Source of the DNA: Opitutales bacterium
Lineage (GTDB): Bacteria; Verrucomicrobiota; Verrucomicrobiia; Opitutales; Oceanipulchritudinaceae
Reading direction: 5' to 3'
Assembly: GCA_020831585.1 (NCBI GenBank)
Contig: JAFIGE010000038.1
Coordinates: 1 to 38,178 of the forward strand
Length of the DNA: 38,178 bases
The position numbers were made by a program, and so were the translations under genes. Every line of letters begins with the position of its first letter. Positions within the stretch are counted from its first letter, which is position 1. The notes beneath the pieces are model-generated. The model did not search any database and was not told the origin of the DNA. It saw only the letters and a program-made list of their open reading frames with translations. This document shows positions 1-38,178 of this stretch, in pieces.

Positions 1-21
1 CCGGTCATTGAGAAGGTCATA

Positions 22-618
22 TCAACTTGAATGGTCAATTATGCAACAAAGCCTTAGTCCACGGTCTTCCTTGAAGGATTTTGGGGCGATGAACGTGACT
101 TGCCTTTCGGTTCCTAAAGTGAGTGCGTATGGAGTCGGAGCTACATACATTTTACGGTCGCGAATCATGATGTCTCCATAACTTCCAAATCCTTTGAGGT
201 TCTTGTTCTTGTGGATATAGCTATGATCGGCATTGAGAAAGTCTCCATGGCACATTACGAGATCATAGACTGGATATGCCTTATCTTTCGTCTGAGCAGG
301 ATAACGACCGAATACGTAATAAATCTCCCTTCCATTGTGCCGACCTGACGGCACTTGACTATTGCAATCGTAGTTTGCTTCTCGGCCCGGAAATCCAAGT
401 CCCTTGATTTCAAATCCTACCGGATAATCGACCAAGCGAAAGTCGGGATATGCATTCCTAGATGGCTCATCAAAATTGAGCTTTAGATTTTTTAATCTGT
501 CAGCAAACCAGTTCTGAAAGCTAAATTCTTTGTCGGTGGTTGAGACACGCGTGATCAGCTCGCTTGCTTCGATGGCACGCGCGCACTCGAGGAAAATTTT
601 GGCGATTACTTGGTTCAT
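22..618 (-). CDS. PD-(D/E)XK restriction endonuclease-like protein
   Basis: This 198-residue protein carries a probable PD-(D/E)XK nuclease core: P58-D59 followed by E70-I-K72, a PD-X10-EXK spacing typical of type II restriction enzymes and their relatives. An N-terminal helix with Gln-Asn-Trp (Q35-W37 region) precedes the core, as in many such enzymes. A conserved-looking Gly/Asn/Tyr-rich block follows at about residues 73-106. The ATG at 616-618 is the first in frame and the stop is at 22-24, so the gene is complete. The base composition is AT-richer than the following operon, which suggests transfer. No methyltransferase partner is visible; one could lie beyond the left edge. The specific restriction family was not recognised. 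The nuclease assignment is an inference from the motif; an inactive or repair-type nuclease is possible. Confidence 0.6.
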   Translation of the reverse strand: MNQVIAKIFLECARAIEASELITRVSTTDKEFSFQNWFADRLKNLKLNFDEPSRNAYPDFRLVDYPVGFEIKGLGFPGREANYDCNSQVPSGRHNGREIYYVFGRYPAQTKDKAYPVYDLVMCHGDFLNADHSYIHKNKNLKGFGSYGDIMIRDRKMYVAPTPYALTLGTERQVTFIAPKSFKEDRGLRLCCIIDHSS

Positions 619-640
619 ATTTTTTGCTCAACAACGGGTA

Positions 641-684
641 ACTTCAGCCCCCGCAAACCTCGGGGGACTTCGCAAGCCCCCTCC
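641..684 (-). promoter_or_regulatory. Possible alternating hairpin after mlaA
   Basis: Three 5-base runs alternate: C at 648-652, G at 662-666 and C at 677-681. The middle G run can pair with either C run, and the right-hand pairing is extended by CTT/AAG around a GCG loop. On the minus strand this lies at the end of mlaA and before the nuclease gene. There is no U tract directly after either stem, so it is not a classic intrinsic terminator. A 3'-end stabiliser or weak terminator is possible. Confidence 0.3.
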
Positions 685-686
685 CC

Positions 687-1544
687 TCAAAGATCCGGTT
701 CGCGCACGACGGGACCCGGTGGTTCGGGCTCGGTCGCCGGGCGCTCCAGCCGGGCGCGGCGGAACTGGATGTAGCCGTCTCGCAGAGCGGCATAGGGGTC
801 GATGGATGAACGAACGATGGCTCCGTAGTCGCGCATGAGTTCCACGGAACCGTTGGTCACCTCGGCGACGCTGAAGTAGAGATTCTCCTCGGTGGAGAGG
901 ATGTAGGTGGCCGGGTGGAAAAACCGGTCTCCGAAAGAGCCGATGGCATCACTCACAGTGGAAGGGCCGAGCAGGGGCAACATGAGAAAGGGCGTATCGC
1001 GAATGCCCCAGCGCGCGAAAGTCTCGCCCATATCCGTGGAGGGGACCTGGGAAAGCACCGGGTGATTATCCGAGGGTCGGGCCAATCCGAGAACGCCCAC
1101 GGTCGAGTTGAGAGCGAAGCGCTGAAGGGTCCGCCCGGAGTTGGTCAGGTCTCCCTGCAGAGCGTGATTGGCTGCCGTGATCGGGGAGCGGAGGTTGCCG
1201 AAAAAGTTGCGGATGACGCGTCGAACCTCATCCGGCATGATGGCTCCGTAAATCCGCGAAACCGGCACAAAGGCCGCCTCGTAAACCAGGCCGTTGAAGT
1301 CGAAAATGGCCCGGTTGAGACCCTCAAAGGGATCGCGCACCGGAGGGCCATCGTCGAGATCGTCGCCGAAGAGAAAGTCGTCGTCCCACTCGTCGTCATC
1401 GAAGGACGCGAGGAAGGCCCGCGCCTCCTGGCCATGGGCGGCTGCGGGCGATTCGAGGGAGGCTGGGGAATTTCGTGGTGCGGTCGCGCACCCGGCGAGA
1501 ACGAGGATCGAAGGGATAAGGACCCAGAAATAGCGAAGACGCAT
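687..1544 (-). CDS. mlaA: MlaA/VacJ-family outer-membrane lipoprotein
   Basis: MlaA sits in the outer membrane and removes misplaced phospholipid from the outer leaflet, passing it to MlaC. The chosen start (ATG at 1542-1544) gives 285 residues with a short basic N-terminus, a hydrophobic stretch and a lipobox LAGC with the lipidated Cys at residue 19. The family segment DPFEGLNRAIFDFN follows, then the conserved helical core (DEVRRVIRNFFGNL, ALNSTVGVLGL, GIRDTPFLMLPLLGPST). An ATG ten codons upstream (1574) is also possible; neither has a clear ribosome site, and the frame stays open further upstream without family similarity. An unusually Asp-rich segment lies between the lipobox and the core. 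It is the last gene of the mla cluster, 140 bases after mlaC. Confidence 0.9.
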   Translation of the reverse strand: MRLRYFWVLIPSILVLAGCATAPRNSPASLESPAAAHGQEARAFLASFDDDEWDDDFLFGDDLDDGPPVRDPFEGLNRAIFDFNGLVYEAAFVPVSRIYGAIMPDEVRRVIRNFFGNLRSPITAANHALQGDLTNSGRTLQRFALNSTVGVLGLARPSDNHPVLSQVPSTDMGETFARWGIRDTPFLMLPLLGPSTVSDAIGSFGDRFFHPATYILSTEENLYFSVAEVTNGSVELMRDYGAIVRSSIDPYAALRDGYIQFRRARLERPATEPEPPGPVVREPDL

Positions 1545-1684
1545 TGTCGAAAGAGGAAGCACAGTTGGGCGCATGGTCTGCGGAGAAGAGGAGTCAGGAT
1601 ACGGAGAGGAAGAAAAGGAAGAGGAAGAGGGATCACTATCGAAAATCGACAGGACAGAGCGGAGACGGCGACAGCAAATCGTTC

Positions 1685-2299
1685 TCAACTCCCCGCCTTC
1701 TGGGCAGCGACGCGATCTTCGAGGGTTTGGATAAAGGCTTCGGGGCCGCGGCGGTCGAGGACGCTGGTAAACTGGCTGCGGAAGTTGCCCACGAGGCTGA
1801 CACCTTCGATGACCAGATCGTAGACCTGCCAGTCGCCCCCCATGCGGACAAGGCGGTAGACAACGGCATAACGCTCCCCTTCGTAGAGAATGGTGGAGTC
1901 GATCTCCACGCGGTCGCGTCCCAGCTCCTGCACCCCACCCCACTCAAACTGCGGGCGCCGGAGGCCGGTGAGCCGATCCGTGTAGGTGTGCATGAGGAGA
2001 TCGGCAAAGAGCGTCGTGTAGCGCACTTGCTGGGCTTCGGATAGGCGGTTCCAACCGCGCCCGATGGCCCGGCGCGAAATCACGGAGAAATCGAACCGCT
2101 CCTCGACGAGACGGCGGACTTCGGGCATGGCCGAGGCGGGATCGGCCGCCACGCCATCGGGGAAGAGGCGTTCCACGATCGTGTCGACCGTGTCGCGCAG
2201 AAGGACAAGCGGATCGCTTTCAGCGCGCAGAGCGGGCGCGCCCAAAGCCAAAACGAGGAAGCCCAAAAGGGCGTGAAGCGACATTTTTCGGTTTTTCAT
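1685..2299 (-). CDS. mlaC: MlaC-type periplasmic phospholipid-binding protein
   Basis: MlaC/Ttg2D shuttles a phospholipid across the periplasm between MlaA and the MlaFED transporter. The 204-residue protein begins with a signal peptide (Lys/Arg, then a Leu/Ala-rich core ending near ALRA at about residue 26). It shows the family pattern: an N-terminal helix with repeated small and hydrophobic residues, the FDFSVISRRAIGRGWNRLS segment near residues 69-87, and the C-terminal WQVYDLVIEGVSLVGNFRSQF block. The ATG at 2297-2299 was taken; a second ATG five codons in (2284) would also leave a signal peptide. Its start lies 12 bases after the mlaD stop, in the same operon. Confidence 0.92.
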   Translation of the reverse strand: MKNRKMSLHALLGFLVLALGAPALRAESDPLVLLRDTVDTIVERLFPDGVAADPASAMPEVRRLVEERFDFSVISRRAIGRGWNRLSEAQQVRYTTLFADLLMHTYTDRLTGLRRPQFEWGGVQELGRDRVEIDSTILYEGERYAVVYRLVRMGGDWQVYDLVIEGVSLVGNFRSQFTSVLDRRGPEAFIQTLEDRVAAQKAGS

Positions 2300-2311
2300 G
2301 GGGGCTTAAAA

Positions 2312-2764
2312 TTAGTCTTCCACACTGCCAAAAGCAAAGCGGCTGATCAAACTTTCCAATTCAATCGCGGATTCGGTGTCGAAGAGAATATCACCCGGAG
2401 CCAGGACGATTCCGGAACCGCCGGGAGAGAGACTGATGAAACGGTCTCCAATCAAGCCGCTCGTGCGAATGGAGGCGATGGTGTCGTCTTCAAGTTCGAG
2501 CCCCACGGGAACGCGGAAACGGACCATGGCGGCGAAGGTCTCGTGATCGAGGCGCACCTCAGTGACCTGCCCGATAGACACCCCGCCGATGCGCACATCG
2601 GCACCACGGTTGAGTCCGCCGACATTGGTAAAGCGGGCCTGGAGTTCGTAATGGTCACCGCCGAAAAAGCGCGCCCCCCCGATCTTGATCGAGAGGTAGG
2701 CGATGGCCACGAGGCCGACGAGGACAAAGAGGCCGACGAGGGTTTCAATTTTCAGTTTGCGCAT
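2312..2764 (-). CDS. mlaD: MlaD, MCE-domain substrate-binding subunit
   Basis: MlaD is an inner-membrane-anchored MCE protein that forms a hexameric ring on the MlaFE transporter and receives lipid from MlaC. The 150-residue protein has one N-terminal transmembrane helix (about residues 8-27) and one MCE domain with the hallmark segment LNRGADVRIGGVSIGQV. It then shows TSGLIGDRFISLSPGG and an acidic C-terminus. The length and single MCE domain match the proteobacterial MlaD class rather than multi-MCE proteins. The ATG at 2762-2764 lies inside the end of mlaF, overlapping it by 20 bases, which suggests coupled translation. Confidence 0.93.
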   Translation of the reverse strand: MRKLKIETLVGLFVLVGLVAIAYLSIKIGGARFFGGDHYELQARFTNVGGLNRGADVRIGGVSIGQVTEVRLDHETFAAMVRFRVPVGLELEDDTIASIRTSGLIGDRFISLSPGGSGIVLAPGDILFDTESAIELESLISRFAFGSVED

Positions 2765-3902
2765 GGGATACCTCGGAAAAGGAAAGGTGGAATGCAAAGG
2801 TCTCGGTCGCGCGCACAGTCGAACCATTGACGGCTTCAAGCGCTTCGAGGGAAAGGCGATAGGCGGGCCGGGCGGAGTCTGCGGCGGAAGCAGGCACCCC
2901 CTTGTCGAGCCGTGCGGCCAGCTCGCGGGCGGGCGGGGGCGGGTTTTCCGCATCCGTGAAGTGCACGTAGACAGACCAGACTCCGGCCTGGTAAAGGCGC
3001 ACACCCGGACCGGCGGACCGGCGCAACCGGCGGATGAAGGCGGCCGCCCGCAGATCCGGTAGGGCACTGGCTTCGTCCGGAGCCCGCTCACCGAGGGACT
3101 CAAAGGAAATGCGGAAGTGGCAATGCCCGATGCGGTCCGGCGAAACCGGGTGAATCCCGGCCACTTCGCTGCGCAAACCCTCGATGGAGGGCAGAAAGGT
3201 GGTGCGGAGGTCCTCGGCTGCACCCGTGAGGGCCATGGGCGGCCCGTCAAAAGCGATCTTCCCCGCCTCAAGGATGGCAATGCGGTCGGAAATAAAGAGG
3301 GCATCGGGCAGATCGTGGCTCACGAGCACCGCGGTGAAGCCAAATTGTCGCTGGTAGCGCTCAATCATGTGCAGCACCGAAACTTTGCGCAGCGGGTCGA
3401 GCCCCGTTGTGGGCTCGTCGAAAAGGATGATTTCCGGATCGAGGGCAAGGGCGCGGGCCAAAGCCACCCGCTTGAGCATACCGCCCGAGAGCTGGGAGGG
3501 GAACTTATCCTCCGCTTCGTCCAGATCGAGGCGCTGAAAGAGGCGCTTCACCCGCAGGCGGATTTCCCGCTCGCGCAGCCGGGTGCGCTCCCGCAGGGGC
3601 AGGGCCACGTTATCAAAAGCGGAAATGCCGTCGAGGAGGGCGTTGTTTTGAAACATGTAGCTCAGGCCCGGCGGAATCCGCCGCCGCCCTGCAAGGGTCA
3701 CACCATTGACGGTGATGCGTCCGCTATCGGCGCGCACAAGGCCGGAGATGCATTTCATGAGAACGGATTTACCCGCCCCGCTCTTCCCGAGGAGTGAAGT
3801 CACCTCTCCCCGCCGGATGGAAAAGTCGATGCCCCGGAGGACGGCCTCTTCCCCAAAGCTCTTGTGCAAACCCTCCACCTCAATAACCGTATCCGTGCTC
3901 AT
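2745..3902 (-). CDS. mlaF: MlaF ATPase with long C-terminal extension
   Basis: MlaF is the cytoplasmic ATPase that powers lipid movement by the MlaFEDB complex. Residues 1-240 form a complete ABC ATPase: Walker A GKSGAGKS (39-46), Q-loop around Q85, signature LSGGM (138-142), Walker B ILFDEP (159-164) and switch His 196. Typical MlaF proteins end near residue 260-270. This one continues to 385 with an alternating beta/alpha segment of about 145 residues that I do not recognise. The start ATG (3900-3902) directly abuts the mlaE stop, and the 3' end overlaps mlaD. No separate mlaB gene is present; whether the extension replaces MlaB's regulatory role is speculation. Confidence 0.93.
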   Translation of the reverse strand: MSTDTVIEVEGLHKSFGEEAVLRGIDFSIRRGEVTSLLGKSGAGKSVLMKCISGLVRADSGRITVNGVTLAGRRRIPPGLSYMFQNNALLDGISAFDNVALPLRERTRLREREIRLRVKRLFQRLDLDEAEDKFPSQLSGGMLKRVALARALALDPEIILFDEPTTGLDPLRKVSVLHMIERYQRQFGFTAVLVSHDLPDALFISDRIAILEAGKIAFDGPPMALTGAAEDLRTTFLPSIEGLRSEVAGIHPVSPDRIGHCHFRISFESLGERAPDEASALPDLRAAAFIRRLRRSAGPGVRLYQAGVWSVYVHFTDAENPPPPARELAARLDKGVPASAADSARPAYRLSLEALEAVNGSTVRATETFAFHLSFSEVSHAQTEN

Positions 3903-4718
3903 TCAAATAGTGAAGGAGGTGATGATGTAGTCGCTCGCGAGGATCGCGACACACGAAATAACGACCGCGCGCGTGGCCGAATTGCTCACCGCCCGCGCCC
4001 CGAAGGCAGCCGTCTGCCGATGGGTGTTGTAGCCCTGGTAGCAGCAGATGAGGACCACGAGCACCCCGAAGACCAGAGCCTTGACGAATCCGCCGGAGAC
4101 GTCGTTCCAACCGACCGCATTGTAGATATTGGCCCAATACAGCCCCCCGTGCAGCCCGAGAAGGGTTACCCCGGTGACATAGCCCCCAAGGATGCCAATG
4201 ATATCAAAAAACGCCGTGAGGATGGGAAAACAAATGACCGCAGCCACCAGACGCGGACCGATGAGAAAAGCCCGTGTCTCAATGCCCATGATTTCGAGCG
4301 CATCCACCTGCTCGCTGTTGCGCTGAATGCCGAGCTCGGCGGCCATGGAGGAGCCTGCCTGGCCCACCACCATGATCGCCGTGAGGACCGGCCCCAGTTC
4401 CCGAATCAGGGTGAGGGCAATGGCCGGCCCGAGGAGCCCTTCCGAGCCAAAGCGCACGAGCGTGTAGTAACCCTGCAGCCCGAGAACCATGCCCGTGAAA
4501 AAACCCACGAGCAGGATCAGCGGGAGCGTGCGCACCCCGATCTCGTAAATGCGCTCAGTCAGCCGCGACAGGGAAAAGTGCCGGAAGAGGAAAAGACCCG
4601 TCGATTGCACAAAAAGCAGGGTCACCCGCCCGAGAGCATCGACCCCGCGAATGGCGGATTTTCCGGTTTCTTCCAAAAGCATCCGGCCATACATCCGCCG
4701 AAAAGGCGGGAAACTCAA
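3903..4718 (-). CDS. mlaE: MlaE permease subunit
   Basis: MlaE is the integral membrane core of the phospholipid transporter. The 271-residue protein has an amphipathic N-terminal region and about five hydrophobic helices. It carries the family signature in the centre (ELGPVLTAIMVVGQAGSSMAAELG near residues 126-149, followed by EQVDALEIMGI). The frame opens at a TTG (4716-4718) that overlaps the stop of the upstream nucleotidyltransferase gene by four bases. Alternative ATG starts lie 8 and 12 codons downstream (4694, 4690). The overlap favours translational coupling, but the exact start is uncertain. It directly abuts mlaF. Confidence 0.93.
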   Translation of the reverse strand: MSFPPFRRMYGRMLLEETGKSAIRGVDALGRVTLLFVQSTGLFLFRHFSLSRLTERIYEIGVRTLPLILLVGFFTGMVLGLQGYYTLVRFGSEGLLGPAIALTLIRELGPVLTAIMVVGQAGSSMAAELGIQRNSEQVDALEIMGIETRAFLIGPRLVAAVICFPILTAFFDIIGILGGYVTGVTLLGLHGGLYWANIYNAVGWNDVSGGFVKALVFGVLVVLICCYQGYNTHRQTAAFGARAVSNSATRAVVISCVAILASDYIITSFTI

Positions 4719-5632
4719 GCCCCATTCGCCCAGAGAGCCGGGGGGTAGACCTTCTGCGTAACCAATTCGCGCAAGCGGGCTTCCACCGCCGGCCGGTCAT
4801 CGGCATGGGTGACCCCAATCCAGGAGTCACTGCTGCGGAGCACCTTCACCTTCGCCTGGCCGCGCTTGATCATCGTGGTGACCGCCGTGGGCAGGAAAAA
4901 CTCCGATTTCTCCTCCAGAACACGGGTTTCGAGGAAATCGCAGAACTGGCTCTCCAGAAAATCGAAAATGAGCGGAGTGAAGCCAAAACAGTTCATGGAG
5001 GTCGGGGCGTCCCCAGGGAGGCTCTGGCGCTGGCCGACCGTATCGGGATAGCCCGGACCATCTTCACCCGAGGAAATCCCCGTGCGCTCCTCGATCGAGC
5101 GAAGGAACCCCTTTCCATCCACCGCACAAATGCCCCGCGAAACGCTCCCGTGGTCCGAAAGGGTCTTGGCCAGCTCATAGGCCACCAGACAAAATGCCGG
5201 CGGCCAGCTGACGTTGGGCTCGCTCAGAAAGGCGTGCAGGTGCAGGAACGTGGAAGCCCCGTAGAAGTCATCCGCATTGATCACGGCAAAGGGCTCGGCA
5301 ATGACCGGGCGGGCCGAGAGCACGGCGTGCCCCGTGCCCCACGGACGCAGCCTCCCCGGCGGACACTGGAAGCCGCCGGGCAGCGCATCCATCTCCTGAA
5401 AGGCAAAGTCTATCTGGATGGACCTTGCAAAGCGGCTCGAAACCTTTTCGCGAAACTCTTGGTGAAACTCCCGCCGCACGACAAAGACCACCTTGCCAAA
5501 ACCCGCCCGAATGGCGTCGTAAACCGAATATTCGAGGATGGTTTCTCCGGCCGGGCCCATGCCGTCGAGTTGTTTCAGCCCGCCATAGCGGCTGCCCATA
5601 CCCGCTGCGAGAATGAGGAGAGTCGGTTTCAT
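4715..5632 (-). CDS. Sugar-phosphate nucleotidyltransferase-like protein
   Basis: The 305-residue protein starts with the nucleotide-binding signature LAAGMGSRYGGLKQ (residues 8-21) of the NTP_transferase fold. It later has INADDFYG, with the metal-binding acidic pair expected in sugar-1-phosphate nucleotidyltransferases. The likely reaction is joining a nucleoside triphosphate to a sugar phosphate; the sugar and nucleotide cannot be told. No acyltransferase hexapeptide repeats follow, so it is not a GlmU-like bifunctional enzyme. ATG at 5630-5632 was chosen because the core strand begins at once; another ATG four codons upstream (5644) is possible. It lies between the S41 protease gene (49-base gap) and mlaE (4-base overlap), so co-transcription with the mla genes is likely. 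Confidence 0.82.
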   Translation of the reverse strand: MKPTLLILAAGMGSRYGGLKQLDGMGPAGETILEYSVYDAIRAGFGKVVFVVRREFHQEFREKVSSRFARSIQIDFAFQEMDALPGGFQCPPGRLRPWGTGHAVLSARPVIAEPFAVINADDFYGASTFLHLHAFLSEPNVSWPPAFCLVAYELAKTLSDHGSVSRGICAVDGKGFLRSIEERTGISSGEDGPGYPDTVGQRQSLPGDAPTSMNCFGFTPLIFDFLESQFCDFLETRVLEEKSEFFLPTAVTTMIKRGQAKVKVLRSSDSWIGVTHADDRPAVEARLRELVTQKVYPPALWANGA

Positions 5633-5681
5633 CTGCCCACCCATACGAAAATCTCTGTCCGCCCGTCGAATCAATAAAGGC

Positions 5682-6941
5682 TCAGGCTTGCCGGGACTGG
5701 CTTTCAAGCGTCTCGCGCAGCACCTCCCGCGCGGCCTCGAGGGGCCGGTCCACCCGGTCAGGCGGAAAACCGAACACCTCCTCAAATGCCGCCGCATCCA
5801 GAATTTCCCGATGACGGGACTGGATGATCAACTCGGCCCGCTCCTCCGAGGAAAACTCGACGGGCACATCCGGCTCAACACCGACCTCGTCAATCGACCG
5901 GCCGCTCGGCAGAAAGTAGCGGGCTGTCGTTTGCCGAATGGCATCGCCCGAACGTAAGGTAAAAACCGTCTGCACACTGCCTTTGCCAAAAGACCGCGCC
6001 CCGACTACGAAGGCCCGCCCCGCGTCCTGCAAGGCCCCCGCCACGATCTCCGAACCGGAGGCACTGCTCTCATTGACGATCACGGCAACCGGTCGCTCTC
6101 CCCAAAGCGCCTCCCGGCGGGAACGGAACTCCATGCGGTCACGCGCGCGGCGGCCCTCCAAATACGTAATCAACTCGCCGGGCGGGAGAAAGAAATCCAC
6201 CACGTCCTTGGCCGCCTCCAAGGTGCCCCCCGGATTGTCCCGCAAGTCAATGATGAGTGCGCGCGCACCCTGATCCCGGAACCCCCTGAGCGCTGATTCC
6301 ACCTCCGAGGCGGTGAGGTGACCAAACTGTCGCAAAGTGAAATAGGCAATGCGGTCTTCGTCGAGGTAGTGATTGCGCACCGTCGCCACACGCACCGCAC
6401 GGCGCCGAAGGGCCACCGTTACCTCCTCGTTTTCGAGAGGCCGGAAAACCGTCATGGAGACCGTTTCACCTTCGGGGCCGCGAAGCCGGTCGGCCACGTC
6501 GCCCACGGTCCACTCGCGGGCATCCTCTCCGTTGATCTCGATAATCTGATCGCCCGCCAACAACCCTGCTTCGGCGGCAGCACCATCCTCATAAACCTCC
6601 ATCATGGTCACCCGTCCGCGCAAAGCCTGAATCTCCACACCGATTCCCACATACCGCTGGCGAGTTGTCTCCTCAAAGCGCCTCACCTCCTCGCGCGCCA
6701 TGAAGGACGAGTTGCGGTCCAGGCTGTCCATGATGCCCGTGAGAGCTGATCGCCGCAGGCGCTCATAAGAAACCACATCTTCGTCCACAAATCCGTCATG
6801 CACCAAGCGGATCACGGCGCTGATCTGGAAGAGCGTCTGCCAAAACGGGCTGGTCAGGACCCATGTCAGGGTCCCTACGCTCAACGCCAGCAGCAGGATA
6901 GGTGCAAAGAAACGATTCCACATAATCGCTAAAGAAAGCAT
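5682..6941 (-). CDS. S41 C-terminal processing protease with PDZ domain
   Basis: This 419-residue protein is a CtpA/Prc-type serine protease. An N-terminal hydrophobic helix (about residues 9-30) anchors or exports it. A PDZ domain follows (about 98-180, with YVGIGVEI and AGLLAGDQIIEING), then the S41 catalytic domain (about 195-375). The Ser-Lys dyad is visible as S295 in NESSASGSE and K320 in SFGKGSVQ, 25 residues apart as in the family. Such enzymes trim or degrade exported proteins and control envelope hydrolases. It is the first gene of the minus-strand cluster leading into the mla genes. ATG at 6941 was used; an ATG six codons in (6923) would also give the anchor. Confidence 0.92.
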   Translation of the reverse strand: MLSLAIMWNRFFAPILLLALSVGTLTWVLTSPFWQTLFQISAVIRLVHDGFVDEDVVSYERLRRSALTGIMDSLDRNSSFMAREEVRRFEETTRQRYVGIGVEIQALRGRVTMMEVYEDGAAAEAGLLAGDQIIEINGEDAREWTVGDVADRLRGPEGETVSMTVFRPLENEEVTVALRRRAVRVATVRNHYLDEDRIAYFTLRQFGHLTASEVESALRGFRDQGARALIIDLRDNPGGTLEAAKDVVDFFLPPGELITYLEGRRARDRMEFRSRREALWGERPVAVIVNESSASGSEIVAGALQDAGRAFVVGARSFGKGSVQTVFTLRSGDAIRQTTARYFLPSGRSIDEVGVEPDVPVEFSSEERAELIIQSRHREILDAAAFEEVFGFPPDRVDRPLEAAREVLRETLESQSRQA

Positions 6942-6987
6942 TTACGCGAGCACCGCAACGGTTCAATGCTGGGAATTTTGATGCAAG

Positions 6988-8031
6988 ATGAAAGAAACCG
7001 CCGAATCTCCCGCAAATTCAAATCCCTCGGCCCCCATGCTAGCCGCTCTGCGCAAACGGGCAAATGGGAGCGATCTCCTGAGTTTTGAGACCTTCATGGA
7101 AGTGGCCCTCTATGCCCCCGCGATCGGCTACTACAGACGCCCGAAGACCCGCGTGGCTTATGCGGACACCGCAGACTTCTATACAAACAGCAGCCTGCGC
7201 TCAGTCTTCGCACCCCTGGTAAAAGCCGCTGCCATCGCCCTCTTACCCGAAGGGTCCGCCCCCGGCGAATACACCTTTGTCGAGTTTGGAAGCGAACCGG
7301 GACAACCCCTCCTCGCAGATCCCGCGCCCTTTCTGGCCTGCGCAACCAGAGACCTCGCCGCAGACTCCGACACCCCCCTGCCCGCGCGATCTGTCGTCTT
7401 CTCCAATGAACTCTTTGATGCCCAACCCTTTCGCCGCTTTCGGATGACCCCTGCTGGCTGGCGGGAGATCGGCGTAAGAATCGCGGAGGACCGTCTCTGC
7501 GAAGTCGCGCTGGAGCCGCAGGAGGCCGGTAAACCCTTGCCCGACGCCCTCCCCGCTCAAGCTCCCGAGGGCTACACCGTCGATTGGCCGGAAGCCGCCG
7601 GGAATCTTTTACAATCCATTTGCGACCAGAACTGGGAGGGCCTGTTTATCGCTTTCGACTACGGACTGGACGAAGAAACGCTCCTTCATGAGCGGCCCGG
7701 GGGCACTGCCCGCGCCTACTCCCGCCACCGCCAGCACAACGATCTGCTCGCCTCTCCGGGGAAACAGGATCTCACCTGCCACGTCAACTGGACCCGCCTC
7801 GCCGAGGCCCTCAATAAACGGAGCTTCCAGGCCGTCTCCCTGCGCCGACAGGAGGCTTTTTTTATGCAACACGCCGCAGCCGCCATCAGCCAAATCGTTG
7901 AGAAGGCCGACCCCGGCGTCGACCGCGACCGTCAACGCCTCAAAGAGCTCCTCCATCCCCACTACTTCGGCAGTCGCTTTCAGGTCCTTCACGGATACCG
8001 ACCCGGCCGTCATTGCCCGGCCGGGCAATAG
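6988..8031 (+). CDS. MidA/NDUFAF7-like SAM-dependent methyltransferase
   Basis: The 347-residue protein follows the pattern of the MidA family, whose mitochondrial member methylates an arginine of complex I. Visible marks are FMEVALYAPAIGYY (36-49), DFYTNSSLRSVFAPL, SNELFDAQPFRRF and, near the end, DLTCHVNWTRLAEAL. The first two SAM-site elements are degenerate: the usual acidic, Gly-rich loop reads EFGSEPGQ (99-106). Enzymatic activity is therefore uncertain, and the bacterial substrate is unknown. It is transcribed divergently from the S41 protease with only 46 bases between the starts, so the two promoters must overlap or be very compact. Confidence 0.8.
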   Translation: MKETAESPANSNPSAPMLAALRKRANGSDLLSFETFMEVALYAPAIGYYRRPKTRVAYADTADFYTNSSLRSVFAPLVKAAAIALLPEGSAPGEYTFVEFGSEPGQPLLADPAPFLACATRDLAADSDTPLPARSVVFSNELFDAQPFRRFRMTPAGWREIGVRIAEDRLCEVALEPQEAGKPLPDALPAQAPEGYTVDWPEAAGNLLQSICDQNWEGLFIAFDYGLDEETLLHERPGGTARAYSRHRQHNDLLASPGKQDLTCHVNWTRLAEALNKRSFQAVSLRRQEAFFMQHAAAAISQIVEKADPGVDRDRQRLKELLHPHYFGSRFQVLHGYRPGRHCPAGQ

Positions 8032-8106
8032 AATTACGTCGAATCAACCGCCGTAGCGAAGCAGAGGGCAAAAGGATGGCCTCGCCAAAAGGGGCTCATC
8101 CCGGCA

Positions 8107-8125
8107 GCGATTTGAACCAAATCGC
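8107..8125. repeat. 8-bp inverted repeat upstream of prepilin-like gene
   Basis: GCGATTTG and CAAATCGC form a perfect 8-base dyad around AAC. It lies 57 bases before the ATG of the prepilin-like gene, in the 150-base gap after the MidA-like gene. A weaker TTGCC/GGCAA dyad follows at 8145-8161. There is no T tract, so an operator or mRNA hairpin is more likely than a terminator. The function is unknown. Confidence 0.4.
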
Positions 8126-8181
8126 GAAAAACCGACCTGCGTGCTTGCCGGAAGAAGGCAAATCGCCCACAAGGAAGCATC

Positions 8182-8898
8182 ATGATGTCCTACGCACGCA
8201 CGCCCTCACTTACACGTAAAGGCTTCTCCCTCGTGGAGCTACTCACTGTCCTCGCTGTTGTTGGGATTCTCATCGCCATTTTGATTCCCGTCGCTGGCAC
8301 AATTCTCGAAAACGCCCGCCGCACCGCCGCATCCAACGATCTCCGGCAGATCGCCCTTGCCTATCGGGCTTATGCCCAGGAAGGTGCCCGCCCGCGCCAA
8401 ATCAACGTCGATAACATTCACCAGTGGGCCGCCACCCTCGCCGAATTTTCCGCCCTCAACACTCCCGATATCTACATCCAGGGCGACGATCCTTTGGTCG
8501 AGCGAGAGACCCGTCCCCTCCCCCGCGTGATTGCCAACCCGCCCGCCACCGGCGGCGGACGCTGGTCGCTTAACCCCGAGTTTGACGGGTTTCCCCTCAG
8601 CGTAGCCGTTGCCAATGGGCTGGCTTCGCGGGCCGATGCCTCCACCACCCCCGTTGTCTGGACCCGCGGCCTCGGCACAAATGGCTCCTGGGCCCCGCTT
8701 ACCGATGCCAATCCGGGCGTTTACGGAGACCGCGGCGGCCACATCGCTTTCCTGGATGGCCATGTCACCTTCTACCGCAACCTCACCGAAGAAGGCGGCC
8801 AACTCCTCCACTTTACAACCCGCCAACCCACCTCGAACATTCAGGAAGCCCTGAACCCCGGAGCGCAAGGACTGGAATCAACCGGTCGCCGCTTCTGA
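8182..8898 (+). CDS. Prepilin-like protein with H-X9-DG-type segment
   Basis: The 238-residue protein has a type IV prepilin N-terminus: a basic leader ending at G14, then F15-S-L-V-E19 and a hydrophobic helix to about residue 38. A prepilin peptidase would cut after G14, and E19 is the conserved +5 Glu. The remainder is a pseudopilin-like ectodomain. Near the C-terminus, GGHIAFLDGHVTFY resembles the His...Asp-Gly segment found in large families of such proteins in Verrucomicrobiota and Planctomycetota. The role of these proteins (secretion or surface structure) is not established. AAGGAAG lies seven bases before the ATG and supports this start. The pilin assembly genes are not in the window. 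Confidence 0.9.
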   Translation: MMSYARTPSLTRKGFSLVELLTVLAVVGILIAILIPVAGTILENARRTAASNDLRQIALAYRAYAQEGARPRQINVDNIHQWAATLAEFSALNTPDIYIQGDDPLVERETRPLPRVIANPPATGGGRWSLNPEFDGFPLSVAVANGLASRADASTTPVVWTRGLGTNGSWAPLTDANPGVYGDRGGHIAFLDGHVTFYRNLTEEGGQLLHFTTRQPTSNIQEALNPGAQGLESTGRRF

Positions 8899-8924
8899 AC
8901 CACCCGCCACCGCCCGCGCTACCG

Positions 8925-9122
8925 ATGAGTGACCGCTTCATCCCCTCAAAAGAGAACGTCATCAAAGCCGCTGCGGAGCTTCCCGAAGCCGACAAATGCA
9001 CCGACAACATACGCTCCGTCGACATCGGGCAAGGGCGCACCGTCCAGTTCCGCAGGGTGAAATACAAAACGGCTAAAGGCCGGGGTTACCGCTGGCTCTT
9101 CGAGGGCAAAATGTCCGTTTGA
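8925..9122 (+). CDS. Small conserved-looking hypothetical protein
   Basis: A 65-residue, mostly basic cytoplasmic protein, not recognised. It has no signal peptide or membrane segment. The second half (RTVQFRRVKYKTAKGRGYRWLFEGK) looks like two or three short beta strands with many Lys/Arg and aromatic residues, compatible with nucleic-acid binding, but that is a guess. It starts 26 bases after the prepilin-like gene, without a strong ribosome site. It ends 61 bases before the convergent secreted-protein gene. Codon use resembles its neighbours, which supports it being real. Confidence 0.55.
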   Translation: MSDRFIPSKENVIKAAAELPEADKCTDNIRSVDIGQGRTVQFRRVKYKTAKGRGYRWLFEGKMSV

Positions 9123-9183
9123 ATTCTATCGCCAAAGCCCTTAGTCTCTGCGCCGCAAAGGCGGACACCGCAACACCTGCCCC

Positions 9184-10062
9184 CTACCGAACGGTCCGCT
9201 TGATCTCATTAACGACCGGACCATCCAGCGAGAAATCGATTTTCATGCCTTGCTGGCTCATCGAACCGGACCCGCTTATCCGGCCCCGTCCCGAGTTCTT
9301 CAGATCCACGCGCGAATCCAGAGAACGCAAAATCTCACCCTCCAGTTCGAACTTAACCGCAAAAGCTCCCCCCTCCATCGTCATTCGGCCGGAGATACCG
9401 TAGCTGTATGTCACGCGTGCCACCCGCTCACCCTCATGCTCGGCGATCCCGACAAAAGTCGCCCTCCCTGTGCCAGACGCATCCGCCAAATCCATCGCCT
9501 TTGCCAAATCCTGCACATTCAGCGCATCAAGATCCCAAGAATCTCCCGAACTCAGCTCACGATCAGGGAAAAAGAGCGTGCCATATTCCGCTCCCACGGC
9601 GTGGGCCAACTCATTGGCCTTGTCACGGGCTTCCCGGCGTAAGCGCCTCGGCAACGCTTGTGTATCCAGGCGATAGCTTCCCTCATCCCGGACATACCGG
9701 AAATTCTGGCCGACCACGCCCGTTTCGATTGTCTGTCGTTGGGTTTGCCCCATGAAACCAACCTCTACGCTGCTCCTTTCCTCGGAAAAAGTGCGCGTGA
9801 GATCTTGAATCCGGCCATTTTCCACCGAGCCGATTGTATCCGTCCACACCTCGAGGCTCTGTGTCGCCGTCTCTTGCGCCATGCGCCCCATACCTGGCAT
9901 CTCCATGGAAATCGACATGTTTACCTCCGACGTCTGCCGTGCCTCCACCACCTGCCCCTCAGAAAGGCCAGAATGGGAAAGGTTAAAGGCCTCGCCCCCG
10001 GCAACCCAGGGCAAGCAGGCTAAAACACCGACTGAAAAGAAAATTACTCTTGGATTTTTCAT
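9184..10062 (-). CDS. Secreted hypothetical protein
   Basis: A 292-residue protein with a clear signal peptide (MKNP, a hydrophobic core to about residue 20, cleavage near GGEA). The mature part is beta-rich. It includes a Met-rich stretch (SISMEMPGMGRM), several Ser/Thr-rich strands, and a C-terminal half alternating polar and hydrophobic residues. This resembles the large group of lipid- or barrel-like periplasmic proteins of unknown function in Verrucomicrobiota. No catalytic motif was seen. It is transcribed divergently from the RAYT gene at 10245. Confidence 0.8.
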   Translation of the reverse strand: MKNPRVIFFSVGVLACLPWVAGGEAFNLSHSGLSEGQVVEARQTSEVNMSISMEMPGMGRMAQETATQSLEVWTDTIGSVENGRIQDLTRTFSEERSSVEVGFMGQTQRQTIETGVVGQNFRYVRDEGSYRLDTQALPRRLRREARDKANELAHAVGAEYGTLFFPDRELSSGDSWDLDALNVQDLAKAMDLADASGTGRATFVGIAEHEGERVARVTYSYGISGRMTMEGGAFAVKFELEGEILRSLDSRVDLKNSGRGRISGSGSMSQQGMKIDFSLDGPVVNEIKRTVR

Positions 10063-10185
10063 AAAAGACCAACCTACCCTTTCATCTTTTCCAAAGCGAG
10101 CCTCATTTGTAAACCCGCGCAGCCAATACCCCAGGGACTCATCCGGTCTCTCCCACCGCTAACCAACCAGATGCCCAATTTTTTA

Positions 10186-10212
10186 AATGTTCTGAATATT
10201 TCCGCATTGACA
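10186..10212 (+). promoter_or_regulatory. Conserved leader element of RAYT
   Basis: AATGTTCTGAATAT (10186-10199) is followed after seven bases by TTGACA (10207-10212), all within 60 bases of the RAYT start. The identical 14-mer and the TTGACA recur, five bases apart, before the RAYT relic at 27585-27609. TTGACA matches a -35 box, but no good -10 box lies 17 bases on. The element may be a promoter part or a sequence carried with the transposase. Confidence 0.5.
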
Positions 10213-10244
10213 AACACAGATTTTGTCTTGGAGTGGTAGTTAGC

Positions 10245-11240
10245 ATGAGCAGAAAATATTGTCGCAGACTGAAGTATCCGCGGTTGGCTTGCCACCACCT
10301 TATTTCGAGAGTGGTGCAGAAAAGGCGGCTGATGGATGAGGAGGCGATGGAGGCGATGCGCCATATCATGCGCTCGCAGGCGGCGTTTGCGGGGATGGAG
10401 GTGCTGACGTATTGCTTTATGGCCAATCACTTTCACATCTTCGTGCGGCTGGATCCGAAGGAGACGGAAAACCTCGATGATGCGGGTTTGGTGGGGCGGT
10501 TTCGGGCGCTCTATGGTGGGACGCGGTGTGCTTCGCTGGGGATCGATGCGGATGATCTGGAGGTCATTCTGAAGAAGAACGGAAGCTCCGCTGAGGGCAT
10601 TCGTCGACGCCTGAAGGCGCGGATGGGGGATGTGTCCGTTTTCATGCGGGAGGTGAAGACGCGGTTTACTTTGTGGTATAACGGGGAGCGTGGAACGGTG
10701 GGGACTTTCTGGGCGGAGCGTTTCCGCAGTGTCATCGTGGAGGCGGATACGGCGGCGCAAAGGATGGTGGCGGCCTATATCGATTTGAATCCGGTGCGGG
10801 CGGGATTGGTGGAGGATGCAGGCGACTATGGTTTCAGTGGGTTCGGAGAGGCCTGCGCGGGTGGCTCGGTGGCTCGGCGAGGGATCGCGCGGATCGAGGG
10901 CAAGATGACCTGGGCGACCCAATGGCATGAGCGCTACCGTGCGCGGTTGTGCAGCCGGATGGGGCCGGGAACGCGGTCTCGCCCGGTAGACGAACAGAGG
11001 TCTTCCGGAGAGGCGGAGGGCGAAGATGGGCAAGCGGTTGTTGTGGCCGAAGGATCGCGGCTGTTCTCGAAAATCCGGGCCTTCAGCGAGGGCTGGGTTG
11101 TGGGGTCGGTTGCGTGGGTGGAGAGCTTCTGCTCGGCAAATGGTTGGCTGGGCTTTCGCAGAGGAAGGAAAGCCAAACCGGTTGTGGAGGACGGCGGGGC
11201 GGACCTCGCGAATGTCGCGGTCGCCGTGAAACGCCTCTGA
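10245..11240 (+). CDS. REP-associated tyrosine transposase (RAYT)
   Basis: RAYTs are single-copy relatives of IS200/IS605 Y1 transposases that act on REP palindromes. The 331-residue protein shows the HUH motif as NHFHIFV (near residue 66), the GTVGTFWAERFRSV block, and the hallmark AAYIDLNPVRAGLVEDAGDYGFSG. The C-terminal third is longer and less conserved. The ATG at 10245 follows GGAGTGG and begins the conserved MSRKYCRRLKYPRLACHH segment; a GTG four codons upstream (10233) is less likely. No inverted-repeat ends were seen, as expected for a RAYT. It differs strongly from the RAYT at 19714-20718 but is close to the relic at 27637. Confidence 0.9.
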   Translation: MSRKYCRRLKYPRLACHHLISRVVQKRRLMDEEAMEAMRHIMRSQAAFAGMEVLTYCFMANHFHIFVRLDPKETENLDDAGLVGRFRALYGGTRCASLGIDADDLEVILKKNGSSAEGIRRRLKARMGDVSVFMREVKTRFTLWYNGERGTVGTFWAERFRSVIVEADTAAQRMVAAYIDLNPVRAGLVEDAGDYGFSGFGEACAGGSVARRGIARIEGKMTWATQWHERYRARLCSRMGPGTRSRPVDEQRSSGEAEGEDGQAVVVAEGSRLFSKIRAFSEGWVVGSVAWVESFCSANGWLGFRRGRKAKPVVEDGGADLANVAVAVKRL

Positions 11241-11316
11241 AAACGGCCCACACTCACGGCAAAAGGACGATGGAAGTCGGCGTTGCGTCCGTTGGGGAAT
11301 GTGCAAGAGTCCCCGC

Positions 11317-12114
11317 ATGACAATTTCCTTGGATGATTTGGCGGACAATCTGGAAAAGGTACGGGCGGAGTCGCCCCTGGTTCACAACATCACGAACTAC
11401 GTGGTGATGAACTTCAGCGCGAATGTGCTTCTGGCCGCAGGGGCCTCCCCGGTGATGGCCCATGCGGTCGAGGAAGTTGCCGAGATGGTGGAAATCGCCG
11501 GGGCGCTGGTGCTCAATATCGGCACATTGGAGCGCTCTTGGAATGAGTCCATGCGGGTGGCGGCGAAGGCGGCGCGCCTGCGGGAGCGACCGATCGTGCT
11601 GGACCCCGTCGGAGCGGGTGCCACGCCCTTCCGCACGCACACCGCTTTAAATTTACTGGAAGAATCGCCCCCCGCAATCCTCCGCGGAAATGCCTCCGAG
11701 ATCCTCGCCCTCGGCAACAAAGTTGGGCAGACACGGGGTGTCGACAGCCTCGTCGAGTCTTCCGCAGCCGAAGAGACGGCGCGTGAACTGGCCCGCACTT
11801 TTCACACGGTAGTTGTGGTGAGCGGTCCGGTGGACTACATCGTCTCCGCCGACCGAACACTCCGTTTGCGCAACGGGCATAGCCTGATGGCCCGGGTCAC
11901 GGGCACCGGTTGCGCTTGCAGTGCGCTGTGCGGAGCCTTCGCGGCCGTGGAGCCGGATCCCTTCTTGGCGGCTGCGGCAGCGATGGCGACCGCTTCCCTT
12001 GCGGGTGAACTGGCGGCGGAAAAAGCGTCCGGTCCGGGTTCGTTTGCGGTCGCTTTTTTAGATGAGTTGGCCAGCTTGAAGCGAACAGGCTTTGCGCGGC
12101 TGCGAATGGATTGA
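11317..12114 (+). CDS. thiM: Hydroxyethylthiazole kinase ThiM
   Basis: ThiM phosphorylates 4-methyl-5-(2-hydroxyethyl)thiazole, salvaging the thiazole half of thiamine. The 265-residue protein follows the family closely: SPLVHNITNYVVMNFSAN near the N-terminus, GASPVM, the DPVGAGAT motif, RGNASEI, and the anion-hole segment RVTGTGCACSA with the catalytic Cys. ATG at 11317 was chosen; an in-frame ATG six codons upstream (11299) is possible. The leader is only 76 bases after the RAYT stop, and I see no TPP-riboswitch core in it. No other thiamine gene lies in the window, so it appears to act in salvage as a single gene. Confidence 0.93.
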   Translation: MTISLDDLADNLEKVRAESPLVHNITNYVVMNFSANVLLAAGASPVMAHAVEEVAEMVEIAGALVLNIGTLERSWNESMRVAAKAARLRERPIVLDPVGAGATPFRTHTALNLLEESPPAILRGNASEILALGNKVGQTRGVDSLVESSAAEETARELARTFHTVVVVSGPVDYIVSADRTLRLRNGHSLMARVTGTGCACSALCGAFAAVEPDPFLAAAAAMATASLAGELAAEKASGPGSFAVAFLDELASLKRTGFARLRMD

Positions 12115-12145
12115 GCGCCGCCCACCCTCTTTTTCTTCCGAGTCC

Positions 12146-13075
12146 ATGAACCCCGTTACACCAACCCCTGAACAGGGTGCCGTCCTTGTTCGTGCGATGC
12201 GCTTGTCCCTTGCGGTCGGGGTGGCCATGGTGGCGATCAAGTTCGGGGCTTTCGGGTTGACCGGTTCCACAGCGATCCTCTCCGATGCCGCCGAGACGGT
12301 GGTGCATGTCTTCGCAGTGGGCTTTGCCCTCTTTAGCCTGCACCTTTCACTCAAGCCACCGGATCGCGATCATCCTTACGGGCACGCAAAAATCCATTAC
12401 TTCTCCGCCGGGTTTGAAGGGGGAATGATCATTCTCGCGGCACTTTTTATCTTCTATGAATCGATCAGCCGCTGGATGCGGGGGATTGATCTGGAAAACC
12501 TCGGCTTCGGGGTGCTCCTGACAGCGGCCACGGTGGTGGTGAACGGCGTTCTCGGCCTCTACCTCAAGCACCTGGGCAAGCGGGAAGGATCGCTCATCCT
12601 CCGCGCCAATGGCACCCACGTCCTCACGGATTGCTGGACGAGTCTTGGTGTGGTCGTGGGCCTGAGTCTCGCGGCTTTCACCGGGCAAACTTTTTGGGAT
12701 CCGCTCCTGGCCATCTTTGTCGCGGTGAATATCCTCATTTCCGGTTACGGACTACTCAAGACCAGCTTTCGCGGCCTCATGGATCAGGCTGATCCGTCGG
12801 TGGAGGCGCGCCTTGTCTCCATTCTCGACCGCGAAACAACGAAGCGGGATCTCGGCTGGCACAAACTGCGGCACCGGAGTTTAGGCGACGGGTACGGCAT
12901 CGAGGTGCACCTGCAGTTTGATGCCGATAAAAACATCGACGATGCCCATGCCATAGCAAGCCGCATTGAGCAGGCCATTCGCGCGCAACTTGGACCGCGC
13001 GCGATCGTGACCACCCACCTCGAGCCGAAAAAGCCGGAGAAAGACGCTCACGCTCCGAAACTTCCGCCGGATTGA
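12146..13075 (+). CDS. Cation diffusion facilitator (CDF) exporter
   Basis: The 309-residue protein is a CDF transporter that exports a divalent metal such as Zn, Fe, Mn or Co in exchange for protons. Six hydrophobic helices are visible from about residue 18 to 205. Transport-site residues include D47 (with E50) in TM2 (SDAAETVVHV) and H158/D162 in TM5 (THVLTDCWTSLG). The cytoplasmic C-terminal domain (about 210-300) has HKLRHRSLGDGYGIEVHLQF, the usual metal-sensing fold. The TM2 site departs from the common two-Asp pattern, so metal choice is open. The ATG at 12146 lies 31 bases after thiM. Confidence 0.92.
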   Translation: MNPVTPTPEQGAVLVRAMRLSLAVGVAMVAIKFGAFGLTGSTAILSDAAETVVHVFAVGFALFSLHLSLKPPDRDHPYGHAKIHYFSAGFEGGMIILAALFIFYESISRWMRGIDLENLGFGVLLTAATVVVNGVLGLYLKHLGKREGSLILRANGTHVLTDCWTSLGVVVGLSLAAFTGQTFWDPLLAIFVAVNILISGYGLLKTSFRGLMDQADPSVEARLVSILDRETTKRDLGWHKLRHRSLGDGYGIEVHLQFDADKNIDDAHAIASRIEQAIRAQLGPRAIVTTHLEPKKPEKDAHAPKLPPD

Positions 13076-13104
13076 GGTCGGTCTATCTCAGGCAAGGTTT
13101 CCTC

Positions 13105-13914
13105 TCACTGCGCACGCCGCTGCCTGACGGCCTCAAAAAGTGCCACCGCCGCCATAGCAGACACATTGAGGCTGTCGGCGAGTCCCCGCATGGGCAAGCG
13201 TACCGATTCCCCGCGCGCGAACCACGTCGGATCCAATCCGGTGGCTTCCGCTCCGAGAATGAAAGCGGTGGGCTCCCGATAGTCGGCCTCCCACAGGTCT
13301 TTCTGTGCGCTTGGCGTGGTCGCAAAAACACGCACCCCGCCGGACTCCAGCCACCGCACAACATCCTCCGCGCCCGCCGCCGCCACGGGCAGGCGAAAGA
13401 GCGATCCCTGTGAAGCGCGGATCGCGTGCGGATTAAAAAGATCACACACCGGATCACAGACTACAAGAGCGTCGGCACCGGCCGCATCCGCCGTGCGTGC
13501 AAGCGCACCGAGATTGCCGGGCTTTTCCACCCCTGCGGCAACAAGGAGAAGCGGCGGACTGCTGAGAACCAAATCCGCCAGATCTCTTCGAACGGCCTTC
13601 GCGACTGCCAGAAAACCATCCGGATGTTCGCGGTAAGCCGCTTTTCGAAAGGGCTCTGCCGCCATCTGAACCATCTCCACGCCCCGGTCTTCCGCTTCTT
13701 CCAGCAAGTCGGTTTCCACTCCCTCGGAAAAGAATTCCGGGCAAAAATAAAGAGTTTCGAGGGGCCACCCGGCGGCAAGCGCCCGCTCCAGCTCGCGCCG
13801 ACCCTCCACGGGAAAACGCCCCTGCCTTCGCCGGTGCGCACTCTCGCGGAGTCGCACAAGGTGTTTGACGCGGGGGTTTTGCACGCTCGTTATACTCTCC
13901 AACATTTTGCGCAT
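13105..13914 (-). CDS. TrmH/SpoU-family RNA 2'-O-methyltransferase
   Basis: The protein (about 269 residues) is a SpoU-type methyltransferase that puts a methyl group on a ribose 2'-OH of rRNA or tRNA. It has an N-terminal substrate-binding part (SITSVQNPRVKHLVRLRES, RFPVEGRRELERAL) and the C-terminal trefoil-knot SAM domain. The knot motifs are visible: GVEKPGNLGALARTADAAGA, FILGAEATGL, and the closing LPMRGLADSLNVSAMAAVALFE. Starts at 13905, 13914 and 13923 are all possible; 13914 is a compromise. It is divergent from the uracil methyltransferase gene at 13980, and it converges with the CDF gene across a 29-base gap. The exact RNA target cannot be told. Confidence 0.9.
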   Translation of the reverse strand: MRKMLESITSVQNPRVKHLVRLRESAHRRRQGRFPVEGRRELERALAAGWPLETLYFCPEFFSEGVETDLLEEAEDRGVEMVQMAAEPFRKAAYREHPDGFLAVAKAVRRDLADLVLSSPPLLLVAAGVEKPGNLGALARTADAAGADALVVCDPVCDLFNPHAIRASQGSLFRLPVAAAGAEDVVRWLESGGVRVFATTPSAQKDLWEADYREPTAFILGAEATGLDPTWFARGESVRLPMRGLADSLNVSAMAAVALFEAVRQRRAQ

Positions 13915-13979
13915 AGTGCGCATCCACCGCCTCGCGGCAAGTGGCGTTCGTTCGCCCGCCAAGGATTCTTTTTCGCCTC

Positions 13980-15227
13980 ATGCACCGATCCCCCCCGCGC
14001 AATTTCAAGCCCGTTCCCTATGCCTACCACGAGCAAATCGAGCTCCGTATCGACACCCTGACAAATCTTGGAGTCGGTCTGGGGCGTATCGATGGCTGGG
14101 TGGTCATGGTTCCCTACACGCTTCCAGGCGAGCGGGTGCGCGCGCGGGTGTGGCGCAACAAAAGCAACTTTTCCGATGCCGATTTGGTCGCCGTCCTGGA
14201 ACCCTCTCCGGACCGGGTTGAGCCCAACTGCCCCCTCTTTGGTGAATGCGGCGGTTGCCAATACCAACACTTGACCTACCCCGCTCAGCTGGCTTGGAAG
14301 ACGCGCCAAATCGACGAACTCCTCTCGCGCCTGGGCAAACTTTCCGTGGAGGTGCAGCCCTGTATCGGTTCGCCCCGGCAATGGGGCTACCGCTCGAAAA
14401 TCACGCCACACTTCGACCGGCCGCCACGCGGTGAGGCCACCATTATTGGTTTTCAGCGCGCCGAGAGCCGCAGCTTGGTCGACGTGCCCGCCTGCCCGAT
14501 CGCCAGTCCGGCCATCAATGAATCCCTCGCCCGGGAGCGCGTCGAGGTAAAGAACGGCACCCGCCAATACAAGAAAGGGGCCACCCTTCTCTTCCGCGAT
14601 ACTCCAGACGGGGTGGAAAATGACTCCCGGGCAATCGTTCGCGAGCGCGTCGGTGACCGGATTTTCGAGTTTGTGGCCGGGGAGTTTTTTCAAACAAACC
14701 CCCACATCCTGCCGCACATGGTGAATTATGTCCTCGGCGAAGCCGCCGGAACGGGCGACTGCACGCACCTGGTCGACACCTACTGCGGCGTGGGTGTCTT
14801 TGCCCTATGCGGGGCGGAACGCTTTGAATCCGTCTTGGGCATCGAGGTGAACACGCGGGCCTATGCGCTCGCTCTGCGGAATCTGGAGCTAAACAGCATC
14901 ACCAACACCCGCTTTGTCGAGGGATCCGCCGAAGCCATTTTTGCGGATTGCCCTTTTCCGGGGGACGCCTCCGCCGTCATCATCGATCCTCCCCGGAAGG
15001 GCTGCTCCCCGGAGTTTCTTGAGCAACTGATTGCCTTCGCACCGCGCCGGGTCGTCTACGTCAGTTGCGGGCCGGATACGCAGGCGCGCGACCTCCGTGT
15101 TCTGGCCGATGCGGGCTTTGCCGTAACCCGGGTCCAACCTTTTGATCTCTTTCCCCACACGCGCCATATCGAAAATGTGGCCACGCTCGTGCGGAGCGGC
15201 GACTCAATGAAGGTAAACGTCGGATAA
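13980..15227 (+). CDS. RumA/RlmD-type 23S rRNA uracil-C5 methyltransferase
   Basis: This 415-residue enzyme should make 5-methyluridine in RNA using SAM. An N-terminal TRAM-like domain (about 17-75) is followed by an Fe-S cluster motif with C84, C90 and C93 (CPLFGECGGC); a fourth Cys is probably in VDVPACPIA. The catalytic domain has the SAM loop LVDTYCGVGVFALCG, DPPRKGCSPEF, and the nucleophile region YVSCGPDTQARDL. The C-terminus has FPHTRHIENVATL, the family's HxxHxE-type end. ATG at 13980 follows an AAGGATTC ribosome-site-like sequence. Whether it modifies U1939, U747 or another uracil cannot be decided here. Confidence 0.92.
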   Translation: MHRSPPRNFKPVPYAYHEQIELRIDTLTNLGVGLGRIDGWVVMVPYTLPGERVRARVWRNKSNFSDADLVAVLEPSPDRVEPNCPLFGECGGCQYQHLTYPAQLAWKTRQIDELLSRLGKLSVEVQPCIGSPRQWGYRSKITPHFDRPPRGEATIIGFQRAESRSLVDVPACPIASPAINESLARERVEVKNGTRQYKKGATLLFRDTPDGVENDSRAIVRERVGDRIFEFVAGEFFQTNPHILPHMVNYVLGEAAGTGDCTHLVDTYCGVGVFALCGAERFESVLGIEVNTRAYALALRNLELNSITNTRFVEGSAEAIFADCPFPGDASAVIIDPPRKGCSPEFLEQLIAFAPRRVVYVSCGPDTQARDLRVLADAGFAVTRVQPFDLFPHTRHIENVATLVRSGDSMKVNVG

Positions 15228-15455
15228 AGTGGGTTCGCGCCCGGGCTTACCCTTTGCCAATGGTCTCAAAATCATTTCAACATAGATGCCTTGTATCGAA
15301 TCGCCGAATACCCTCCCGGCAAAGTCGACGCGTTGCCATGCATCTGAGCCTCCCCCATCCTCCGCCAACCCGCATAAAAATTGACCGTCAAAGAAACATC
15401 CCCGACTCGTGATTTGCCGATTGAACCGACAAAGCATTCCCGGTGTTCAGAGAAG

Positions 15456-17261
15456 ATGAAAGTGCCGCGCCGGTGGTTTTGGTGGGCGGTTTTCATTTAC
15501 GGTCTGGCCGCTCTTTTCTGGCAGGTGCAGCAACCGATCGCGGAATTTCCTCAGCTTGATGCAAAGGAAAACATCGCCTTGGCTTCGCTCCTCTCTGAAG
15601 GCCAATGGGGGAATGAACCCTTTTACCGGGCGATGCTTTACCCCGCTATCCTCGCGATTTTTTTGTGGGTGGGATTGCCCTTGGATCTGCTGCCTTTCGC
15701 CGCGCTTTTTCTGGGCTTGGCTTTGCACTTCGCAGCCACCGGTTTGGTTGCCCGCCTCGCAGGCAACTTTTGGAAGGACGAGCGGGCGGAGAAGGTCGCC
15801 CTTTTGCTCTACGGTTTGAATCCCGTTTTGCTCCACTATGCTTTTCAGCCCCTCGACATCACGCTGGCGATCGTCCTGTTCCTTCTCGGAGCACAGGCTC
15901 TCTTTTTGCCCGGGGACCGGTCCGTGTGGCGGTGTTACGGACTTGCAGGGCTTTGGTGGGGGCTGGCTGTGCTGGCGCGTCCGCACTTTCTGCCGCTGGT
16001 CCTCACCGCGCCGCTTATCGCCACCTTTGCCCGCCACCGTCCGGGGTGGCCGGTCCTTGCGACTTGGGCAGGGGCCGCACCACCGATTCTCCTCTTCGGT
16101 CTCGCAAACCTGATCATCAGCGGCGATTTCCGACTGCTCCCGTGGCAGGGAGCGTATAACCTCTACGCGGCCAACCGTGAGGGCACCACGGGTAAGTTTC
16201 TCTCGCAACGGGTCTTTTTGTCGGAAATTCAGCCTTGGGAAAATCCCGCCAGGCTCGAATCTGAAATTCTCTTCGCTGAGGCAACCGGCAGGGAACCTCC
16301 CTTCGGAATCAATGAAATGAATGCGCATTGGCGTACGCTTTTCCGGCAACGGATGAGCGAAGATACGGCTGGATTCGTCGCCCTGCAACTGCGCAAAATC
16401 TACTTTCTCTTCAACGATTTTGAGCAATACAACAACATGACGGCCTCGTTTCATATAGCGAACTCGCCCGTCCTCCGCTGGAATCCCATCCGTTGGGGTG
16501 GGCTCTTCGCTCTCGCGGTTTCCGCCTTTGCCGTATTCCACCTCCGGAAGAGAGAGGGGCCCTGGCTGGCGTGGACCCTCATCGCCGCCGTCTATGCGGG
16601 CGCGCTGCTAATCTATTTTGTGAGCGCCCGCTTCCGGTTGCCCTTACAAGGAATTCTGGTCCTTTTCGCATCCGGCTGGGCAACCGTTTGGTGGAAATCG
16701 GTTCCCCGCAAACACGTGTGGATTCCCGGAGCCGCTTTGGTCGGAGCGCTATGCCTCAGCTTTTCCGCTTTTTTCGATGCGCGCTCGCGTGAGACGTATG
16801 TGCAGGACCGCCTCCTCCTCGCCAATGCCGCGGCTGAAGCCGCATTGGACGCCGAAGCATTGCGCTGGGTCGGCCCGGTCATCGACGCAGCTCCCCAGCG
16901 TCCCGACGCCCGCCGGGTCGCGATGCTCAGTGCCTTCAATCTCCATCTCCTCGAACACCCGGCGGCCGCAGCCTACCCTTGGAGCCAAATGCGGGAATGG
17001 GCGCTTGCTCTCCCGGCCCGCGATGCCAGCGAGGGCTTTGTCATCGGCGTGGTGCTCTGGCAAACCGGCGAGCCCAACGAAGCCATCCAAACCTGGCGAC
17101 ACACTGTGGGAACCCACGGGAGCACTGCCCAGAGCGCCCTCAAAGCCCTTGCTGCGGTTGGCGCGGAACCCCAACTTCGCGCCCTGATTCCCCCCGAAGA
17201 TCCCGAGTTTGCCGCACTCCTGCGCCTCCTCGATCGGGGCACCGGCGAACCCTCTATCTGA
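15456..17261 (+). CDS. GT-C-like polytopic membrane protein
   Basis: The 601-residue protein has about ten hydrophobic helices from residue 7 to about 440, then a soluble C-terminal region of about 160 residues. The first periplasmic loop carries PQLDAKENIALASLL, with an Asp placed like the catalytic Asp of lipid-linked-sugar (GT-C, GT39-type) glycosyltransferases. The tail has helical pairs that resemble degenerate TPR repeats (AAAEAALDAEALRWVGPVI, GVVLWQTGEPNEAIQTW). Likely role: transfer of a sugar from a polyprenyl carrier in the envelope. Substrate and acceptor are unknown. AGAGAAG precedes the ATG. It stands alone between a 228-base gap and a convergent Nramp gene. Confidence 0.7.
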   Translation: MKVPRRWFWWAVFIYGLAALFWQVQQPIAEFPQLDAKENIALASLLSEGQWGNEPFYRAMLYPAILAIFLWVGLPLDLLPFAALFLGLALHFAATGLVARLAGNFWKDERAEKVALLLYGLNPVLLHYAFQPLDITLAIVLFLLGAQALFLPGDRSVWRCYGLAGLWWGLAVLARPHFLPLVLTAPLIATFARHRPGWPVLATWAGAAPPILLFGLANLIISGDFRLLPWQGAYNLYAANREGTTGKFLSQRVFLSEIQPWENPARLESEILFAEATGREPPFGINEMNAHWRTLFRQRMSEDTAGFVALQLRKIYFLFNDFEQYNNMTASFHIANSPVLRWNPIRWGGLFALAVSAFAVFHLRKREGPWLAWTLIAAVYAGALLIYFVSARFRLPLQGILVLFASGWATVWWKSVPRKHVWIPGAALVGALCLSFSAFFDARSRETYVQDRLLLANAAAEAALDAEALRWVGPVIDAAPQRPDARRVAMLSAFNLHLLEHPAAAAYPWSQMREWALALPARDASEGFVIGVVLWQTGEPNEAIQTWRHTVGTHGSTAQSALKALAAVGAEPQLRALIPPEDPEFAALLRLLDRGTGEPSI

Positions 17262-17356
17262 TTGGGTTGGCTTTACAGGTCGGCATTTCCGCTGAGATTT
17301 TCGACGGAATAAAAACATCCTTCGCAAACCGCCTCCAGCCGCTGCAGGACGCCGGA

Positions 17357-18628
17357 CTAAAACAACGAAACGATAAAACGCATCCACAAATAAATCACGC
17401 CGAAGCCAACCAGGTAAACCAGCCCCGCCACACTGAGCATCCGCAGCCAACGGGGCGGTTGGTCCTCCGGTGCAAGAGCGCTCGAACAAACCAAACGCAG
17501 ATTCAAATAGGCAAAAACCGGCGCCGCGAGGAAAGCAATGATGGTCGCAAAATCTATCAGGCGGATCAGTTCAGCGCGGAAGAAGTGAATCAATATCACT
17601 CCCAAGCCACCACAGACGACCATGGCAACCAAATGCGGCCCCCGCGCGTGAGCATCTTTGGAGGCGACCACAAGGCCCCCGCCCACAGCGAGCGCACGGG
17701 GATAGGCATCCATCACCGCGAGCGTTGTGGAAAACATCGTTGTGAGAGCCGCAATGGCAATGAATGGACCGGCCCACTCTCCCAGACGACCCGTGTAGAG
17801 GGCGATGAACTGCGAAGCAAACGCCGCCCCGCCGGCCGCGTAGGATTCTCCCGAACCATACATGACGAGCGCCCCCATCGCCAAAAACAGGACGGAGAGA
17901 ACCACTGTGAGACCGTAGCCCAGATTAAAATCGAGAGCGGCCCCTGCACGCGTGAATCGTCTTCCCGTTGCCCGCTCCTTCGCCCCGACCCAAAGCGATT
18001 GCAAGGTCGACAACTCGATCGGCCCCGGCATCCAACCCATCAAGGCAATCACGAATCCCAAGCCAACCGCCGTCCAAGGGGAAACCGTGACAAACTCGGG
18101 CACCCGCTCAGCCGGTCCCTGGCGCAAGGCCAACAGAAAGGCAACGACTGTGGCGAAGAGAAGCACCGCCATGATCGCCTTCATCGCGACATCGAGGGCG
18201 CGATAACGACCAATCGAAATCAGAGCCAAACATAGACCCAGTATCCACAAACTCCAGACATCCAAACTCCATCCCAGACTGAAAAAGTTCTCCGCCAGCG
18301 CAGCCGTGACAATCGTCACACCCGCGATGCTGATGATAGCCGTAACCGTTGTGAGAACCAAAAACCCCCACAAATAGAAACGACCCAGGCGGGCGTATCC
18401 ATGCAGCAAACTCTCCCCCGTAGCGACAGCGTAGCGGTGGCCGTATTCGAAGAACGGATACTTAAAAAGATTCACCAGCAACACCACCCATAGAAGTTGC
18501 CATCCGAAATCAGCTCCCGCCCGCGTGGATTGGACAATGTGGGAAACCCCGATAGCGGCTCCCGCCATCAGAAGCCCGGGCCCCAGAGCTCGCCATGCCC
18601 GCAATCCATTGGAAGCGTCCGTTTTCAT
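17357..18628 (-). CDS. Nramp-like transporter with altered metal site
   Basis: The 423-residue protein has the Nramp fold pattern: about eleven hydrophobic helices, RALGPGLLMAGAAIG at the start of TM1 and QLLWVVLLVNLFKYP in TM2. Two hallmark sites are changed. The TM1 DPGN motif is replaced by GVSH (about residues 27-30, before IVQSTRAGA), and the TM6 MPH motif by MPG (WMPGPIELS). Canonical Nramp carriers bind Mn or Fe with these residues, so this protein probably moves another substrate or uses another site. The start at 18628 places TM1 correctly; the frame is open further upstream without similarity. The gene is convergent with the GT-C-like gene. Confidence 0.82.
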   Translation of the reverse strand: MKTDASNGLRAWRALGPGLLMAGAAIGVSHIVQSTRAGADFGWQLLWVVLLVNLFKYPFFEYGHRYAVATGESLLHGYARLGRFYLWGFLVLTTVTAIISIAGVTIVTAALAENFFSLGWSLDVWSLWILGLCLALISIGRYRALDVAMKAIMAVLLFATVVAFLLALRQGPAERVPEFVTVSPWTAVGLGFVIALMGWMPGPIELSTLQSLWVGAKERATGRRFTRAGAALDFNLGYGLTVVLSVLFLAMGALVMYGSGESYAAGGAAFASQFIALYTGRLGEWAGPFIAIAALTTMFSTTLAVMDAYPRALAVGGGLVVASKDAHARGPHLVAMVVCGGLGVILIHFFRAELIRLIDFATIIAFLAAPVFAYLNLRLVCSSALAPEDQPPRWLRMLSVAGLVYLVGFGVIYLWMRFIVSLF

Positions 18629-18719
18629 AAAGTTGCAGGCATGGAATCGCCTCGAAGAGGTGCCGGGCAAGCGGAAAGAGCCGCGTGAGCATCCAGCCTG
18701 AACAGGTGCCGGAAACAGC

Positions 18720-19637
18720 TCATTTGAGTTGTCCGCCACTTTTGTCGTAGCTCTTGAAAAGAGCGTGCGTGCCTGCGTCCGGGAACCCGGCCGACGCCAG
18801 CTCCTCAAACAGCCGCAAATGCACCTCCAGCGAGGGAACGGTTACGCCCACGGCCTGTGCGGCATCCACCGCAAGCCGAAGATCTTTCACCATGTGCTTC
18901 ACATAAAAGCCCGGAGAAAAGTCGCCCTCGAGAATTCTGGGAGCGAGGTTTGAAAGCGTCCAACTGCCCGCTGCTCCCGTGGAAATACTGCGCAACAAAG
19001 CCTGCGCATCCAGGCCCGCACTTTGCGCATAAGCGAGCGCCTCACACACACCCACCGTCGAAGCGGCCACAGCAATCTGGTTGCTCATTTTACAGTGTTG
19101 GCCCGCACCGGAAGGACCGTGGTGAACGATGGTTTTTCCCAGGACTTCCAGAATCGGCTTCACCCGACGGAAGGCCGCATCCGCTCCGCCCACCATGATG
19201 GAGAGGGTCGCTTCTCTTGCGCCTCTATCACCGCCTGAAACCGGCGCATCGAGGGCGTGCCCGCCCCGCGCCCCGGCAGATGCGGCAATTCGCTGGGCCA
19301 GCTCCGGGGAGGAAGTCGTCATGTCCACGAGAACCGTCCCCGGTCGAAGGGCCCCGAGCAGCCCCTTTTCACCGAAATAAACTTTCTCCACATCCGCCGG
19401 ATAACCCACAATCGTGAGAATCACCTCACAGGCCTGCGCCAAATCTTCCGGTGTGTCCGCCCAAACCGCTCCCGCCTCCAAAACCGCCACCGCTTTGTCC
19501 CGCGACCGCGTGTGCACGTGCAAGGCATACCCTGCGGACAGGATGTGTCCGGCCATATGCCGCCCCATCACACCGGTCCCCACCAAACCGATCCGGGCTT
19601 GACCGGGCTCAACAGAAACAACTCCGCTACCTTCCAT
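18720..19637 (-). CDS. Beta-hydroxyacid dehydrogenase (HIBADH family)
   Basis: This 305-residue NAD(P)-dependent oxidoreductase belongs to the 3-hydroxyisobutyrate/tartronate-semialdehyde reductase superfamily. The Rossmann motif GLVGTGVMG (about 17-25) is followed by the substrate motif DAPVSGGDRGA and by GAGQHCKMSNQ, whose Lys is the family catalytic residue. The C-terminal helical domain (SWTLSNLAPRILEGDFSPGFYVKHMVKDL) is also typical. The ATG at 19635-19637 was chosen because the Rossmann strand begins soon after. The frame continues upstream without family similarity. The substrate cannot be told. The gene lies 76 bases after the RAYT stop on the same strand. Confidence 0.9.
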   Translation of the reverse strand: MEGSGVVSVEPGQARIGLVGTGVMGRHMAGHILSAGYALHVHTRSRDKAVAVLEAGAVWADTPEDLAQACEVILTIVGYPADVEKVYFGEKGLLGALRPGTVLVDMTTSSPELAQRIAASAGARGGHALDAPVSGGDRGAREATLSIMVGGADAAFRRVKPILEVLGKTIVHHGPSGAGQHCKMSNQIAVAASTVGVCEALAYAQSAGLDAQALLRSISTGAAGSWTLSNLAPRILEGDFSPGFYVKHMVKDLRLAVDAAQAVGVTVPSLEVHLRLFEELASAGFPDAGTHALFKSYDKSGGQLK

Positions 19638-19713
19638 CCCAGCAAGTTGGCAGACACGCCCCGCTGGTCCATACGAAACTTTGCCGATCACGAATCCATG
19701 CCACCCGACGGAG

Positions 19714-20718
19714 TCAGGCACGTTTGCTGGCCGAATACAGCCCCTCGTCGCCAAAGCCAGCAGCCGGCACAGGACCGCTCGTGCGCGCTCCCCCCGTTGA
19801 ACCTCCGCGGCGTTCACACATCCACTTCTGCACAAACGCCTTGCTTCCAATAATCGCACCACAGGTCATGTAACGCACGCGGCAGCGGAGCTGTTGAACC
19901 CCACTCAAACGTCCCCCCTGCGCTTTCACATTCATCGCATCATCCGCCGAAACGGTCCCGCCTTTACGCGGATCTGAACCGATCAAAAAAAGGTATTGCC
20001 GGTAGCGTGCGGCCACGACCTCCGGCGGATCCGCTCGATTATCAGCAATCCGCCTCCAGACCGCATAGCTCGTCAAACGCCCCCCTCCCACCGATTCGCC
20101 ATATCCGCTGAAACGATAGTCCTTCGGATCTCTCACAATGCCCGCACGAACCGCGTTTAAATCGATGTAGGCAGCCACCGCGCGCACCGCCAACCGCGTG
20201 TCCTCCACCAGAACGCTCCGGAACCGCCCCTCCCAAAGGGTGCCCACGCGGTCATACTTGCGATTAAAAAGAATCGAATAGCGCTGTTTCAAAATCTTCA
20301 TAAACATGGGCAGCGCTGCCATTCTCCCCATCAGCAGCCCCCGCATCGCTCCTCTCCCTTCACCTCCCGACCTGAGGGCACCCTCGATCCGCGCCATGGA
20401 GAGCGGCTGCCCCTTTCTCTCTTTTCCGTAGAGCAGCCTCGCCCGTCCCAGAAGCTCCTCATCGCTCAACTCACCCACGCTTCCCGGCACTTCAACAAGC
20501 AGGTGAAAATGATTATCCAGCAGAGCATAGGTGATCACCTCCACTCCACAGAAGCCCGCCACCCGCCGCAACAGCCCCCGGAAAGCCTCCTTCTCCTCAT
20601 CTGTGAGCAGAAACGATTGCCCACACACCCGACTCACCACGTGGTGAACCGTCGTGACACCCCCGCGCACCCCCGCACGCGGCATTCGCCGACTCTTCAC
20701 TGGCACCCAAGCTTTCAT
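19714..20718 (-). CDS. Second REP-associated tyrosine transposase (RAYT)
   Basis: A 334-residue RAYT, clearly different from the one at 10245. It shows RGGVTTVHHVVSRVCG near the N-terminus, the HUH motif as DNHFHLLVEV, DRVGTLWEGRFRSVLVE and AAYIDLNAVRAGIVRDPKDYRFSGYGE. The C-terminal RVRYMTCGAIIGSKAFVQ block is typical of the group found in Opitutae. ATG at 20718 was chosen; another lies five codons upstream (20733), and the open frame extends further but without similarity. It is divergent from the DUF429 gene with about 97 bases between starts. No palindromic REP cluster was seen on either side. Confidence 0.9.
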   Translation of the reverse strand: MKAWVPVKSRRMPRAGVRGGVTTVHHVVSRVCGQSFLLTDEEKEAFRGLLRRVAGFCGVEVITYALLDNHFHLLVEVPGSVGELSDEELLGRARLLYGKERKGQPLSMARIEGALRSGGEGRGAMRGLLMGRMAALPMFMKILKQRYSILFNRKYDRVGTLWEGRFRSVLVEDTRLAVRAVAAYIDLNAVRAGIVRDPKDYRFSGYGESVGGGRLTSYAVWRRIADNRADPPEVVAARYRQYLFLIGSDPRKGGTVSADDAMNVKAQGGRLSGVQQLRCRVRYMTCGAIIGSKAFVQKWMCERRGGSTGGARTSGPVPAAGFGDEGLYSASKRA

Positions 20719-20815
20719 GGCCCCCCATCCCATCAAACATACCGCCAATTGCAAGAATATTTTTAACGGTAAAATCTTAGTTGAAATCTTGGAGTTCGCT
20801 GCTTTCTTTGAGTGT

Positions 20816-21538
20816 ATGGCAATGTTGCTGGCGATGGATGGATGCCGGGGGGGATGGTGTGGCGTGTCCTGTTGGAAAGAGCGGCCGGATGAGGTGGTGT
20901 TTGGGCTCTTTGGAACCGTGGAGGCGGCTTGGTCTCGGGCGGGAGCGGGAGCGGGGGCGGAGATCGCCGTGGATATGCCCATCGGGTTGCCCTGGGCAGA
21001 GGTCCCCGGTCGCCCGTGTGACGGGGAAGCGCGGAGACTGCTGGGCAAAGGGTTGGGCTCCCGGGTATTTCCGACACCTGCGCGGGCTTCTTTGTTGGCT
21101 TCGTCTCATGCAGAGGCCGTCCGTTTGAATCGCCTGGCAACCGGTAAGGGAATATCGGCGCAAGCCTTTCACCTGCTACCGAAGATACGCGAAATTGATT
21201 CGTTCATCGGTCGTTTTCCGGATGCGGTGGTTCGTGAAGTGCATCCTGAACTTTCATTTATGCGGCTGAACGGCGGGCGCGCCGTGCGGGCGCGGAAAAA
21301 ATCGCGGGAAGGTTTCAGCGAGCGCTGGACAATTCTAGAGGCAAATGTTCCGGAATGGATGAATGCCTTGGGTCGTGTGATCGACCAAACGCGAAGATCC
21401 CAAGCCAAGCCGGACGATTGGCTGGATGCAGCGGCGATCGCAGCGGCTTGGTTGAGAGGTGACGGGCAATGGGATTTTGCCTGCGCCCCGCCGCTCCAAA
21501 ACGATGAGGCGGGCAGGCCGATGCAAATCGCCTTTTAG
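20816..21538 (+). CDS. DUF429 family protein (predicted RNase H-like fold)
   Basis: The 240-residue protein matches the DUF429 pattern: an N-terminal MDGCRGGWCG motif, AVDMPIGLP, CDGEARRLLG, SRVFPTPAR, then SAQAFHLLPKIREID and VREVHPELSFMRLNGG, and a C-terminal DDWLDAAAIAAAW. The conserved Asp and Glu residues fit an RNase H-like nuclease fold, predicted but not proven for the family. The ATG at 20816 directly precedes the first core strand; a second ATG at 20822 is equally plausible. Its stop overlaps the stop of the convergent pseudokinase gene (21535-21538). Confidence 0.88.
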   Translation: MAMLLAMDGCRGGWCGVSCWKERPDEVVFGLFGTVEAAWSRAGAGAGAEIAVDMPIGLPWAEVPGRPCDGEARRLLGKGLGSRVFPTPARASLLASSHAEAVRLNRLATGKGISAQAFHLLPKIREIDSFIGRFPDAVVREVHPELSFMRLNGGRAVRARKKSREGFSERWTILEANVPEWMNALGRVIDQTRRSQAKPDDWLDAAAIAAAWLRGDGQWDFACAPPLQNDEAGRPMQIAF

Positions 21539-24500
21539 CGGCTCAACTCAGGGGCGAGGACAACCCGGAAACCCGTCCCCGGATGGCGCAACTCGGGATT
21601 TGCCCGTTCGCGCGCGGCCGTGCGGGCGCGATGAGCAAAGTCTTCCCAAGATCCGCCACGCACAACGTAGCCGCGTCCGCCGTCCCACCTTACAAAATCG
21701 ACCTGATCTCGCCCCGGAAGGCGATCGTGAAAGGCATCCAGCGTCCACTCGCGAACATTACCCGCCGTGTCGTAAAGGCCCCAGGCATTGGGCGCGAAGC
21801 GGGAGACTGGTACGGTGCCAAACTCCTCCCTTTGCTGAAACTCCCGCATCCCACCGCGGAAATCCCGCGGATACTGGCCTGAAAAATTTCCATCGGTCGG
21901 CCCAGCGGTGTCGCCCCAGGGGAAAGCGGTCAGGCTTCCGGCCCGGGCCGCATATTCCCACTCCGCCTCGGTCGGTAACCGGTATACATAACCACGCGGC
22001 AAACGCCCCCGTTGGCGCTCAAAGGCCGTGAGTCGCTCGGCAAAGAGCATAGCTTCGCTGCGCGTTACACTTTCGACCGGACGGTCCGCTCCGGGGAAGC
22101 GGCTGGGGTTCGTTCCCATGATTGCCCGAAAAGCAGCTTGCGTGGTCTCTGTCTGCGCCATCCAAAAGCCTCTTGTCAGGCGAACGGACGTTTGGATGTC
22201 TTCGGTCGGCAATCGCTCAGGCTCAGCCCGAGGGCTCCCCATCGTAAAGACCCCTGCCGGTATCCAGGAAAGCCCCATATTGAGATGGGGGACGGTGAAA
22301 GCCTGCCCGGCAACCGGACCGGGCAGCGGGCGCAGTTCCGGGCGCCACACCACGGTCTCGTTTGGACGGGGACGAAAGGTTCGCTGCACGGCGAGGTGGT
22401 CCGGCACGATGAAGGTGACAACGGTCTGCTCGCTGGCGGGCAGTTCAAGATATCCGTTTCCAGGTTCAGCCGGCTCGCCGTCCAAAAGGAGGCGAAAGCT
22501 CTCTCCGGATGTCTCCAAACGCAGACGGGCCGGTCGCCCGACAAGGGAAAAGGTGGCCGTCGACTCGGCCCCTTCATCAATGACCAGGATCTGCTCGGCG
22601 GAAAAGTAGTCGGGATGATCCACCTGAACCGTATGCCGCCCGACCGGCCTAACCGTTTCCAAACGCGAGGAAGGTTCCTGCTCCTCGCCATTTATGCGAA
22701 TCCGGAGTTCGTCCACCGGGGAAGGGGGATGCCCTTCAAAGAGGACCTCTACCCGTAGGATACCTTCTCTCACACCGAGAGTTCCAAAGTCGATTCGCTC
22801 TCTTCCCCCGGCTTCCAAAACGATTTCCCGCGCCTGGCGTTCGTGGATATCCCCCCCGACTTCAACACGAATGGGCACACCGGAGGGCAGGTAGTCTGCG
22901 ACAAAAGGGGTCACGCCGACAGGCTCTCCGTCTATCCGCACCGGAATCCCGTCCTCATCGGTGGCAATAGTTAGAATGGCGGGAACCCGAACCAGCTCGG
23001 CTTCCAGTTCGAGGACCTCTCCCTCAATCAGGCGCACCGCCTCAAAACGACGCGAAATGTATCCGGGCGCGCGGACCTCCAGCCGGTGGATCACTGCGAG
23101 AAGCCGATCAGGCACATCCAACGAACCACCCGGCGAAATCGTGCCGACATAAACCGGACTCCCCTCCTCTCTCTGGGGTAAAGCGAAGAGGTACGCTCCC
23201 GGAGGACCACGCAACCGCAAGTGCCCGAAACTCTCCGTCAAAAGAACGGCTTTTTCCAAAGCCGTGCGACCGGGGGAGATTTCAATGTGGGTCTGACGAA
23301 AACCCGGCGCACTCACCCGCAATCGGTGATCACCGGCCGGCAAACGCAAGAGCGCAAGTCCATCGGAAACAAAAACAGGAGGGCTTTCGGACAGGGTCTC
23401 CACGTCCACCCGCGCGCGCTGCGGTTCAATGCGGAGGATGGTGTTTGCCCGCTCCACGGTGCCCGCCCGCACGTCGACGATGGCAACCGGCTCCGCATCG
23501 ATCAGAACAATCCGCATGAAATAGCCGCCCAAGCCGACGCTCACAATGCCCAAAAGACCGAGCATGACGAGACGGAGGATTCGCTGCTGGGGGTTCGTCA
23601 AACGTCGCTCGACCATTGCCGGGAGCGGCACACGATCAACGTTGCGGGCGACACGCCCGGGTTCCTGAACTTTCTGGCCGAGATTTTCGGGGGTGAGTTC
23701 ATCCACCCGTCGAATGTCCGATTGTAAGGCGGCGAAATGCGTATAACGGTCTTTCGGACGGGACTCCGCACAGCGCTCAATGACCAGGCTCCAACCCTTC
23801 GCCACCTTTAACCGCGCCGGCAGAACCGGCATCAATTCGCGCCCGGGCTTCTCCCCCGCCAAGAGCCAGTAGGCCACAATCCCGAAACCGTAGATGTCGC
23901 TGCGCTCATCACCCTGTTCGTTATTGCGCACTTCGGGACTGATCGTATCCAGCGATGTCAAAAAGCGGACATCCTTTTCACCCGCGAGCGGATTGATGGC
24001 TGTGCTGACAAAGAGTTCCCAACGTCGCCGGTGAATGGCCCCGAACACCCCGAAACCATAAACTTTCACCGCTCCGTCACTTCCGAGAATCACGTGCTCC
24101 GAAGACAGGGCAAGGTGAGGCATATCCACCGCATTCGCGGCAGCACAGGCCTTGGAAATCTCGCCGAGTATATGCGTGACCTTGGCCTCCGGAAGCCCCT
24201 CCCAGTGAGCGGGATCTTCCATGTATCGAGCCAGGGTCTCCCCATCCACAAACGGATAGCGCAGACAAACGCTGTCCCCCAGTTCTTCGACCAGATCCGG
24301 GGTGAGGAGGCTGGGAATACTCAATTCCGAGAGAGTGCTCACCACTTCCTGAAGGCTCTCGGTCGGGCGCGGGGATTTGGCGAGCGCATCCGGGAGGACC
24401 TGCAAGAGATGCTTGGATCCCGAGCGGCCGTCACGCACCACATACAAGGCCCCGAACAACCCCAAAGCCACGTTGCCCAAGATGGCGTAGTCGCCGACGA

Positions 24501-24549
24501 TCTCGCCCGGCTCAATGAGCGATTCCGTTATGATGCTGGTGTAGGACAT
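21535..24549 (-). CDS. Pseudokinase - PEGA - FGE-fold membrane protein
   Basis: A 1004-residue fusion. Residues 19-282 have a Ser/Thr-kinase fold (SPEVRNN, SDIYGFGIVAYWLLAGEKP), but the catalytic residues are gone: the VAIK Lys position reads Gln (about Q50), the HRD loop reads HLA (145-147), and DFG reads GFG (165-167). A transmembrane helix follows (about 324-347), so the kinase-like part is cytoplasmic. Residues 350-740 are PEGA-like beta repeats. Residues 758-1000 are a complete formylglycine-generating-enzyme/sulfatase-modifying fold (WIPAGVFTMGSP, YRLPTEAEWEYAARAG, GLYDTAGNVREW, VVRGGSW, GTGFRVVL). This domain contains no Cys, so it should not be a formylglycine synthase. Probable role: membrane sensor or scaffold linking an outside ligand to a cytoplasmic pseudokinase. 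The start has no strong ribosome site. Confidence 0.88.
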   Translation of the reverse strand: MSYTSIITESLIEPGEIVGDYAILGNVALGLFGALYVVRDGRSGSKHLLQVLPDALAKSPRPTESLQEVVSTLSELSIPSLLTPDLVEELGDSVCLRYPFVDGETLARYMEDPAHWEGLPEAKVTHILGEISKACAAANAVDMPHLALSSEHVILGSDGAVKVYGFGVFGAIHRRRWELFVSTAINPLAGEKDVRFLTSLDTISPEVRNNEQGDERSDIYGFGIVAYWLLAGEKPGRELMPVLPARLKVAKGWSLVIERCAESRPKDRYTHFAALQSDIRRVDELTPENLGQKVQEPGRVARNVDRVPLPAMVERRLTNPQQRILRLVMLGLLGIVSVGLGGYFMRIVLIDAEPVAIVDVRAGTVERANTILRIEPQRARVDVETLSESPPVFVSDGLALLRLPAGDHRLRVSAPGFRQTHIEISPGRTALEKAVLLTESFGHLRLRGPPGAYLFALPQREEGSPVYVGTISPGGSLDVPDRLLAVIHRLEVRAPGYISRRFEAVRLIEGEVLELEAELVRVPAILTIATDEDGIPVRIDGEPVGVTPFVADYLPSGVPIRVEVGGDIHERQAREIVLEAGGRERIDFGTLGVREGILRVEVLFEGHPPSPVDELRIRINGEEQEPSSRLETVRPVGRHTVQVDHPDYFSAEQILVIDEGAESTATFSLVGRPARLRLETSGESFRLLLDGEPAEPGNGYLELPASEQTVVTFIVPDHLAVQRTFRPRPNETVVWRPELRPLPGPVAGQAFTVPHLNMGLSWIPAGVFTMGSPRAEPERLPTEDIQTSVRLTRGFWMAQTETTQAAFRAIMGTNPSRFPGADRPVESVTRSEAMLFAERLTAFERQRGRLPRGYVYRLPTEAEWEYAARAGSLTAFPWGDTAGPTDGNFSGQYPRDFRGGMREFQQREEFGTVPVSRFAPNAWGLYDTAGNVREWTLDAFHDRLPGRDQVDFVRWDGGRGYVVRGGSWEDFAHRARTAARERANPELRHPGTGFRVVLAPELSR

Positions 24550-24678
24550 GCCGAGGATACCTTGAAAAGAGTGTCAAATACAATCGCTCTAGGGCGTGGG
24601 GAGCAAAGAAAAGAAGGCATTTTCACCCTTGGAATGTCAGATTTTACAATTCCATAATTCTGTCGACCACCGTTGCGG

Positions 24679-24713
24679 AAAAAGCCCTTCCCCGCCGTCA
24701 ACCGGCAAGGGTG
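24679..24713 (-). terminator. Possible intrinsic terminator after the repeat protein
   Basis: On the minus strand, CCCTTGCCG and CGGC-GGG-GAAGGG form an imperfect stem just after the stop of the repeat-protein gene (24728), followed by CTTTTTCC. The bulged G triplet weakens it. If real, it separates the repeat-protein gene from the pseudokinase gene, whose start lies about 130 bases downstream. Confidence 0.45.
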
Positions 24714-24727
24714 CCCCTCTTGCGCGG

Positions 24728-27466
24728 TCAGCGAACACCGGCTTCCTCCAGAGCGGCCTTCCAACTACCGAAAGCGTTGAGAGCGGCATCGTAGAGGGCG
24801 CGGTCGCGCAAAGCAGGGGGGCCCAGGCAAATCACGCCGTATTTCATGGCCTTTCCTGCCGAGGCGCGTTCGCGCAGGGCGGTGATAATCCGGAGCTTTT
24901 CCGGATCCTCCGGTTCGGTCTCGAAATCGTCGCCAAACTCTGAGGTGTCCGCACCGGCGGCGGCAAGAATACGCGCAAACTCCGCTGCCGTGGCTTCCCG
25001 CGCGGGAAACTCATTTGGCTTGGAGCTTCCCTTGGGAGGCGCGGTTTGTGCGGAGGCAGACATATCCGGCTCCTCACCACTGTCGGAAACGGCGGCGGCC
25101 CGGGACTTTTCGGCACGGGGGGCGTGCGGCTGAAGAAACTTAGGCAAACGCCGGGGCCGCCGCTTGAAACGGGCAAGGATTTCCTTGGGTTCAAACCCGG
25201 CGGCCCGAAGCGCATCGTGCCATGAGCCAAACGTTTTCGTACCGGCGTTGTAAATTCGCGAACCCTCGGTGGTGAGGGTCAGCTGAGGGCTGGCGACACT
25301 CTTTCCATCAGCCACACGGGCCTGGAGAAAGGCAATGATCTCTTCCTTTGATGGCGGCATGCGGCCATTGCCCGACACCCCCAGCTCGGAAAGAAGGCTC
25401 TTCCAATCTCCAAACTGGGCGCGCACCGATTTGACAAAATGCGCACCGTCTTCCTCTTTCGCAATATCCCTTGCGAGAGCCGGCTTATTTTCTTCGAGCC
25501 GTTTGCGCATCGTTTGGAGGATAAACTCCTTGGAGAAAAGCGGTCGGGGTGGCGGTTTCACCTTCGGCACCTTGGGTGGCTTGGGCTTGGCCTTGGGTGC
25601 GGGATTGAAGCGGGCGATAATTTCCACCGGATCAAATCCGGCCGCTTTGAGAGCGTTTTCCCAGCTGCCGAAAACCTTTATTGCGGTGCGGTAGTAGCGG
25701 TAACCGGGGCTCTCCTTACTCAACTTGGCTGAGGACAGGCCAATGCCATCGTCCACCCGCTTTTTCATGAAAGCGATGATGTCCTCCCGGCTCGGCTTTG
25801 GTTGTGCACGCGCGCCGACCTTGTTGTTCGGCACATCCACACCGGCGGCATTCAGTGCGGCCCGCCAGTGCCCGAAAATCCGTCGCGCGGCATTCGTTAC
25901 ACGCGAGTGCCCGGCTCGGGCGATGCGGTCGCAATTCAAATGCTCCCCCTTCTCCACACGGTCGCGAATAAAAGCCAGCACCTCTTCGCGGCTGGGGCCC
26001 GTCGGTGGGCGCGGTGGGCGCGGCTCCTTGGGCTTGGTCGGCAGATATCGCGGCGGCGGCGCACGGAGGCGGCCGTCCGGACGCAACCCTGCCGCCTTCA
26101 AGGCCTCCACGTGCGGCCCGAAATGCAAGCGGCTGTCAAGGAGCAGGTTGCGGTCTGTCTCCGTACCCTGTTGCAATTGGAACGCCCGCACGGGCTCACC
26201 GGCTGCCATGCGTCTCTTCAATTCCTCAACCACGGCCTCCGGGGTGGCAAAAACCGGCACCCGATCTCGCTTCTTGGCAGCTCTGCTTGGCATTGCAACT
26301 CCAGCTGCCTCCAAAGCTTCCTTCCATGACCCGAAGTATCGCAGGGCGGAGGTTTGTAAGCCGGAATCGCGGTCAGGTCCATCGAGAAGCGCGCGACCGT
26401 TCACCGGCAAACCCTCTTCATCCCGTCTGCGGATTTCCTCGATAATCGATTCCTTGTCCTGATAGCGCCGCTTGATTCCGCGCGCGCGCTCCGCCTTCAA
26501 ACCCATCGCTTTGAACAGGTTTCCCATTTTACCGAAATGCTTCGTGATCGCAATGAGCAGATCCGGATTGCGCTCCTTCACATCTCTTTTGCGGGGAATT
26601 CGATCACCTTTGATCATCTCCCGCATGATTTCGATGACCTTCTCCGGTGGATACTTCGCCGCGATCTTTTGGTGATCGCGCGCGCCTTTCGGGAGCCGGT
26701 GTCCAGTGGAGATCTTCAGACCAACCGCCTTGGCGGCTGCCGGATAGTTGGCAAAGTGGCGCAACACGTCCCGGCGAATCGAGAAATAGCGGGACTTCAG
26801 AGTCCTTTCCGTCGGAAGATATCCATCGATGTCGATGTCCCGCAAAGCCTGCAATGTCTCCTCGTAGGAGCGCAACGGGTCCGGGGGAGGTTTGGGCGTT
26901 TCCGCCTCCTTTGCATATTCCGGGCCCATGAACGCGCAAAACTCGGGCCAGGATTTCCCACTGCGCTTTGCGTGAACATAGAGCGGCCGGTCATTCCGGT
27001 GAATAAAATCCGTCGTGATGGGAAATTTCTGGCGCCTGTATTCCGCGACCCGGTCGTAAACATATTCATCCGTCATGATCTTCTCCCACGGCAGAATCGG
27101 GGGCACCCGGACAAGCTTTCGCCGGCCAAAGAAGTTGTACAGCCGTTGCTCGCTCTCCACCTCTTCGCCGGGAAACTTCTCCAGGTATTCTCCTGGCTTC
27201 AGACCGTGTTTGAAGCGCAAGTGGGAGGAAAGCGAAGTGCCCTCAAACCCACAAATCCGGCAGCGGACCGTCGCGTGGTAAGCGAAGCGAATATCTTCGT
27301 AAGAAATACCCGCCTCTTCGAGCGCGCGCTTCCAACCCCAGTAAGGGCGAATCCGGATGGCGGCACCGATGAGTTCCGGGTGATACCGTTTCACAGCTTG
27401 AATATTCAGCGGTTCTCCGGCCGCGTGTAGTTCCTTGATTCGGGCAATGATCTCTCTCTTCTCCAT
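24728..27466 (-). CDS. Multi-repeat HNH-associated-repeat protein with Ros-type zinc finger
   Basis: A 912-residue, Lys/Arg/Pro-rich protein built from about ten copies of a ~52-residue unit ending in FGSWxxALxAAG. Copies lie near residues 3-54, 200-250, 274-323, 338-390, 408-461, 492-543, 559-611, 645-697, 706-758 and 857-911; 131-185 may be a worn copy. This is the homing-endonuclease/HNH-associated repeat, usually a DNA-binding accessory. Between the first copies lies one zinc finger, C69-X2-C72-X9-H82-X4-H87 then G88, the spacing of Ros/MucR prokaryotic fingers. No HNH or other nuclease motif was found, and there is no signal peptide or membrane helix. Linkers are Pro/Lys-rich. Inference: a modular DNA-binding protein. 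Its target and role are unknown. Confidence 0.85.
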   Translation of the reverse strand: MEKREIIARIKELHAAGEPLNIQAVKRYHPELIGAAIRIRPYWGWKRALEEAGISYEDIRFAYHATVRCRICGFEGTSLSSHLRFKHGLKPGEYLEKFPGEEVESEQRLYNFFGRRKLVRVPPILPWEKIMTDEYVYDRVAEYRRQKFPITTDFIHRNDRPLYVHAKRSGKSWPEFCAFMGPEYAKEAETPKPPPDPLRSYEETLQALRDIDIDGYLPTERTLKSRYFSIRRDVLRHFANYPAAAKAVGLKISTGHRLPKGARDHQKIAAKYPPEKVIEIMREMIKGDRIPRKRDVKERNPDLLIAITKHFGKMGNLFKAMGLKAERARGIKRRYQDKESIIEEIRRRDEEGLPVNGRALLDGPDRDSGLQTSALRYFGSWKEALEAAGVAMPSRAAKKRDRVPVFATPEAVVEELKRRMAAGEPVRAFQLQQGTETDRNLLLDSRLHFGPHVEALKAAGLRPDGRLRAPPPRYLPTKPKEPRPPRPPTGPSREEVLAFIRDRVEKGEHLNCDRIARAGHSRVTNAARRIFGHWRAALNAAGVDVPNNKVGARAQPKPSREDIIAFMKKRVDDGIGLSSAKLSKESPGYRYYRTAIKVFGSWENALKAAGFDPVEIIARFNPAPKAKPKPPKVPKVKPPPRPLFSKEFILQTMRKRLEENKPALARDIAKEEDGAHFVKSVRAQFGDWKSLLSELGVSGNGRMPPSKEEIIAFLQARVADGKSVASPQLTLTTEGSRIYNAGTKTFGSWHDALRAAGFEPKEILARFKRRPRRLPKFLQPHAPRAEKSRAAAVSDSGEEPDMSASAQTAPPKGSSKPNEFPAREATAAEFARILAAAGADTSEFGDDFETEPEDPEKLRIITALRERASAGKAMKYGVICLGPPALRDRALYDAALNAFGSWKAALEEAGVR

Positions 27467-27584
27467 GTGTCAAACAGGAGACAATCACCATCGAAAAAAA
27501 AAGCAAGGATGCTGCGCCAACCTAATGGAACGCCCAAGAACCATCACAAGGTCTTCCAAGTCCCCCGCATTCCGAAAAGATTTG

Positions 27585-27609
27585 AATGTTCTGAATATAG
27601 CTATTGACA
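27585..27609 (+). promoter_or_regulatory. Leader element of the RAYT relic
   Basis: AATGTTCTGAATAT (27585-27598) and TTGACA (27604-27609) match the elements before the intact RAYT at 10186-10212. They show that the relic and its leader derive from the same element type. Whether they are a promoter or a recognition sequence is unknown. Confidence 0.5.
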
Positions 27610-27636
27610 TTCTGACATCTCCATTGAAGTGGCTAA

Positions 27637-27741
27637 ATGGCCAAGATATTTAGTCGATGGTTGAAAGATACATGTTTGGCATGGCACCACTTTATCTCGC
27701 GGACGGTGCAGAACTTTTGACTGATAAGGGAGGAGGCGGAT
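27637..27741 (+). pseudogene. Broken 5' fragment of a RAYT gene
   Basis: From an ATG at 27637, the frame reads MAKIFSRWLKDTCLAWHHF, then ISRTVQNF, a TGA stop at 27718-27720, then LIREEAD. This aligns without gaps to residues 1-34 of the RAYT at 10245 (MSRKYCRRLKYPRLACHHL, ISRVVQ, LMDEEA), sharing the HH-x-ISR-x-VQ core. Similarity ends near 27741, and nothing resembling the HUH motif or later parts remains. It is a decayed, truncated copy. The missing part was lost by deletion, or the fragment was left by an incomplete insertion. Confidence 0.8.
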
Positions 27742-27851
27742 AATCGGGCGGAAAAGCCCGTGCCATCGGTCTTTTTGCCTTTTCCTGCAGCCGCAACGGG
27801 AAACAGAGTTGCCCCCGGCACGCACGATGTATCCTCTGCTCTTCTTCGATT

Positions 27852-28151
27852 ATGCCGGTATACGTCTACGAAACCATCCTTCCTGACAATCGCGGAGGCG
27901 AACGCTTTGAAATGATCCAATCAATGAACGAGCCCGCCCTGACGGCGCATCCGCTCACCGGGGAGCCGGTCAGGCGAGTCATCCAGCCGCCCAACATCGC
28001 CTCAAAATACACGCCCGGCCAGACCCGTGCCCGGCTCGACAACAAAAATGTCGAGAAAGCCGGATTCACCAAATATGAGCGCGACAAAGTGACGGGCCGC
28101 TATCACAAAGTCGCGGGGAAGCAGGGTCCTTCCACCTTGAACCCCTCCTGA
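27852..28151 (+). CDS. FmdB-like protein without zinc-ribbon cysteines
   Basis: A 99-residue protein whose start and layout match the FmdB/CxxC zinc-ribbon family: MPVYVYE, GERFEMIQSMNEPAL, then HPLTGEPVRRVIQPP. The family's four Cys are replaced (the CP-x-CG position reads HPLTG), so it cannot bind zinc in the usual way. The C-terminal half is basic (KNVEKAGFTKYERDKVTGRYHK). FmdB-type proteins are described as putative regulators, but the function is unclear even for canonical members. The gene precedes the M32 carboxypeptidase by 23 bases and is probably co-transcribed with it. Confidence 0.75.
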   Translation: MPVYVYETILPDNRGGERFEMIQSMNEPALTAHPLTGEPVRRVIQPPNIASKYTPGQTRARLDNKNVEKAGFTKYERDKVTGRYHKVAGKQGPSTLNPS

Positions 28152-28174
28152 AATCTGCTTGGCTCCCCAAATAC

Positions 28175-29668
28175 ATGACGACGCATCCCCCCGCCTACTC
28201 CCACCTTCTTGCGGAACTCCGCCGCCTGGACCGCCTCTCCAGCAGCCTCGGCATCCTCTTTTGGGATGAGCAGACGAACATGCCCCCCAAGTCCGCCCAA
28301 CTGCGGGGAGAACAAACGGCGGCCCTGAGCGAACTCGTTCACCGGGAGTCGACCCGCCCGGAAATCGGCGAGCTCCTCGCGAAGCTCAAGGAAGCGGATC
28401 TCGACGAAGATGCCGCCGCCGTCGTCCGCGAGGCCCGCAAAGCTTACAACCGGGCAACCTGCCTGCCCGGCGAGTATGTCGCGCGCGCCGCCGCGGCCCG
28501 CAGTGCCGGTTTTCATGCATGGGTCGAAGCCCGCAAAGACAACGACTTCGCCCAATTTGCGCCGCATCTGGAGGCCCAAATCGATCTCGCCCGCGAAGGG
28601 GCGCATTACCAAGGGGCCACGGACGTCTACGACCACCTTATCGATTCCTTCGATCCCGGAATGACCTCGGCCATCATCGACCCCCTTTTCGCCGAGCTGG
28701 AGGAAGGCATCCGGCCCATTCTGGGGACCATTCTTGGCTCCGAACGCGGGGTCGACCCCTCGCTTTTCAAAGGTTTTCCGGAAGACAAACAGGAGGTTTT
28801 TCTGCGGGAAGTGGTCACGGCGTTCGGGTTTGATTTCGGGCGGGGGCGCATTGATCGCGCGATTCACCCTTTTTGCGGGGGACATCCCGAAGATACCCGC
28901 ATGACGACCCGCTATGATTCTGATAACCCCTTGGACTCGATTACGAGCGCCATGCACGAAACCGGCCACGCTCTCTACGAACAGGGGCTCAACCGGGAGT
29001 TTGCGGGCACCGCCCTGGGCAGTTCCGTGGGGATGGCCGTGCATGAGTCGCAAAGCCGTCTCTGGGAGAATCAGGTGGGGCGAAGCCGTGCCTTCTGGAG
29101 ACACTGGGAACCGCGCTACCGCGAACTCTTCCCCGAACAGCTCGCTCCCCTCTCTTCCGCAGACTTGCACCTTGCTATCAACCGGGTGGCCATCACACCC
29201 ATCCGTGTGGATGCGGACGAAGTCACCTACAACCTCCACATTCTCCTGCGCTACCAGATGGAGCGGGATCTTTTCTCAGGCAAGCTGACGGTCAAAGACG
29301 TTCCGGCAGCCTGGAATGCGCGCTCTGCCGAGATTCTCCGTTTCACCCCGCAGACGGACCGCGAAGGCTGCCTGCAGGATGTGCATTGGTCGGAGGGGCT
29401 CTTTGGCTACTTCCCAAGTTACACCCTGGGCAATCTGCTCGCCGCCCAACTGTGGTATCGCCTGCAGGAGGATCTGCCGGATGTGGAAGCCCAAATCGGA
29501 CGCGCCGAGTTCACGCCTTTGCTTGAGTGGCTGCGAAACCATGTGCACAGCCTCGGGCGACGCTACTACACGCAAACCTTCGCTCAAAAGGTGACGGGCA
29601 GCCCCCTCACGCCGCAACCTCTCCTGCGCTACCTGCGCGAACGCTATTTGCCGCTTTACAGCAATTGA
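28175..29668 (+). CDS. M32 carboxypeptidase (Taq type)
   Basis: The 497-residue protein is a zinc or cobalt metallocarboxypeptidase that removes C-terminal residues from peptides in the cytoplasm. Family marks are complete: the zinc motif HETGH (261-265) within DSITSAMHETGHALYEQGL, the third ligand E291 in HESQSRLWEN, HPFCGG at about 231 and DTRMTTRY at about 240. Later come GELFPEQL-like helices and YNLHILLRYQMERDLFSG. Length is normal for the family, and there is no signal peptide. The start lies 23 bases after the FmdB-like gene, and the stop is 14 bases before the cyclophilin gene, so the three form a likely operon. Confidence 0.93.
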   Translation: MTTHPPAYSHLLAELRRLDRLSSSLGILFWDEQTNMPPKSAQLRGEQTAALSELVHRESTRPEIGELLAKLKEADLDEDAAAVVREARKAYNRATCLPGEYVARAAAARSAGFHAWVEARKDNDFAQFAPHLEAQIDLAREGAHYQGATDVYDHLIDSFDPGMTSAIIDPLFAELEEGIRPILGTILGSERGVDPSLFKGFPEDKQEVFLREVVTAFGFDFGRGRIDRAIHPFCGGHPEDTRMTTRYDSDNPLDSITSAMHETGHALYEQGLNREFAGTALGSSVGMAVHESQSRLWENQVGRSRAFWRHWEPRYRELFPEQLAPLSSADLHLAINRVAITPIRVDADEVTYNLHILLRYQMERDLFSGKLTVKDVPAAWNARSAEILRFTPQTDREGCLQDVHWSEGLFGYFPSYTLGNLLAAQLWYRLQEDLPDVEAQIGRAEFTPLLEWLRNHVHSLGRRYYTQTFAQKVTGSPLTPQPLLRYLRERYLPLYSN

Positions 29669-29682
29669 GCCCCGCCGTTTTT

Positions 29683-31212
29683 ATGCATCCCATGATTTTC
29701 CGTTCCTTTTGTGCATTTGCGGGCCTCTCGGCGCTCATTCCGGCTATGTCCGCCAACACGCTTGTGCAGACGCGCTACGAGCCCCGCGTAAACCTGATCC
29801 CCGCAACCGAGGGAAACAACGCGGTGGAGTGGCCCCTCACGGAATTTTTTGAGGTCTTCCCGGAAAACCCCGTCGCCACCTTCACCGTCCGCCAACCGGT
29901 GCTCGATGAAGTGCGCCGCGTGCGTATTGGCGAGCGCTTGACATCCGCCTCGGGGCTCCCAACCGATGTATTTCGCACCATCCAGACCTATCGAACGACC
30001 GACGGCGTTCGCTACATGGACATTCGCGATATCAACTCGGCGGAAGATTTTGAGTTCGAGGAACGCTCCTTCACGGTGCGCCTCCTCCCCGACTCCGCTC
30101 CCCTGACCGTGGCAAATTTCATCACCTATGCGCGCCGGGGTGATTTCGACAAGGGCATCATCCACCGGAACCTGAACAACTTCATCATGCAAGGCGGCCT
30201 CTTTCGCTTTTCCCAAGAGGCCGATGAAACAACCGCCCCGCTTTGGCGCGTGCAGAGCATTGCCACGGTGCCCATGGAGGAAGATCGGCCGAACGCGGCA
30301 GGGACGCTTGCCATGGCGCGTCCCCAGCAGATCGACGGAGCCACCAGCTCATGGTTCTTTAATGTCTCCGACAACACCCGCATCTATGCCCCCAACGCGC
30401 TCGGGCCTTATGCCGTGTTTGGAGAAATCGAAGGTGACGGGCTCCAGGTCGTGCGCGACATGAACCGCGCGAGCGGCTTTAACATCAGCCCGTTCTGGGG
30501 CGGAGAGTGGTCTGATGTGCCCCTCACCCTCCCGTTTAACACGGAACGCTTCACGGATAGCCTTTCCAGCCTCGTTCGCTTTGAATCGATCACCGTGAGC
30601 AGCGGATCCACCGGCAGCATCGAGTTTTCCCCTCCGGCGGTCGTAGAGGGCACGGAAGAATCCCCCATTCAGGCGGATCCTGCCTCGTTTGTCATCGACT
30701 TCGATTCCACCACAGGGAACCTGCGAATCGAAGCCGTGGACACCGGCGAGATCACTCTGGAAATGCGTGCCACCGCCGGCAATCAAAGCGGCAGCTTCCG
30801 CACACGTTTCCTTTCCGCCGATCCGGCTGTCACCAATCACTTTCCGGGTGCGGTTGTCTCCCCGGGTAATCAATACACCAGTCCTTGGTTCGGCCGGTTT
30901 AACGCGGAAAGCTTCCCCTGGATTTTCCACCCGGATCACCACTTCCTCTTCGCTGCTACCGGGTTCACCAGCTACTTTTTCTTCGATGCCCGCCTAGGTG
31001 GCTGGGTCCGCCGTTCGCAGACCCAGCCGGATTTGTTCTTCATCTTTGGACTCGACCGATGGGCACGGTTCGCTGAAGAGACTGGGCATCCCTACGATGC
31101 CTCATCACCGATGGACGACTTTCGCTGGTTTTACCTCTTTGATGGAGACAACAGCCGATGGGTGATCGGTAGCGAAATGCGCGCCCTCATTGCTGCGGCC
31201 ACCGCTCAGTAA
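29683..31212 (+). CDS. Secreted cyclophilin-type peptidyl-prolyl isomerase
   Basis: A 509-residue exported protein. The N-terminus is a signal peptide (MIFRSFCAFAGLSALIPAMSA). Residues about 115-275 hold a cyclophilin-like domain (VRLLPDSAPLTVANFITYARRGDFDKGIIHRNLNNFIMQGG, then SSWFFNVSDN and AVFGEIEGDGLQVV). The canonical FHRV is IHRN and the active-site Arg is followed by Asn, so isomerase activity may be modest. Residues about 340-410 form an Ig-like beta region. The last ~110 residues are Trp/Phe/Tyr-rich with repeated units (WFGRFN, WIFHPDHHFLFA, YFFFDARLGGWV, WFYLFDGDNSRWV), a tail seen in exported Verrucomicrobiota proteins. ATG 29683 was chosen over the next one (29692). Confidence 0.85.
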   Translation: MHPMIFRSFCAFAGLSALIPAMSANTLVQTRYEPRVNLIPATEGNNAVEWPLTEFFEVFPENPVATFTVRQPVLDEVRRVRIGERLTSASGLPTDVFRTIQTYRTTDGVRYMDIRDINSAEDFEFEERSFTVRLLPDSAPLTVANFITYARRGDFDKGIIHRNLNNFIMQGGLFRFSQEADETTAPLWRVQSIATVPMEEDRPNAAGTLAMARPQQIDGATSSWFFNVSDNTRIYAPNALGPYAVFGEIEGDGLQVVRDMNRASGFNISPFWGGEWSDVPLTLPFNTERFTDSLSSLVRFESITVSSGSTGSIEFSPPAVVEGTEESPIQADPASFVIDFDSTTGNLRIEAVDTGEITLEMRATAGNQSGSFRTRFLSADPAVTNHFPGAVVSPGNQYTSPWFGRFNAESFPWIFHPDHHFLFAATGFTSYFFFDARLGGWVRRSQTQPDLFFIFGLDRWARFAEETGHPYDASSPMDDFRWFYLFDGDNSRWVIGSEMRALIAAATAQ

Positions 31213-31241
31213 GTGCCCCACCGCAGGCCGCCCTCCCCCAA

Positions 31242-32711
31242 CTACCCCGATGAACGCGCCACCACTGCGGGTGCCGCCAGATGCTTGATCGTGACAAGCG
31301 TAATATCGTCGTGAAGGAAGGGAGATCCGGAAAAGAAAGAAACGCGGTCGAGGAGGTTTTCGTTGATTTTGGCCGCACCAGACTCCCTCAGCTCACGAAC
31401 CGCATCGGCCAGCCGACCGTTTGAAAACTCCGTTTCCTCCGCGTTTGCCGCCTCTGTGATGCCATCCGTGTAGAGCACGAAAATATCACCGGGGCGAAAG
31501 TTTACCGCACAGTCGTTAATCGTCTCAGAGAAGAAATCAGACGGAACCAACCCCAAAGCCATTCCCTCGGACGCGAGAAAGTCCACCTGCGCGCGCTCGA
31601 TCCCCTCCCCTTTCCGCATCAGAAGGGGCTTTTCATGACCCGCGCGGGCGAAGCGGATTTGACCGCTCTCCATATCGATCACCGCATAAACCATGGTGAC
31701 AAACATCTCCTGGCGGATCTCCATATCCATAAGGCGGTTTAGCTCGGTGAGAACCCGCGCCGGAGACTCGAAACTTCGCGCCAAGTGCCGCAGATGGGTC
31801 TGGCAAATGGCCATCACGAGGGAGGCGGCCACACCTTTCCCGGAGACATCCGCGACCGCCACACCATACCGGTGGGGACCCAACCGGAAAACGTCGTAGA
31901 GATCGCCGCCCACTTTCTGCGCCGGTCGATAGAGAGCCGAAATATCGAGGAGGGGATCCTTGGGAAATTCGCGCGGCAGGAGCGTCGATTGGATTTCGCG
32001 GGCAATGCTCAGGTCCACATCCAAACGGCTCTTCTCGATCTGCATGGCCATCAGGTCGAGGTTGTGAATCGCCAGAGCGGCCTGCTCCGCCAAGGATTTT
32101 GCGAGAGAAAAGTCTGTTTCCGAAAAGCCACCACTGTCCGCCGGATTGACAATCGCCAATACGCCGATGTTGCGCTCGCGAAAACTGATGGGGACGACGA
32201 TCACGGACCGTACTTTGAGGGCCGGGTCGTCATGCTTCACCACCCGCGGATCCGCGCGGGCATCGGCAATGAGGAGCCCCTCCCCGCTTTGCGCCACCGC
32301 CCCCACAAGGCCTTCCCCCACCTCAAAAGTCTCCGACCGCAGGATCTGCTCAAGAAACTTCGCCCGTGTGCTGATGCGCTCGCGCACGCTTTCCGGCAAG
32401 GGACGGTGCGGCGGAAACAATCCCTGCACCGCGACTCCCCGCAAGCGTTCATTCTCCCGCTCGAAGACACAGGCACTTTGCCCGCCCGTACTCAATATAC
32501 TGGTACGGAGAACCCGTCGAAAGAGTTCATCCCGGTCCATCCCGGCGCCGATGGCCTCGGCCATCACATGCATGAAATCCACGACGATCAGCTTCTCCTG
32601 AGCGAGGCGCTGTTTCTCCTCATCCAAACGAACCGCTTCGCGCCGGGAGGACCACCAAAGGAACCAGCCCGCTCCACCTGCCAGAAGAAATCCGATGACA
32701 AAGCCGATCAT
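31242..32711 (-). CDS. GAF-PP2C (SpoIIE/RsbU-type) phosphatase
   Basis: A 489-residue membrane-linked serine phosphatase. An N-terminal helix (about 2-21) anchors it. A short coiled-coil linker leads to a GAF domain (about 48-215), followed by a SpoIIE-type PP2C domain (about 245-478). Metal-binding acidic motifs are intact: KVGGDLYDVF, VADVSGKGVAAS, LYTDGITEA and FLHDDITLV. Such enzymes dephosphorylate STAS anti-anti-sigma proteins. The upstream neighbour, 39 bases away on the same strand, is exactly such a STAS protein, so this is very likely its substrate. The GAF ligand is unknown. Confidence 0.92.
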   Translation of the reverse strand: MIGFVIGFLLAGGAGWFLWWSSRREAVRLDEEKQRLAQEKLIVVDFMHVMAEAIGAGMDRDELFRRVLRTSILSTGGQSACVFERENERLRGVAVQGLFPPHRPLPESVRERISTRAKFLEQILRSETFEVGEGLVGAVAQSGEGLLIADARADPRVVKHDDPALKVRSVIVVPISFRERNIGVLAIVNPADSGGFSETDFSLAKSLAEQAALAIHNLDLMAMQIEKSRLDVDLSIAREIQSTLLPREFPKDPLLDISALYRPAQKVGGDLYDVFRLGPHRYGVAVADVSGKGVAASLVMAICQTHLRHLARSFESPARVLTELNRLMDMEIRQEMFVTMVYAVIDMESGQIRFARAGHEKPLLMRKGEGIERAQVDFLASEGMALGLVPSDFFSETINDCAVNFRPGDIFVLYTDGITEAANAEETEFSNGRLADAVRELRESGAAKINENLLDRVSFFSGSPFLHDDITLVTIKHLAAPAVVARSSG

Positions 32712-32750
32712 GGTGGTTTGAGGTTCGTGAAGGGTGCCCTCTAATCAGCC

Positions 32751-33278
32751 TTAAGCGGATGGGGCATCGTCGATCTGGTTGCGTAAGAAAGAGATGACAT
32801 CCTGAAATTTTGTGCGGTTCGATTCGTCGACCTGCACAAGGTCTTCATGCGCCTGAAGGACGAGCCGGGCATTTTCCACCTCAGAGCGCTCGGCGGCGGC
32901 TTCCCCCTGCAAGGCTTCACCGGCTTCCTCCATGGACAGGGTTTCCACGCCATCATCGACCACAAGGATCCGGTGCAAACCCAAATTGCGCACAAGCTCA
33001 AGGTTGCGCGAGCCGAGGCGGGCGAGAATCAGACGGCCCTGCGGTTGAGCACGGCGAAGCTCCATGGCCGTGCCGGCCAAGATGCCGAGAAACGTGCTGT
33101 CCATCGAACTGCAGCGATCAAAATCGACAATGAAATGACGCTTTCCCTGTCCCACCATCTGGCGGAAAAAACTCTTCAACGGAGCACTGTTGGAAAAGCA
33201 AGCCCGACCCACGATCTTCACAAGAATCGGGTCATTGTAAGGATTCACCTGAAAGGTGGCTTCCATCTTTTCCGTCAT
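32751..33278 (-). CDS. STAS anti-anti-sigma factor-like protein
   Basis: A 175-residue protein. Residues about 5-105 form a STAS domain (VKIVGRACFSNSAPLKSFF, HFIVDFDRCSSMDSTFLGIL). S61 in the MDSTFLG loop is at the position phosphorylated in SpoIIAA/RsbV. The C-terminal ~65 residues are helical and acidic and not part of STAS. GGGGG six bases before the ATG at 33276-33278 supports this start over the ATG four codons upstream (33290). Inferred role: when dephosphorylated by the neighbouring PP2C protein, it would bind an anti-sigma kinase. No RsbW-like kinase or sigma factor is in the window. Confidence 0.9.
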   Translation of the reverse strand: MTEKMEATFQVNPYNDPILVKIVGRACFSNSAPLKSFFRQMVGQGKRHFIVDFDRCSSMDSTFLGILAGTAMELRRAQPQGRLILARLGSRNLELVRNLGLHRILVVDDGVETLSMEEAGEALQGEAAAERSEVENARLVLQAHEDLVQVDESNRTKFQDVISFLRNQIDDAPSA

Positions 33279-33809
33279 GATTACCCCCATCCTGCACGGG
33301 AAGGAAAAAATGGAAAGCGCAATTCGACGTATAAGCAAAACTTACAAAAAGAGAGAGCCGGACGAAAACCCCTAACGTCCGGCTCTCCTCAGGTTGAATC
33401 CCGAAATCTCGGAATCGAGTCATTTGCCCCAATGTAACCAAACCATTTCTAAACCTGAGTTACCTCAGCAAAGCATCGTGTGTGCCAACTCGACATCAGG
33501 GGGCTTCAATCACCAAAAACCAAGAGGAAGACCGGCAAGAGCAGCCGCTCAAGATTGGAGAAGGGCGTGCCAACACCGCCGCCACCTCCCGTCACAGAAA
33601 GGATGATTGATCCCTTAAAACCTTTATAACCAATACCTTAAGTTACCGAAGGGCAGAAAACCGGACTTCTTTGCGGTAGGCACGACGGATGAAACAGTTT
33701 CGAGCCGCTGGCGAGATCTGCTTACAGTATCGCGAAAAATCATACAGGAGAATGCCGTGTCTGCATGAAATCGACCAAACACTCCGCCGGGCCACACACC
33801 CCACCGTCC
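33279..33809. other. Gene-free region with terminator and unexplained sequence
   Basis: A 531-base stretch between STAS and PPK2, AT-richer than its surroundings. I find no convincing coding frame on either strand. It contains the strong hairpin at 33353-33387 and a short CTGAG/CTCAG dyad near 33454-33467. The part 33388-33809 lies between the PPK2 stop and the hairpin and could be a long 3' UTR, an untranslated leader, or a small RNA gene. No tRNA, tmRNA or known riboswitch core was recognised. Confidence 0.5.
33345..33387 (-). terminator. Intrinsic terminator
   Basis: A perfect 12-base stem (GAGAGCCGGACG at 33353-33364 with its complement at 33376-33387) and an 11-base loop. On the minus strand it is followed by TCTTTTTG, the U tract of a Rho-independent terminator. 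On the plus strand no T tract follows, so it acts on minus-strand transcripts. It stops 67 bases before the STAS start, so it either ends transcripts from PPK2 or from an unseen RNA in 33388-33809, or acts as an attenuator before the STAS gene. Confidence 0.8.
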
Positions 33810-34649
33810 TCAATCGATTCGCACGCGGGCCAAATCCATATGGGCCTTGGGAAACGACATGCCCAGCTTGCGCATGGTTTGCACAAGAATGGAAGCCACG
33901 AGGATGTTCCGCACCCACTTTTTGTTGGCCGGGATAATGTGCCAGGGAGCATGCCCGAAATTACACCGTGATAGAACCTCCGGATAAGCTGCCATGTAAG
34001 CATCCCACCGCTCCCGCGCGACGAGATCCGAAGGATCAAACTTCCAGTGTTTTTCGGGGTCACGCAGCCGCGCTTCCAAGCGCTTCTTCTGCTCGGCCCG
34101 GTCAATGTGGAGAAAAAACTTCACGATGGTGATACCCTCGTCGGCAAGCATCTCCTCAAAAGCGTTAACGTGTTTATAGCGCCGCTTCCACACCGATGCC
34201 GGGCGTAAATCGTTCACCCGCACCGTGACGATGTCCTCGTAGTGGCTGCGGTCAAAGATCACGATTTCACCCCGGGCCGGAGCCCGCTGATGAATGCGCC
34301 AGAGATAATCGTGCGACAGTTCCAAAGCAGTGGGCCGGCTAAATGCAGCCACATGCACGCCATTCGGGTTCACGAGGCGGAAAACATGGCGAATGGTCCC
34401 GTCCTTTCCGCTGGTGTCCATTCCCTGCAAAATCACCAGAAGGGCCTGTTCGCGCTGCGCATAGAGAATCCGCTGCCAGTGGGCCAACTCCGCACAGAGA
34501 TCATGCAATAGCTTCTCCCCGTCTTTTTTCCCACCGGTGATCGCGGCATCCACCGTGGTCGGCCAAGTTTTCAAATCAGGCACACTCCCGGGGGGGAGCA
34601 GGGTCGGCACATTCCAATTCATTCGGCCCATCCAGACAAACTGCGCCAT
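33810..34649 (-). CDS. ppk2: PPK2-family polyphosphate kinase
   Basis: A 279-residue PPK2 enzyme that transfers phosphate between polyphosphate and a nucleotide. The P-loop is GMDTSGKDG (76-84), the Walker B/lid region IVIFDRSHYEDIV (about 129-141), and the later RLEARLRDPEKHWKFDPSDLVARERWDAYMAAYPEVL block matches the family core. The C-terminal HIIPANKKWVRNILVA is also typical. The size fits the single-domain class that phosphorylates AMP or ADP/GDP; which one cannot be told. ATG at 34649 was chosen. An upstream TTG (34658) and ATGs at 34631 and 34622 are alternatives. It lies 78 bases after the photolyase gene, on the same strand. Confidence 0.9.
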   Translation of the reverse strand: MAQFVWMGRMNWNVPTLLPPGSVPDLKTWPTTVDAAITGGKKDGEKLLHDLCAELAHWQRILYAQREQALLVILQGMDTSGKDGTIRHVFRLVNPNGVHVAAFSRPTALELSHDYLWRIHQRAPARGEIVIFDRSHYEDIVTVRVNDLRPASVWKRRYKHVNAFEEMLADEGITIVKFFLHIDRAEQKKRLEARLRDPEKHWKFDPSDLVARERWDAYMAAYPEVLSRCNFGHAPWHIIPANKKWVRNILVASILVQTMRKLGMSFPKAHMDLARVRID

Positions 34650-34727
34650 GGTCGCCAAGTCCGCACTTGCTCACATCCGCACTTTTTCCGGCTCGCGCCC
34701 TTGCCGACACGTGTTTCCGGGCAGGGC

Positions 34728-36290
34728 TCACTCCACCCGCCCGTCGGGCTGGGCGCGGACAGCTTCAGCCGCCTCCCGGATGGCGGCTCTGCGCTCCTCT
34801 GTGAGACGGTCGAGATTACGCACCTGCAAGGACATGCGCGGATTTTTGCTCAGTGTGGTCTCGTGCCGCAGCAGAAAATCCCAATAGAGCGTGGTGAAGG
34901 GACAGGCATTCTTCCCTGTGGCTTTGGCGGGATCTTTGGGACACCGCGCACAGTGGTTTCCCATGCGCTGAATGTATTTGCCGGTGGCCGCATACGGCTT
35001 GGACGCCATGAGCCCGCCATCGGCAAACTGGGACATTCCCAGCGTATTGGGCAATTCCACCCACTCGACCGCATCCACATAAACGGCGAGATACCAGCCG
35101 TGCACAGCTTCCGGCCGGACGCCCAGAAGTAGCGCGTACAAGCCCGTGACCATGAGCCGTTGAATGTGGTGGGCATATCCATTCTCCAGCGTCGAGCGGA
35201 TCGCATCCGACAAACAGACCAGGGGCGTATCGCCGTTCCAGTAAAAATCCGGCAAAGCTTCCTCAGCACCGAGGTGATTCTCTTTCAGGTAGCCGGGCAT
35301 TTTCCACCAGTAAATTCCGCGCACATACTCCCGCCATCCGAGGATTTGGCGAATGAAACCCTCGACCGCATTCAACGGAGCCCGCCCCTCCTTCCACGCT
35401 GCTTCAGCTGCGTGAATCACCTCCAGGGGCCGGAGCAACTTCAGGTTCAAGGCCGCCGAAAGGAGGGAGTGGTAGAGGTAAGGCTCTCCTTCCCAGATAG
35501 CATCCTGAAAATCCCCGAAGTGCGGAAGACGCTCGTGCACAAAAGCCTCAAGAGCCTGAAGGGCATCGTCCCGCGTAACCGGCCAGGCAAAGGTGTCGCA
35601 CTGCCCCGGGTGTTTGGCAAACCGGCCATTCACAAGCTTGATGACATCGCGCGTAATCGAATCCGGAGGAAAGCCCGGAGGCTTCGGCAGCCGGCCAGGC
35701 CCTTCCTTTCCGAAAGTGCCCCTGTTTTCGGCGTCGAAGTTCCATTTTCCGCCAACCGGCTCGCCTGATTCGTCGAGGAGCACTTCGTATTTGCGCCGCA
35801 TCTCGCGATAGAAGTATTCGAGCCGAATGGCCTTCCGTCCCTCTGCCCATCGCCGGAAGTCCTGAATCGGGCAAAGGAAATGGGGATCCGGGTAGACCCG
35901 CATGGCCAAATCCCGCGCCTTGGCCAACTTCTCCATGCCGCGCAAGATACGCCACTCGCCCGGTTCGACCATGAGCACTTCTTCCGGTTGCAAGTGATCC
36001 AGAGTTGCCCCGAGGACATCAGAGAAACTCCGTTCCGGTGTATCCACCTCCAAGGCCTTGTAAATCAATCGATACCCCTCTCCCCTCAGTGTTTCCGCAA
36101 AGTGGCGCATCGCCGAAAAAAAGACGGCCAGGCGCATCTTTGCCGACCAGACATAGTTCGCTTCTCCGTCGGCCTCGGCCATGAAAACGGCATCTGAGCG
36201 CTTATCCAGCTCCTGCAAAGCGGGACTCCGGATGTCCAATTGGTCACCAAAGACAATTGCCAAACGACGAACGGACTGGATTTCAGACAT
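34728..36290 (-). CDS. Fe-S (6-4) photolyase / bacterial cryptochrome (FeS-BCP)
   Basis: A 520-residue member of the cryptochrome/photolyase superfamily, iron-sulfur branch. The N-terminal alpha/beta domain starts at VRRLAIVFGDQL. The FAD-binding helical domain includes EGFIRQILGWREYVRGIYW, GYAHHIQRLMVTG, DAVEWVELPNTLGMSQFADGG and KPYAATGKYIQRMG. Cys 359, 447, 450 and 463 have the same spacing as the four cluster ligands of Agrobacterium PhrB (350, 438, 441, 454 as I recall them). It should use blue light and FAD to repair (6-4) photoproducts or act as a light sensor. The ATG at 36288-36290 follows AGGAGG with almost no spacer; no better start is in frame. Confidence 0.93.
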   Translation of the reverse strand: MSEIQSVRRLAIVFGDQLDIRSPALQELDKRSDAVFMAEADGEANYVWSAKMRLAVFFSAMRHFAETLRGEGYRLIYKALEVDTPERSFSDVLGATLDHLQPEEVLMVEPGEWRILRGMEKLAKARDLAMRVYPDPHFLCPIQDFRRWAEGRKAIRLEYFYREMRRKYEVLLDESGEPVGGKWNFDAENRGTFGKEGPGRLPKPPGFPPDSITRDVIKLVNGRFAKHPGQCDTFAWPVTRDDALQALEAFVHERLPHFGDFQDAIWEGEPYLYHSLLSAALNLKLLRPLEVIHAAEAAWKEGRAPLNAVEGFIRQILGWREYVRGIYWWKMPGYLKENHLGAEEALPDFYWNGDTPLVCLSDAIRSTLENGYAHHIQRLMVTGLYALLLGVRPEAVHGWYLAVYVDAVEWVELPNTLGMSQFADGGLMASKPYAATGKYIQRMGNHCARCPKDPAKATGKNACPFTTLYWDFLLRHETTLSKNPRMSLQVRNLDRLTEERRAAIREAAEAVRAQPDGRVE

Positions 36291-36643
36291 CCTCCTATGG
36301 ATACTCGGCTTCGTCCAATTTGCCAAAAGTCGTTTCACTTTGATGAGGTGACGAAGCCTGCCTCGACGGCGGCCGGCAGGTCCCCCGGGCTATCATTACA
36401 AAGTTGGCCCTGGATTCGCATACCCTGCCGCGCCCCCCGGGGCTCTTGCCTTCATCCCGGCAAGAGGTGCGTTTGCAGAAATCTTCTTGGACGAATGGGC
36501 CTTGACCAAGACCATGAAGAATATCCGGCCGGACCGCGTGCATCCCGGACATGGCACCGTGGAGGTCTTTCCCGAACGCCACCCGGATCGAGGAGAACCG
36601 GGCGGCATTACGCCGTAACCAGCGAAACCGCTCAGTCCATACC
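36291..36643. other. Gap with unclear content
   Basis: This 353-base stretch between the photolyase start and the propeller-like gene has open frames on both strands but no recognisable gene. The longest plus-strand frame without a stop (about 36352-36615) lacks an early start codon. It ends in KTMKNIRPDRVHPGHG and a stop. A minus-strand frame overlaps it and ends at the photolyase start. An inverted repeat CCTGCC/GGCAGG occurs at 36357-36380. It may be a relic or a repeated intergenic element. Confidence 0.35.
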
Positions 36644-37264
36644 TCACGGCTCCGCCCGAAAGCGAAAGAAGAGCTGCGGGGCAAAAGGAGGAATATCGAT
36701 CCCCATCATCATCTGCTCGCCCGTGAAAGACTGCGGATTGCCAAAGTTGGAAAGATCCTGGGCGCTCTCCAGCGTATAAAGCGCGGCAGGATCGAGATCG
36801 CTTGCACGGAGGAGAAAGTTGCCGTTGGCCTGGCGCGTGAGAGACACCGGCACGCGGCTGAGGTCAATCGGCGGACCCGGCTCCGTAAAGAAGAAGCGGG
36901 GAACCCCCGGGAAAGATCCCGCATCGACTCCCGGCACTTCCAAAACTGCAGCAGGGTTGGTGCTGTTCACCTTGCGAATAGCGGCTCCCTGGGGATCGCC
37001 CGCAGGGAAAAACTGCCCGGGGACCGCCAGTTGCGGCGCAACTGAGTAGATCACTTCCCCACCGTCCATCGTCCAGGCCAATCCCATCGGAAAGAAACCT
37101 GGCGTGAAATTTACCAGGACCTGCGGCGCACCACCGTTTAGGTTCACGACCAAAAGCCGGGCCCTCGCCGGCTGAGCAAGTAGCGGGTCAGGCCACGTTA
37201 ACTCAAAGAAGGCCAAGCGGTCACCGCCCGGGGAGAAAACCGGATACACGTGCGTTTCGATCAC
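36644..37264 (-). CDS. C-terminal part of split beta-propeller-like protein
   Basis: This frame continues the protein encoded at 37304-38011 after a single amber codon (TAG at 37304-37306). Read through, LTQARIFDGVFPAV leads directly into a PD40/TolB-like strand, YPVFSPGGDRLAFFE. Further strands follow (GLAWTMDGGEVIYSV), and the last ~75 residues end in YTLESAQDLSNFG...FFRFRAEP, a tail seen on exported Verrucomicrobiota proteins. As a separate gene it would need the GTG at 37262-37264, with no signal peptide, so independent expression is unlikely to be useful. Most probably it is half of one interrupted or mis-sequenced gene. Confidence 0.6.
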   Translation of the reverse strand: MIETHVYPVFSPGGDRLAFFELTWPDPLLAQPARARLLVVNLNGGAPQVLVNFTPGFFPMGLAWTMDGGEVIYSVAPQLAVPGQFFPAGDPQGAAIRKVNSTNPAAVLEVPGVDAGSFPGVPRFFFTEPGPPIDLSRVPVSLTRQANGNFLLRASDLDPAALYTLESAQDLSNFGNPQSFTGEQMMMGIDIPPFAPQLFFRFRAEP

Positions 37265-37303
37265 TGCGGGAAAGACGCCGTCAAAGATGCGCGCCTGGGT
37301 CAG

Positions 37304-38011
37304 CTAACGCACCACTTCCCACTGGGTGGTCGCCGGGTTGAGAGCAAATTCCACGATGCTCACGCTGGACCGGAGAACGCCGTTTTGCGTGAGCGTCGGC
37401 ACATAACTGGGTGCCGCAAAGACGGCGCGGTCCGGTGCCCAGGACACCCCGGTGAACTCAGACCGGAAAAAATCCACCGAGTCCCCCAGCCCAATCGCAG
37501 CGATAGAGAGCTGGAACCCATCGCTCGCCCGATGAACCGTGAGCATGGGATTGCTGCTCATGCCACCCAGATTTGTCGTCACATTCATCACGGTCGTGAG
37601 CGCAAGGAGCTGATTGTCCGGGGAGAGCGCGCTGTGGGTGGCCTCAGGTGTCACGAAACTCCCGCCGCTCAGGGCCTCCACCGAATAGTCGATGAGGGTT
37701 CGGCGCTGGTTTGTGAGTCGGTCGAAGACGAACAGATCCGTCGCCAAGCTGCTTGGCTGGGCCGGGTTGCGCGAAGCCATCGTGATAAAGCGCCCATTCG
37801 GAGAAAGGGCCGGGAAGTTGTTTGTCGGAAGCCCCGTGGGAATCGCCGTCACTGTGCCGTTCTGCTCCTGGAACAACCCATTGACCAGTTGGCCCTGATT
37901 CAAAACAACCGCACTGAAGACAGTCTGGGCCGCAACCGGCGAACCCGCAGAGCCTAAAAGGAAAAGTGCGGCCCATAACAAAACAACGGGAAGACGAAGG
38001 AATCGATGCAT
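37304..38011 (-). CDS. N-terminal part of secreted PD40/TolB-like propeller protein
   Basis: 235 residues up to the amber stop. The start has a signal peptide (MHRFLRLPVVLLWAALFLLG, cleavage near VAAQ). Two or three propeller-type strands follow: FPALSPNGRFITMASRNP, LFVFDRLTNQRRTLID, HSALSPDNQLLALTT and VSWAPDRAVFAAPSY. The pattern SPxG/DxxxxAxx is that of PD40/WD40-like periplasmic repeats, as in TolB. The repeats carry on in the same frame past the stop, so the protein seems truncated. The full-length product would be about 455 residues. Exact function unknown; no Tol-Pal genes are nearby. Confidence 0.7.
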   Translation of the reverse strand: MHRFLRLPVVLLWAALFLLGSAGSPVAAQTVFSAVVLNQGQLVNGLFQEQNGTVTAIPTGLPTNNFPALSPNGRFITMASRNPAQPSSLATDLFVFDRLTNQRRTLIDYSVEALSGGSFVTPEATHSALSPDNQLLALTTVMNVTTNLGGMSSNPMLTVHRASDGFQLSIAAIGLGDSVDFFRSEFTGVSWAPDRAVFAAPSYVPTLTQNGVLRSSVSIVEFALNPATTQWEVVR

Positions 38012-38149
38012 GGCAGAATGCAGAGAAGCAATAAAGTACAGTTGGGGACAAGAACAGGAATAAGCCCCGGAATCTGCTCCAGTAAAGACAAAAGAACCTA
38101 TCGGCAGCAGAGGGGGTGATCACAAAGGTTGTCACCTTTTTCAGTGGCG

Positions 38150-38177
38150 CTTCGCGACGGGCGCGACCGTCGCGAAG
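38150..38177. repeat. Perfect 11-bp inverted repeat at the window edge
   Basis: CTTCGCGACGG (38150-38160) and CCGTCGCGAAG (38167-38177) pair perfectly around GCGCGA. It lies about 140 bases upstream of the propeller gene. On the minus strand no T tract follows; on the plus strand the window ends one base later. It could be the terminator of a plus-strand gene ending here, or a REP-like palindrome. Confidence 0.6.
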
Positions 38178-38178
38178 T

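Follow-up and report, generated by a model that had tools for sequence, protein, structure and literature searches.

A Ros-type zinc finger joined to an HNH_repeat array, with no nuclease domain detected, in a rare protein family of several bacterial phyla

Background

Proteins of the Ros/MucR group occlude or repress the sites to which they are bound. The zinc ligands of Ros are C79, C82, H92 and H97, and fingers of this type serve an H-NS-like binding of AT-rich DNA (PMC9779718). Phage homing endonucleases contain loosely tethered DNA-binding modules and have sites of up to 30 bp; I-TevI acts in addition as an autorepressor, at its own promoter (PMC3943268). For the HNH_repeat unit (PF18780), which Pfam describes as a homing endonuclease associated repeat, the sole paper that we found naming it modelled its structure only (PMC8078820), and our literature search returned neither a paper establishing its function nor a DNA-binding measurement for any such unit.

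Here we describe a 912-aa protein in which these elements are combined. It is encoded in a stretch of 38,178 nucleotides from an Opitutales bacterium (Verrucomicrobiota), the whole of which we refer to as the window. A preliminary description of the window, made from its letters alone, had drawn attention to this protein.

Results

The gene and its surroundings

The 912-aa open reading frame is genuine (Table 1) and occurs as a single copy in the 5.28-Mb, 98.5% complete source genome. Its GC3 is 0.67, compared with 0.67-0.73 in its neighbours, so that its codon composition matches theirs. The protein has a net charge of +49 and a pI of 9.9, and the relatives described below are all basic (pI 8.9-10.5).

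The adjoining gene (window 21535-24549, minus strand) encodes a 1004-aa fusion of a kinase-like domain with PEGA and an FGE-sulfatase domain. At window 19714-21048, also on the minus strand, lies a Y1-type (RAYT-like) transposase frame that retains its HFH motif; a homologue of it stands directly upstream of an M32 peptidase gene in genome G009 (L107:2354-3187). The preliminary description had taken this neighbour as a sign that the protein may travel with mobile DNA. We rejected the link, because the RAYT-like frame is ~3.7 kb away, with the 1004-aa gene in between, and was seen beside none of the relatives examined; mobility is instead suggested by one relative in a phage module and by the phyletic scatter of the family. 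The M32-cyclophilin pair that adjoins the 912-aa gene is kept across the taxonomic family, and the region upstream of the pair in the other genomes of this family is variable and holds no gene of the 912-aa type. A conserved operon was rejected, since the neighbouring genes differ among the relatives, and for the same reason nothing points to a regulated one. No target site was found: recent duplicates apart, no convincing motif, autoregulatory or other, is common to the upstream regions of the relatives. A 37-nt element near the family genes of two Lentisphaerae (L050:9918-9954 and L048:2109-2145, 89% identical) looks like a REP-type palindromic hairpin.

Eleven HNH_repeat units

The whole protein matches PF18780 in six stretches with 111.9 bits (E = 1.7e-32), which exceeds the Pfam gathering score of 26. 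To delimit the units we used a model trained on the relatives, from which the 912-aa protein was left out, with 200 shuffles as the control. Eleven units were found. Their individual scores range from 6.3 to 58.5 bits, and the total is 359.6 bits. The shuffles reached a maximum of 4.1 bits per domain and 5.8 bits per sequence, so that every unit, including the weakest two (units 3 and 4, with 6.3 and 7.5 bits), scores above them. The assignment to PF18780 is thus borne out. The preliminary description, which counted about ten units ending in FGSWxxALxAAG, was correct as to the array; the count is eleven, however, and the exact motif is present only in units 5, 8 and 10, the remaining units having diverged.

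Each unit is predicted by AlphaFold2 to have four helices (about 13, 6, 10-14 and 7 residues), and the linkers between the units are rich in Pro/Lys and of low confidence. The full-chain model has a mean pLDDT of 75.5 and a pTM of 0.39, and the mutual arrangement of the units is therefore undefined in it. These tethered units, together with the high net charge, agree with the modular array on Pro/Lys linkers that had been proposed. Searches of the PDB by sequence and by fold gave no clear match to the four-helix unit, which does not in itself establish a new fold; by fold it resembled helical scaffolds weakly, in matches that the search tool flagged as uninformative. Matches to TraX, PaREP1, GRAS and 14-3-3 were weak and single, and were rejected.

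Table 1. Features of the 912-aa protein gene (positions in the window) and of related loci (positions in the named record)
Feature	Position	Strand	Residues and basis
Protein-coding gene (head and array)	24728..27466	-	912 aa; PF18780 match; leave-out unit model
HNH_repeat unit 1, in conserved head (PLNIxAVKR..P...PxWGW)	27296..27460	-	residues 3-57 (3-56 in the leave-out model)
Ros/MucR-type zinc finger, ligands C69, C72, H82, H87	27173..27277	-	residues 64-98
HNH_repeat-like unit 2, behind invariant WE...EY..DR; ends conserved head	26915..27073	-	residues 132-184 (132-176 in the leave-out model)
Unit 3, weak	26717..26863	-	residues 202-250; leave-out model, AlphaFold2
Unit 4, weak	26498..26647	-	residues about 274-323; leave-out model, AlphaFold2
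Unit 5	26297..26458	-	residues 337-390
Unit 6	26078..26245	-	residues 408-463
Unit 7	25835..25993	-	residues 492-544
Unit 8	25628..25792	-	residues 559-613
Unit 9	25376..25534	-	residues 645-697
Unit 10	25184..25351	-	residues 706-761 (706-760 in the leave-out model)
Long linker, low-confidence, pLDDT mostly <50	24905..25159	-	residues 770-854; AlphaFold2
Unit 11, C-terminal	24734..24898	-	residues 857-911
Phage homing endonucleases with Ros-type fingers (SP-15, MIJ3)	L115:2447-3784 and L116:2516-4132		
Genes flanking the L056 relative (phage portal gene, terminase fragment)	L056:11-1510 and L056:3212-3670		

A Ros-type finger in a conserved head

The first ~185 residues form a conserved head, in which a Ros-type finger stands between two units; behind it follows a tail whose number of units varies. 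The four ligands of the finger and twenty other residues of the head are invariant (15 proteins). The finger has the spacing C69-X2-C72-X9-H82-X4-H87, identical to that of Ros and exactly as the preliminary description had read it. The head is modelled with confidence (pLDDT 90.4, pTM 0.81), and in the model the finger is formed by strand residues 67-68, 75-76 and 78 and by helices 80-87 and 91-97. A head profile built from 15 relatives matches the structure of A. tumefaciens Ros (2jsp) at 2.1e-5. Foldseek ranks 2jsp first for the head model, with a probability of 0.87 but an E of 1.7 over 48 columns, and when VIA-align is run on the full model Ros again comes out on top (Z 4.3, rmsd 4.2, 54 residues). 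Pfam ROS_MUCR is detected in 13 of the 15 members (best member E 7.5e-6), but the 912-aa protein itself, at 18.3 bits, remains below the gathering score of 25.4. The earlier reading of a Ros-type finger is supported by profile and fold. The 912-aa protein shares with Ros the spacing, the second helix and the HGxxxxEYxxxFP follow-on; it differs in being 912 aa of repeats rather than one finger domain, and apparently in lacking the N-terminal oligomerisation region of Ros/MucR, residues 3-57, where the Ros N-terminus would stand, being an HNH_repeat unit.

No nuclease domain detected

Searches with Pfam, NCBIfam, PHROGs and PADLOC detected no HNH, other nuclease or enzyme domain in the 912-aa chain, and no PADLOC anti-phage defence family was matched. 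The full AlphaFold2 model contains no extra folded or enzyme domain and the head model no enzyme fold. On these grounds, with residues 770-854 being a low-confidence linker, we rejected a hidden enzyme domain, in accordance with the earlier reading that no HNH motif is visible. That reading had, however, treated the absence as exceptional, which it is not. Finger-less, nuclease-free HNH_repeat proteins of 3-4 units are common in several families of the phylum (L020-L037, L061-L086), and the lack of a nuclease is for this reason not special to our protein. These stand-alone proteins have the same kind of array but are shorter and possess neither the finger nor the conserved head; genomes G616 and G650 contain three or more copies of them. 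Compared with the homing endonucleases that carry PF18780, the 912-aa protein has the same unit, in eleven copies and above the Pfam cut-off, but no HNH domain, a long array and an attached Ros finger.

Family and distribution

By single-sequence and head-profile searches we identified the head in 15 more proteins, which come from 12 other genomes; their arrays, like ours, belong to a range of 3 to 11 units. The relatives come from Verrucomicrobiota and neighbours, Planctomycetota, Acidobacteriota and Myxococcota. They were found in Opitutales (G039, contig SLTG01000048, a MAG of the same order as the source genome), Puniceicoccaceae, Verrucomicrobiales, Akkermansiaceae, Lentisphaerae, Kiritimatiellales, Pirellulaceae (among them the named strain Rhodopirellula maiorica SM1), Thermoanaerobaculia, Myxococcales and one more genome of the class. 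Occurrence is low: three of 372 genomes of the order, three of 365 of the class and none of the 16 other genomes of the source family, and a pattern-based scan of 84,980 species returned 11 genomes only. As the relatives are mostly MAG contigs, single taxon placements could be binning errors, and it is their recurrence that carries weight. In a tree of the heads, the 912-aa protein groups with three other Verrucomicrobiota sequences (99/96), the Puniceicoccaceae sequence lies outside and the deeper forks are weak. The head-and-array proteins are thus a rare, previously unnamed family that spans several phyla.

Some genomes have more than one member. There are two copies in one Myxococcales genome, and tandem second copies in two Lentisphaerae (L050:9998-11953 and 12014-12856; L048:407-1507 and 2362-3081). 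The array of the first L048 copy (L048a) seems to continue in another frame (L048:1354-2046), as if through a frameshift or an assembly error. In genome G769, an extra N-terminal stretch (L118:940-1500) appears ribbon-helix-helix-like by eye, and Pfam gives no match to it.

Selection and evolution of the array

Pairs of relatives have dN/dS values of 0.20 to 0.60, and the relatives evolve under purifying selection. Unit order is kept between close relatives, with diagonal identities of 0.38-0.81 compared with ~0.25 off the diagonal in the two clearest pairs. The last four units of L050 are 80-90% identical in DNA and hence recent duplicates, showing that this array grew through unit duplication. 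The helix 2-loop-helix 3 region accounts for most of the amino-acid differences among them (16 of 23 columns; p 0.006 by permutation, for a region picked after inspection in one protein). Among these units dN/dS is 0.77 in helix 2-loop-helix 3; it is lower in helix 1 (0.31) and lowest in the FGSW/helix-4 part (0.13). These values are compatible with a scaffold that stays constant and a contact face that varies, and they do not prove positive selection. A test of columns between orthologs and paralogs is suggestive of helix 2/3 positions, but with 14-15 pairs only, and with consensus labels that shift by one after about column 32, we give it no weight.

Links to phages and homing endonucleases

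Ros-type fingers stand N-terminally in phage homing endonucleases, namely SP15_103 of Bacillus phage SP-15, which has two, and MIJ3_37 of a Pseudomonas phage. These proteins are annotated as nucleases and, in contrast to ours, contain no HNH_repeat units detectable by the unit model. An 83-aa ORF that precedes the terminase gene of an Exiguobacterium phage has a finger of the same type. The Kiritimatiellales relative (L056:1667-3205) is flanked by a phage portal gene (3.3e-72) on one side and by a terminase fragment (1.1e-3) on the other, and is antisense to them; its GC3 of 0.44 is below that of its neighbours. A site between phage portal and terminase genes is typical of free-standing homing endonucleases. 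At the level of the head, viral contigs and phage records yielded no member. Together, the finger and phage links support a toolkit common to the family and to homing systems, and they support mobility of at least one relative, from which mobility of the window copy does not follow.

Discussion

Our best reading is that the family is a nuclease-free descendant, or a parallel assembly, of homing-endonuclease targeting modules. We hypothesize, at about an even chance of being right, that its members are nuclease-free DNA binders of long sites, built from modules of this type, and that they probably occlude or repress the sites they bind. DNA binding on its own is the likelier part of this proposal, to judge from what is known of the families, the relationship of the finger to Ros and the charge of the protein; we further infer that binding would be sequence-specific. 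The head and the string of four-helix units, on flexible basic and proline-containing linkers, would lie along duplex DNA, and each unit would add contacts, so that one molecule might cover an extended site. As the chain holds no recognised catalytic domain, binding would most likely end in occlusion or repression of the site, a step drawn by analogy with Ros/MucR and with the I-TevI binding domain at its own promoter. A more specific version, which we consider rather unlikely, holds that each HNH_repeat unit reads DNA as a module, with its base preference set by positions in helix 2-loop-helix 3, and that the family is a natural nuclease-free reader whose number of units (3 to 11) rises and falls as it tracks long DNA targets. 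The likeness to TAL effectors and other modular DNA readers is in concept only, namely that a constant frame is repeated in tandem while certain positions vary, and it implies no one-unit-one-base relation; TAL effectors are, to our knowledge, unrelated to these proteins.

The modules of homing-endonuclease type could also mean that the protein is the targeting part of a selfish, homing-like system, in which a nuclease supplied in trans, or by the host or a phage, cuts and the gene spreads by repair. The antisense position of the Kiritimatiellales relative, the scattered occurrence within the order, the source family and the species scan, and the tandem or double copies in Lentisphaerae and Myxococcales would all suit such a system. 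Nonetheless, no nuclease gene was recognised beside any member examined, phage and viral records hold no member at head level, the gene in the window has no second copy in its genome and is surrounded by chromosomal genes whose codon composition it shares, and the head has been conserved over a long divergence; we thus regard this reading as a minority possibility. Less again can be said for a nucleoid protein or xenogeneic silencer of the MucR or H-NS kind, with broad binding of low specificity. The AT-rich binding served by Ros/MucR fingers, the high positive charge and the many binding-type units would be in keeping with it, but the N-terminal oligomerisation region needed for Ros/MucR silencing appears to be replaced by an HNH_repeat unit, the family turns up rarely and sporadically in its clade instead of being general there, and the identities of individual units are kept between relatives, which makes it quite unlikely.

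Since the four-helix unit has no solved relative and resembles helical scaffolds in weak, albeit uninformative, fold matches, the units might instead bind RNA or protein and the whole serve as a scaffold. The association of PF18780 with endonucleases, the location of the Ros finger in the most conserved part and the strong basic charge render this distinctly improbable. Finally, the missing catalytic domain and the seemingly broken L048a array might suggest that the protein is what is left of a homing endonuclease after loss of the nuclease, decaying and without function; with a 912-codon frame that is intact, purifying selection in the relatives and ligands invariant across several phyla, this explanation is already disfavoured and we consider it highly improbable.

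A nuclease-free binder of long sites would be a case of homing-endonuclease targeting parts serving without a nuclease. The Pfam family HNH_repeat is widespread, yet next to nothing has been published on it. Proteins with 3 to 11 units behind one head, together with the fresh duplicates in one member, offer a direct way to ask whether and how the unit reads DNA. Ros-type fingers are now placed in proteins of Verrucomicrobiota and neighbours, Planctomycetota, Acidobacteriota and Myxococcota.
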